Shown here: positions 1 to 42,028 of the stretch, one piece after another
Position numbering within the stretch: the first letter of the stretch is position 1
Layout of the letters: every line of letters starts with the position of its first letter
Assembly (NCBI GenBank): GCA_021851875.1
Contig: JAJZQI010000017.1
Span: 1-42,028, forward strand
Source of the DNA: Pseudomonadota bacterium
GTDB taxonomy: Bacteria > Pseudomonadota > Gammaproteobacteria > Burkholderiales > JAJZQI01
DNA length: 42,028 nucleotides
Direction of reading: 5' to 3'
Notes under the pieces: generated by a model
Database searches by the model: none
What the model saw: only the letters and a program-made list of their open reading frames with translations
What the model was told of the DNA's origin: nothing
Made by a program: the position numbers and the translations under genes

Positions 1-43
1 CTCGCCGTCAGCACCAGCCAGAAATCCACCCGCTCGGCGACAA

Positions 44-64
44 ATAAAAGGGAACCCCTTTTAT
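44..64. terminator. A/T-flanked hairpin, possible terminator of the gene upstream of the window
   Basis: A perfect inverted repeat has 9-base arms (44-52 ataaaaggg, 56-64 cccttttat) and a 3-base loop. The 3' arm ends in a short T run. It lies just upstream of the first gene, where a gene entering from the left would end. Terminator function is inferred. Confidence 0.4.
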
Positions 65-138
65 CCAGTGGTAACCTTGGCTGAAACTCGTGACTAATCA
101 GAAGGGATTTTTGTTTGCCATTTGAACAGGAGGTAGCT

Positions 139-753
139 GTGACAGCAATCAAGCGCATACTCGTTAAAGCCTTGCCTATGATGGCGATTGCCATGGCAAG
201 TACGGTTTCTTTCGCCCAGACGCAGACGCCGTCCGGCCCGCCCTATGGACCCGGTTATGGCATGATGGGCGGCGGTTACGGCCCCGGCCCGGGGTACGGC
301 GTGATGATGGGGGGCGGCTACGGTCCTGGCGGAATGATGGGAGGGTATGGGCCGGGTTACGGGATGATGGGCGGCAATGGCATGATGGGCGGGTTTGGCC
401 CCGGTTTCGGCATGATGGTCGGTTTTGCCCAGGCACTTGACCTGACGCCGGAACAGCAGAAACAGATCTACCGCATTCAGGACGATGTGCGTCGGTCCAA
501 TTGGGCACTGATGGGCGCCATGATGGATGCGCAGTCGCATTTGCGCGACCTGTATTCCGCTGCGCAGCCCGATCGCAAGGCCATCGACGAGGCCTACCAG
601 AGCATTGGCAAACTGCAGCAGCAGATGTATCAGAACGGTGTGGCGGCCCAGCATAAAATGGATGGCGTGCTGACCAAGGAGCAGCAGGAGCGCCTGCAGG
701 GCTTCTGGCGGCGCGGCCCTGCACCAGCACCCGTACCCGCGCCAACCAAATGA
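139..753 (+). CDS. Met/Gly-rich periplasmic protein with Spy/CpxP-type LTxxQ motifs
   Basis: A secreted protein of about 204 residues. GTG at 139 is chosen because an AGGAGG (128-133) sits five bases ahead; the ATG at 115 has no such site. Residues 1-26 form a signal peptide ending VSFA-Q. Residues 33-95 are low-complexity GYGPGYGMMGG-type repeats with many MM pairs. The rest is helical with two LTxxQ motifs, LTPEQ near 102 and LTKEQ near 178, typical of the Spy/CpxP/ZraP group of periplasmic chaperones and metal-stress sensors. The tail is Pro/Ala-rich. Its stop overlaps the radical SAM start (ATGA). A metal-binding or envelope-stress role is inferred from Met density and the nearby efflux operon; no close family member is recognised. 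Confidence 0.8.
   Translation: MTAIKRILVKALPMMAIAMASTVSFAQTQTPSGPPYGPGYGMMGGGYGPGPGYGVMMGGGYGPGGMMGGYGPGYGMMGGNGMMGGFGPGFGMMVGFAQALDLTPEQQKQIYRIQDDVRRSNWALMGAMMDAQSHLRDLYSAAQPDRKAIDEAYQSIGKLQQQMYQNGVAAQHKMDGVLTKEQQERLQGFWRRGPAPAPVPAPTK
235..415 (+). repeat. Coding tandem repeat encoding GYGPGYGMMGG-like units
   Basis: Within the Spy-like gene, units such as ggttacggccccgg and atgatgggcggc recur imperfectly five or more times. They encode alternating Gly-Tyr-Gly-Pro and Met-Met-Gly-Gly blocks. The unit boundaries are fuzzy. Such repeats can vary in copy number between strains. Confidence 0.7.
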
Positions 754-1838
754 AAGGACGCGGTAGCGGGAACAATCCGCACAACCGCTTTGCCGCTCTC
801 CTGAAGGAGGGCTTTGACGATGGCTGGGGCGAAGGTGACCCCGGCCACGGCGAGAATCCCCAAACCATACCGCTGATGAGCGATGTCCGTTCCATCATCA
901 GCTACAATCAGTCGCCCGATGTGCCTTTCGATCGTTCGGTGAACCCCTACCAGGGCTGCGAACACGGCTGCATCTACTGTTATGCCCGGCCCTCGCATGC
1001 CTATCTCGACATGTCTCCCGGACTGGATTTCGAAACCCGTATTGTCGTAAAACGAAATGCAGCCGCACAGCTCAGGCGCGAGCTTTCCGCCAGATCATAC
1101 CGTTGCGCTGTCATGGCAGTCGGCGCCAATACCGATGCCTACCAGCCGCTGGAACGCCGCCATGGCATCACCCGCCAGTTGCTGGAAGTGCTGCAGGCAT
1201 TTCGCCATCCGCTTGCCATTGTGACCAAATCGGCGCTGATCGAGCGCGATATCGACATCCTGCAGCAGATGGCGCGGGATCGGCTGGCGGAAGTCTTCAT
1301 CACGGTGGATACCCTTGACCCTGCACTGGCCAGACGACTCGATCCGCGTGCGGCGGCACCGAAGAGGCGCTTGCAGGTCATTGAGACGCTGGTGAACGCG
1401 GGTATTCCGACCGGTGTGCTGGTGGCCCCGGTCATTCCTGCCCTGACCGATGCGGACATGGAATCCATTGTGCAAACCGCGGCGGAGCTCGGCGCGACCA
1501 TGGCGGGTTATGTTTTGCTGCGATTGCCGCGCGAAGTGGAAGGACTGTTCGAACAATGGCTGCAGCAGCATTATCCGCTGAAAGCCGCACACGTGCTCAG
1601 TCTGATCGAGCAGTCGCGGGACGACGCGCGGTATGACAGCACCTTCGGTGCGCGCATGCGCGGTAGCGGCCTTTTTGCCCAGCTGCTGCACCAGCGATTC
1701 GATTTGGCGACGCGTAAGCTGGGTCTCAACCGGCGTGACAATCTCGGGCGCTTGCGAGTCGATCTGTTCAGCGTGCCGCCAGAGCAGTCCCTCGAATCAC
1801 AAGCACAGTCGCAGACGTCGCAGCTGTCGCTGTTTTAA
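750..1838 (+). CDS. PA0069-family radical SAM protein
   Basis: A protein of 362 residues whose start overlaps the preceding stop. The sequence GCEHGCIYCYARPSHAYLD carries the CX3CX2C radical SAM cluster ligands at C70, C74 and C77, in the context typical of the PA0069/Rv2578c family, distant relatives of spore photoproduct lyase. The N-terminus (about 1-40) is polar and lacks a signal peptide, so the protein is cytoplasmic. Family members bind [4Fe-4S] and S-adenosylmethionine; their substrate is not established, so no reaction is assigned. The coupling to the Spy-like gene looks operonic, but nothing in the sequence ties the functions together. Confidence 0.88.
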   Translation: MKGRGSGNNPHNRFAALLKEGFDDGWGEGDPGHGENPQTIPLMSDVRSIISYNQSPDVPFDRSVNPYQGCEHGCIYCYARPSHAYLDMSPGLDFETRIVVKRNAAAQLRRELSARSYRCAVMAVGANTDAYQPLERRHGITRQLLEVLQAFRHPLAIVTKSALIERDIDILQQMARDRLAEVFITVDTLDPALARRLDPRAAAPKRRLQVIETLVNAGIPTGVLVAPVIPALTDADMESIVQTAAELGATMAGYVLLRLPREVEGLFEQWLQQHYPLKAAHVLSLIEQSRDDARYDSTFGARMRGSGLFAQLLHQRFDLATRKLGLNRRDNLGRLRVDLFSVPPEQSLESQAQSQTSQLSLF

Positions 1839-1846
1839 TTTGTACA

Positions 1847-2833
1847 TTATTTCCATTGCCAGCGGTCCTGCGCCTGCATGACGGTTCGCGGCCCATGGCC
1901 CTGCAACCACGCTTTGGCTGCAGCATCGTTTTTCAGGTAGGCATCCCAAAAAGCCGTGCTGAGCGCCAGGATAACCCGGTGATGGTTGGCATTGCGTTGT
2001 TCGCGGTCGCCCATCAGCGGCCGGTCGGTAAATGCCGAATGTTCTGCCCGGTACAGCACCAGTTCATATTTGTCGCCCGGCGGCAGGGCAGGATAGACGG
2101 CCAGGCGCGAGGCGGCGGTGGTGCCGACCAGGCGTGAGTTGTCTTCCGTGCCGGTCATCAGCATCCATGGAATAGGCACAACTGAAAAGGCTTGCTCCGC
2201 CGTCTGCTGTCGTGGGACGCTCGGGCTGAATGCCAGGGCGGCCTTGATGCGCGGGTCGGTGTAATGCAGGGCGGCGGGAAAGGTCTGCCCGCTGACGGCC
2301 TCGGTTGTGACCGCGCCGAATGAGTGGCCGGACATGCCGATACGCTGCAAATCCAAGCGGTGGTACAAGGCGTTGCCGTTGGCCGAATTCAGTTGCGTCA
2401 ATTGGTCGATCACGCTGTGCACGTCGTTGATACGGGATACCAGGTTGGTTCCGCTGGCCGCCTGCTTCATGTCTGGCATCATCTGCAACACGGATTTGCC
2501 TTGCCAGATCGCTTCATCGCTGCCGGCATGCTGCATGGCGACGACGACATAGCCGCGCTGCGACCAGTATTCGCCCGTGTAGGCATTGCCTTCGCGTGAC
2601 CCGCCCAAGCCGTGGCTGAACAGGATGAGCGGGGCCGGAGATAGTGTGGCGGGCAGATAGATGCGCAGCGGGATGTCGCGATTGCGCTGATTGTCGTGCA
2701 GGGTGATCTCTTCGCTGTGTGTTTGGTCCGGCAAGGGTGTCAGCGGATCGTAGGGAGCGGCCGATGTGTGCGTGCCGGCAAACAGGAGCACTGTGGCGAT
2801 TGAAAACAGCAACACATTTCGTAAATGCAGCAC
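1847..2833 (-). CDS. Secreted alpha/beta hydrolase, dienelactone hydrolase / PAF-acetylhydrolase-like
   Basis: A protein of 328 residues. The GTG ending at 2833 is preferred because a GGGAGG lies five bases upstream; the longer GTG at 2839 would abut that site. A hydrophobic signal peptide (MLHLRNVLLFSIATVLLFAG) precedes the mature domain. The nucleophile elbow GHSFG supplies the Ser, LMTGTEDNSR probably the Asp, and AEHSAF the His. FSHGLGGSREGN is the oxyanion-hole region. This pattern fits carboxylic-ester hydrolases of the PAF-acetylhydrolase/dienelactone hydrolase clan, acting in the periplasm or outside the cell. The substrate is unknown. It runs convergent to the radical SAM gene and divergent from the efflux operon. 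Confidence 0.85.
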   Translation of the reverse strand: MLHLRNVLLFSIATVLLFAGTHTSAAPYDPLTPLPDQTHSEEITLHDNQRNRDIPLRIYLPATLSPAPLILFSHGLGGSREGNAYTGEYWSQRGYVVVAMQHAGSDEAIWQGKSVLQMMPDMKQAASGTNLVSRINDVHSVIDQLTQLNSANGNALYHRLDLQRIGMSGHSFGAVTTEAVSGQTFPAALHYTDPRIKAALAFSPSVPRQQTAEQAFSVVPIPWMLMTGTEDNSRLVGTTAASRLAVYPALPPGDKYELVLYRAEHSAFTDRPLMGDREQRNANHHRVILALSTAFWDAYLKNDAAAKAWLQGHGPRTVMQAQDRWQWK

Positions 2834-2912
2834 AAGCACCTCCCGGACGTTTCATGCAAGACACTCAACGCATGTCTACCCCATGCTGTTGACAACCGGC
2901 TTACAATGTTTT

Positions 2913-2940
2913 CATATTTAATATTTTATAATTAAATATG
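2913..2940. repeat. Perfect 10-bp A/T inverted repeat in the hydrolase / efflux divergent region
   Basis: The arms are catatttaat (2913-2922) and attaaatatg (2931-2940), separated by 8 bases. A TTGACA at 2889-2894 lies 18 bases before the left-arm catatt, so the palindrome could cover a -10 element. A weaker repeat, actcat-N6-atgagt, lies at 2966-2983. An operator for the efflux operon is a reasonable inference. Confidence 0.55.
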
Positions 2941-3034
2941 TTTAAGTAAATATTTCTGCTCAATCACTCATATATTAATGAGTTCTTAACATAAATGACC
3001 AGATAATCCCAGCCGCATAAATGGCGAGGATAGT

Positions 3035-4294
3035 ATGAAACAGTCACCCTCACTGCACATCGGGATGAGCTGCTTGGTTTTGCTGTGGTCTTTGCGGGCG
3101 GGGCCGGCTTGCGCGCTGACGCTGGAACAGGCAAAGGCGTTCGCCTTGTCGGCCAATCCGGACGTGATCCAGGCGCAGCGCAATGTGGAGCGCGCCAAGG
3201 CCGATATCGATTTTGCTCAGGCGCGGCCAAATCCGAATCTCACCGTCGGCGTATCCGATTATCCGCCTGGAAAACACCTGATTACCCAGGGAACGGATCA
3301 GAATACGTCCACTTCCGTCGAAGTGGATCAGGTGATTGAACGGGGCGACAAGCGGCAACACCGCATGGATGCCGCGGACAACGCCTTGCGCGCCAGCCAG
3401 GCCGATTTGGCCGACACCCGCCGCCTGCAGCAGCTGGCAGTAAGCCGCGCCTACTGGGACCTTAAATATGCCCAGGAAAAGGTGCGCATCGGGGAGGATA
3501 CCCTGTCATTGTTTCGGGAGAGTCAGCGGGCAGTCGATTTGCGGCAAAAGTACGGCGACATCGCCAGCGCCGACGCAACCCGCTTGAAACTTGACGTGGT
3601 GCGTGCCGCAGCCGATCTGCAACAAGCCAAAGCCGATCTGGTGCATGCCCAGTGGCAGTTGGCCATGTTGGCCGGCAAGGAGGCCAATAAAGGGGACTGG
3701 GACGCGGCCGATCCCTGGCCCGCGCTGGACACGCCGGCCAGTAAATTGAATGTCGACGATTTGCTGGCACAGCGTGCGGATGTGCATGCGGCTGCCGACC
3801 GCGTCGCCGCCGCCGATGCCGCTCGGCAATTGGCACGCAGTTTGAAATCGCATGATCTGACCGTCGGTGTGGGATACAGCCATAGCGTGACGAATGCCAT
3901 TCCCAACGGTCGCTGGTCGGTTTCCGTGAGCACGCCGCTTTTTATCGCTTATGCCTACGAGGGTGAAATTGGCCGGGCAGAAGCTGATTACTTCGCTGCA
4001 CAAGATGCCGAAACTCAAGTCAAGCGGCGGGCGCTGGCTGAGATCACCCAGGCCGAAAGCGATCTTAACCAGTCGCAGGAGCGTTTGCGCCGCTACCGGG
4101 AAGATTTGATGCCCATGTCGCAAAGCACGCTGTCCGCCAGCGAGTATGCCTTCAAACGCGGCGCCGCCTCCGTACTGGATCTGCTCGACGCCCGGCGGGT
4201 TTACCGCGCCACCCAACTCGAAGCGGCGGCCGCCGAAGACGACTACGCCAAAAGCCTGGCTGCATTCCAGTCCAGCATTCAATCCGGGAATTAA
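3035..4294 (+). CDS. TolC-family outer-membrane factor of an RND metal efflux system (CzcC-like)
   Basis: A protein of 419 residues with a Sec signal peptide ending near A27 (GPACA-LTLEQ). ALTLEQAKAFALSANPDVIQAQRNVERAK is the classic start of the first OEP repeat, and the second half repeats the pattern (SESDLNQSQERL, YAFKRGAASVLDLLDARRVYRATQLEA). Three copies would form the trimeric outer-membrane channel and periplasmic tunnel of a tripartite pump. It is first in a tight operon: the adaptor starts 3 bases after its stop, and the pump follows. Similarity is to CzcC/CnrC-type heavy-metal factors rather than drug-type TolC. Confidence 0.9.
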   Translation: MKQSPSLHIGMSCLVLLWSLRAGPACALTLEQAKAFALSANPDVIQAQRNVERAKADIDFAQARPNPNLTVGVSDYPPGKHLITQGTDQNTSTSVEVDQVIERGDKRQHRMDAADNALRASQADLADTRRLQQLAVSRAYWDLKYAQEKVRIGEDTLSLFRESQRAVDLRQKYGDIASADATRLKLDVVRAAADLQQAKADLVHAQWQLAMLAGKEANKGDWDAADPWPALDTPASKLNVDDLLAQRADVHAAADRVAAADAARQLARSLKSHDLTVGVGYSHSVTNAIPNGRWSVSVSTPLFIAYAYEGEIGRAEADYFAAQDAETQVKRRALAEITQAESDLNQSQERLRRYREDLMPMSQSTLSASEYAFKRGAASVLDLLDARRVYRATQLEAAAAEDDYAKSLAAFQSSIQSGN

Positions 4295-4297
4295 GCC

Positions 4298-5407
4298 ATG
4301 AAGAAAACCGCCCTGGTCATTCTGACTTTCACACTGTTGGCCGGTTGCGGCAAGCATGAGCCGCAGAGCACCACAGAAACCCCTGAAATCAAGGGCAGCC
4401 GGATTGTTTTTCCGCTCAAGAGTCCGCAAATCGCCGAGTTGCGTTTGGCTTTGGCCAAACCGGCCGAGTCCGACGAGCGGAGCGTTCCCGGTCGACTGGA
4501 GTGGAACGAAGACGCTACCGTTCGCATTTTTGCCCCTATGGCAGGGCGTGTCAGTCAAATCAGCGCGCAACTGGGCGACAAGGTGACCATCGGACAGGGC
4601 CTGGCAACCGTATTGTCGCCCGATATGGGTTCAGCCCAGTCGGATGCGCGTAAGGCGCAGGCTGTCTATGAACAGGTCAAATCCCAGTATGACCGCGCGC
4701 ACGATCTGGCCGACCACGGTGTCGTGGCGGCAAAAGATGTGGAACAGGCCAAGGCCGATCTGGCGACGGCCGAGGCGGAGCGTGATCGAACCCTGCGCCA
4801 GCTTGGCGTGCTGGGGGGCACGGCGAAGGTCATTGATGAGGGTTACCAACTGCGTTCGCCGATTGCCGGCACGGTGGTGGATCGCCACATCAACCCGGGG
4901 CAGCAGGTCAAACCCGATGCGGATCAGCCTGAATTCGTCGTGACCGACCCGGATCATCTTTGGCTTGATCTGGATGTGCCGGAATTGGACCTGCGCCATT
5001 TCAAGGTGGGCGAAGCAGTGCAATTTACCGTTTCTGCCTGGCCTGACGAAATGTTCAGCGCCAACGTGAAATCCATTTCCGCCATGGTCGATCCGCAAAA
5101 GCGAACGGTTACCGTGCGCGCTGACGTGAATAATTCATCGCACCGGCTCAAAGGCGAAATGTTTGCCGAAGCCCGGGTGACCGAGGCCGCGCCGAAAGGT
5201 ATCGACGTGCCGGACACGGCGGTTTTTCTGCTGGGGCAGAAGCAGTATGTATTCGTCTTCCTGCCGCCGAATGCGTTTGAACGCCGCGAAGTGAAGGCGG
5301 AAATCCGGCCGGGCGGTCACAGCATCATTACCGACGGAATTACGGCCGGCGATAAAGTGGTCTCCGCTGGTGCTCTGCTGTTGCAGCAGATGCTGGAGGC
5401 CAAATGA
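4298..5407 (+). CDS. RND efflux periplasmic adaptor lipoprotein (CzcB/CusB-like)
   Basis: A protein of 369 residues. The N-terminus MKKTALVILTFTLLAGCGK has a lipobox with acylated Cys at 17, so it is anchored to the inner membrane and lies in the periplasm. The order is: RIFAPMAGRVSQISAQLGDKV lipoyl half; helical hairpin (about 105-165); SPIAGTVVDRHINPGQQV second lipoyl half; beta-barrel and membrane-proximal domains. This is the membrane-fusion protein that joins the pump to the outer-membrane factor. No His-rich N-terminal metal-binding segment is present, unlike CzcB of Cupriavidus. The stop overlaps the pump start (ATGA), which indicates translational coupling. Confidence 0.92.
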   Translation: MKKTALVILTFTLLAGCGKHEPQSTTETPEIKGSRIVFPLKSPQIAELRLALAKPAESDERSVPGRLEWNEDATVRIFAPMAGRVSQISAQLGDKVTIGQGLATVLSPDMGSAQSDARKAQAVYEQVKSQYDRAHDLADHGVVAAKDVEQAKADLATAEAERDRTLRQLGVLGGTAKVIDEGYQLRSPIAGTVVDRHINPGQQVKPDADQPEFVVTDPDHLWLDLDVPELDLRHFKVGEAVQFTVSAWPDEMFSANVKSISAMVDPQKRTVTVRADVNNSSHRLKGEMFAEARVTEAAPKGIDVPDTAVFLLGQKQYVFVFLPPNAFERREVKAEIRPGGHSIITDGITAGDKVVSAGALLLQQMLEAK

Positions 5408-8400
5408 TCCGCAAACTTGTTTCGACCGCATTGAACCAGCCGATGTTTGTCGTGCTGGCGCTGCTGCTGTTTGTCGGCAGCGGGGTCATTGCGTTCAAGA
5501 ATCTGCCGGTTGAAGCTTTTCCCGATGTGTCAGACACCCAGGTGACGGTCATTACATTGTACCCGGGGCGGGCCGCGGAAGAGGTGGAAAAGCAGGTGAC
5601 CATTCCGGTGGAAGTGGCGTTGAGCGGCTTGCCGCACTCCGTGCGGATGTTCTCCCATACCCAGTTCGGTCTGTCTTTCGTGCTGGTCACCTTTGACGAC
5701 GGCGTCGATCCCTATTTTGCCCGGCAGCAAGTCAATGAGCGATTGCGCGATGCGGAGCTGCCGGATGGCGTAACGCCGGGTCTGGCGCCGCTGACCACGC
5801 CGATTGGCGAAATTTACCGTTACCAGCTGCGGGCCGACGGAATGAACGCGCGCGATATCCGCACCCTGCAGGACTGGGTCGTTGCGCGTCAGTTGAAGCA
5901 GGTGCCGGGCGTGGCCGATGTGGTCAGCATGGGCGGCGCGATCAAGACGTATGAAGTGAGTCCCGATCCGGCCCGTCTGCAGGATTACAGCGTCAGCCTG
6001 CAGGACATCGTAACCGCCTTGCAGCGCGGCAACGCCAATGCCGGCGGCGGCTATGTGGCCCAGGGCTCGCAGCAGTACCTGATTCGCGGCATTGGCTTGC
6101 TGAAAGATGCGCGCGATATCGAGAATGTCGTCGTGACCCAACGCAACGGTAGCCCGGTGCTGATTCGCGACCTGGCCAAGGTGACCATCGGCGAGGAGCC
6201 GCGCCAAGGCATCAACGGGCGCGATGACAACGACGATGTGGTGACCGGCATTATCGACATGCGCTCCGGGGAAAATCCCTCCGATGTGCTCAAGGCGATC
6301 AAGAGCCGAGTCGACCAGATCAACCGCGACATGTTGCCGCCCGGCGTCAAGATCGTGCCGTTCTACGACCGGACCTGGCTGATCGAGAAGACGCTGCACA
6401 CGGTGTTCCACAACCTGACCGAAGGCGCCATGCTGGTGTCGCTGGTGCTGTTCCTGTTCCTCGGCAACCTGCGCGCTGCGCTGATTGTGGCCTTGGTGAT
6501 CCCGCTGTCCTTGCTGGGCACCTTTCTCGGCCTGACCTTCAAGGGCATTCCGGCGAACCTGCTGTCTCTCGGGGCCATGGACTTCGGTATCATTGTTGAT
6601 GGTGCCGTGATCGTCATGGAGAACATTTTTCATCGCCTGTCCGAGGCGGGCGACAATTCCCACAAGCCGCGCATACGGGTATTGCAGGAAGCTGCGGTGG
6701 AGGTCGGTCGTCCTACCTTCTTCTCCATGCTCATCATCATCGCCGCGCACTTGCCGATTTTTGCGCTGCAGCGGCAGGAAGGGCGCATTTTCGCCCCCAT
6801 GGCCTATTCCGTGGTGTTCGCCCTGATCGCGGCGTTGATCTTGTCGCTCACGCTGGTGCCGCTGTTGTCGCGTTATTTCCTGCCCAAGCATTTGCCGCAT
6901 GAACATAACCGGCTGGTGGACTGGTTTGCCCGCCGTTACCGGCCCATCCTGCAATGGGCATTGCGTTCGCGCAAGAAAGTGCTGCTTATCGCCGTGGCGG
7001 CACTGACGTTCAGCTTGGCATTGTTGCCCTATCTGGGTACCGAGTTTTTGCCCGAGTTGGACGAAGGCACCATCTGGGCCAACGTCACCATGCCCAACAG
7101 CATCTCCATGCCGGAAGCCGTGGTCATGATGCATAGGGTGAGGGATGCCTTGCGCAGCGTGCCGGAGGTCAAATCTGTCATTTCCAAAGCCGGCCGGCCG
7201 GATGACGGTACCGATCCCAAAGCCATTAATGCAGCCGAAATCCTGGTCGATTTGCGCGATGAGTCGCACTGGCGCCCCGGTATGACCAAGGACAAGCTGC
7301 TGGATCAGATGACGGCGGCAGTGAAAAAGATTCCTGGACTCGATGTGGGCTTTTCCCAGCCGATTCGCGACAACGTGCTGGAAAGCATTTCGCAGATCAA
7401 GGGACAGGTCGTCATCAAGATATTTGGCGACGACACGGCCGTCCTGGGAGCGAAGGCGGAACAGATTCTTTCCCTGGTGCAGAAAGTACCCGGTGTCAGC
7501 GATGCATTCGTCGATCGGGCGGGCAATCTGCCGCAATGGCGCATTGAAGTGGATCGTGACAAGGCGGCACGCTATGGCCTGCAGGTGGCCGATATCCAGG
7601 ACATGATTGAAACGGCTCTGGGCGGTAAGGACGCCACGCAGATATGGGAAGGCGAAAAGAGCTTCTCTGTCACCGTCCGGCTGGACGAGAAGGACAGAGG
7701 GCTGGACCGCATGCGCGGCCTGCTCATCGCCACGCCTAGCGGCGCTTATGTTCCGCTGGCCGAGGTGGCCACCTTCAAGGCGGCCAGCGGGGCAATGAAC
7801 ATTTCGCGGGAGAACGGCGGGCGCGTCAAGGCGATTGGCATCTTCATCCGCGGTCGCGACATGGGCAGCGTGGTGGCCGACATGCAGAAACTGGTCGGCG
7901 CGCATGTCGCCTTGCCGGACGGTTACCGCATCAGCTGGTCGGGTGAATTCGAGAACCAGCAACGCGCCATGAAGCGTTTGGCAATGGTCGTGCCGATCAG
8001 CGTGCTGCTGATTTTCGTGCTGCTGTTCAACGCGTTCCAATCGTTCAAGAACGCCATGCTGATCCTGGTCAACATTCCCTTTGCCATGATCGGCGGCATT
8101 CTGGCTTTGTTCATTACCGGTATTCCGCTGTCCGTTTCGGCCGCCATCGGGTTTATCGCGCTGTTCGGTCAAGCCGTGCTCAACGGCGTGGTGATGATCA
8201 CCACCTTCAATCAGTTGCGGGCAGAAGGCAAGAGCTGGGTGGATGCCGTGACCGAAGGAGCCATGCAGCGCATGCGTACCGTGCTGATGACCGGCATGCT
8301 GGCCATGCTGGGCCTGCTGCCGATGGCTCTGTCGCACGCCATCGGCTCGGAAACCCAACGCCCCCTGGCGGTGGTGGTGATCGGCGGTCTGGTAACGGCC

Positions 8401-8487
8401 ACTTTGCTGACGCTCGTCGTATTGCCCACGCTGTATGCCATGGCGCATGAGTGGCGTGCCAGTCATCCGCACAAGCGAGAGGAATAA
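5404..8487 (+). CDS. Heavy-metal RND efflux pump (CzcA/CusA family)
   Basis: A protein of 1027 residues, full length for an HME-RND pump: TM1 at the N-terminus, a large periplasmic loop, TM2-6, a second loop and TM8-12. TM4 contains DFGIIVDGAVIVMEN, the proton-relay signature of the divalent-cation classes (CzcA/CnrA: Co, Zn, Cd, Ni) rather than the Cu/Ag class. N-terminal VEAFPDVSDTQVTV and PGRAAEEVEKQVT are conserved in the family. It exports metal from periplasm or cytoplasm using the proton gradient. The metal cannot be fixed from sequence. No metal-sensing regulator is encoded next to it. Confidence 0.93.
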   Translation: MIRKLVSTALNQPMFVVLALLLFVGSGVIAFKNLPVEAFPDVSDTQVTVITLYPGRAAEEVEKQVTIPVEVALSGLPHSVRMFSHTQFGLSFVLVTFDDGVDPYFARQQVNERLRDAELPDGVTPGLAPLTTPIGEIYRYQLRADGMNARDIRTLQDWVVARQLKQVPGVADVVSMGGAIKTYEVSPDPARLQDYSVSLQDIVTALQRGNANAGGGYVAQGSQQYLIRGIGLLKDARDIENVVVTQRNGSPVLIRDLAKVTIGEEPRQGINGRDDNDDVVTGIIDMRSGENPSDVLKAIKSRVDQINRDMLPPGVKIVPFYDRTWLIEKTLHTVFHNLTEGAMLVSLVLFLFLGNLRAALIVALVIPLSLLGTFLGLTFKGIPANLLSLGAMDFGIIVDGAVIVMENIFHRLSEAGDNSHKPRIRVLQEAAVEVGRPTFFSMLIIIAAHLPIFALQRQEGRIFAPMAYSVVFALIAALILSLTLVPLLSRYFLPKHLPHEHNRLVDWFARRYRPILQWALRSRKKVLLIAVAALTFSLALLPYLGTEFLPELDEGTIWANVTMPNSISMPEAVVMMHRVRDALRSVPEVKSVISKAGRPDDGTDPKAINAAEILVDLRDESHWRPGMTKDKLLDQMTAAVKKIPGLDVGFSQPIRDNVLESISQIKGQVVIKIFGDDTAVLGAKAEQILSLVQKVPGVSDAFVDRAGNLPQWRIEVDRDKAARYGLQVADIQDMIETALGGKDATQIWEGEKSFSVTVRLDEKDRGLDRMRGLLIATPSGAYVPLAEVATFKAASGAMNISRENGGRVKAIGIFIRGRDMGSVVADMQKLVGAHVALPDGYRISWSGEFENQQRAMKRLAMVVPISVLLIFVLLFNAFQSFKNAMLILVNIPFAMIGGILALFITGIPLSVSAAIGFIALFGQAVLNGVVMITTFNQLRAEGKSWVDAVTEGAMQRMRTVLMTGMLAMLGLLPMALSHAIGSETQRPLAVVVIGGLVTATLLTLVVLPTLYAMAHEWRASHPHKREE

Positions 8488-8564
8488 ATGCGGGCCGCCC
8501 TCATGGTGCACGTGACTGGCACATGGGGGCAACAGTATTTGAGTTTGGCTTGAGTGGGGCGGGG

Positions 8565-8653
8565 TGGTGCCCGGGACCGGAATCGAACCGGTACGCCGAT
8601 TTCTCAGCGAGGGATTTTAAGTCCCTTGTGTCTACCAATTTCACCACCCGGGC
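8565..8653 (-). tRNA. tRNA-Leu (anticodon TAA)
   Basis: Read on the minus strand it starts GCCCGGGTGGTGAAATTGG and ends with encoded CCA. The long variable arm, the anticodon loop CTTAAAA (TAA) and the T arm GGTTCGATTCC are all present. It is the last of three tRNAs in one minus-strand operon. Confidence 0.95.
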
Positions 8654-8660
8654 GAGAATT

Positions 8661-8734
8661 TGGAGGCGCGGGCCGGAGTCGAACCGACCTACACGGATTT
8701 GCAATCCGGTGCATAACCGCTTTGCTACCGCGCC
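8661..8734 (-). tRNA. tRNA-Cys (anticodon GCA)
   Basis: 74 bases including encoded CCA. The acceptor is GGCGCGG/CCGCGCC, the anticodon loop contains TTGCAAA and the T loop is GGTTCGACTCC. It lies 7 bases upstream of tRNA-Leu in the direction of transcription. Confidence 0.95.
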
Positions 8735-8820
8735 TTAAGGGCATTGCTGAACTGAGGAAACCAGTTCTTGAAACTAAAATGGGAAAGCGCGTTGTTAAAC
8801 TGCCGCTTTCCCATGAATTT

Positions 8821-8896
8821 TGGAGCGGGAAAAGAGTCTCGAACTCTCGACCTCAACCTTGGCAAGGTTGCGCTCTACCAACTGAGCTATTCCCGC
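8821..8896 (-). tRNA. tRNA-Gly (anticodon GCC)
   Basis: 76 bases including encoded CCA. The acceptor is GCGGGAA/TTCCCGC, the D arm AGCTCAGTTGGTAGAGC and the anticodon loop TTGGCAA. It is the first tRNA of the operon; an 86-base spacer without a gene separates it from tRNA-Cys. Confidence 0.95.
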
Positions 8897-8934
8897 TTTG
8901 TCTTGCGTAACGTGCTGCGTTACGAATGAGTGAC

Positions 8935-8962
8935 ATTATACAGCCTATTCCTGATACGTCAA
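8935..8962 (-). promoter_or_regulatory. Sigma-70 promoter of the tRNA Gly-Cys-Leu operon
   Basis: On the minus strand TTGACG (8962-8957) and a perfect TATAAT (8940-8935) are 16 bases apart, about 40 bases before tRNA-Gly. A small palindrome, GTAACG-CAGCA-CGTTAC, lies between promoter and tRNA and would be in the transcribed leader. Confidence 0.8.
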
Positions 8963-8995
8963 GCGCTTTGTGCTCTCGGCGCGCCAAAACAGTGC

Positions 8996-10594
8996 CTATT
9001 CTTCGATGCCCTGACTGCGCAGGTAATCATCGTAGCCGCCCAGGTAGTGGGTAACACCATCCGGGCGGATTTCCAGCACCTGGGTCGCCAGACTGGAAAC
9101 GAATTCCCGGTCATGCGAGACGAAAACCAGCGTACCGGTGAATTTTTCCAGGGCAATGTTGAGCGACTCGATGGATTCCATGTCCATATGGTTGGTCGGT
9201 TCGTCCATGATCAGCACGTTGGGTCGCTGCAGGATCAGTTTGCCATACAGCAGCCGGCCTTTTTCGCCGCCGGACAGCACCTTGACCGATTTCTTGGTGT
9301 CTTCGCCGGAGAACAGCAGTCGGCCCAGAATGCCGCGTACCACCTGCTCATCGTCGCCTTCGCGCGTCCAGCGCTGCACCCAGTCGAACAGATTCATGTC
9401 GTCGGCAAAGTCGGCTGCATGGTCTTGGGAAAAATAGCCGATGTTGGCCTTTTCCGCCCATTTAACCGTACCCGCCTTGGCCGGCAGCTCACCCACCAGA
9501 GTACGCAGCAGAGTGGTCTTACCCACACCGTTCTCGCCGATGACCGCCAGCCGTTGACCGGCTTCCAGAATCAGGTTGAGATTGCTGAACAGATCCGTGT
9601 CGTAGCCGTTGGTCAGACCCTCAATTTCAAGTGCCTGGCGATGCAGTTTTTCCTTTTCATCCACCTCAAAGCGAATGAAGGGATACTGGCGGCTGGAAGG
9701 CTTGAAATCTTCCACCTTGATCTTGTCGATCTGTTTCAGGCGCGATGTCGCCTGGCGTGCCTTGGATTTGTTGGCAGAGAAACGGCGCACAAAGTCCTGC
9801 AGCTCGGAAATACGTTCCTTGGCCTTGGCGTTGGCTGCCTGCTGGCGTTCGCGCGCCATGGTCGATGCTTCCAGGTAATCGTCATAATTGCCCGGGTAAA
9901 TGCGGATCTGACCGTAGTCCAGGTCGGCCATGTGGGTGCACACGCTGTTAAGAAAGTGGCGATCGTGCGAAATGATGATCATGGTGGAATTGCGCGAGTT
10001 GAGCACGGTTTCCAGCCAGCGAATGGTGTTGATGTCCAGGTTGTTGGTCGGCTCGTCCAGCAGCAGGATATCCGGATCGGAGAACAGCGCCTGGGCAAGC
10101 AAAACGCGCAGCTTCCAGCCCGGCGCCACGGCGCTCATCGGGCCGTTGTGCTGATCGGTGGGAATGCCCACGCCCAGCAGCAGTTCGCCGGCACGCGATT
10201 CGGCGGTGTAGCCGTCCAGTTCGGCAAAGCGCGCTTCCAGTTCGCCGGCGCGCATGTAGTCCTCGTCGGTGGCTTCCGGGTTGGCGTAGATGGCGTTCTT
10301 TTCTTCCTGAATCTTCCACAGTTCATCGTTGCCCATCATCACGACGTCGAGCACGCGTATGTCTTCGTAAGCGAACTGGTCCTGCCGCAGCTTACCCAGG
10401 CGCTCGCCCGGGTCCAGCATAACGTTGCCGGCGGTCGATTCCAGGTCGCCGCCCAGAATCTTCATAAAAGTCGATTTGCCGCAGCCGTTGGCGCCGATCA
10501 GGCCGTAACGGTTGCCGTCGCCGAATTTGACGGAAACATTTTCGAACAGGGGCTTGGCCCCGAATTGCATGGTTATATTGGCAGTGCTGATCAC
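8996..10594 (-). CDS. ybiT: ABC-F family ATPase YbiT
   Basis: A protein of 532 residues, closely collinear with E. coli YbiT from the first residues ([20 protein letters not shown]). Two ABC modules carry Walker A motifs GANGCGKS (about 34-41) and GENGVGKT (about 353-360), and Walker [12 protein letters not shown] and [11 protein letters not shown]. The first module has the atypical signature VAPGWK where ABC proteins have LSGG; the second has LSGGEKG. This is normal for YbiT. There is no membrane domain: ABC-F proteins bind the ribosomal E site and modulate translation. The GTG start overlaps the upstream kinase stop by 4 bases (GTGA), so translation of the two is coupled. Confidence 0.93.
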
Positions 10595-13500
10595 GATGAG
10601 GACTTTTGCAGGAGGTTGTTTTCAGTCACCATTTTATCACGCATCGCTTCGATTGCAGCATAGGTCTGGATAAAGCCTTCTTCCAGCGCTTCAAACCCTG
10701 TTGTAAGCAGATCAAGCTGGCCGGACTTGGCCAGGTTTGACAATTCGCCGCACAAATGGCTGACCAGCGTGGCGCCGATGAAGGCGGACGCGCCTTTGAT
10801 TTCATGGGTGATGCGCCGGATCAGCTGAATGTCACGTTCCTCTACCGCTGAGCGCAAACGGTCCAGGCTGTCTTGAGTGGTTTCAATATACAGTGCAAAC
10901 AGCTCGACCGCTTTGGCCGGGTCGGGCAGATTGCTGGACAACTGATGCTGGTCGAACAAGGCTATCACATCGCTCTCCCCGGCCGTCGCCGCTGCAGGGA
11001 GCAGCGTCAGCTTTGGCAGGAACTGCTGCAGCATGTTTTGCAGCATATCGAGGCTGACCGGTTTGGCCAGGTATTCGTCCATGCCGCAGTTGATGCAGTG
11101 AGCACGGTCGTCGCTCATGGCATTGGCCGTCATGGCAATAACGGGAATATGCCTGCCACCGTTGTCCTGCTCGCTTTTGCGAATCTGGGTGGTGGCCTGC
11201 AGGCCGTCCATCACGGGCATTTGGCAGTCCATCAGCACCAGGTCGATCGATTCTTCCTGCAGGGTGTTCAAAGCTTCCTGGCCATTGCCGGCAAAGACGG
11301 GAAACAGCCCGAGGTGGCTGAGCATGTGGCCTACGACACGCTGGTTGATGGGATTGTCATCCACGACCAGAACACGGTAGTCATGCTGCAGGGAGGGACG
11401 CTCTGCCGTTTGGGGTTTGCTATCCAGCGCGTATGCGGCGGGTGTTTCATGCTCCAGCAGATTGAAGGCACGGTGCAGCCGCTGCATGCGGAGCGGTTTG
11501 GAAATGCACAAAAAACCGTTCTGCAGCAGTTCCTGCTCAAGCTGCCGCATATTGAACGGCAACAACAGCAGAATGTGCTGAAAACCGCTTTGCCTGTATG
11601 TTGCCAGTTGCTCCATCAACTTTTTGACGTCGGGGAGAAATTGACTCGAGTCCAGCAGTAAAACGCTGGATTCGCTACGGCGTTCTTCGAGGCCATTGAA
11701 TACGTTGCAGGAGATGCGCCAATACTGCAACTGTTTCACAATCGTGTTACGCAGCATAGAGTGGGGGATTTGAAGACAGACAACACCCAGCGAGTGCCTG
11801 GAGCGAGGCGGGCCGAGCGGCGTGCTGCGCGGTTGTTTGGGCACGCTCAGCGTCAGCCAGAAACGGGAACCGGTGCCGAGGGTGCTGTCGACATCCAGGT
11901 GCCCTCCCATCATTTCGGTAAGGTGGCGTGAAATGGCCAGTCCGAGGCCGGTCCCGCCATATTTGCGGGTGGTTGAACCATCTGCCTGGATGAACGGTTC
12001 AAACAAACGGATCTTGTCGGCGGCCGAAATGCCGATGCCGCTGTCGATGATCTCTATCATCAGATCGAGCTTTGTTTCCGTTTCGCCAATGCGGGTCGCA
12101 CGAATCAGAATGCTGCCTTGTTCGGTGAATTTGATTGCATTGTGCAGCAGGTTGAGGAAAATCTGCCGCAGGCGCCCCGCGTCACCCAGTAAATGGCCCG
12201 GCATGTCAGGCTGGATGTCACAGATTAGCTCAAGCCCTTTCGAGTAAGCGTTTTCCGCCAGCAGTTCCAGGCTTTCTTCCATGACTTCGCGCAGATCCAG
12301 ATCGGTGATTTCCAGTTCGAGCTTGCCGGCCTCCATCTTGGAGAAGTCGAGAATGTCGTTGATGATGGTCATCAGCGCTTGCGCGGAATGATGGATCGTG
12401 TCGGTGTAATCGCGCTGCTCCCGGCTCAGCGAGGTCGACTTGAGCAGTGACAGCATGCCCAGAATGCCGTTCATGGGCGTACGTATTTCATGACTCACGT
12501 TGGCGACGAACTGGGATTTGACGTTGGTTGCCACCAGTGCCGCGTCGTATGCCGAGCGCAACTGTTCCTCGGCATGTTTGCGATCGGAAATATCGCGAAT
12601 GATCGCCTGGATGACGATGCGGCCATCCAGGGTCATGCTGTGCAGCACGATTTCGGATGGGAATGTTTCGCCGGTTTTGCGCAGCCCTTGCCATTCGAAC
12701 ACGGATTGGCCGGCTTGGCGGGCGAACTGGATGTTCCTTTCCGCCAGAATGCTGGATGGCGTGCCGTCTGGTTGCGTTTCGGGAGCCAGTTGGTCCGGCC
12801 GCGAGTCGAGGAATTCCTGCTTGGTATCAAAACGGAACATCCCCAGTACGGCGCGATTGCAGTCGACGAAGCCCCGCTCATCGAGAATAACGATGCCGTC
12901 TGAATTCGTATCGAACAGCGTCTTGTATTTGACTTGCTCCTTTTCAATCAGCTGGGCTTGCTGCGATACCCGGCGGAATACGTAAAAGGAGATGGCCATG
13001 CCTGATACGGTAATGAGAATGCCTAGCATGATGAACAGGAATTGCGTGTTCTTGTAGGCTTCGGATGCGTGGGTGGCGGCCGTTTGGGTGGAGGAATTCT
13101 GCAGCGCAACCAGCTGGTCGAGCTTGCTGACGAGGATTTTCTGCATCGGAATCGTGCTGTCTTGCAGCAATTTGAGCGCCTCGGTATTGCGGCCTTCCAT
13201 CGCGTAGTTGATGGTGTCGAGTACAATCGGCTGCGTTTCGCCGGCCAGCTTCGACACTTCCTCGTAAATTTGCCGCTCCTTTACGGTTGTCAACGTCTTG
13301 CCCAGGGCTTCCCGCGCCTCGGCAAATTGCGTACCCAAATTGTAAAACACATGCAGTTCTTCGTCGCGCAAGAAGGGGTCGCCCGAGATGATGGTATGCA
13401 TGGTGATGATCCGCTCGCGCAGAGAGCTTTGCATGTCGAGGGCGTAGCGTGTCTTGACGTTGTTTACCTGAACGATGTGCTCCAGATTGCGGTGGATTTC

Positions 13501-13665
13501 ATCCATCTGATGAATGCCGATCAGGGCGAGTGACAGCATCAGGCCGAGCATCACCGAGAAACCGATAGCGAGATTACGCTTGAGGTGGAAAGTGGCGGGG
13601 CTTTGCGATATGGAAGGCGATATCGGCATCGGGACGGTGTGCTTTCGTTCGGTATGAGTAGGCAT
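10591..13665 (-). CDS. Hybrid sensor histidine kinase (sensor-PAS-HisKA-HATPase-degenerate REC-REC-HPt)
   Basis: A protein of 1024 residues. Order: TM1 about 33-51; periplasmic helical domain 52-207; TM2 208-230; PAS about 245-365; HisKA with SHEIRTP and phosphoacceptor H392; HATPase with NLLHNAIKF (N box), DSGIGI and GTGLGL; a receiver-like region 622-740 lacking the acidic pocket and phospho-Asp; a canonical receiver with VDDN and D813 in [11 protein letters not shown] and K868; and an HPt domain with H954 in THEIKG. A His-Asp-His phosphorelay is expected, passing phosphate to a response regulator that is not in the window. It resembles BarA-type kinases in layout. The periplasmic region is homologous to that of the GGDEF-EAL protein at 20352. 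ybiT follows with a 4-base overlap. Confidence 0.92.
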
Positions 13666-13771
13666 TGTTAGAATAGCTAGAATAATGGCTTATGCCAGAG
13701 CGGCTTGCCAAGCCGGGACTCGGCGCAGGCAGGAGGAAAGCGGGGTGCAGCTGTACGCCGTTTGGATTTCG

Positions 13772-14344
13772 TCAGTTGGGTTGCTGCGGTTCGTTTGTTG
13801 CAGCCAGACGGCGTGCGCCTTCGAAACGGCGTGCCCAGTAAGTGTCGCGCAGATCGGAAATCTGGATGGCTCCGCTAGAGGTGCTGGGAGCATGGATAAA
13901 CTGGTTGTTGCCGATGTAAATGCCGACATGGGAGAAAGCGCGGCGCATGGTGTTGAAAAACACCAGATCGCCTGGGCGCAGCTCATTTTCCTTGATGGTG
14001 TTGCCCATCCGGCTGATGGCATTGGCATTGTGCGGCAGATTGACGTTGAGCGCCTGGTGAAAAACATAGCTGACAAAGCCGCTGCAATCCATACCCGTTT
14101 CGGGCTGGCTGCCGCCGTATTTGTATGGCACGCCAATCAAGCCCATGGCCTGCATCACCAGTTCAGAAGTTTTTTCCGACAGTTGCTGGGTTTTCAGCGT
14201 CAGATAGCCCAGAGCGCTATTTTCTGCCGACGTTTCGGATTTCTTTGGCTGGATATCCGGGAGTGTGCTTGGCTCAGCCATAGCCGATCCGGCGCTTAAC
14301 GCGCCAAGCAAGACAAGGCTGATTAACTGCTGAGCTTTGAACAT
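13772..14344 (-). CDS. NlpC/P60-family cell-wall hydrolase
   Basis: A protein of 190 residues with a signal peptide MFKAQQLISLVLLGALSAGSAMA. The C-terminal half is an NlpC/P60 (C40) domain: YKYGGSQPETGMDCSGFVSYVF gives catalytic C87, FSHVGIYIGN gives H139, and FIHAPSTSSG gives the third polar residue H151. Such enzymes cleave peptidoglycan stem peptides, usually D-Glu/mDAP bonds, in the periplasm. No lipobox is visible. ATG at 14344 has a GGGGA ahead of it. It is transcribed in the same direction as the kinase but is separated by about 106 bases, so it is probably independent. Confidence 0.9.
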   Translation of the reverse strand: MFKAQQLISLVLLGALSAGSAMAEPSTLPDIQPKKSETSAENSALGYLTLKTQQLSEKTSELVMQAMGLIGVPYKYGGSQPETGMDCSGFVSYVFHQALNVNLPHNANAISRMGNTIKENELRPGDLVFFNTMRRAFSHVGIYIGNNQFIHAPSTSSGAIQISDLRDTYWARRFEGARRLAATNEPQQPN

Positions 14345-14511
14345 GTTGCAAATCCCCGCATCTCTGATTATTGTGGAGCGGAGGATGTCTCCCTGACATA
14401 CTGTACTAACAATACTAATTCAGGGTAATTATTTTGGCAAATTATTTATCAAAATCAATATAAAAGCGTCGCATTCTCGATCTCGCTTTAGTTTAATGTG
14501 AAAGGGCTTCC

Positions 14512-16194
14512 ATGCTGTTGGAAACCATCGGCGTAGTCCGTGATCTGCCAAGGCTGCATGAAATTGCCAGCGTGCTGGTGCGTTACGGCATGGGTGACTT
14601 GATGAGGCGCCTGGGGGTGGCGACTCTGCTGGAGCGCGCCGGAAAAATTCTGCACTGGCGCGAATCAAGCGAAAACGAGCATCTGGAACCGGCGGAACGA
14701 CTGCGGCGGGCGTTGGAGGAGTTGGGGCCGACCTTCGTCAAGCTGGGACAGATCATGGCGACCCGGGTGGATATGTTTCCGCCGCACTGGATTGCGGAAT
14801 TCGAGAAATTGCAGCACCAGGTTACGCCGGTCGGTTTTGATGAAATCAAGCTCGAGCTGGAAACGGTTTACGGCGAAAGTCTGACGACCCTGTTCCGTGA
14901 AGTCGACTCAACACCCCTGGCGGCGGCCTCAATCGCGCAGGTCCACGCGGCAACCCTGCATGACGGCAGCGAAGTGATACTCAAGGTCCGCCGTCCCGGT
15001 GTGCGCGGCAAGGTTGAGGCGGATCTGCGTATCCTTGAACATATTGCCCGACTGGTCGAATTGGAAATTCCTGAAAGCAGACGCTATCAGCCGGTGCGCA
15101 TCGTCGAGCAATTTCGCAAATCGCTGCGGCGGGAAATGGATCTGGCGATGGAGGCGCGCAACATCGAGCGCTTCGCCCGCAACTTCGAGGGTGATCCGAA
15201 AATCAAGATCCCGCGCGTTTTCTGGGACTGGACCAACGAAATGGTCAATGTCCAGGAGCGCATTCACGGCATTCCGGGCACGCATTTTCGCGAGGCCCCT
15301 TTACAGGGCCTGGATCTGACTGTATTGGCATCCAACGGGGCGGATGCGGTGTTGAAAATGATCTTGCTGGACGGTTTCTTTCATGCCGATCCGCATCCGG
15401 GCAACATTTATTTTATGACGGATCACCGCATCGCCATCATCGACTTCGGCATGGTCGGGTATTTGTCCGAACAACGGCGCAACCAGTTGGTGGATTTGTT
15501 GGCTGCCCTGGCCCGCAAGGACTCGGATGGCATGCTGAATGTGTTGCTGGAATGGACCAGCGACGACGCGGATATGGACGAGCACAAGCTGGCTGCGGAT
15601 GTGGGCGAGTTGGTGCTCAATTATGAAAACGTGGAACTCAAGCATGTGAATATCGCCAATGTGTTCGCCGAAGTGACGGCAATCATGCGGGATAATTCAC
15701 TGGTTCTGCCATCAGACATGTCATTGCTGTTCAAGGCGCTTATCACGCTTGAGGGGCTCGGCGTGCAGCTCGATCCCAATTTCCACATGGTGGAACACCT
15801 TACGCCGTTTGTCCGCAAAGTGATTTTTGCGCGTTACCAGCCTGATATGCTTCTGCGCCGCGGTAAACACAGCGCGGTGGAGCTGCTGCACGTGTTGACA
15901 GGGCTGCCGCGTGACCTGCTGCGGCTGATGCGCGAAGCGCGTCGCGGCAGGCTGAAAATCGACCTGGATTTGCGTCGGTTGGAGCAGTTCGGCTATCAGC
16001 TCGATGCGACGGCCAACCGCATCACCATGGGTATACTCACTGCCTCGCTGGTGATCGGTTCCGCCATTGTCATGACTGTGCAAGCGGGACCCAGGATTAT
16101 GGGAATGTCATTCTTCGGCATCTTGGGCTTTTTGTTGGCTTTCATCAACAGCTTGTGGATCATCTTTTCCATTTGGCGGTCGGGCAAGCATTAA
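14512..16194 (+). CDS. ubiB: UbiB/ABC1/AarF-family atypical kinase
   Basis: A protein of 560 residues, full length for proteobacterial UbiB. The KxGQ motif is in FVKLGQIMATRVDMFPP, the Ala-rich nucleotide loop in TPLAAASIAQVHAA, the ion-pair Lys in EVILKVRRPGV, the catalytic loop in HADPHPGN and the metal-binding motif in IDFGMVG. Two hydrophobic helices at the C-terminus (about 505-555) anchor it in the inner membrane. It is an ATPase required for aerobic ubiquinone biosynthesis. Here it stands alone: ubiE and ubiJ, its partners in E. coli, are not adjacent. It could be another ABC1 paralogue, so the symbol is likely but not certain. Confidence 0.85.
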   Translation: MLLETIGVVRDLPRLHEIASVLVRYGMGDLMRRLGVATLLERAGKILHWRESSENEHLEPAERLRRALEELGPTFVKLGQIMATRVDMFPPHWIAEFEKLQHQVTPVGFDEIKLELETVYGESLTTLFREVDSTPLAAASIAQVHAATLHDGSEVILKVRRPGVRGKVEADLRILEHIARLVELEIPESRRYQPVRIVEQFRKSLRREMDLAMEARNIERFARNFEGDPKIKIPRVFWDWTNEMVNVQERIHGIPGTHFREAPLQGLDLTVLASNGADAVLKMILLDGFFHADPHPGNIYFMTDHRIAIIDFGMVGYLSEQRRNQLVDLLAALARKDSDGMLNVLLEWTSDDADMDEHKLAADVGELVLNYENVELKHVNIANVFAEVTAIMRDNSLVLPSDMSLLFKALITLEGLGVQLDPNFHMVEHLTPFVRKVIFARYQPDMLLRRGKHSAVELLHVLTGLPRDLLRLMREARRGRLKIDLDLRRLEQFGYQLDATANRITMGILTASLVIGSAIVMTVQAGPRIMGMSFFGILGFLLAFINSLWIIFSIWRSGKH

Positions 16195-16257
16195 GGCACA
16201 AAAAAATGATGACTGTAACAGCGCAAGTGCTTTTTTGTTGCGGTGAGGAGTGCTATG

Positions 16258-16320
16258 CTGGTAAATAAATACCATAACGGTTTTCCCACTACGAAGCGGG
16301 ACTCATAAAAAACCGGGTTG
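16258..16320 (+). promoter_or_regulatory. Structured leader upstream of the chemoreceptor, identity unknown
   Basis: The 5' region contains nested complementarity: tggta-N6-tacca, then cggtttt pairing with aaaaccg around an inner ccc...ggg hairpin with loop actacgaagc. Together they could form a compact RNA fold just before the start site. I do not recognise a known riboswitch class; GEMM-type c-di-GMP aptamer core motifs are absent. Confidence 0.3.
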
Positions 16321-16344
16321 TAAATAAAAATATTGGAGGTGATG

Positions 16345-17532
16345 ATGCGCGGCCGTCCGAGTATTCTGCGACGCTTACTGTTTTCTTTTCTTGGCTTCGG
16401 GCTGGCAATGGGGATCATTTTTCCCTTTTATGCCAATTTCTTCGTCAGCTGGAAACCTGGCATGCTCCCCTGGTTTATTTTTGGCTGTATCGTGGCCGGC
16501 TTGTCCATCGGTGTGGCCAACTATGCATTGCTCAACTTCATCTTGCTGACGCGTTTGCGTCGCATCTCCGAAGTGGCCGGTCAGATTTCCCGCAAGGACC
16601 TGACTTTTACCTGCCAGATGGAGAGCAACGACACGATTGGTGAAATCATCGACAGCTTCAATTCCATGGTGGCGGATCTGCGTTCACTGATCGGGCAGAC
16701 CTCCAATCTCAGCGGCAGCGTGCTCAAGGACAGTGCCAACATCAGCAGTATCCTGGCCAACATCAATGGCGATGTCGGCGCTCAGTCTGGCAGTGCGACA
16801 GAAATCAATCACGCCATTGAGCATCTGGCTCATACCGTTCAGTCTATCAGCTCCAGCTCCAGCGAAGCTGCCAGTCAGGCAAGGGAAACAGCCCGTGTTG
16901 CGAACGAAGGCGGCAGCGTGGTGCAGCAGTCCATTCAGGGAATGGATAAAATCAGCCAGGTCGTGGAGGAAGCGGCGCAGGCCGTGGACAATCTGGGTCA
17001 GAGTTCGCAGCAGATCGGTGCGATCGTGGCGGTAATCAAGGAAATCGCCGAGCAGACCAATTTGCTGGCGCTCAATGCCGCTATTGAGGCGGCTCGTGCA
17101 GGTGAACAGGGACGCGGTTTTGCCGTGGTGGCCGATGAAGTGCGGAAGCTGGCCGAGAAAACGACGCAGGCGACGCAGGAAATCAGCGGGATGATCGATT
17201 CCATTCAGCAAGAAACGCAACAGGCTGTTCGCAGCATGAGCATGGGTACGGCCGAGGTGCGCAATGGCGTTACCATGACCCACCAGGCAGGCGAGGCCCT
17301 GCAGGAGATTGTCATCAAGGTGGATCAGGTGAGTCATATGATCGAAGGAATTGCAGCCTCCACCAGCCAGCAGGAAGCCGATGTGACCAATATCAAGGAC
17401 AACATCGAGCAGATTTCCAGCCTCATTTCCGGTACCTTCTCCAACACCCAGAAGGGGGCGGAGCAGGCGCAGGCCTTGTCGCAAATTTCCAGCCAGCTTG
17501 ACGATCTGGTTAAAGGGTTCCGCCTGGCGTAA
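16345..17532 (+). CDS. Methyl-accepting chemotaxis protein without a periplasmic sensor domain
   Basis: A protein of 395 residues. ATG at 16345 is chosen because GGAGG (16335-16339) is five bases ahead; longer TTG or ATG starts are too close to it. Two transmembrane helices (about 10-28 and 38-62) are separated by only about ten residues ([11 protein letters not shown]), so there is no ligand-binding domain. A HAMP-like segment follows ([25 protein letters not shown]), then a long coiled-coil signalling domain. Its hairpin tip, [31 protein letters not shown], is highly conserved and binds CheA/CheW. It may sense membrane or cytoplasmic state, or act with a partner. No che genes are nearby. 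Confidence 0.92.
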
Positions 17533-17608
17533 TCTTTTGCAATCTGTCTGACATGGCCGGTGCCAAGGTGTCGGCTATTCTCCATTGGTATCCACTTCAG
17601 GTTGAATC

Positions 17609-18616
17609 GTGATCTTCAGCAGCCCCCGATTGTTTTCTCGCTTGGTCTTTTGGCTCATGCTTTGCTGCGGCGTGCCGGCCTGCGCTGATGAGGCCGAGGA
17701 TGCGTTTGTCCAGCGCCTGGTTGAACAGGATGGTTTCGCTGCCGGTCAGGTCAAAGCGTGGCTGGATGCCGCTCAGGTGCGCGACAGCATTCTGCAGACG
17801 ATGGCCCGGCCGCCGGAATCGCGTAGCTGGCCGGATTATCGCGCCGGTTTTCTGACCGAGGCGCGTATCCGCGCCGGTGTCCAATTCTGGGACAGCAATG
17901 CCGGTTGGCTCAGCGTGGCGCAATGCCGCTATGGGGTGCAGCCGGAGTACATCGTGGCCATTTTGGGGGTGGAAACCTTTTATGGCCGCCAGACGGGCCG
18001 TTACCCCATTCTCGATGCCCTGGTGACACTCGGCTTTCATTATCCGCCGCGTGCGCAGTTCTTTCAGGATGAACTGGAGCAGTTCCTGCTTTTGTCGCGC
18101 GAGGAACAGAGGGACCCGCTGGTCCATAAAGGTTCCTATGCCGGTGCGATGGGAATCCCGCAATTCATGCCGAGCAGCTTCCGCCGTTGGGCGGTTGACC
18201 TGAATGGCGATGGGGTGCGGGACATCTGGAACGAACCGGCCGATGCGATCGGCAGCGTTGCCAATTATTTCAAGTCGTTTGGCTGGCAAACCGGCGGGGA
18301 ATTTCTGCTGCCGGTGACCGTTACGCCTTCGGCCGAGTTGGACAGCCTGATGCAGGAGCCGTTTACTGCACGACAGCATACGCTGGCCGAATGGCGCGCG
18401 CTGGGGGTGAATGCGGGCGCCACCAAACTGCCGCCCGAAACGCCGGCCTGGTTGTTCAGCCTTGACGAGGGCGAGCAGAAAAGCTGGTTTTTAGGCTTGA
18501 ACAATTTTTTTGTTCTGACCCGCTATAATCGCAGCGTTTACTACGCCACCACCGTCTTGCAGTTGGCTGAAGCCCTGCGCAAATCGGTTGTGCTGGTCGA
18601 TGCGAGCTGCAATTAG
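17609..18616 (+). CDS. mltB: MltB-like lytic murein transglycosylase
   Basis: A protein of 335 residues with a GTG start; no in-frame ATG precedes the signal peptide. The export signal is MIFSSPRLFSRLVFWLMLCCGVPACADE; VPAC could be a poor lipobox, so whether it is a lipoprotein is open. AILGVETFYGRQTGRYP holds the catalytic Glu, E122. GAMGIPQFMPSSFRRWAVDLNGDGVRDIWNEPADAIGSVANYF is the family hallmark of SLT-B enzymes. It cleaves glycan strands to 1,6-anhydromuropeptides in the periplasm. It is convergent with selO, with a gap of only 15 bases. Confidence 0.9.
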   Translation: MIFSSPRLFSRLVFWLMLCCGVPACADEAEDAFVQRLVEQDGFAAGQVKAWLDAAQVRDSILQTMARPPESRSWPDYRAGFLTEARIRAGVQFWDSNAGWLSVAQCRYGVQPEYIVAILGVETFYGRQTGRYPILDALVTLGFHYPPRAQFFQDELEQFLLLSREEQRDPLVHKGSYAGAMGIPQFMPSSFRRWAVDLNGDGVRDIWNEPADAIGSVANYFKSFGWQTGGEFLLPVTVTPSAELDSLMQEPFTARQHTLAEWRALGVNAGATKLPPETPAWLFSLDEGEQKSWFLGLNNFFVLTRYNRSVYYATTVLQLAEALRKSVVLVDASCN

Positions 18617-18631
18617 CCGCCGCCTGACCGC

Positions 18632-20107
18632 TCAGGAAGAGCAGCTCACCTGAATGTGGGCAGCCCAGTCGGGCGGCTGGCTGGCATACTCCTCAAACTG
18701 CGGCTGTTCATCGAACGGCGCGGACAGAATCTGCAGCAGGCGGTCGATTTCGCTGTAATCCTGCGCTTCTTCCGCTTTGCCGATGGCGATCTGCGCCAGA
18801 TAGTTGCGCAGGATATATTTCGGGTTGACCCGGTTCATGGCCTCGGCCCTGATTGTGTCCGGCATGTCTTGCTGCAGCAGGACGGCGCGGTAGGAGCGTG
18901 CCCACAGGTCGAATTGCTCCCGGTCGATGAACTGGTCGCGCAAGTGGCTGTTTTGCGCGCCTTCGGCGCTGTCGAAGGTGGCCAGCCGGCGGAAGAAGCG
19001 CGTGTAATCGAGTGAATTCTGCTTCAGCATTTCCAGCAGGGCGTGCACCAGTCCGGCATGTTCGGCCTGCGGCGAGGCAATGCCAAGTTTGGCAGTCATG
19101 CGGTTCAGATAGTGGCTGGCAAAGATGGACGGAAAGCGGAAGAGGCTCGACTGCAGCGATTCCATGGGGAGCAGCGGGGTGAGCGCCTGCGCCAGGCAGG
19201 CCAGGTTCCAGTGGGCGACGTCGGGCTGCTGGTCGAAGGCATAGCGTCCCGCCATGTCGGAGTGGTTGCAGATGAACTCGGGATTATAGCTGTCCAGAAA
19301 GCCGAACGGACCGTAGTCCAGGGTAAGGCCGAGAATGGACATGTTGTCGGTGTTCATCACGCCATGGGCAAAGCCGACTGCCTGCCACTGGGCCATCAGG
19401 CGGGCCGTGCGGGCCACAATCTCATCGAAGAAATGCAGGTATCTTTGCGGATCGTTCGGGTCAATGTGCGGGAAATGCTGTTTAATGACATAGTCGGCCA
19501 GTATGCCGATTTCCTGTTTCTGGCCGCGGTAAAAGAACAGTTCGAAGCTGCCGAACCGCACATGGGACTGGGCCAGCCTGACGAGCATGGCGCCGCGCTC
19601 GATCCGTTCGCGGTAAACCTTCTGGCCGCTGTCCAGAATGGCGAGCGCACGGGACGTCGGTATGCCCAGTCCGTGCATGGCCTCGGAGCAGAGGTATTCG
19701 CGAATGACCGAGCGCAGCACGGCACGGCCATCGCCCTCGCGCGAGTAGGGCGTGAGCCCCGCGCCTTTGAGCTGGAGGTCCCAGCGCTCGCCTTTGGCAT
19801 TCTTTACTTCGCCCAAAAGAATGGCTCTGCCGTCGCCCAGCTGGGGCACGTAATAGCCGAATTGGTGGCCAGCATACACTGTGGCGATGGGGTCGCTGCC
19901 CGGCAGGTAGACTTCACCGTTGAAATAACGCACGAAGTCGGGGTCTTCATCGGCTTCTTCGGCCAAATCGAGCAATTGCGCCGCCGACCGGTTGAATGCC
20001 GCCAGCCGCGCATTTTGCAGCGGTTCGGGGTGAACGCGTGAATAAAAGTTGCCCGGCAACGCGCAATAGCTGTTGTCGAAGTCTAAATTTTGAAGTTTTT
20101 TTGGCAT
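18632..20107 (-). CDS. selO: Protein adenylyltransferase SelO (YdiU/UPF0061)
   Basis: A protein of 491 residues matching bacterial SelO. GDGRAILLGE and QLKGAGLTPYSREGDGRAVLRS form the glycine-rich and nucleotide-binding part, REYLCSEAMHGLGIPTSRAL follows, and NTDNMSILGLTLDYGPFGFLD holds the metal-binding and catalytic Asp/Asn residues of the pseudokinase fold. The enzyme transfers AMP from ATP to Ser/Thr/Tyr of target proteins in redox stress. The tail is VSCSS; in animal SelO the residue at the equivalent site is selenocysteine, here it is Cys. Start ATG at 20107; no strong ribosome site is seen. Confidence 0.94.
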   Translation of the reverse strand: MPKKLQNLDFDNSYCALPGNFYSRVHPEPLQNARLAAFNRSAAQLLDLAEEADEDPDFVRYFNGEVYLPGSDPIATVYAGHQFGYYVPQLGDGRAILLGEVKNAKGERWDLQLKGAGLTPYSREGDGRAVLRSVIREYLCSEAMHGLGIPTSRALAILDSGQKVYRERIERGAMLVRLAQSHVRFGSFELFFYRGQKQEIGILADYVIKQHFPHIDPNDPQRYLHFFDEIVARTARLMAQWQAVGFAHGVMNTDNMSILGLTLDYGPFGFLDSYNPEFICNHSDMAGRYAFDQQPDVAHWNLACLAQALTPLLPMESLQSSLFRFPSIFASHYLNRMTAKLGIASPQAEHAGLVHALLEMLKQNSLDYTRFFRRLATFDSAEGAQNSHLRDQFIDREQFDLWARSYRAVLLQQDMPDTIRAEAMNRVNPKYILRNYLAQIAIGKAEEAQDYSEIDRLLQILSAPFDEQPQFEEYASQPPDWAAHIQVSCSS

Positions 20108-20297
20108 GACGGATAAATACGTTGGCGACGGAGCATTTGCAGCTTACAATGAGACTCTTCAGTACAATTAATAATTCACTACATAACCATATGCTGATTC
20201 CGGGCGCTGCTTTAAAAAACGGAACATGCAGAAAATTGTACTGTGTCTAAATAAATATTGACAGTAATGGGCCGCGAAAAAGGCAATTTGCTTTTGG

Positions 20298-20333
20298 CAG
20301 TGTCGTAAGAAATCACAGTGTCGTAAGAAATCA
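20298..20333 (+). repeat. Two exact 18-bp tandem copies in the selO / GGDEF-EAL intergenic region
   Basis: cagtgtcgtaagaaatca occurs at 20298-20315 and again at 20316-20333 with no gap. The copies sit just ahead of the GTG start at 20352 and inside the probable 5' untranslated region or promoter. The remaining roughly 200 bases of the divergent region show no other clear element. Confidence 0.75.
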
Positions 20334-20351
20334 TTAAAGAATCGTTCTTCC

Positions 20352-22700
20352 GTGAAGATACATAAGATAGTTTCCGGAAAATCGCGCTTGGTGGTGGGGT
20401 GGGGATTTGGCCTGCTGCTGACCCTGGTCGTTCTTCTGGCCGTGGTCGGGCTGATGCGGCTTGCCTCGGTCATGCATGTGGCTGAGCACCTGTTTACCGA
20501 GCAGGGTTCCAAGGTCGAGTACATAACCCGCATGCAGATGGCCACGCGCCAGCGGTTTGTCGGGCTGTACCGCATGTCGCTGGAGACCGATCCTTTTCGG
20601 CGGGATCAGGCATATCAGGCATTTCTGGAGAGCGGCAGCCAGTTTTTGACTGCGCAAAACAGTCTGCGCAGTCTTGACTTGTCCCCGGCAGAACGGTCTG
20701 TTCTGGACCGGATTCATCCCATGTTGATCAAAAACAGCGAGGAACAGAGCCTCGTTGCCGAGTTGCTGCTGCAGAACCGCGTGGCCGATGCGGAATCCAT
20801 TCTGCGAAACAAGGTGATTCCCGATCAGGATCGGGTGCTTGATCTGCTCAATCAGCTGATCACGATGCAGCAGTCTTATACCAAAAATACCCTGCAGGCG
20901 ACTTCCGAGCGAAATTCGCAGGTGTTCGGCGTGATGTCGGGCATGGCTTTTGTGGTGGTCATGTTTGGTTTGGCCATCAGTCTGTTCGTGTATCGCCGTA
21001 CCAGCATGATCGAAACGCGCCTGTTCGAGGAAAAAGAGCGTGCCCAGGTGACCCTGCACTCCATTAGCGACGCGGTCATTACGGCTGACAATGATTTTCG
21101 CATCAACTACATGAATCCGGTGGCCGAGGCGATTACCGGCTGGAAAGCGCAGAACGCCATTGGGCGGAATTTGCGTATGGTTTTCAATCCGCTGCACGAA
21201 ATCACTCATGAGCCCATCTCCAGCTGGTTTGATGGGGGTTTGCCGGATGCCCAGATGGTGGGGCTCAACCAGCATGCGCTGATTGTGACCCCGGCCGGAA
21301 AAGAATGTATCGTCGAAACCGGCGTTGCGCCCTTGCGAAATTTCCAGGGGGATAAAACCGGCCTGGTGCTGGCGTTCCGCGACGTGACCTATGCCCGTCA
21401 GCTGGCGCGGGATTTGGCCTGGGCGGCCAGTCATGATCCGCTGACCGGCTTGTTCAATCGCCGTGAGTTCGAGCTGCGCCTGGCCGAAAGTCTGCGTGAT
21501 GCACGCAATAATCAGAATCGGCATGCCATGCTCTATATGGACCTGGATCAGTTTAAGGTGGTCAATGACACCAGCGGCCACATGGCGGGCGATGAGTTGT
21601 TGAAGCATCTTGGCAGCAAGTTGCTGTCGCATACCCGGCTGGGCGATGTGTTTGCGCGTCTTGGCGGAGACGAGTTCGGTCTGTTGCTGAAGGATGTCAC
21701 GCTCGCACAGGCCAGTGAAATTGCCGAGCATCTGCGTGAGGCGGTGCGGGAGTTCCGGTTCGCCTGGCAGGAGCGCCTGTTTGACGTCGGCGTCAGCATC
21801 GGCGTGGTTCCCATCACCCAGCAAACACCCAGCCCGGCGAATGTGATGATCGCGGCTGACGCGGCCTGCTATCTGGCAAAAGATAACGGCCGCAACCGTA
21901 TCCACGTATCGGAGGAAAACGATCAGGATATCTCTTTCCGGCGCGAAGAAATGCGCTGGACGCAACGGATCGCCCATGCGCTGGAACATAACCGTTTCCG
22001 CCTGTTTTACCAAAAAATCGTTCCGGTGGGTAACGCCCATAATGAGACCCATTGCGAGATTCTGCTGCGCATGATGGGGGACAACGGTGAAATCATTTCG
22101 CCCATGAGCTTCATCCCGGCATGCGAACGCTACAGCCTTATGCCCACTGTAGACCGGTGGGTGATTCGCCATGCACTGGAGTGGATCGGAGCGCATTCGC
22201 AGGATGATCAGATCGCAACCTATTTCATCAATCTGTCGGGGCAGTCATTTAACGACGACACTTTCATGGCCTTTGTCGTGCAGTCGATTCGTGCCAGCAG
22301 CATTGATCCCAAGCGGCTTGGCTTTGAAATTACCGAAACGGCTGCCATTGCCAATTTGGAGCGGGCGCTTGAATTCATGCGTGTGCTGCTGGAAATGGGT
22401 TGCCGCTTCTCGCTGGATGATTTTGGCGCCGGCATGTCTTCCTTTGCCTATCTGAAACGGTTTAAGGTGGACAAAATCAAAATTGACGGCATGTTCGTCC
22501 GCAACATGGTGGCGGACGCTACCGATCGGGCCATGGTCGAAGCGATCAATCGCATTGGTCACGTCATGGGCATTCAGACCGTGGCCGAGTTTGTCGAAAG
22601 CAAGGAATCGCTGGCTATGTTGGCCGAACTGGGGGTGGATTTTGCCCAAGGGTACAGTATTCACGAACCTGAGCCGCTAGAGCGCATCTATCATGTCTGA
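20352..22700 (+). CDS. Membrane PAS-GGDEF-EAL cyclic-di-GMP enzyme
   Basis: A protein of 782 residues with a GTG start. TM1 about 14-36, periplasmic helical region 37-190, TM2 191-213, PAS about 230-345, GGDEF about 350-520, EAL about 533-775. The cyclase motif GGDEF (438-442) is intact, as is the product-inhibition RxxD site five residues before it (R429-D432). In the EAL domain the signature reads E569-I-L rather than EAL, but the metal-binding and catalytic stretches FINLSGQ, FEITET, LDDFGAG, KIDGMF and QTVAE are all present. Both synthesis and hydrolysis are therefore possible; the net activity is unknown. Glucokinase overlaps its last 8 bases. The sensor region is shared with the hybrid kinase at 10591. 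Confidence 0.93.
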   Translation: MKIHKIVSGKSRLVVGWGFGLLLTLVVLLAVVGLMRLASVMHVAEHLFTEQGSKVEYITRMQMATRQRFVGLYRMSLETDPFRRDQAYQAFLESGSQFLTAQNSLRSLDLSPAERSVLDRIHPMLIKNSEEQSLVAELLLQNRVADAESILRNKVIPDQDRVLDLLNQLITMQQSYTKNTLQATSERNSQVFGVMSGMAFVVVMFGLAISLFVYRRTSMIETRLFEEKERAQVTLHSISDAVITADNDFRINYMNPVAEAITGWKAQNAIGRNLRMVFNPLHEITHEPISSWFDGGLPDAQMVGLNQHALIVTPAGKECIVETGVAPLRNFQGDKTGLVLAFRDVTYARQLARDLAWAASHDPLTGLFNRREFELRLAESLRDARNNQNRHAMLYMDLDQFKVVNDTSGHMAGDELLKHLGSKLLSHTRLGDVFARLGGDEFGLLLKDVTLAQASEIAEHLREAVREFRFAWQERLFDVGVSIGVVPITQQTPSPANVMIAADAACYLAKDNGRNRIHVSEENDQDISFRREEMRWTQRIAHALEHNRFRLFYQKIVPVGNAHNETHCEILLRMMGDNGEIISPMSFIPACERYSLMPTVDRWVIRHALEWIGAHSQDDQIATYFINLSGQSFNDDTFMAFVVQSIRASSIDPKRLGFEITETAAIANLERALEFMRVLLEMGCRFSLDDFGAGMSSFAYLKRFKVDKIKIDGMFVRNMVADATDRAMVEAINRIGHVMGIQTVAEFVESKESLAMLAELGVDFAQGYSIHEPEPLERIYHV

Positions 22701-23697
22701 ACGACATATCTTGGCGGCGGATGTCGGCGGGACAAAAACCTTGCTGGCGCTGGCCTGTGTATCCGATGTATCCGAAGGCCAGCCCAAAATCGAGCAGCAA
22801 GCGTATTTCGAGAATCAGGCATACGACAATTTCGATGCTTTGCTGCAAGCCTTTTGCTCGCAGACAACATGCCCGCCGCTCACCGCGGTCTGTCTGGCGA
22901 TAGCCGGGCCCGTGGAAGGACCAAGTGCCCGGCTGACCAACCTGGCCTGGCAGATTGAGGCGAATCGGGTAAGCAGCCTGTTGCCCGCGCAGCCGGAGGT
23001 GATGCTGATCAATGATTTCTCTGCCATCGCTTATGCCATTCCGGCCTTGCAGGAAAAGGCGTGTCTGGTGTTGCAGGCGGGCAACCCGCGGCCAGCTGCA
23101 CCTGTGCTTGTGGTGGGGGCAGGTACCGGGCTGGGAGTGTGTTACCGCGTAAGCGATGCGCAGGGTACCCGTGTGTTCCCTACTGAAGGGGGGCACCTCG
23201 GTTTTGCACCCGTGACGCCGGAGCAAGGCGAACTATTGGCTTATTGGCAGGCGCGCCTGCCGCGCGTCAGTAATGAAAATCTGCTGTCCGGCGCGGGCAT
23301 CGAACGAATATTCGCCTACTTGGCTTCGCTCTCTTCCGCTTCGGCCGAACTGGACGGGGCGGTCAGGCAGGAGGGGGCGGCGGCGGTTAGCCGTTTTGCC
23401 CGGGAGAGGAAGGATGCGCTGGCCATCCACACCATGGAACTCTTCTTCGAGATATACGGCGCGGTTGCCGGCGATATGGCTTTGGCCATGCTGGCGCATG
23501 GGGGGGTGTTTCTGGCCGGCGGCATTGCGGCCAAAAACAGTGACTTGTTGCAGGCAAGCCGCTTCATGCAGGCATTTGTGAGCAAAGCCCCGCATGAGGC
23601 CATCATGCGCGAAATTCCCGTCACGCTGATCACCGACCAGCATGCCGGTTTGCTGGGTGCGCTCGCAGTGGCGGCAGAACTGGCCCGCCAGACATAA
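22693..23697 (+). CDS. glk: Glucokinase
   Basis: A protein of 334 residues of the Glk (not ROK) type: phosphate-binding AADVGGTKTLLALA (about 8-21), LINDFSAIAYAIP with the catalytic Asp, GAGTGLG, and EGGHLGFAP contacting glucose. It phosphorylates glucose with ATP to glucose-6-phosphate in the cytoplasm. The start lies inside the c-di-GMP gene (8-base overlap), so the two are co-transcribed. No other glycolytic gene is beside it. It is convergent with moaA. Confidence 0.92.
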   Translation: MSERHILAADVGGTKTLLALACVSDVSEGQPKIEQQAYFENQAYDNFDALLQAFCSQTTCPPLTAVCLAIAGPVEGPSARLTNLAWQIEANRVSSLLPAQPEVMLINDFSAIAYAIPALQEKACLVLQAGNPRPAAPVLVVGAGTGLGVCYRVSDAQGTRVFPTEGGHLGFAPVTPEQGELLAYWQARLPRVSNENLLSGAGIERIFAYLASLSSASAELDGAVRQEGAAAVSRFARERKDALAIHTMELFFEIYGAVAGDMALAMLAHGGVFLAGGIAAKNSDLLQASRFMQAFVSKAPHEAIMREIPVTLITDQHAGLLGALAVAAELARQT

Positions 23698-23702
23698 CCG
23701 GG

Positions 23703-24686
23703 TCAACCGCCCGTCATGGACATGAAGCGGACGATCTGTTGCGGTTTTTCGGTGAATTCGTGCCGCTGAGGCTTGAGTCCGATGGCGTGGTGGATGGCCT
23801 GTTCCAGTTCCGCGTCGCTGACGTTTGCCCGTAGCAAGGGGCGGAAGTTGAAGCTGTGTTCCTGCCCCAGGCACAGGTAAAGTGTGCCATCGACACTCAA
23901 GCGGACGCGATTGCAGCTGTCGCAAAAGTGCTGTGAAATGGGGGTGATGAAACCAACGCTGAAACGCCCGTCCGCACTGCGCAGGTAACGGGCCGGACCG
24001 CCGCCGGGCAGTTGGGCGTCGAGCAGATCAAAGCGGGCTTTCAGCCGCTCGCGCACCGGCTGCAGATCGAGATAGCTGGCATTGCGTCCGGTTTCGCCCA
24101 TGGGCATGGTCTCGATCAGACGCAATACGAAACTGTTGCGAATGCAGAAATCGACCATGTCATCGATTTCGTCGTCGTTTACGCCCGCCATGGCGACCAT
24201 GTTGATCTTGATCGGGTCAAAGCCGGCCGCACGGGCCGCCTCAATACCTGCCATGATGCGGCGATGCGCGTCGCGGCCGTTGATGGCCTTGATGCGTTCC
24301 GGGTCGAGCGAGTCGAGACTGATGTTGAGGCGCGATACGCCGGCCTGTTTCAGCGCGACAGCGTGTTTTTCCAGTTGGGTGGCGTTGCTGGACATGGACA
24401 AATCCCGTATCCCCGGCAAGCGCGTAATGCGGCCGGCCAACTCGGGCAGGTTGCGACGCAGCAGCGGTTCGCCGCCGGTAAAGCGGATGCGCGACACGCC
24501 CAAACGGGCAAACGCCCCCAGCAAACGTTCCAGTTCGTCGAAGGTCAGCCAATCGGCCGGTTCTTCAAAATCGGTAAATCCTTCCGGCATGCAGTACACG
24601 CAACGCAGGTCGCACCGATCCGTCACCGAAACACGCAGGTATTCGATGTGTCGATTGTGTGGATCAATGAGTGCGGGAGATGGCAT
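23703..24686 (-). CDS. moaA: GTP 3',8-cyclase MoaA
   Basis: A protein of 327 residues from the ATG at 24686; a TTG start at 24713 would add nine residues but is less likely. Neither has a convincing ribosome site. The N-terminal radical SAM cluster is C25, C29 and C32 (VTDRCDLRCVYC). The C-terminal second cluster is in FCDSCNRVRLSVDGTLYLC. The protein ends in the conserved Gly-Gly that supports catalysis. It carries out the first step of molybdenum cofactor synthesis, GTP to 3',8-cyclo-H2-GTP. It is transcribed away from mobB-moeA-moaD-moaE across a 119-base region that contains a ModE-type operator. Confidence 0.95.
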   Translation of the reverse strand: MPSPALIDPHNRHIEYLRVSVTDRCDLRCVYCMPEGFTDFEEPADWLTFDELERLLGAFARLGVSRIRFTGGEPLLRRNLPELAGRITRLPGIRDLSMSSNATQLEKHAVALKQAGVSRLNISLDSLDPERIKAINGRDAHRRIMAGIEAARAAGFDPIKINMVAMAGVNDDEIDDMVDFCIRNSFVLRLIETMPMGETGRNASYLDLQPVRERLKARFDLLDAQLPGGGPARYLRSADGRFSVGFITPISQHFCDSCNRVRLSVDGTLYLCLGQEHSFNFRPLLRANVSDAELEQAIHHAIGLKPQRHEFTEKPQQIVRFMSMTGG

Positions 24687-24731
24687 GGCAAAAGCGGCAA
24701 TAAAAGACGACAAAAAAGAAAATTGACTTGG

Positions 24732-24755
24732 CGTTATATTTACTCATATATAATG
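24732..24755. promoter_or_regulatory. Putative ModE operator between moaA and mobB
   Basis: cgttatat (24732-24739), 8 bases, then atataatg (24748-24755). The half-sites are complementary at 7 of 8 positions and match the ModE consensus CGTTATAT-N8-ATATAACG in sequence and spacing. A TATAAT (24749-24754) lies inside the right half, so binding would block a promoter reading toward mobB. A ModE-type gene ends the same operon. Confidence 0.7.
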
Positions 24756-24805
24756 CTGTCTGACAAGCGCTGCATGCGCAGACAAAACGGGTTTGGAACG
24801 GATTC

Positions 24806-25303
24806 ATGCGCATACTGGGCATAACGGGGTATTCCGGCAGCGGCAAAACGACCTTGCTGGAGCAGCTGCTTCCCTGGCTGGCAGAGCAGGGACTGACCGT
24901 TTCGGTGGTCAAGCAGACGCATCACGATGTGGACCTGGATCAGCCGGGCAAAGACTCATGGCGCCACCGCGAGGCCGGGGCGCAGGAAGTCATGCTGGTG
25001 TCCGACCGACGCTGGGCCTTGTTGGCAGAGTTGCGCGAGCAGCCGCGTCCGCCGCTGAGCGAATTATTGGCCCATATGAGCCAAGTGGATCTGGTGCTGC
25101 TCGAAGGCTTCAAGCACGAATCAGTCGACATGATCGAAGTGTACCGGCCTTCTCTGGGCAAGCCGCTGTTGCAGCCCGCCAACCCGCACATCATTGCCGT
25201 TGCAACCGATTTCGTTGGCTTGACAGTCGACGTTGCAGTGCTTGATATCAATAACATTCCGCAAATCGGACAGTTCGTCATGGAAGTTGCAAGGCAGGTA
25301 TGA
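24806..25303 (+). CDS. mobB: Molybdopterin-guanine dinucleotide biosynthesis adaptor MobB
   Basis: A protein of 165 residues. The P-loop GYSGSGKTT (8-16), VKQTHHDVDLDQPGKDSWRHREAGA and LVLLEGFKHE are diagnostic of MobB. It is a GTP-binding partner of MobA in attaching GMP to molybdopterin; it helps but is not essential in E. coli. mobA is not in the window. It is the first gene of a five-gene operon, and its stop overlaps moeA (ATGA). Confidence 0.93.
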   Translation: MRILGITGYSGSGKTTLLEQLLPWLAEQGLTVSVVKQTHHDVDLDQPGKDSWRHREAGAQEVMLVSDRRWALLAELREQPRPPLSELLAHMSQVDLVLLEGFKHESVDMIEVYRPSLGKPLLQPANPHIIAVATDFVGLTVDVAVLDINNIPQIGQFVMEVARQV

Positions 25304-26523
25304 AAAAAGAACCCATGCTCAGCGTAGAAGAGGCGCTGGATAAGATGCTCAAGGCCGTCGCGCCGATGATCCGGACCGAAAAAGTCATGACTTTGCAGGC
25401 GCTGGACCGCGTTCTGGCGGATGATGTGCTGTCGTTCATCACCGTTCCTTCATTCGACAATTCCGCCATGGACGGTTACGCCGTCCGTCTGGCCGATTTT
25501 ACGGGCGACATGCCGCAGCGGCTGCCGGTTTCCCAGCGCATCGCCGCAGGTCGCCCGGGCGAGCCGCTGCAGGCGGGCACGGCGGCGCGCATCTTCACCG
25601 GCGCACCCATTCCTGCCGGGGCCGATGCGGTGGTCATGCAAGAGGACTGCAGCGCAGAAGGCGACGCTGTGCTGGTCAACAAAATGCCCAAAGCCGGCAG
25701 TCACATCCGCCGTGCCGGCGAGGACATGCGCGCAGGCGAGGTCGTTCTGACAGCCGGAACGCGGCTGACACCGGCCCATATGGGCGTCGCCGCGGCCGGC
25801 GGGCAAGCCAAGATCGTGGTCCGGCCGCGTTTGCGTGTGGCCGTGTTCTATACCGGTGATGAAATCGTGATGCCCGGCGAATCGCTCAAGCCCGGCCAGA
25901 TCTACAATTCCAACCGCTTCAGCCTGACGGGATTACTGCAGCGCTACGGCGTTGAACTGGTGGATTACGGCATCGTGCCTGACAAGCTGGAGACGACTCG
26001 CGCCGTGCTGGAACGTGCGGCTGACTCTGCCGACCTGGTCATTACCAGCGGCGGTGTCTCGGTGGGCGAAGAGGACCATGTCCGCGCGGCTGTCGAGTCG
26101 CTCGGTCAGCTCGATTTGTGGCGCATCGCCATGAAACCGGGCAAACCGCTGGCTTTCGGGCGAGTGGGGCAGACCCCGTTCGTCGGCCTGCCCGGCAATC
26201 CGGTTTCCACCTATGTCACCTTTTTGCTGTTCGTGTTGCCACTGCTGCGAAAACTGCAGGGCGAAACGGCCAAAGCGCAAATTGCCTACCCTGTGGCCGC
26301 CGGGTTCGACTGGCCGGTGGCGGGCAAACGGCGGGAATATCTGCGTGCCCGTTTGGAGGTGTCCACCTCGGGTGAACTCACGGCAGTCATTTTCCCCAAC
26401 CAAGGTTCGGGAGTGCTGACTTCTGCCGCGTGGGCAGAAGGTCTCATCGATATTCCGGTCGACCAGACCATTAAGGCGGGCGACAAAGTGTCGTTCATGC
26501 CGTTTTCTGGAATGCACCCATGA
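25300..26523 (+). CDS. moeA: Molybdopterin molybdenumtransferase MoeA
   Basis: A protein of 407 residues. Conserved blocks include FDNSAMDGYAVR (domain I), GRPGEPLQAGTAARIFTGAPIPAGADAVVMQE, FYTGDEIV, IYNSNRFSLTGLL, TSGGVSVGEEDHV and GLPGNPVSTYVTF. It inserts molybdate into adenylylated molybdopterin in the cytoplasm. It overlaps mobB upstream and moaD downstream by 4 bases each. Confidence 0.95.
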   Translation: MKKEPMLSVEEALDKMLKAVAPMIRTEKVMTLQALDRVLADDVLSFITVPSFDNSAMDGYAVRLADFTGDMPQRLPVSQRIAAGRPGEPLQAGTAARIFTGAPIPAGADAVVMQEDCSAEGDAVLVNKMPKAGSHIRRAGEDMRAGEVVLTAGTRLTPAHMGVAAAGGQAKIVVRPRLRVAVFYTGDEIVMPGESLKPGQIYNSNRFSLTGLLQRYGVELVDYGIVPDKLETTRAVLERAADSADLVITSGGVSVGEEDHVRAAVESLGQLDLWRIAMKPGKPLAFGRVGQTPFVGLPGNPVSTYVTFLLFVLPLLRKLQGETAKAQIAYPVAAGFDWPVAGKRREYLRARLEVSTSGELTAVIFPNQGSGVLTSAAWAEGLIDIPVDQTIKAGDKVSFMPFSGMHP

Positions 26524-26762
26524 AAGTGCTGTATTTTGCCCGCTTGCGCGAGACATTCGGCTTGGCTGAAGAAGAAATCAGCGGCCCCGCGTCCGTGACG
26601 GAACTACTCGAACTGCTGCGCAGCCGCGGCGGCGTATTCGCCAAGGAGCTCGATGCAGCCCGTCCATTCCGGGTGGCCGTCAATCAGGAGATGGCGGCCA
26701 TGGACAGTGCCTTGCAGGACAGCGACGAAGTGGCGATTTTCCCGCCGGTTACGGGGGGCTGA
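26520..26762 (+). CDS. moaD: Molybdopterin synthase small (sulfur-carrier) subunit MoaD
   Basis: A protein of 80 residues with a ubiquitin-like fold pattern: VLYFARLRE at the start, a conserved DEVAIFPPVTGG tail, and a terminal Gly-Gly that is converted to the thiocarboxylate by MoeB. moeB is not here. It overlaps moeA by 4 bases and moaE by 1 base, consistent with equal production of the two synthase subunits. Confidence 0.94.
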   Translation: MKVLYFARLRETFGLAEEEISGPASVTELLELLRSRGGVFAKELDAARPFRVAVNQEMAAMDSALQDSDEVAIFPPVTGG

Positions 26763-27208
26763 TGGATATCCGCGTACAACATCCAGCGTTTGATGTGGCC
26801 GACGAAATAGCTCGCTTGCACGCGGCTGACAGCGGGGTTGGCGCGCTGGTGACTTTTGTCGGTTATGTGCGCGACGCGCACGCGGGTGTCGGTGTGCAGG
26901 GTATGGAACTGGAGCACTATCCGGGCATGACGGAGAAATCCCTGGCCGCCATCGTGGCCGAAGCCGAACAACGCTGGCATACGCTGCGGATCAGCGTGAT
27001 TCACCGCGTGGGCAAACTGTTCCCGGCCGATCCGATCGTGTTTGTCGGTGTCGTCAGCGCCCACCGGGCCGATGCCTTTGCGGCATGCGAATTCATCATG
27101 GACTATCTGAAAACGCAGGCGCCGTTCTGGAAGAAGGAAACCACCTCTAACGGCGAGCGCTGGGTGGAAGCCCGTGCCAGTGATGACGAGGCGGCAAGGC
27201 GATGGTGA
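26762..27208 (+). CDS. moaE: Molybdopterin synthase catalytic subunit MoaE
   Basis: A protein of 148 residues. GALVTFVGYVRD, LEHYPGMTEK, HRVGKLFPAD and the catalytic lysine region YLKTQAPFWKKE are all present. With MoaD it adds two sulfurs to cyclic pyranopterin monophosphate, giving molybdopterin. The product of MoaA and MoaC feeds this step; moaC is missing from the window. Confidence 0.95.
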   Translation: MDIRVQHPAFDVADEIARLHAADSGVGALVTFVGYVRDAHAGVGVQGMELEHYPGMTEKSLAAIVAEAEQRWHTLRISVIHRVGKLFPADPIVFVGVVSAHRADAFAACEFIMDYLKTQAPFWKKETTSNGERWVEARASDDEAARRW

Positions 27209-27573
27209 CGGATAGCGCAATCGCCAGGCCCGCGGTCAGGATTCTGCTGGGGTCGGCCAGTTCCATCGGGCCCGGCAAGGCGCGCCTGCTGGAAGCCGTG
27301 AGCCGGTGCGGCTCCATCTCGGCGGCGGCACGGGAAATGGGCATGTCTTATCGCCGCGCCTGGCTATTGATCGATTCGATGAACAAAGCGTGTACCCGCA
27401 CCCTGGTGGAGACGGCCGCCGGCGGTCAGCGGGGCGGCGGGGCGCGTCTGACGGCTTTCGGCTCAGAGGTGCTGCAGCGCTATCGTAAAATGGAAGAGCG
27501 TGCGGCCGAATGCCTGCGGCAGGACTTGTCCGAGTTTGCCAAATTTCTCCAGCAAGCCGAAACAAGCGAATAA
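27202..27573 (+). CDS. ModE-like winged-helix regulator lacking the molybdate-binding domain
   Basis: A protein of 123 residues; the start is ATG 27202 or GTG 27205, overlapping moaE. AISRCGSISAAAREMGMSYRRAWLLIDSMN-type sequence (here EAVSRCGSISAAAREMG) is the ModE N-terminal helix-turn-helix, and GGGARLTAFGSEVLQRY the wing and following helix. Full ModE is about 260 residues with two C-terminal Mop/TOBE domains for molybdate; this protein stops after the dimerisation helix. Single-domain versions are common in proteobacteria. It probably binds the palindrome ahead of mobB, but how it would sense molybdate is not evident. Confidence 0.85.
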   Translation: MVTDSAIARPAVRILLGSASSIGPGKARLLEAVSRCGSISAAAREMGMSYRRAWLLIDSMNKACTRTLVETAAGGQRGGGARLTAFGSEVLQRYRKMEERAAECLRQDLSEFAKFLQQAETSE

Positions 27574-27635
27574 TTTATGCGCTTGTCGCGTCTTGGCCTA
27601 TCTTAATAAAACATCACGAGAACAAAGGAATAATC

Positions 27636-28109
27636 ATGCTGAGCAAATTTTTTCAACGCGCAGTCGTCGTGCTTGCGCTGATCTGGTGCATTCCCGCTTT
27701 TGCCGCCGGTTCGCACATGGTTGTCAAGGCAGTGAAAGGCAGCTTTCAGGACGTGCGCGACTCGCTTGTTTTTGCCATCAACGGACAGGGTCTGGTAGTC
27801 AATGCCGTATCGCACGTGGGCGAGATGCTTGAGCGTACCGGCAAGGATCTTGGATTTGCCAACAAGGTGTACGAGCATGCCGAAGGACTGGAATTTTGCA
27901 GCGCGGTGCTGTCGCGCAAGATGATGGAAGCCGATCCGGACAACATCGTATTCTGTCCCTATACCATCTACATCTATGAACGTCCCGATCAGCCCGGCAC
28001 CGTCTACCTGGCATACCGTCGTCCGCTGGCCGACCAGGGCAAGCAGACGCCGGTGCTGCAGGAAGTGGAAAAGCTCTACCAGACCATTATTGCCGAGGCG
28101 GCGCAGTAA
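27636..28109 (+). CDS. Secreted DUF302-family protein
   Basis: A protein of 157 residues. ATG at 27636 has AAAGGA seven bases ahead. The signal peptide is MLSKFFQRAVVVLALIWCIPAFA-A. The mature part has the DUF302 pattern: SFQDVRDSLVFAINGQGLVVNAVSHVGEML, then LEFCSAVLSRKMMEADPDNIVFCPYTIYIYE, then a short tail. Two Cys (in EFCSA and VFCPY) could form a disulfide or bind a ligand in the periplasm. DUF302 function is not established. It stands alone between the molybdopterin operon and the next small gene. Confidence 0.82.
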   Translation: MLSKFFQRAVVVLALIWCIPAFAAGSHMVVKAVKGSFQDVRDSLVFAINGQGLVVNAVSHVGEMLERTGKDLGFANKVYEHAEGLEFCSAVLSRKMMEADPDNIVFCPYTIYIYERPDQPGTVYLAYRRPLADQGKQTPVLQEVEKLYQTIIAEAAQ

Positions 28110-28141
28110 CACACTGTTACAAACGAATGCCCTTGTCTTAA

Positions 28142-28169
28142 TTGTCTGTCATGATGGATCGGATATACT
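28142..28169 (+). promoter_or_regulatory. Probable sigma-70 promoter of the small secreted protein gene
   Basis: TTGTCT (28142-28147) and TATACT (28164-28169) are 16 bases apart, about 60 bases before the ATG at 28230. A short inverted repeat, agttt-gtacc-aaact, follows in the leader. Confidence 0.5.
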
Positions 28170-28229
28170 GGGCGCAGTTTGTACCAAACTTGATGAACAG
28201 ACTTTCACACAACAGGGATGGATTGAAAC

Positions 28230-28568
28230 ATGAAACGTTATGCACTGCTGCTGACCATGCTGGCTTCCACCGCCGCTATGGCTGATATGAGCGCCGCTCA
28301 ACAGACTGCATCCACCGCGGTGCAGAATTATCAAAGCCTGCCGCCGGCTGCGCAGGACGCAATGAAGGCCCAGGCTAAATCCGAAGCCCAGCAATACCAG
28401 CAGAATTGGCAGCAAATGACGCCGGAGCAGCAAGCTGCCCAGAAAGAGCAGATGAAGTCTGAAGCCCAGAGCAAAGCCACCGCAGCCGGCTTCAGTCGTC
28501 CAAACATGACCGGTGGCGGCATGACGATGCAAGGTGGTATGGGCGGCGGCATGCATCGCCGCCGCTAA
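28230..28568 (+). CDS. Small secreted Gln-rich protein with Met/Gly-rich tail
   Basis: A protein of 112 residues and unknown family. Signal peptide MKRYALLLTMLASTAAMA. The mature chain is rich in Ala, Gln and Lys and should be helical (DAMKAQAKSEAQQYQQNWQQMTPEQQAAQKEQMKSEAQSK). MTPEQQAA resembles the LTxxQ motif of Spy-like proteins. The tail MTGGGMTMQGGMGGGMHRRR is Met/Gly-rich and ends in His and Arg. It has its own likely promoter and a strong terminator, so it is probably a separately expressed, possibly abundant periplasmic protein. The composition echoes the larger Met/Gly protein at 139. Confidence 0.75.
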   Translation: MKRYALLLTMLASTAAMADMSAAQQTASTAVQNYQSLPPAAQDAMKAQAKSEAQQYQQNWQQMTPEQQAAQKEQMKSEAQSKATAAGFSRPNMTGGGMTMQGGMGGGMHRRR

Positions 28569-28600
28569 GCGTTTCCGCTAGTTCTGCGGACCGTTCGCCA

Positions 28601-28638
28601 GGCCCACTCAACCCGTAGTTGAGTGGGCCTTCGTTTTT
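28601..28638 (+). terminator. Rho-independent terminator
   Basis: A perfect 12-bp stem (28601-28612 with 28618-28629), a 5-base loop and then ttcgttttt. It sits 33 bases after the small secreted gene and before crcB. Confidence 0.9.
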
Positions 28639-28729
28639 CCCCATTCAACCGACCTGCCTGAGCACGGCAACAATCGCCGCAATTTGCAAGATCAAGTACA
28701 ATTCATTGCATGAACAGGACTTGTACACC

Positions 28730-29113
28730 ATGAATCCGCCGGCGCTGCTGGCAATCGGCATTGGCGCGGCCATAGGCGCCTGGTTGCGTTGGGGACTGGG
28801 GCTCTGGCTCAATCCGGTGCTGGCCTTCCTTCCTGCCGGTACCCTGGCAGCCAACTGGCTGGGGGGATACGTGATGGGGCTGGCCGTAGCGGTTTTTGGT
28901 GCGCACCCGGGGATATCGCCTGAAGTCCGTTTGTTTGCCACCACAGGTTTTCTGGGCGGGCTGACCACCTTTTCCACCTTCTCGGCCGAGGCCGTGACAT
29001 TCGTGCAACGCCAACAGTGGGGCGACCTGCTGCTTTACCTTTGCTTGCATGTATGCGGCTCGCTGGTTTTGACTATGCTGGGTTTGTACACCGTTAAATG
29101 GATGAGGCTGTAA
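28730..29113 (+). CDS. crcB: Fluoride ion channel CrcB (Fluc)
   Basis: A protein of 127 residues with four transmembrane helices. GAAIGAWLRW, GTLAANWLGGYVMG and the polar-track signature TTGFLGGLTTFSTFSAE are diagnostic. Dual-topology dimers export fluoride across the inner membrane. The upstream 90 bases do not show a recognisable fluoride riboswitch. The DUF190 gene starts 2 bases after its stop. Confidence 0.93.
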   Translation: MNPPALLAIGIGAAIGAWLRWGLGLWLNPVLAFLPAGTLAANWLGGYVMGLAVAVFGAHPGISPEVRLFATTGFLGGLTTFSTFSAEAVTFVQRQQWGDLLLYLCLHVCGSLVLTMLGLYTVKWMRL

Positions 29114-29115
29114 CT

Positions 29116-29442
29116 ATGTCCGCTACTGTTGTGCTCAAGATCGTTGTGCTCGAGTCGCGCAAACACCAGGGGATGCCGCTTTACGAATGGATTTTGCGCC
29201 AATTGCAGGGCATAGGCGTGGCGGGGGCGACGGTGTTTCGCGGCATGGCCGGTTTCGGTCGGCATGGACGTATTCACGCAGATCACTTCTTCGAATTGGC
29301 AGGTGAACTGCCTTTGCAAATCGAGTCCTGGCTGACTGCCGAGCAGGCCGACCAATTTCTGCAGCTGCTTGCCCAGCATCAGCTCAATCTGCCCTATTTC
29401 CGCCAGGCAGGGCAATACGGGGTAAGCGGCGAGACAGCGTGA
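29116..29442 (+). CDS. DUF190-family protein
   Basis: A protein of 108 residues; ATG at 29116 follows the crcB end directly. KIVVLESRKHQGMPLYEWILRQLQGIGVAGATVFRGMAGFGRHGRIH is the DUF190 core (PII-like fold), followed by ELPLQIESWLTAEQADQFLQLL. Members are often found beside crcB, so a regulatory role in fluoride export is suggested but not proven. Its stop overlaps the next start (GTGA). Confidence 0.88.
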   Translation: MSATVVLKIVVLESRKHQGMPLYEWILRQLQGIGVAGATVFRGMAGFGRHGRIHADHFFELAGELPLQIESWLTAEQADQFLQLLAQHQLNLPYFRQAGQYGVSGETA

Positions 29443-30191
29443 ATCTGCTTGACCAGTTTTTCCTGCTGATCGCATCCTTTCTGGCTAACTGGTTCTCGGC
29501 CTTGTCCGGTGGCGGAGCCGGGCTCATCCAGTTTCCCCTGCTGATATTTCTGGGGCTGCCTTTCGGTGTGGCGCTGGCTACGCACAAAGTGGCGAGTGTG
29601 GCGCTGGGAGTGGGGGCGACCTTGCGTCACATGCGCGAATCGCATCTGGAGCGGCGTCTGGCAGCCGCCATTCTTCTGGCCGGTGTGCCCGGCGTTGTTC
29701 TGGGCTCCAGCTTTATTCTGCAGGTTCCGCCCCGCCTGGCGCAAACCGTTTTGGGCCTGCTCACCATCGGTCTGGGACTTTATTCGATTTTCAAGCCCGG
29801 TCTGGGGCAGCAATTTACTCCAAAGAATCAGTCGGGTGGCGCGTGGCTCCCGGGTGTGGCAGGCATTTTTTTCATCGGCGTACTGAATGGTTCCATCGCT
29901 TCCGGGACCGGTTTGTTTCTCACCCTCTGGCTGATTCATTATTTTGGTCTTGATTACAAACGGGCTGTTGCTTATACCCTGGTTCTCGTCGGACTGGTCT
30001 GGAATGGGGCCGGTGCGATCGTGCTGGGGGTGCTGGGGACAGTCGCCTGGTCGTGGATGCCGGCACTGCTGCTGGGGTCCGTTTTGGGCGGGTATATTGG
30101 CTCGCATTGGGCTATTACGCGCGGAAATAAACTGATCAAGCGATCTTTTGAGCTGCTTACTTTGCTGGTGGGGATAAAGCTGTTGTTCTGA
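29439..30191 (+). CDS. TSUP-family (TauE/SafE) membrane transporter
   Basis: A protein of 250 residues with a GTG start overlapping the DUF190 stop. About eight hydrophobic helices in two related halves. FLANWFSALSGGGAGLIQFPLLIFLGLPFGVALATHKVASV and FFIGVLNGSIASGTGLFLTLWLI are the paired TSUP motifs. Family members export sulfite, sulfoacetate or other small anions; the substrate cannot be told. The overlap places it in the crcB operon. Confidence 0.88.
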   Translation: MNLLDQFFLLIASFLANWFSALSGGGAGLIQFPLLIFLGLPFGVALATHKVASVALGVGATLRHMRESHLERRLAAAILLAGVPGVVLGSSFILQVPPRLAQTVLGLLTIGLGLYSIFKPGLGQQFTPKNQSGGAWLPGVAGIFFIGVLNGSIASGTGLFLTLWLIHYFGLDYKRAVAYTLVLVGLVWNGAGAIVLGVLGTVAWSWMPALLLGSVLGGYIGSHWAITRGNKLIKRSFELLTLLVGIKLLF

Positions 30192-30224
30192 AATGGTATT
30201 TTAAGTGGGGGGGACTGCATATTC

Positions 30225-30277
30225 TTGACAGGAGCAGATTAACTGCTATCAATAAAGATATCGATAAGAGTCATAAA
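30225..30277 (+). promoter_or_regulatory. Possible FNR-type site and promoter ahead of fdnG
   Basis: TTAAC-TGCT-ATCAA (30239-30252) matches TTGAT-N4-ATCAA at 8 of 10 positions with correct spacing. A CATAAA (30272-30277) could be a -10; a start near 30287 would put the site centre at -41.5, the usual class II position. An alternative is TTGACA (30225-30230) with ATCAAT 17 bases on, overlapping the site. Confidence 0.35.
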
Positions 30278-30312
30278 GGCCGCAGCATTTATCTTTCACC
30301 GTGGAGGGAATT

Positions 30313-33300
30313 ATGCAAGTCACCAGACGGCAGTTCTTCAAGATCTGCGCCGCCGGGCTAGGCAGCTCCAGCCTGGTCATGATGGGCTTTTCGCCCACCG
30401 AGGCACTCGCAGAAGTGCGGCAATACAAGCTGTCGCGCACCACTGAAACCCGCAACACCTGTCCCTATTGCTCGGTCGGTTGTGGCATCCTGATGTATGG
30501 TCTGGGTGACAAGGCCAAAAATGTCCAAGCCGAAATCATCCATATCGAAGGCGATCCGGATCACCCGGTCAATCGCGGCACGCTGTGTCCCAAGGGCGCC
30601 GGTCTGCTGGATTTTGTCCACAGTCCCAATCGCCTGCGTTACCCGGAGTATCGCGCGGCCGGTTCCAATGAATGGAAGCGTATTTCCTGGGATGAGGCAT
30701 TTACCCGAATTGCGCGTCTGGTAAAAGACGATCGCGACAAGAATTTCATTGCCAAGAATGCCGACGGTGCAACCGTGAATCGCTGGTTGAGCACCGGTTT
30801 CCTGGCCGCTTCTGCATCCAGCAATGAATCAGGTTATCTGACCCACAAGGTTGTGCGCAGTCTGGGTATACTCGGTTTCGACAATCAGGCGCGTGTTTGA
30901 CACGGACCTACGGTGGCAGGTCTTGCCCCTACGTTCGGTCGCGGTGCCATGACCAATCATTGGGTCGATATCAAAAATGCGGATCTGATTCTGATCATGG
31001 GCGGCAATGCCGCAGAGGCGCACCCGTGCGGTTTTAAATGGGTGACGGAAGCCAAGGCGCAGCGCAAAGCCAGGCTGGTGGTGGTTGATCCGCGCTTTAC
31101 CCGTTCTGCCTCGGTGGCGGATTATTACGCGCCGATCCGGGCTGGCAGCGACATCGCCTTTCTCGGCGGGGTGATCAACTATCTGCTGACCCACGACAAA
31201 ATCCAGCACGAGTACGTCAAGGCGTATACCGATGCGACATTCGTTGTACGCGAGGACTACACGTTCGAAAACGGCATGTTCTCCGGCTACAACGAGGCCA
31301 AACGCTCATACGACAAAGCGACCTGGATGTACGAACTGGATAAGGACGGCTATGCCATTTCCGATCCGGCGCTGCAGAATCCGCGTTGTGTCTTCAATCT
31401 GATGAAGCGGCATTACGCACGTTACACACCGGAGGTCGTTAGCAACATTACCGGTACGCCCAGGGACCAATTCCTCAAGGTCTGTGAAACCATTGCCACC
31501 TGTTCAGCGCCCAACAAGGTCATGACCATCATGTATGCCCTGGGATGGACACAGCATTCTGTCGGTTCGCAAATCATCCGTACGGGCGCCATGCTGCAGC
31601 TGCTGCTGGGCAATATTGGTATGGCTGGGGGCGGCATGAACGCCTTGCGCGGCCACTCCAATATCCAGGGGTTGACCGATCTGGGCTTGCTGTCGAATCT
31701 GCTGCCGGGCTACATGACTCTGCCAGGTGAGAAAGAGACCGATTTCCAGACGTATCTCGACAAACGGGCGCTCAAGCCTTTGCGTCCGGGGCAGATGAGC
31801 TACTGGCAGAACTATCCCAAGTTCCATGTCAGTCTGATGAAAGCCTGGTTCGGCGATGCGGCCACCAGGGAAAACAATTTCTGTTTCGACTGGTTGCCCA
31901 AGCTCGACAAGGTACACGATGTCCTGCAGGTATTCGAGGACATGAATCAGGGCAAGATGAATGGTTACTTCTGTCAGGGTTTCAACCCGCTGGCTTCGTT
32001 CCCCAACAAAGCCAAAGTGGGCGGTGCGCTGGCCAAGCTGAAGTATCTGGTCATCATTGATCCGCTGGTGACCGAAACCTCGACCTTCTGGGAGAATCAC
32101 GGTGAATTCAATGATGTCGATCCAGCAAAGATTCAGACCGAGGTATTCCGCCTGCCTTCCACCTGTTTTGCCGAGGAAGACGGTTCGTTGGTGAACAGCG
32201 GCCGCTGGCTGCAGTGGCACTACAAGGGGGCTGAGCCTCCGGGCGAGGCCAGGGGCGACAATGAAATCATGGCCGGCCTCTTCACCAAGCTGAAGGAGTT
32301 GTACAAGAAAGAGGGCGGGGCTTTCCCCGACCCGATTCTCAATCTGACATGGGGCTACAAGATCCCTCATGCTCCTGCGGCGGAGGAATTGGCTCGGGAA
32401 TTCAACGGCAAGGCGCTGGCTGATTTGACCGATGCGAAGGATCCGGCCAAGGTGCTGGTCAAGGCCGGCGAGCAGTTGGCGAGTTTTGCCCAGTTGCGTG
32501 ACGATGGTTCGACCGCATGCGGTTGCTGGATTTTCTCAGGCTCCTGGACCGACAAGGGCAACCAGATGGCGCGGCGTGACAGTTCCGATCCGAGTGGTTT
32601 GGGCAATACCCTCAATTGGGCCTGGGCATGGCCGGTTAACCGGCGGGTGCTGTACAACCGCGCATCGCTTGATCCCGCGGGCAAACCGTGGGATCCGCAG
32701 CGCAAGCTGATCGGCTGGGACGGCGCGAAGTGGGGCGGTACCGACGTGCCCGACTTCAAGCCGGATGTGCCGCCGGGCGATCCGATGAATCCGTTCATTA
32801 TGAATCCGGAAGGCGTGGCGCGGCTGTTTGCCATCGACAAGATGGCGGAAGGCCCGTTCCCCGAGCACTACGAGCCATTCGAGACGCCGATCGACACCAA
32901 CCCGATGCACCCGGGTGTCATCAGCAATCCGGCTGCGCGTGTGTTCAAAGGCGATATGGAAGCATTCGGCAAGGCCAAGGAGTTTCCCTATGTGGCAACG
33001 ACTTACCGCCTGACCGAACACTTTCACTATTGGACCAAGCATGCCCGTATCAATGCGGTGCTGCAGCCGGAACAGTTCATCGAAATCGGTGAGGAATTGG
33101 CGCAGGCCAAGGGTATCAAGGCGGGCGACAAGGTCAAGGTCCGTTCCAACCGTGGGTATATCAAGGCGGTTGCCGTGGTCACCAAGCGTATCCGCGCGCT
33201 GGAAGTGGCTGGCAAGAAGGTACATACCGTCGGCGTACCGATTCACTGGGGCTTCCAGGGGCTGGCCAAAAACGGTTTCCTGACCAATACCCTGACGCCG

Positions 33301-33369
33301 GTCGTGGGCGATGCCAACACTCAGACACCCGAGTTCAAGGCATTTCTCGTCGACATCGAGAAAGTGTAA
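30313..33369 (+). CDS. fdnG: Formate dehydrogenase-N alpha subunit, selenocysteine-containing (TGA at 30898-30900 read through)
   Basis: A protein of 1018 residues when the in-frame TGA is read as selenocysteine 196. ATG at 30313 follows GGAGGG. The twin-arginine signal is RRQFFK. C50, C53, C57 and C92 bind a [4Fe-4S] cluster. The active-site context NQARV-Sec-HGPTVAGLAPTFGRGAMTNHW and residue number match E. coli FdnG, and similarity runs to the end (GDANTQTPEFKAFLVDIEKV). The enzyme oxidises formate in the periplasm with a bis-MGD molybdenum (or tungsten) centre ligated by Sec. Without readthrough the product would be a 195-residue fragment. fdnH follows after 12 bases. It could equally be called FdoG. 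Confidence 0.96.
30898..30940 (+). promoter_or_regulatory. Bacterial SECIS element within fdnG
   Basis: Directly after the TGA: GG (30912-30913), a bulged U (30914), stem GGCA/TGCC (30915-30918 with 30924-30927), loop GGTCT (30919-30923), then CC (30928-30929). The bulged U and the GU in the apical loop are the bases read by SelB in E. coli fdhF and fdnG, and the UGA-to-bulge distance (U at +14) is the same as in E. coli fdhF. Confidence 0.92.
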
Positions 33370-33381
33370 GGAGAGCGCGCC

Positions 33382-34254
33382 ATGTCAATGCAATCATTGG
33401 ATATTCAACGCCGCTCTGCGACGACAACACCTTCTCCCGATGCACGGCAGACGCTGGAAGTGGCCAAACTGATCGATGTCTCCAAGTGCATCGGCTGCAA
33501 GGCCTGCCAGTCGGCCTGCATGGAGTGGAACGACCTGCGTGATGAAGTGGGCAGCAACGCCGGCATTTACGACAACCCGCGCGATCTGTCCGACCAGTCG
33601 TGGACAGTGATGCGTTTTTCCGAGGTGGAAGTTCAGCAGGGCAAGCTTGAATGGCTTATCCGCAAGGACGGCTGCATGCACTGCGCCGATCCCGGCTGCC
33701 TTAAAGCCTGTCCGTCGCCGGGCGCTATTGTGCAATACAGCAATGGCATCGTCGATTTCCATGAGGAAAACTGTATCGGTTGCGGTTATTGCATCACCGG
33801 TTGTCCTTTCAATGTCCCGCGCATTTCCCAGAAGGACAACAAGGCCTACAAGTGCACCCTGTGCTCGGACCGGGTCGCCGTGGGGCAGGAGCCGGCCTGT
33901 GTCAAAACCTGTCCGACTGGCGCCATCGTGTTCGGCAGCAAGGAGGACATGATCGATCACGCGCAGGAGCGTATTGCCGATCTCAAGGAACGCGGTTATG
34001 ACAATGCCGGACTGTATGATCCGCAAGGGGTGGGCGGTACGCACGTGATGTACGTGCTGCAGCATGCCGACCAACCTGAGCTGTACCATGGCTTGCCGAA
34101 AGATCCGCATATCAGCCCCATGGTCGGTTTGTGGAAGGGGATAGCCAAACCGCTGATGAGCTTTGGTCTGGGACTTGTGGCGCTGGCAGGGTTCTTCCAC
34201 TACATCAAGGTGGGTCCGAAGGAAGTGCCCGAGGACGAGGAAACCGAGAGCTAG
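33382..34254 (+). CDS. fdnH: Formate dehydrogenase-N beta (iron-sulfur) subunit
   Basis: A protein of 290 residues. Four [4Fe-4S] clusters are indicated by [52 protein letters not shown] and [26 protein letters not shown] single C-terminal helix ([32 protein letters not shown]) anchors it to the membrane. No signal peptide is present: it would be exported with FdnG by Tat. It carries electrons from the Mo site to the haem subunit. Confidence 0.96.
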
Positions 34255-34267
34255 CCCATGGCAAGTG

Positions 34268-34287
34268 CCGCCCTGTCTCGCGGGCGG
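34268..34287 (+). other. Hairpin in the fdnH-fdnI spacer
   Basis: ccgccc (34268-34273) pairs with gggcgg (34282-34287) around an 8-base loop. There is no T run, so it is more likely an mRNA stability or processing element than a terminator. Confidence 0.35.
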
Positions 34288-34323
34288 TTACTCACCGGCG
34301 TAAAGACGGCATAAGGAGTCAAT

Positions 34324-34959
34324 ATGAGTCACTCTGCAAAACTGGTCACTCGCTACACCGCGCCTGAGCGCGTCAACCACTGGTTTGTGACGATCACGTT
34401 TGTGATGCTGGCATTCAGTGGTCTGGCGTTATTTCACCCGGCGTTTTTCTTTCTCACCAATCTGTTCGGCGGCGGTCCGTGGACACGCATCCTGCACCCT
34501 TTCATCGGTGTGGTAATGTTCGTATCCTTCATGGCGTTCGCTCTGCGGATGTTGAAATACAACCACATTACGCCGGCAGATAAACAATGGCTGGCGCGTT
34601 TGCCTGATATCGTGCGCAATCACGATGACAACCTGCCGGAAATCGGCAAATACAACATCGGTCAGAAATATCTGTTCTGGACGCTGATCATCACGATTGT
34701 GTTGTTGCTGATTTCTGGCATCGTGATCTGGCAACCGTATTTCGCACCTAAATTCTCCATTGATATGGTGCGGCTCGCGGTTTTGGTTCATGCGTTTGCT
34801 GCATTTGTTGCCATTGCGTCGATCATGGTGCATGTTTCCGCTGCCATCTGGGTCAAGGGTTCGGTTCGCGCCATGACGCGCGGCACGGTTACAGCCGCCT
34901 GGGCGCGTCACCACCATGGACAATGGTATAAGGAAATTGCAAAAGGGAGCGGCAAATAG
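34324..34959 (+). CDS. fdnI: Formate dehydrogenase-N gamma subunit, cytochrome b556
   Basis: A protein of 211 residues with four transmembrane helices. RYTAPERVNHWFVTITFVMLAFSGLALFHP has the first haem-ligand His. LHPFIGVVMFVSFMAF and VLVHAFAAFVAIASIMVHVSAAIW supply the others, and GSVRAMTRGTVTAAWARHHHGQWY is the conserved cytoplasmic tail. It passes electrons to the quinone pool. AAGGAG lies six bases before the ATG. Confidence 0.95.
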   Translation: MSHSAKLVTRYTAPERVNHWFVTITFVMLAFSGLALFHPAFFFLTNLFGGGPWTRILHPFIGVVMFVSFMAFALRMLKYNHITPADKQWLARLPDIVRNHDDNLPEIGKYNIGQKYLFWTLIITIVLLLISGIVIWQPYFAPKFSIDMVRLAVLVHAFAAFVAIASIMVHVSAAIWVKGSVRAMTRGTVTAAWARHHHGQWYKEIAKGSGK

Positions 34960-35882
34960 TGACAGCCAGCATCATTCAGCCGGGTGAAATCCAGCCTGCC
35001 GGCGTTGAGGCACCGTTCATCCGCCTGCCGGAGCAGGCAATTTTCAGCCGTCGGTCCGAGCGCTTCAAGTTTCTGGCGCAGGGCCATGCCATGGCCGATT
35101 ACCTGAAATTCATGGCGCATATCGCCGCGGCGCAGCAGCAGGCGCTCGCAGCCATGCCTCAACCATCCTTGCCCGATGCCGGGCAGTTGAGCCTTTGCCG
35201 GCAACATGGCATGCCGCCGCTGACTGCGCAGTCCTGGCCGCGCGAGCGGGACTGGCAAGTGGCTCTGCGGCAGATCGTCGGCGAAGTCCAGCCTGATGCA
35301 CGTCAGGCCACGCGCAGCGCCATAGAACGGCTTGCCTCGGCCGACTCGAATTGGCTCGAAGCACAGGCCGGCCATCTGCTTGCCAGTCGTTATGACCAGT
35401 TGGATCTGGCTGCGGCGCCGTTCATCGGTGCGGCTCTGCAGGTGTATTGGGTGGCCATGGCTACGGCGCTCGGGTTGTCAGCATTCGGCCGCACTGACAA
35501 CCCGACTTTGTGTCCCGTCTGTGCCTCTGCCCCAGTCGCCAGCGTTGTTCGCATCGGCGGTGAAGAGCAGGGTTTGCGTTACCTGCATTGTTCCTTGTGT
35601 GAAGCGGAATGGCACATGGTGCGGGTCAAATGCAGCAGCTGCGAGTCCACCAAGGGCATCGCCTATTTCGCCGTAGAGGGCAGTTCGGGTGCCGTTAAGG
35701 CGGAAACATGCGATGAATGTCACAGCTACCTGAAGGTCATGTACATGGAGCGCGATCATCTTGTCGATCCTGTGGCCGATGATCTGGCGACCCTGGCGCT
35801 GGACATTCTGCTCGATGAAAAAGGTTACATGCGCAGCGGCCCCAACCTGCTGCTCATTCCGTCGGCCGATTCGCCAACCTGA
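34959..35882 (+). CDS. fdhE: Formate dehydrogenase accessory protein FdhE
   Basis: A protein of 307 residues with a GTG start overlapping the fdnI stop by 1 base. The C-terminal half (about 185-255) has four CxxC pairs, CPVC, CSLC, CSSC and CDEC, a rubredoxin-like iron-binding arrangement. FdhE is a cytoplasmic maturation factor that acts on FdnG/FdoG before Tat export. The N-terminal half is helical and less conserved. Confidence 0.94.
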   Translation: MTASIIQPGEIQPAGVEAPFIRLPEQAIFSRRSERFKFLAQGHAMADYLKFMAHIAAAQQQALAAMPQPSLPDAGQLSLCRQHGMPPLTAQSWPRERDWQVALRQIVGEVQPDARQATRSAIERLASADSNWLEAQAGHLLASRYDQLDLAAAPFIGAALQVYWVAMATALGLSAFGRTDNPTLCPVCASAPVASVVRIGGEEQGLRYLHCSLCEAEWHMVRVKCSSCESTKGIAYFAVEGSSGAVKAETCDECHSYLKVMYMERDHLVDPVADDLATLALDILLDEKGYMRSGPNLLLIPSADSPT

Positions 35883-35999
35883 AAAAACTGATTTTTGCTG
35901 CTAAAAATAATAAGTAACAATAATGAAAAAATAATGGAAGCCATCGCATAAAAAAGTAAGCCGGTTTTGCGTTAGCTTCGAATAAAGGATGGACTTGTC

Positions 36000-37430
36000 T
36001 TGCCAGCACACACAGCACAGCACGACGGCTTTTCCCGCTTGCCGTCAGTAGACAGGATTCTCGCCTTGCCGGGCAATGAGCCCTTGCTGGCCGAGTTCGG
36101 CAGGACGCTCGTGGTGCAGTCGGTGCGAGGAGAACTGCAGCGCTTACGCCAGCAGAGCGAAGCGGCTGTTTTGTCCCTGCCGCGCGAGCAACTCGAAACA
36201 TTCATCAGCGATCGGGTGAGATTCCTTCTCAGGCAAGGTTCCCAGCCTGCTTTACGCGCGGTCTTCAATCTTACCGGCACCGTGCTGCATACCAATCTCG
36301 GTCGCGCCCTGCTGCCGCAACAGGCGGTCGATGCCGTCATGCAAGCCATGTCGCGGCCCTGCAATCTGGAGTACGACCTGACTGACGGCCACCGCGGTGA
36401 TCGGGATGACCTGGTCGAGCCGCTGTTGCAGGAGCTCACCGGCGCCGCTGCCGCCACAGTGGTCAACAATAACGCCGCGGCGGTCTTCCTGGCACTCAAC
36501 AGTCTGGGTTTGCGCAAGGAAGTGGTCGTTTCGCGTGGCGAACTGGTCGAAATCGGCGGTTCCTTCAGGGTGCCGGACATCATGGCACGGGCAGGCTGCC
36601 GTCTGCGCGAAATTGGCACAACCAACCGCACCCACCTGCACGATTTTGAGCAGGCTATCGGGCCGCGTACGGCCATGCTGCTCAAGGTGCACACGAGCAA
36701 TTACGCCATTCAGGGCTTTACCAAAGCCGTGCCGGAGAGCGATCTCGCGGCACTTGCCCGGCGCCATGATGTACCCTTCATGGTTGATCTCGGCAGCGGC
36801 ACGCTGATCAACCTGCAAAAATGGGGTTTGCCGAAAGAGCCGACGCCGGAGGAAACGCTGGCGCAGGGTGCCGATGTGGTGACGTTTAGCGGCGATAAAC
36901 TGCTGGGCGGGCCGCAGTGTGGCATCATCGTTGGTCACGCCGATCTGATCAAGAAAATCAAAAAAAATCCGCTCAAACGGGCGCTGCGGGTTGATAAGAT
37001 GACCTTTGCTGCGCTGGAAGCCGTGCTTCGTCTCTATCGCGATCCGGATTCATTGAGTCAGACCCTGCCGGTGCTGCGTCTGCTGACGCGGCCTTTCGCT
37101 TCAATTCAGCAAACCGCGCAGATGGTCCTCCCCGTCATGCAGGCCCACTTGGCTGAGCAGGCCGCAGTCGGCTTGCGTCCCTGCTTGAGCCAGATCGGCA
37201 GCGGCTCCCTGCCGGTTGATCTGCTCCCCAGTCTGTGCGTTGCCATTGCCCCTTTGCAGAAAGGGCGGGGCGAGGGGGCCATGCTGAAAAAAATCGAACA
37301 GGCCTTTCGTGATTTGCCCGTTCCGGTTGTCGGCCGCATTAATGAAGGCGCGTTCTGTCTCGATATGCGCTGCCTCGAAACGGCCGGGGTGACCGAATTT
37401 ATCGAACAACTCGGGCAGTTGGCCATATGA
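36000..37430 (+). CDS. selA: L-seryl-tRNA(Sec) selenium transferase SelA
   Basis: A protein of 476 residues. The TTG at 36000 is the only start that keeps the conserved N-terminus ([10 protein letters not shown]); AAAGGA lies about 11 bases ahead. [63 protein letters not shown] and GTTNRTH are SelA hallmarks. K300 in [11 protein letters not shown] holds pyridoxal phosphate. It converts Ser-tRNA(Sec) to Sec-tRNA(Sec) using selenophosphate from SelD, whose gene is not in the window. The 117-base AT-rich gap upstream may hold a promoter; no clear element was seen. Confidence 0.96.
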
Positions 37431-39334
37431 TCATCGGCACTGCAGGCCATATCGACCACGGCAAGACGTCGCTGGTGAAGGCATTGACCGGTGTTGATGC
37501 CGACCGTTTGAAAGAGGAAAAGGCCCGCGGCATTACCCTCGATCTGGGTTATGCCTATAAGCCGCTTGCGAACGGTGAAGTGCTGGGGTTTGTTGATGTT
37601 CCCGGACACGAAAAACTGATTCATAACATGCTCGCCGGCGCGACGGGTATCGACTTCGTGCTTTTGGTCATCGCTGCGGACGATGGTCCCATGCCGCAGA
37701 CGCGCGAACACCTGGCCATTCTTCAATTGCTCGGCTTGGCCAGAGGCGCCGTGGTGCTGAGCAAAATTGACCGAGTCTCCCCCGAGCGCCTCGCTGCCGC
37801 ACAGGCAGAAATAAGTGCCTTGTTGCGCGCGACGTCTTTACAGGACTCTCCCGTATTGGGTGTGTCTTCCGTTACCGGGCAGGGCATTGCAGAACTGCAG
37901 GCCTATCTGGAAAACCGGGCCGGGCAAACAACCTTAAGCCAGGGCGATGGCCATTTTCGTCTGGCGATCGATCGCGCATTTACACTCTCCGGCACCGGAA
38001 CCGTGGTCACCGGTACCGCCCACAGCGGACAGGTGAAAATTGGCGACAATTTGGTCATTTCGCCCAGCGGACTGCCGGTAAAGGTACGCGGCATTCACAC
38101 GCAGAACCAGCCGGCCGAGTCGGGCAGGGCAGGCCAGCGCTGCGCCATTAACATTACCGGCCAGCGCCTGCAAAAAGACGATATTGCTCGCGGCGATTGG
38201 GTACTGGCCGCCCCGGTTCATTCCCCTGTGCAGCGTTTCGATGTCCTGCTGCACATCGTTGCCACCGAGGAACGGGCCTTCCGTCACTGGACGCCCGTAC
38301 ACCTGCATATCGGCGCGCGCGACGTCATGGCGCGGGTGTCCCTGCTGCAGGGTGAAACTGTTCAGCCCGGGCAATCGGTTCTGGCGCAATTGGTTACCGA
38401 CCAGCCTGTCGGCACTCTGGCCGGGGATCGTTTCGTCTTGCGCGACCAGTCCGCTACACGGACGCTGGGCGGCGGGCAGGTGCTGGATATTTTTCCGCCC
38501 ACTCGCAACCGTCGTACCCCGGCCCGCCTTGCCCTGCTGCAACACTGCGCCGGCAATCATTTCGATGCAATCGTCGCCGCCCTGCTGGAGCAAAGCCCGA
38601 CGGGCGTCGATCTCAACCGGCTGGCAGTCAACTGGAACCGTTCCGGTGAAGACATGCAACAGCTGTACCCACACCCGCCCATGCGCGTTGTTAATACGGC
38701 CGCCACTTCGCTCGCCTTTGCCGAGCGTGCCTGGTTGCAATTGGGCGAGAGCATCGTCGCCGGCCTCACTCGTCTGCACGAACAGGAACCGGACAGCCTC
38801 GGAGCGGGTCGTGAACGCCTGCGGCGTTTGACCCAGCCAGCCCTGGCAGCCGAGGCCTTCAATCAGCAAATTGATGAGTTGCTGATTGAAGGCCGGCTGA
38901 CACAAAGCGGTCCCTGGCTGCACCTGCCCGGTCACAAGGTGAGATTAAGTTCTGTCGAGCAAGTCGACTGGGAAAAAATCCGCCCGCTGCTTGATCAGCA
39001 GCCATTCGAACCGCCGCGTGTGCGTGATATTGCCCGCAGCCTGCAGCAGGAAGAGAGCCGGGTGCGCCAGTTGCTCAAGCGCGTGGCCCGCACCGGTGAA
39101 GTCTATCTGGTTGCGCACGATCATTATTTCACCTGTCAGGCTGTCAGCCAGTTGGCGCAGATTGCCGGCAAACAGGCCAGGGATAGCGGCATGGTCAAGG
39201 CGGCCGAATTCCGCGACCTGATCGGCACCGGCCGCAAGCTGGCCATTCAGATACTGGAATTTTTCGATCGGACCGGCTTTACCCGCCGGACGGGCGACGA
39301 GCATCGGTTGCGGCAAAACGCGCCGATGCCATAA
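37427..39334 (+). CDS. selB: Selenocysteine-specific elongation factor SelB
   Basis: A protein of 635 residues whose ATG overlaps the selA stop (ATGA). The GTPase domain has GHIDHGKTS (G1), [14 protein letters not shown] (G3) and LSKID (G4). EF-Tu-like beta-barrel domains follow, and the C-terminal third is made of winged-helix repeats ([54 protein letters not shown]) that bind the SECIS hairpin. It delivers Sec-tRNA(Sec) to UGA in fdnG. Confidence 0.96.
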
Positions 39335-39370
39335 AGGCGATTTTTGCTGTTAGTATGCTGTACAGAGTAT

Positions 39371-39467
39371 GGAAGAGATTCGTTCCCCGGTGGGGCGGCC
39401 GGACTTCAAATCCGGTAAGGGCTGTCAGTCGGTTCTTGGTGGGTTCGACTCCCACTCTCTTCCGCCA
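39371..39467 (+). tRNA. selC: tRNA-Sec (anticodon TCA)
   Basis: 97 bases including encoded CCA. The acceptor stem is 8 bp (GGAAGAGA/TCTCTTCC) with discriminator G, the anticodon stem CCGGA/TCCGG with loop CTTCAAA (TCA at 39406-39408), a long variable arm, and T loop GGGTTCGACTCCC. The 8-bp acceptor, long extra arm and TCA anticodon identify selC. It starts 36 bases after selB and may be co-transcribed. Confidence 0.97.
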
Positions 39468-39470
39468 TCA

Positions 39471-39498
39471 CTTGAAAACTTGCCATCACCCCCCAATA
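39471..39498 (+). promoter_or_regulatory. Heat-shock (sigma-32-type) promoter of htpG
   Basis: CTTGAAA (39471-39477), 13 bases, CCCCAATA (39491-39498). This matches the RpoH consensus CTTGAAA-N12-15-CCCCAT closely, and htpG is a standard RpoH target. It begins 4 bases after tRNA-Sec. Confidence 0.8.
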
Positions 39499-39545
39499 AT
39501 CTATCGCGTTTCGTTCAATAAATACCATTTGGAGTGAGTAAGGCA

Positions 39546-41414
39546 ATGAGTACCGCAGCACACAAGGAAACACTCGGTTTTCAGACCGAAGTCCAGCAAA
39601 TCCTGAAACTGATGATCCACTCCTTGTATAGCAACAAGGAAATTTTTCTGCGCGAGTTGATCTCCAACGCGTCCGATGCGGCCGACAAACTGCGCTTTGA
39701 GGGCTTGTCCGACGATGCCCTGTTCGAAGGCGACAGCGAACTGAAAATCCGCGTCAGCTACGACAGCGAAGCCAAAACCATCACCGTCAGCGACAACGGC
39801 ATCGGTATGAGCCGTGATGAAGTGGTGCGCAACATTGGCACCATCGCCAAATCCGGCACCAAGGAATTCATGCAGTCGCTCACCGGCGACCAGGCCAAAG
39901 ACGCCCATTTGATCGGTCAGTTCGGCGTGGGTTTCTATTCCGCCTTCATCGTGGCGGACAAAGTGACCTTGACCACCCGTCGTGCCGGTTTGGGTAAAGA
40001 GCATGGCGTACGTTGGGAATCTGCAGGCGAGGGTGACTACAGTATCGAAACAATTGAGCGCGCAGCGCGCGGCACCGAAATCGTCCTGCAGTTGCGCGAC
40101 GACGAGGCGGAACTGCTCAACGACTGGAAATTGCGCAACATTATCAAGAAGTACTCCGACCACATCACGCTGCCCATCGTGATGGCCGACAAGGACGGCA
40201 AGGAAGAAACCATCAACCAGGCTTCCGCCCTGTGGACCCGTGCCAAGAACGACATCACCCAGGAGCAGTACGACGAATTCTACAAACACGTATCGCACGA
40301 CTTCGAGCCGCCGCTCGCACACGTGCATGCCCGCGTGGAAGGCAAGCAGGAATACACGCAGCTGCTGTATATTCCGCAGCGCGCTCCTTTTGATATGTGG
40401 GACCGCGAAGCCCGTCACGGCATCAAACTCTACGTGCGCCGCGTGTTCATCATGGACGACGCCGAGCAGCTCATGCCCGCCTACATGCGTTTCGTGCGCG
40501 GCGTCATCGACTCCAGCGATCTGCCGCTGAACGTGTCGCGCGAAATCCTGCAGCACAGCAAGGACATCGACGCCATTCGCGCCGGTTCCGTCAAAAAAGT
40601 GCTGGGTCTGCTGGACGACATGGTCAGCAACGATAAAGAAAAGTACGCCACTTTCTGGAGCGAATTCGGCAAAGTGCTCAAGGAAGGTATCGTCGAAGAC
40701 TTCGCCAACCGCGACCGTATTGCCGCCTTGCTGCGCTTCTCCAGCACCACCGACGACGGGCAGACCGTTTCCTTCGACGACTACATCAGTCGCATGAAGG
40801 AGGGGCAGGACAAGATCTACTACATCACCGCGGACAGCCTGTCAGCCGCCAAATCCAGCCCGCATCTGGAAATCTTCCGCAAGAAAGATGTCGAAGTGCT
40901 GCTGCTCACCGATCGCATCGACGAATGGGTGGTCAGCCAGGTGCAGGAATTTGCCGGCAAGCAGCTGCAGTCCGTGGCCAAGGGTGGTCTGGACCTGGGT
41001 GCCTTGGAAGACGAACAGGAAAAAGAAGCCAAGGCTAAAGAAGCCGATGATTTCCGTGAACTGACCGACAAGGTAAAAGAATCCCTGGGCGATCAGGTGA
41101 AGGAGGTACGCATTACCCACCGCCTGACCGATTCTCCTGCCTGCCTGGTGAGCGACGAGCACGACATCAGCGGCAACCTGGAACGTATTCTCAAGCAGGC
41201 AGGCCAGAATGTACCGCAAACCAAACCGATTCTCGAACTTAACCCGACGCACCCGATTGTGGTTAAAATTAAGGCGGAAATCGGCAAGGAACGCTTCGCT
41301 GACTGGAGTCATATCCTGTTTGACCAGGCAACGCTTGCCGAAGGTGGTCAGCTGGAAGACCCTGCCGGTTTCGTGCAGCGTCTCAACGGTTTGATCCTTG
41401 CCCTGGGGCGGTAG
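39546..41414 (+). CDS. htpG: Chaperone HtpG (bacterial Hsp90)
   Basis: A protein of 622 residues from ATG 39546; a GTG at 39534 overlaps the probable ribosome site GGAG and is rejected. The GHKL ATPase motifs are [28 protein letters not shown] and [15 protein letters not shown]; the middle domain includes [18 protein letters not shown]; the C-terminal dimerisation domain ends [12 protein letters not shown]. It is an ATP-dependent cytoplasmic chaperone. Confidence 0.97.
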
Positions 41415-41438
41415 GCAGTCATATGAACTGAGGCGGCT

Positions 41439-41639
41439 ATGGACGATATCACACGGTGTCGGCAGCGTTTGGTCGAAGTACAAATCGAGCACCGCGACCT
41501 GGATAGCGTCCTGGTCCACCTTGCCACGGCACAATACCCCGACGAACTGCAGGTTCGTCGCCTGAAAAAGCGCAAGCTGGCGCTCAAGGACGAAATAGAG
41601 CGCCTGCAGCGCATCCTGACACCGGATGAGCCGGCCTGA
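41439..41639 (+). CDS. Small YdcH-like (DUF465) coiled-coil protein
   Basis: A protein of 66 residues. A heptad-like chain, IEHRDLDSVLVHLATAQYPDELQVRRLKKRKLALKDEIERLQR, matches the YdcH/DUF465 pattern (helix, a short break with Pro, then LKKRKLALKDEI). Function is unknown. It starts 24 bases after htpG, perhaps in the same transcript. Confidence 0.8.
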   Translation: MDDITRCRQRLVEVQIEHRDLDSVLVHLATAQYPDELQVRRLKKRKLALKDEIERLQRILTPDEPA

Positions 41640-41676
41640 TTCCGACCAGTTTAGTTAAGGTAAAGCGAAATCAGTG

Positions 41677-41705
41677 TTGACAGGGGTCCGGTAACTCTGT
41701 AAGAT
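41677..41705 (+). promoter_or_regulatory. Sigma-70 promoter of initiator tRNA-Met
   Basis: TTGACA (41677-41682) and TAAGAT (41700-41705) are 17 bases apart; the mature tRNA begins 17 bases after the -10. Confidence 0.6.
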
Positions 41706-41721
41706 TCGGTTTCTCTGCTGA

Positions 41722-41798
<77 letters not shown>

Positions 41799-41852
41799 AC
41801 TCTTTGTGAGTTAAGTTTTCAGAGCTGGTTTTTTGAAGTTTGAAGCCAGCAA

Positions 41853-41878
41853 GTTTTAGAAAATAATTTTTCTAAAAC
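41853..41878. repeat. A/T-rich perfect inverted repeat upstream of the rRNA promoter
   Basis: gttttagaaaa (41853-41863) and ttttctaaaac (41868-41878) are separated by 4 bases. It lies directly upstream of the -35 at 41881, the place of an UP element, and could also terminate tRNA-Met transcripts, although no T run follows. Confidence 0.6.
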
Positions 41879-41880
41879 GC

Positions 41881-42028
41881 TTGCAAAAGATCGCAAGCAG
41901 CGTATAATTCGCACCTCTTCGATGCAAGCCTGAGGGTTTGTTGGGAAGTAAAACTGCTGATCTTTAAGAAATAGACGACCGATAAGTGTGGGCACTTGGT
42001 TGATTGACGGAATCGGTTTAGGCCGAAG
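41881..42028 (+). promoter_or_regulatory. rRNA operon promoter and leader (16S gene beyond the window)
   Basis: TTGCAA (41881-41886) and a perfect TATAAT (41903-41908), 16 bases apart. The leader contains TGATCTTTAAGA (41958-41969), a boxA-like antitermination signal, and gataagtgtgggcacttgg, which is typical of betaproteobacterial pre-16S leaders. No 16S sequence itself is inside the window. Confidence 0.75.

Follow-up and report, generated by a model that had tools for sequence, protein, structure and literature searches.

The TGA at positions 30898-30900 of the window, the 42,028-nucleotide stretch of DNA analysed here, almost certainly, judging from its sequence, specifies selenocysteine in fdnG, the gene for the alpha subunit of a formate dehydrogenase. 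The gene (30313-33369, forward strand), located in a 2.68-Mb genome of 52 contigs, encodes 1018 residues when its in-frame TGA is read as U. This TGA is the only internal one and, counted from the ATG at 30313, corresponds to codon 196, the position given in the initial annotation. That annotation had also expected automatic calling to split the gene, and the standard-code ORF list does break it into one frame of 199 aa that starts at an upstream GTG (30301..30900) and another of 818 aa (30913..33369). The features discussed below are the following.

30313..33369, forward strand: fdnG (fdnG/fdoG type), formate dehydrogenase alpha subunit, 1018 aa, with in-frame UGA as predicted Sec196 (translation; TIGR01553; 1kqf)
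30898..30900, forward strand: predicted UGA selenocysteine codon 196 (translation; 1kqf column; TGA in 119/125 homologous rows)
30895..30953, forward strand: bacterial SECIS element, Rfam SECIS_3 (78 bits, gathering 63)
30912..30929, forward strand: apical part of the SECIS, made of GG, bulged U 30914, GGCA, loop GGUCU 30919-30923, UGCC and CC (fold and comparison)
33382..34254, forward strand: fdnH, formate dehydrogenase beta subunit, Fe-S (TIGR01582, 473.9 bits, cut-off 334.7)
34324..34959, forward strand: fdnI, formate dehydrogenase gamma subunit, cytochrome b (TIGR01583, 195 bits, cut-off 115.85)
34959..35882, forward strand: fdhE, formate dehydrogenase accessory protein (TIGR01562, 330 bits, cut-off 187.65)
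36000..37430, forward strand: selA, L-seryl-tRNA(Sec) selenium transferase (TIGR00474, 581.5 bits, cut-off 267.9; PF03841)
37427..39334, forward strand: selB, selenocysteine-specific elongation factor with C-terminal winged-helix domains (TIGR00475, 494.9 bits, cut-off 242.25; PF09106, PF21214, PF09107)
39371..39467, forward strand: selC, tRNA-Sec, anticodon TCA (ARAGORN; RF01852, 73.5 bits, gathering 47)

The fdnG product matches TIGR01553 (formate dehydrogenase-N alpha subunit) with 1555.4 bits, against a cut-off of 814.2. Alignment to FdnG proteins, proposed in the initial annotation as a check, places residues 1-1017 on E. coli FdnG (PDB 1kqf chain A, E = 0), and codon 196 faces the non-standard residue X of that chain, within RV-X-HGPTV. 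We take this X to be selenocysteine, and the assignment of codon 196 to the Sec position of E. coli FdnG is borne out. The UGA thus occupies the active-site column that characterizes selenocysteine-containing formate dehydrogenase N/O alpha subunits. E. coli FdnG and its paralogue FdoG belong to the same family over their full length and carry a non-standard residue at this column. In addition, PDB chains related to the product bear the name 'selenocysteine-containing'. The product begins with MQVTRRQFFK, which presumably resembles a twin-arginine leader. About 4 kb upstream of fdnG, mobB and moeA (24806-26523, forward strand), involved in molybdenum cofactor synthesis, fit with the molybdopterin enzyme encoded by fdnG. 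Other molybdopterin oxidoreductases were considered as Sec enzymes and rejected: two of the six PF00384 matches in the genome correspond to fdnG, and the other four have no internal stop.

At codon 196, the 125 homologous rows, which include the window itself and some genomes counted twice, contain 119 TGA, 4 TGT and 2 TGC, the six Cys rows corresponding to three genomes. When collapsed to distinct 59-base segments, the rows leave 55 with TGA and 3 with a Cys codon. TGA is also found at this position in 80/80 named loci, the best 80 of 594 and hence biased towards close relatives. Among these, the closest by fdnG is a proteobacterial MAG (L014; 95% over residues 1-1018), followed by two MAGs and a Sulfuriferula MAG (L015-L017; 78-79%) and by Sulfuricella (L019; 77%), all identities referring to the best aligned segment. 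Taxonomy look-up places Sulfuriferula in the Betaproteobacteria, Nitrosomonadales, Sulfuricellaceae. Three loci labelled Nitrospirae, Oryzomonas and Acetobacteraceae (L018, L025 and L065) carry a similar TGA-bearing fdnG with 72-78% identity, which may reflect either misbinned contigs or an island acquired by horizontal transfer.

The TGA might also stand in place of a cysteine or another sense codon through an error in assembly or in sequencing, the latter raised in the initial annotation as a possible refutation, and a source genome in 52 contigs makes isolated errors possible in principle. Against this, the same TGA is kept in the fdnG of a same-genus genome (G001), which has 2688/3054 bases (88%) in common with the window and differs at 366; the closest named relative carries this gene without a single difference (3054/3054 bases), and the two were counted as one. 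The presence of TGA in all 80 of the best 80 of 594 named loci argues in the same direction, as does the absence of the loop bases G23 U24, described below and present in the window, from the three relatives with a Cys codon. An error at this codon is therefore very improbable.

A hairpin sits directly 3' of the in-frame UGA. In the fold of 30898-30940, GG/CC carries a GGCA/UGCC stem with one bulged U, closed by a GGUCU loop, which begins 18 nt after the UGA and has G at loop positions 1 and 2. The bulged U is base 17, with the U of UGA as base 1, that is, +14 after the codon; both this position and the GU within the loop agree with what the initial annotation had described. Rfam RF01989 (SECIS_3) matches 30895-30953 over model positions 1-59 of 59 with 78 bits (E 6.9e-17), above the gathering score of 63 that the curators set for this bacterial SECIS element, and this match is the only one returned by a search of the whole genome. 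The SECIS_2 match at fdnG scores 41.6 bits, below the cut-off of 70. The combination of the six apical pairs with U17 and G23 U24, a feature set defined on the fdnG hairpin itself, occurs at 1 of the 1334 TGA triplets that the two strands of the window contain, namely the fdnG TGA, and in 3609 of 200000 (1.8%) sequences that encode the same peptide with randomly chosen synonymous codons.

The stability of the hairpin, on the other hand, was rejected as proof of a SECIS, because shuffled sequences and synonymous recodings are equally stable. The minimum free energy is unremarkable (-12.7 kcal/mol for 30901-30937): equally stable shuffles were obtained in 98/200 cases for 30890-30945, 19/200 for 30898-30940 and 17/200 for 30901-30937, and 6458 of 20000 synonymous recodings of a 45-base segment fold equally well. 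Folding of 30890-30945, the test suggested initially, thus does not discriminate when taken alone.

Comparison across homologs speaks for a functional hairpin. The loop bases G23 U24 are present in 55/55 distinct TGA segments versus 0/3 Cys-codon segments. U17 is kept in all 58 distinct segments, the three Cys rows included, and lies at the centre of a valine codon as well, so that it provides no independent evidence. Among the 55 distinct TGA segments, pair 21-27 is A-U in 39, C-G in 15 and G-C in 1, and pair 18-30 is G-C in 48, A-U in 6 and G-U in 1. Since, in the window's reading, the bases of both pairs all fall at third codon positions, the covariation does not change the encoded amino acids. 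Over 31 hand-picked rows, 186/186 cells of the six apical pairs hold a base pair (100% paired), against 37-66% for slid control structures; the covariation score was reached by 0/500 shuffles, while the number of covarying pairs (two) was matched by 89/500. All 16 pairs of the window structure taken together pair in 79.4% of the cells of these 31 rows, and four lower-stem pairs are unpaired in 25, 19, 24 and 24 of them. The full 16-pair stem was consequently rejected as the conserved structure: the apical six pairs are found in 31/31 picked rows and the lower stem is mixed. The initial annotation had spoken of a 'textbook' SECIS; for the lower stem, which relatives keep poorly, the term is slightly generous. 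Finally, third positions of four-fold codons have a mean entropy of 0.77 bits inside the element (7 codons) and 1.35 outside (32 codons), and this lower variation is significant over 104 distinct rows (one-sided Mann-Whitney P 0.0009).

These data also bear on whether fdnG could be a pseudogene, or two genes, with the TGA as a true stop and the downstream frame restarting from 30913. The two frames of the standard-code ORF list are what would be expected. However, the split coincides with the Sec column, with conserved protein sequence to either side of the TGA; distant bacteria retain the codon, the loop and the covarying pairs, and the decoding genes adjoin fdnG. A disrupted or bipartite gene is thus hardly credible.

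The genome contains all four genes of the Sec-decoding trait, with selA, selB and selC in the window and selD elsewhere, so that the genes needed for reading the codon are there. SelD is encoded on another contig (C38; 430.8 bits) and is of the Cys type: its sequence GGGCGCK, which we take to be the SelD active site, has Cys at the position in question and there is no internal stop. SelD was accordingly rejected as a second selenoprotein. On the same contig, selD lies divergently beside mnmH (tRNA 2-selenouridine synthase; 500.9 bits, cut-off 266), which makes tRNA a probable further use of selenium in this bacterium. Two genome matches to tRNA-Sec exceed the Rfam cut-off, and ARAGORN supports only that of the window as tRNA-Sec; the other, on contig C9 (49.8 bits, barely above the cut-off), was rejected, as ARAGORN assigns it to tRNA-Ser. 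Elsewhere in the window, a SelO-family protein adenylyltransferase (PF02696; 18632-20107, reverse strand) ends with VSCSS followed by a TGA stop and looks like a Cys form.

A reading of the TGA as another amino acid, through tryptophan insertion or near-cognate suppression, is scarcely worth entertaining: we found no support for it, the tRNA-Sec with its TCA anticodon, selA, selB, selD and the SECIS are all present, and the homologous rows that lack TGA encode Cys there and never Trp. A selenocysteine codon thus accounts best for the TGA. Given the presence of the selA, selB, tRNA-Sec and selD genes, lack of a readthrough product, which the initial annotation had set as a refutation, would be unlikely.

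The order and orientation fdnH-fdnI-fdhE-selA-selB-selC of the window recurs in 52 of the best 80 of 594 named loci. Two further loci (L017 and L024) have the same order with selC reversed relative to fdnG, unlike the remaining loci having selC, and in one locus selA was undetected. In the examined stretch of the other 25 of these 80 loci, selC was not found; five of them have selA and selB and one has selB alone. Some of these 25 stretches are short through contig ends, and others, such as the enterobacterial ones, mostly are not.

Within the order, 36/150 genomes match FdnG at the E-value used. Of these, 28 have one TGA (one of them, G031, being a fragment), 3 have a full-length homolog without stop and 5 are distant. 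The distant matches (G006, G020, G090, G143 and G148) start only from about residue 350, with 43-48% identity and no internal stop reported. SelB is above the cut-off in 42/150 genomes of the order. According to a cross-tabulation made by hand, it is found in 27/28 TGA genomes (in G141 only with pieces joined), in 0/3 genomes with a full-length homolog without stop, that is, the Cys ones, and in 2/5 distant ones. The only TGA genome without SelB above the cut-off is G001, which is 85% complete.

E. coli carries a pair of genes of this type, fdnG and fdoG. In agreement with this, 5377/5426 E. coli genomes match the fdnG DNA, with a median of two places each and ~70% identity for the best. The E. 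coli locus of the comparison (L081) has TGA at codon 196 and a SECIS-like segment, as in the window. Its loop is AGUCU instead of GGUCU, and bases of the lower stem also differ. Moreover, selA, selB and selC were not found within <=10 kb on each side of the E. coli locus, whereas all three adjoin fdnG in the window. The E. coli locus has fdhE behind the formate dehydrogenase genes, which presumably marks it as fdoGHI-fdhE, and we take the position of fdhE after fdnI in the window to be the same fdo order. For the gamma subunit of the window, PRK10639 (cytochrome b556 subunit) gives 244.4 bits and PRK10179 (FDH-N gamma) 197.1, each below its cut-off (341 and 339).

The association of fdnG with the sel genes is an already known system, published in 2006 (PMC1794560), and in this respect the finding is ordinary. 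According to that survey, selA, selB and selC form similar operons in all the Sec-decoding Alpha-/Betaproteobacteria and Pseudomonadales that it covered, next to fdhA, their sole selenoprotein gene (Zhang et al. 2006, PMC1794560). The window shares selA-selB-selC next to a formate dehydrogenase gene with the fdhA-selA-selB-selC island as outlined there, and we found no essential difference from that outline.

Starting from what is directly observed, namely the codon, its frame, the hairpin sequence with its comparative conservation and the presence of the machinery genes, a mechanism can be proposed by inference from E. coli. In E. coli, SelA is described as charging tRNA-Sec with selenophosphate supplied by SelD, and SelB as delivering it to the ribosome and recognizing the hairpin, so that UGA is decoded as Sec (PMC13188914). 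Bacterial SelB is also described as contacting bulged-out bases and the terminal loop of the SECIS (PMC11881835). In the present case, SelB would carry Sec-tRNA(Sec) and GTP to the hairpin 3' of the UGA, which its winged-helix end would bind during translation, and codon 196 would direct the insertion of Sec instead of release. The molybdenum (or tungsten) bis-MGD centre would then have Sec196 as a ligand, in an enzyme that may be an exported, membrane-bound formate dehydrogenase of the FdnGHI type oxidizing formate.

More tentatively, it is possible, though rather doubtful, that selection in this lineage acts on the apical SECIS alone (six pairs, bulged U and GU loop), the lower stem, variable among relatives, being of little weight in Sec insertion, and that Sec decoding may be retained in the genome for the sake of fdnG only. 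If true, apical-only selection and upkeep of Sec decoding for a single gene would extend known ideas and make no break with them. Overall, an arrangement already known is confirmed here for a relative of Sulfuriferula and Sulfuricella, and no new question arises. Its consequence for this bacterium is that fdnG needs to be annotated as one selenoprotein gene; otherwise its formate dehydrogenase would be overlooked.
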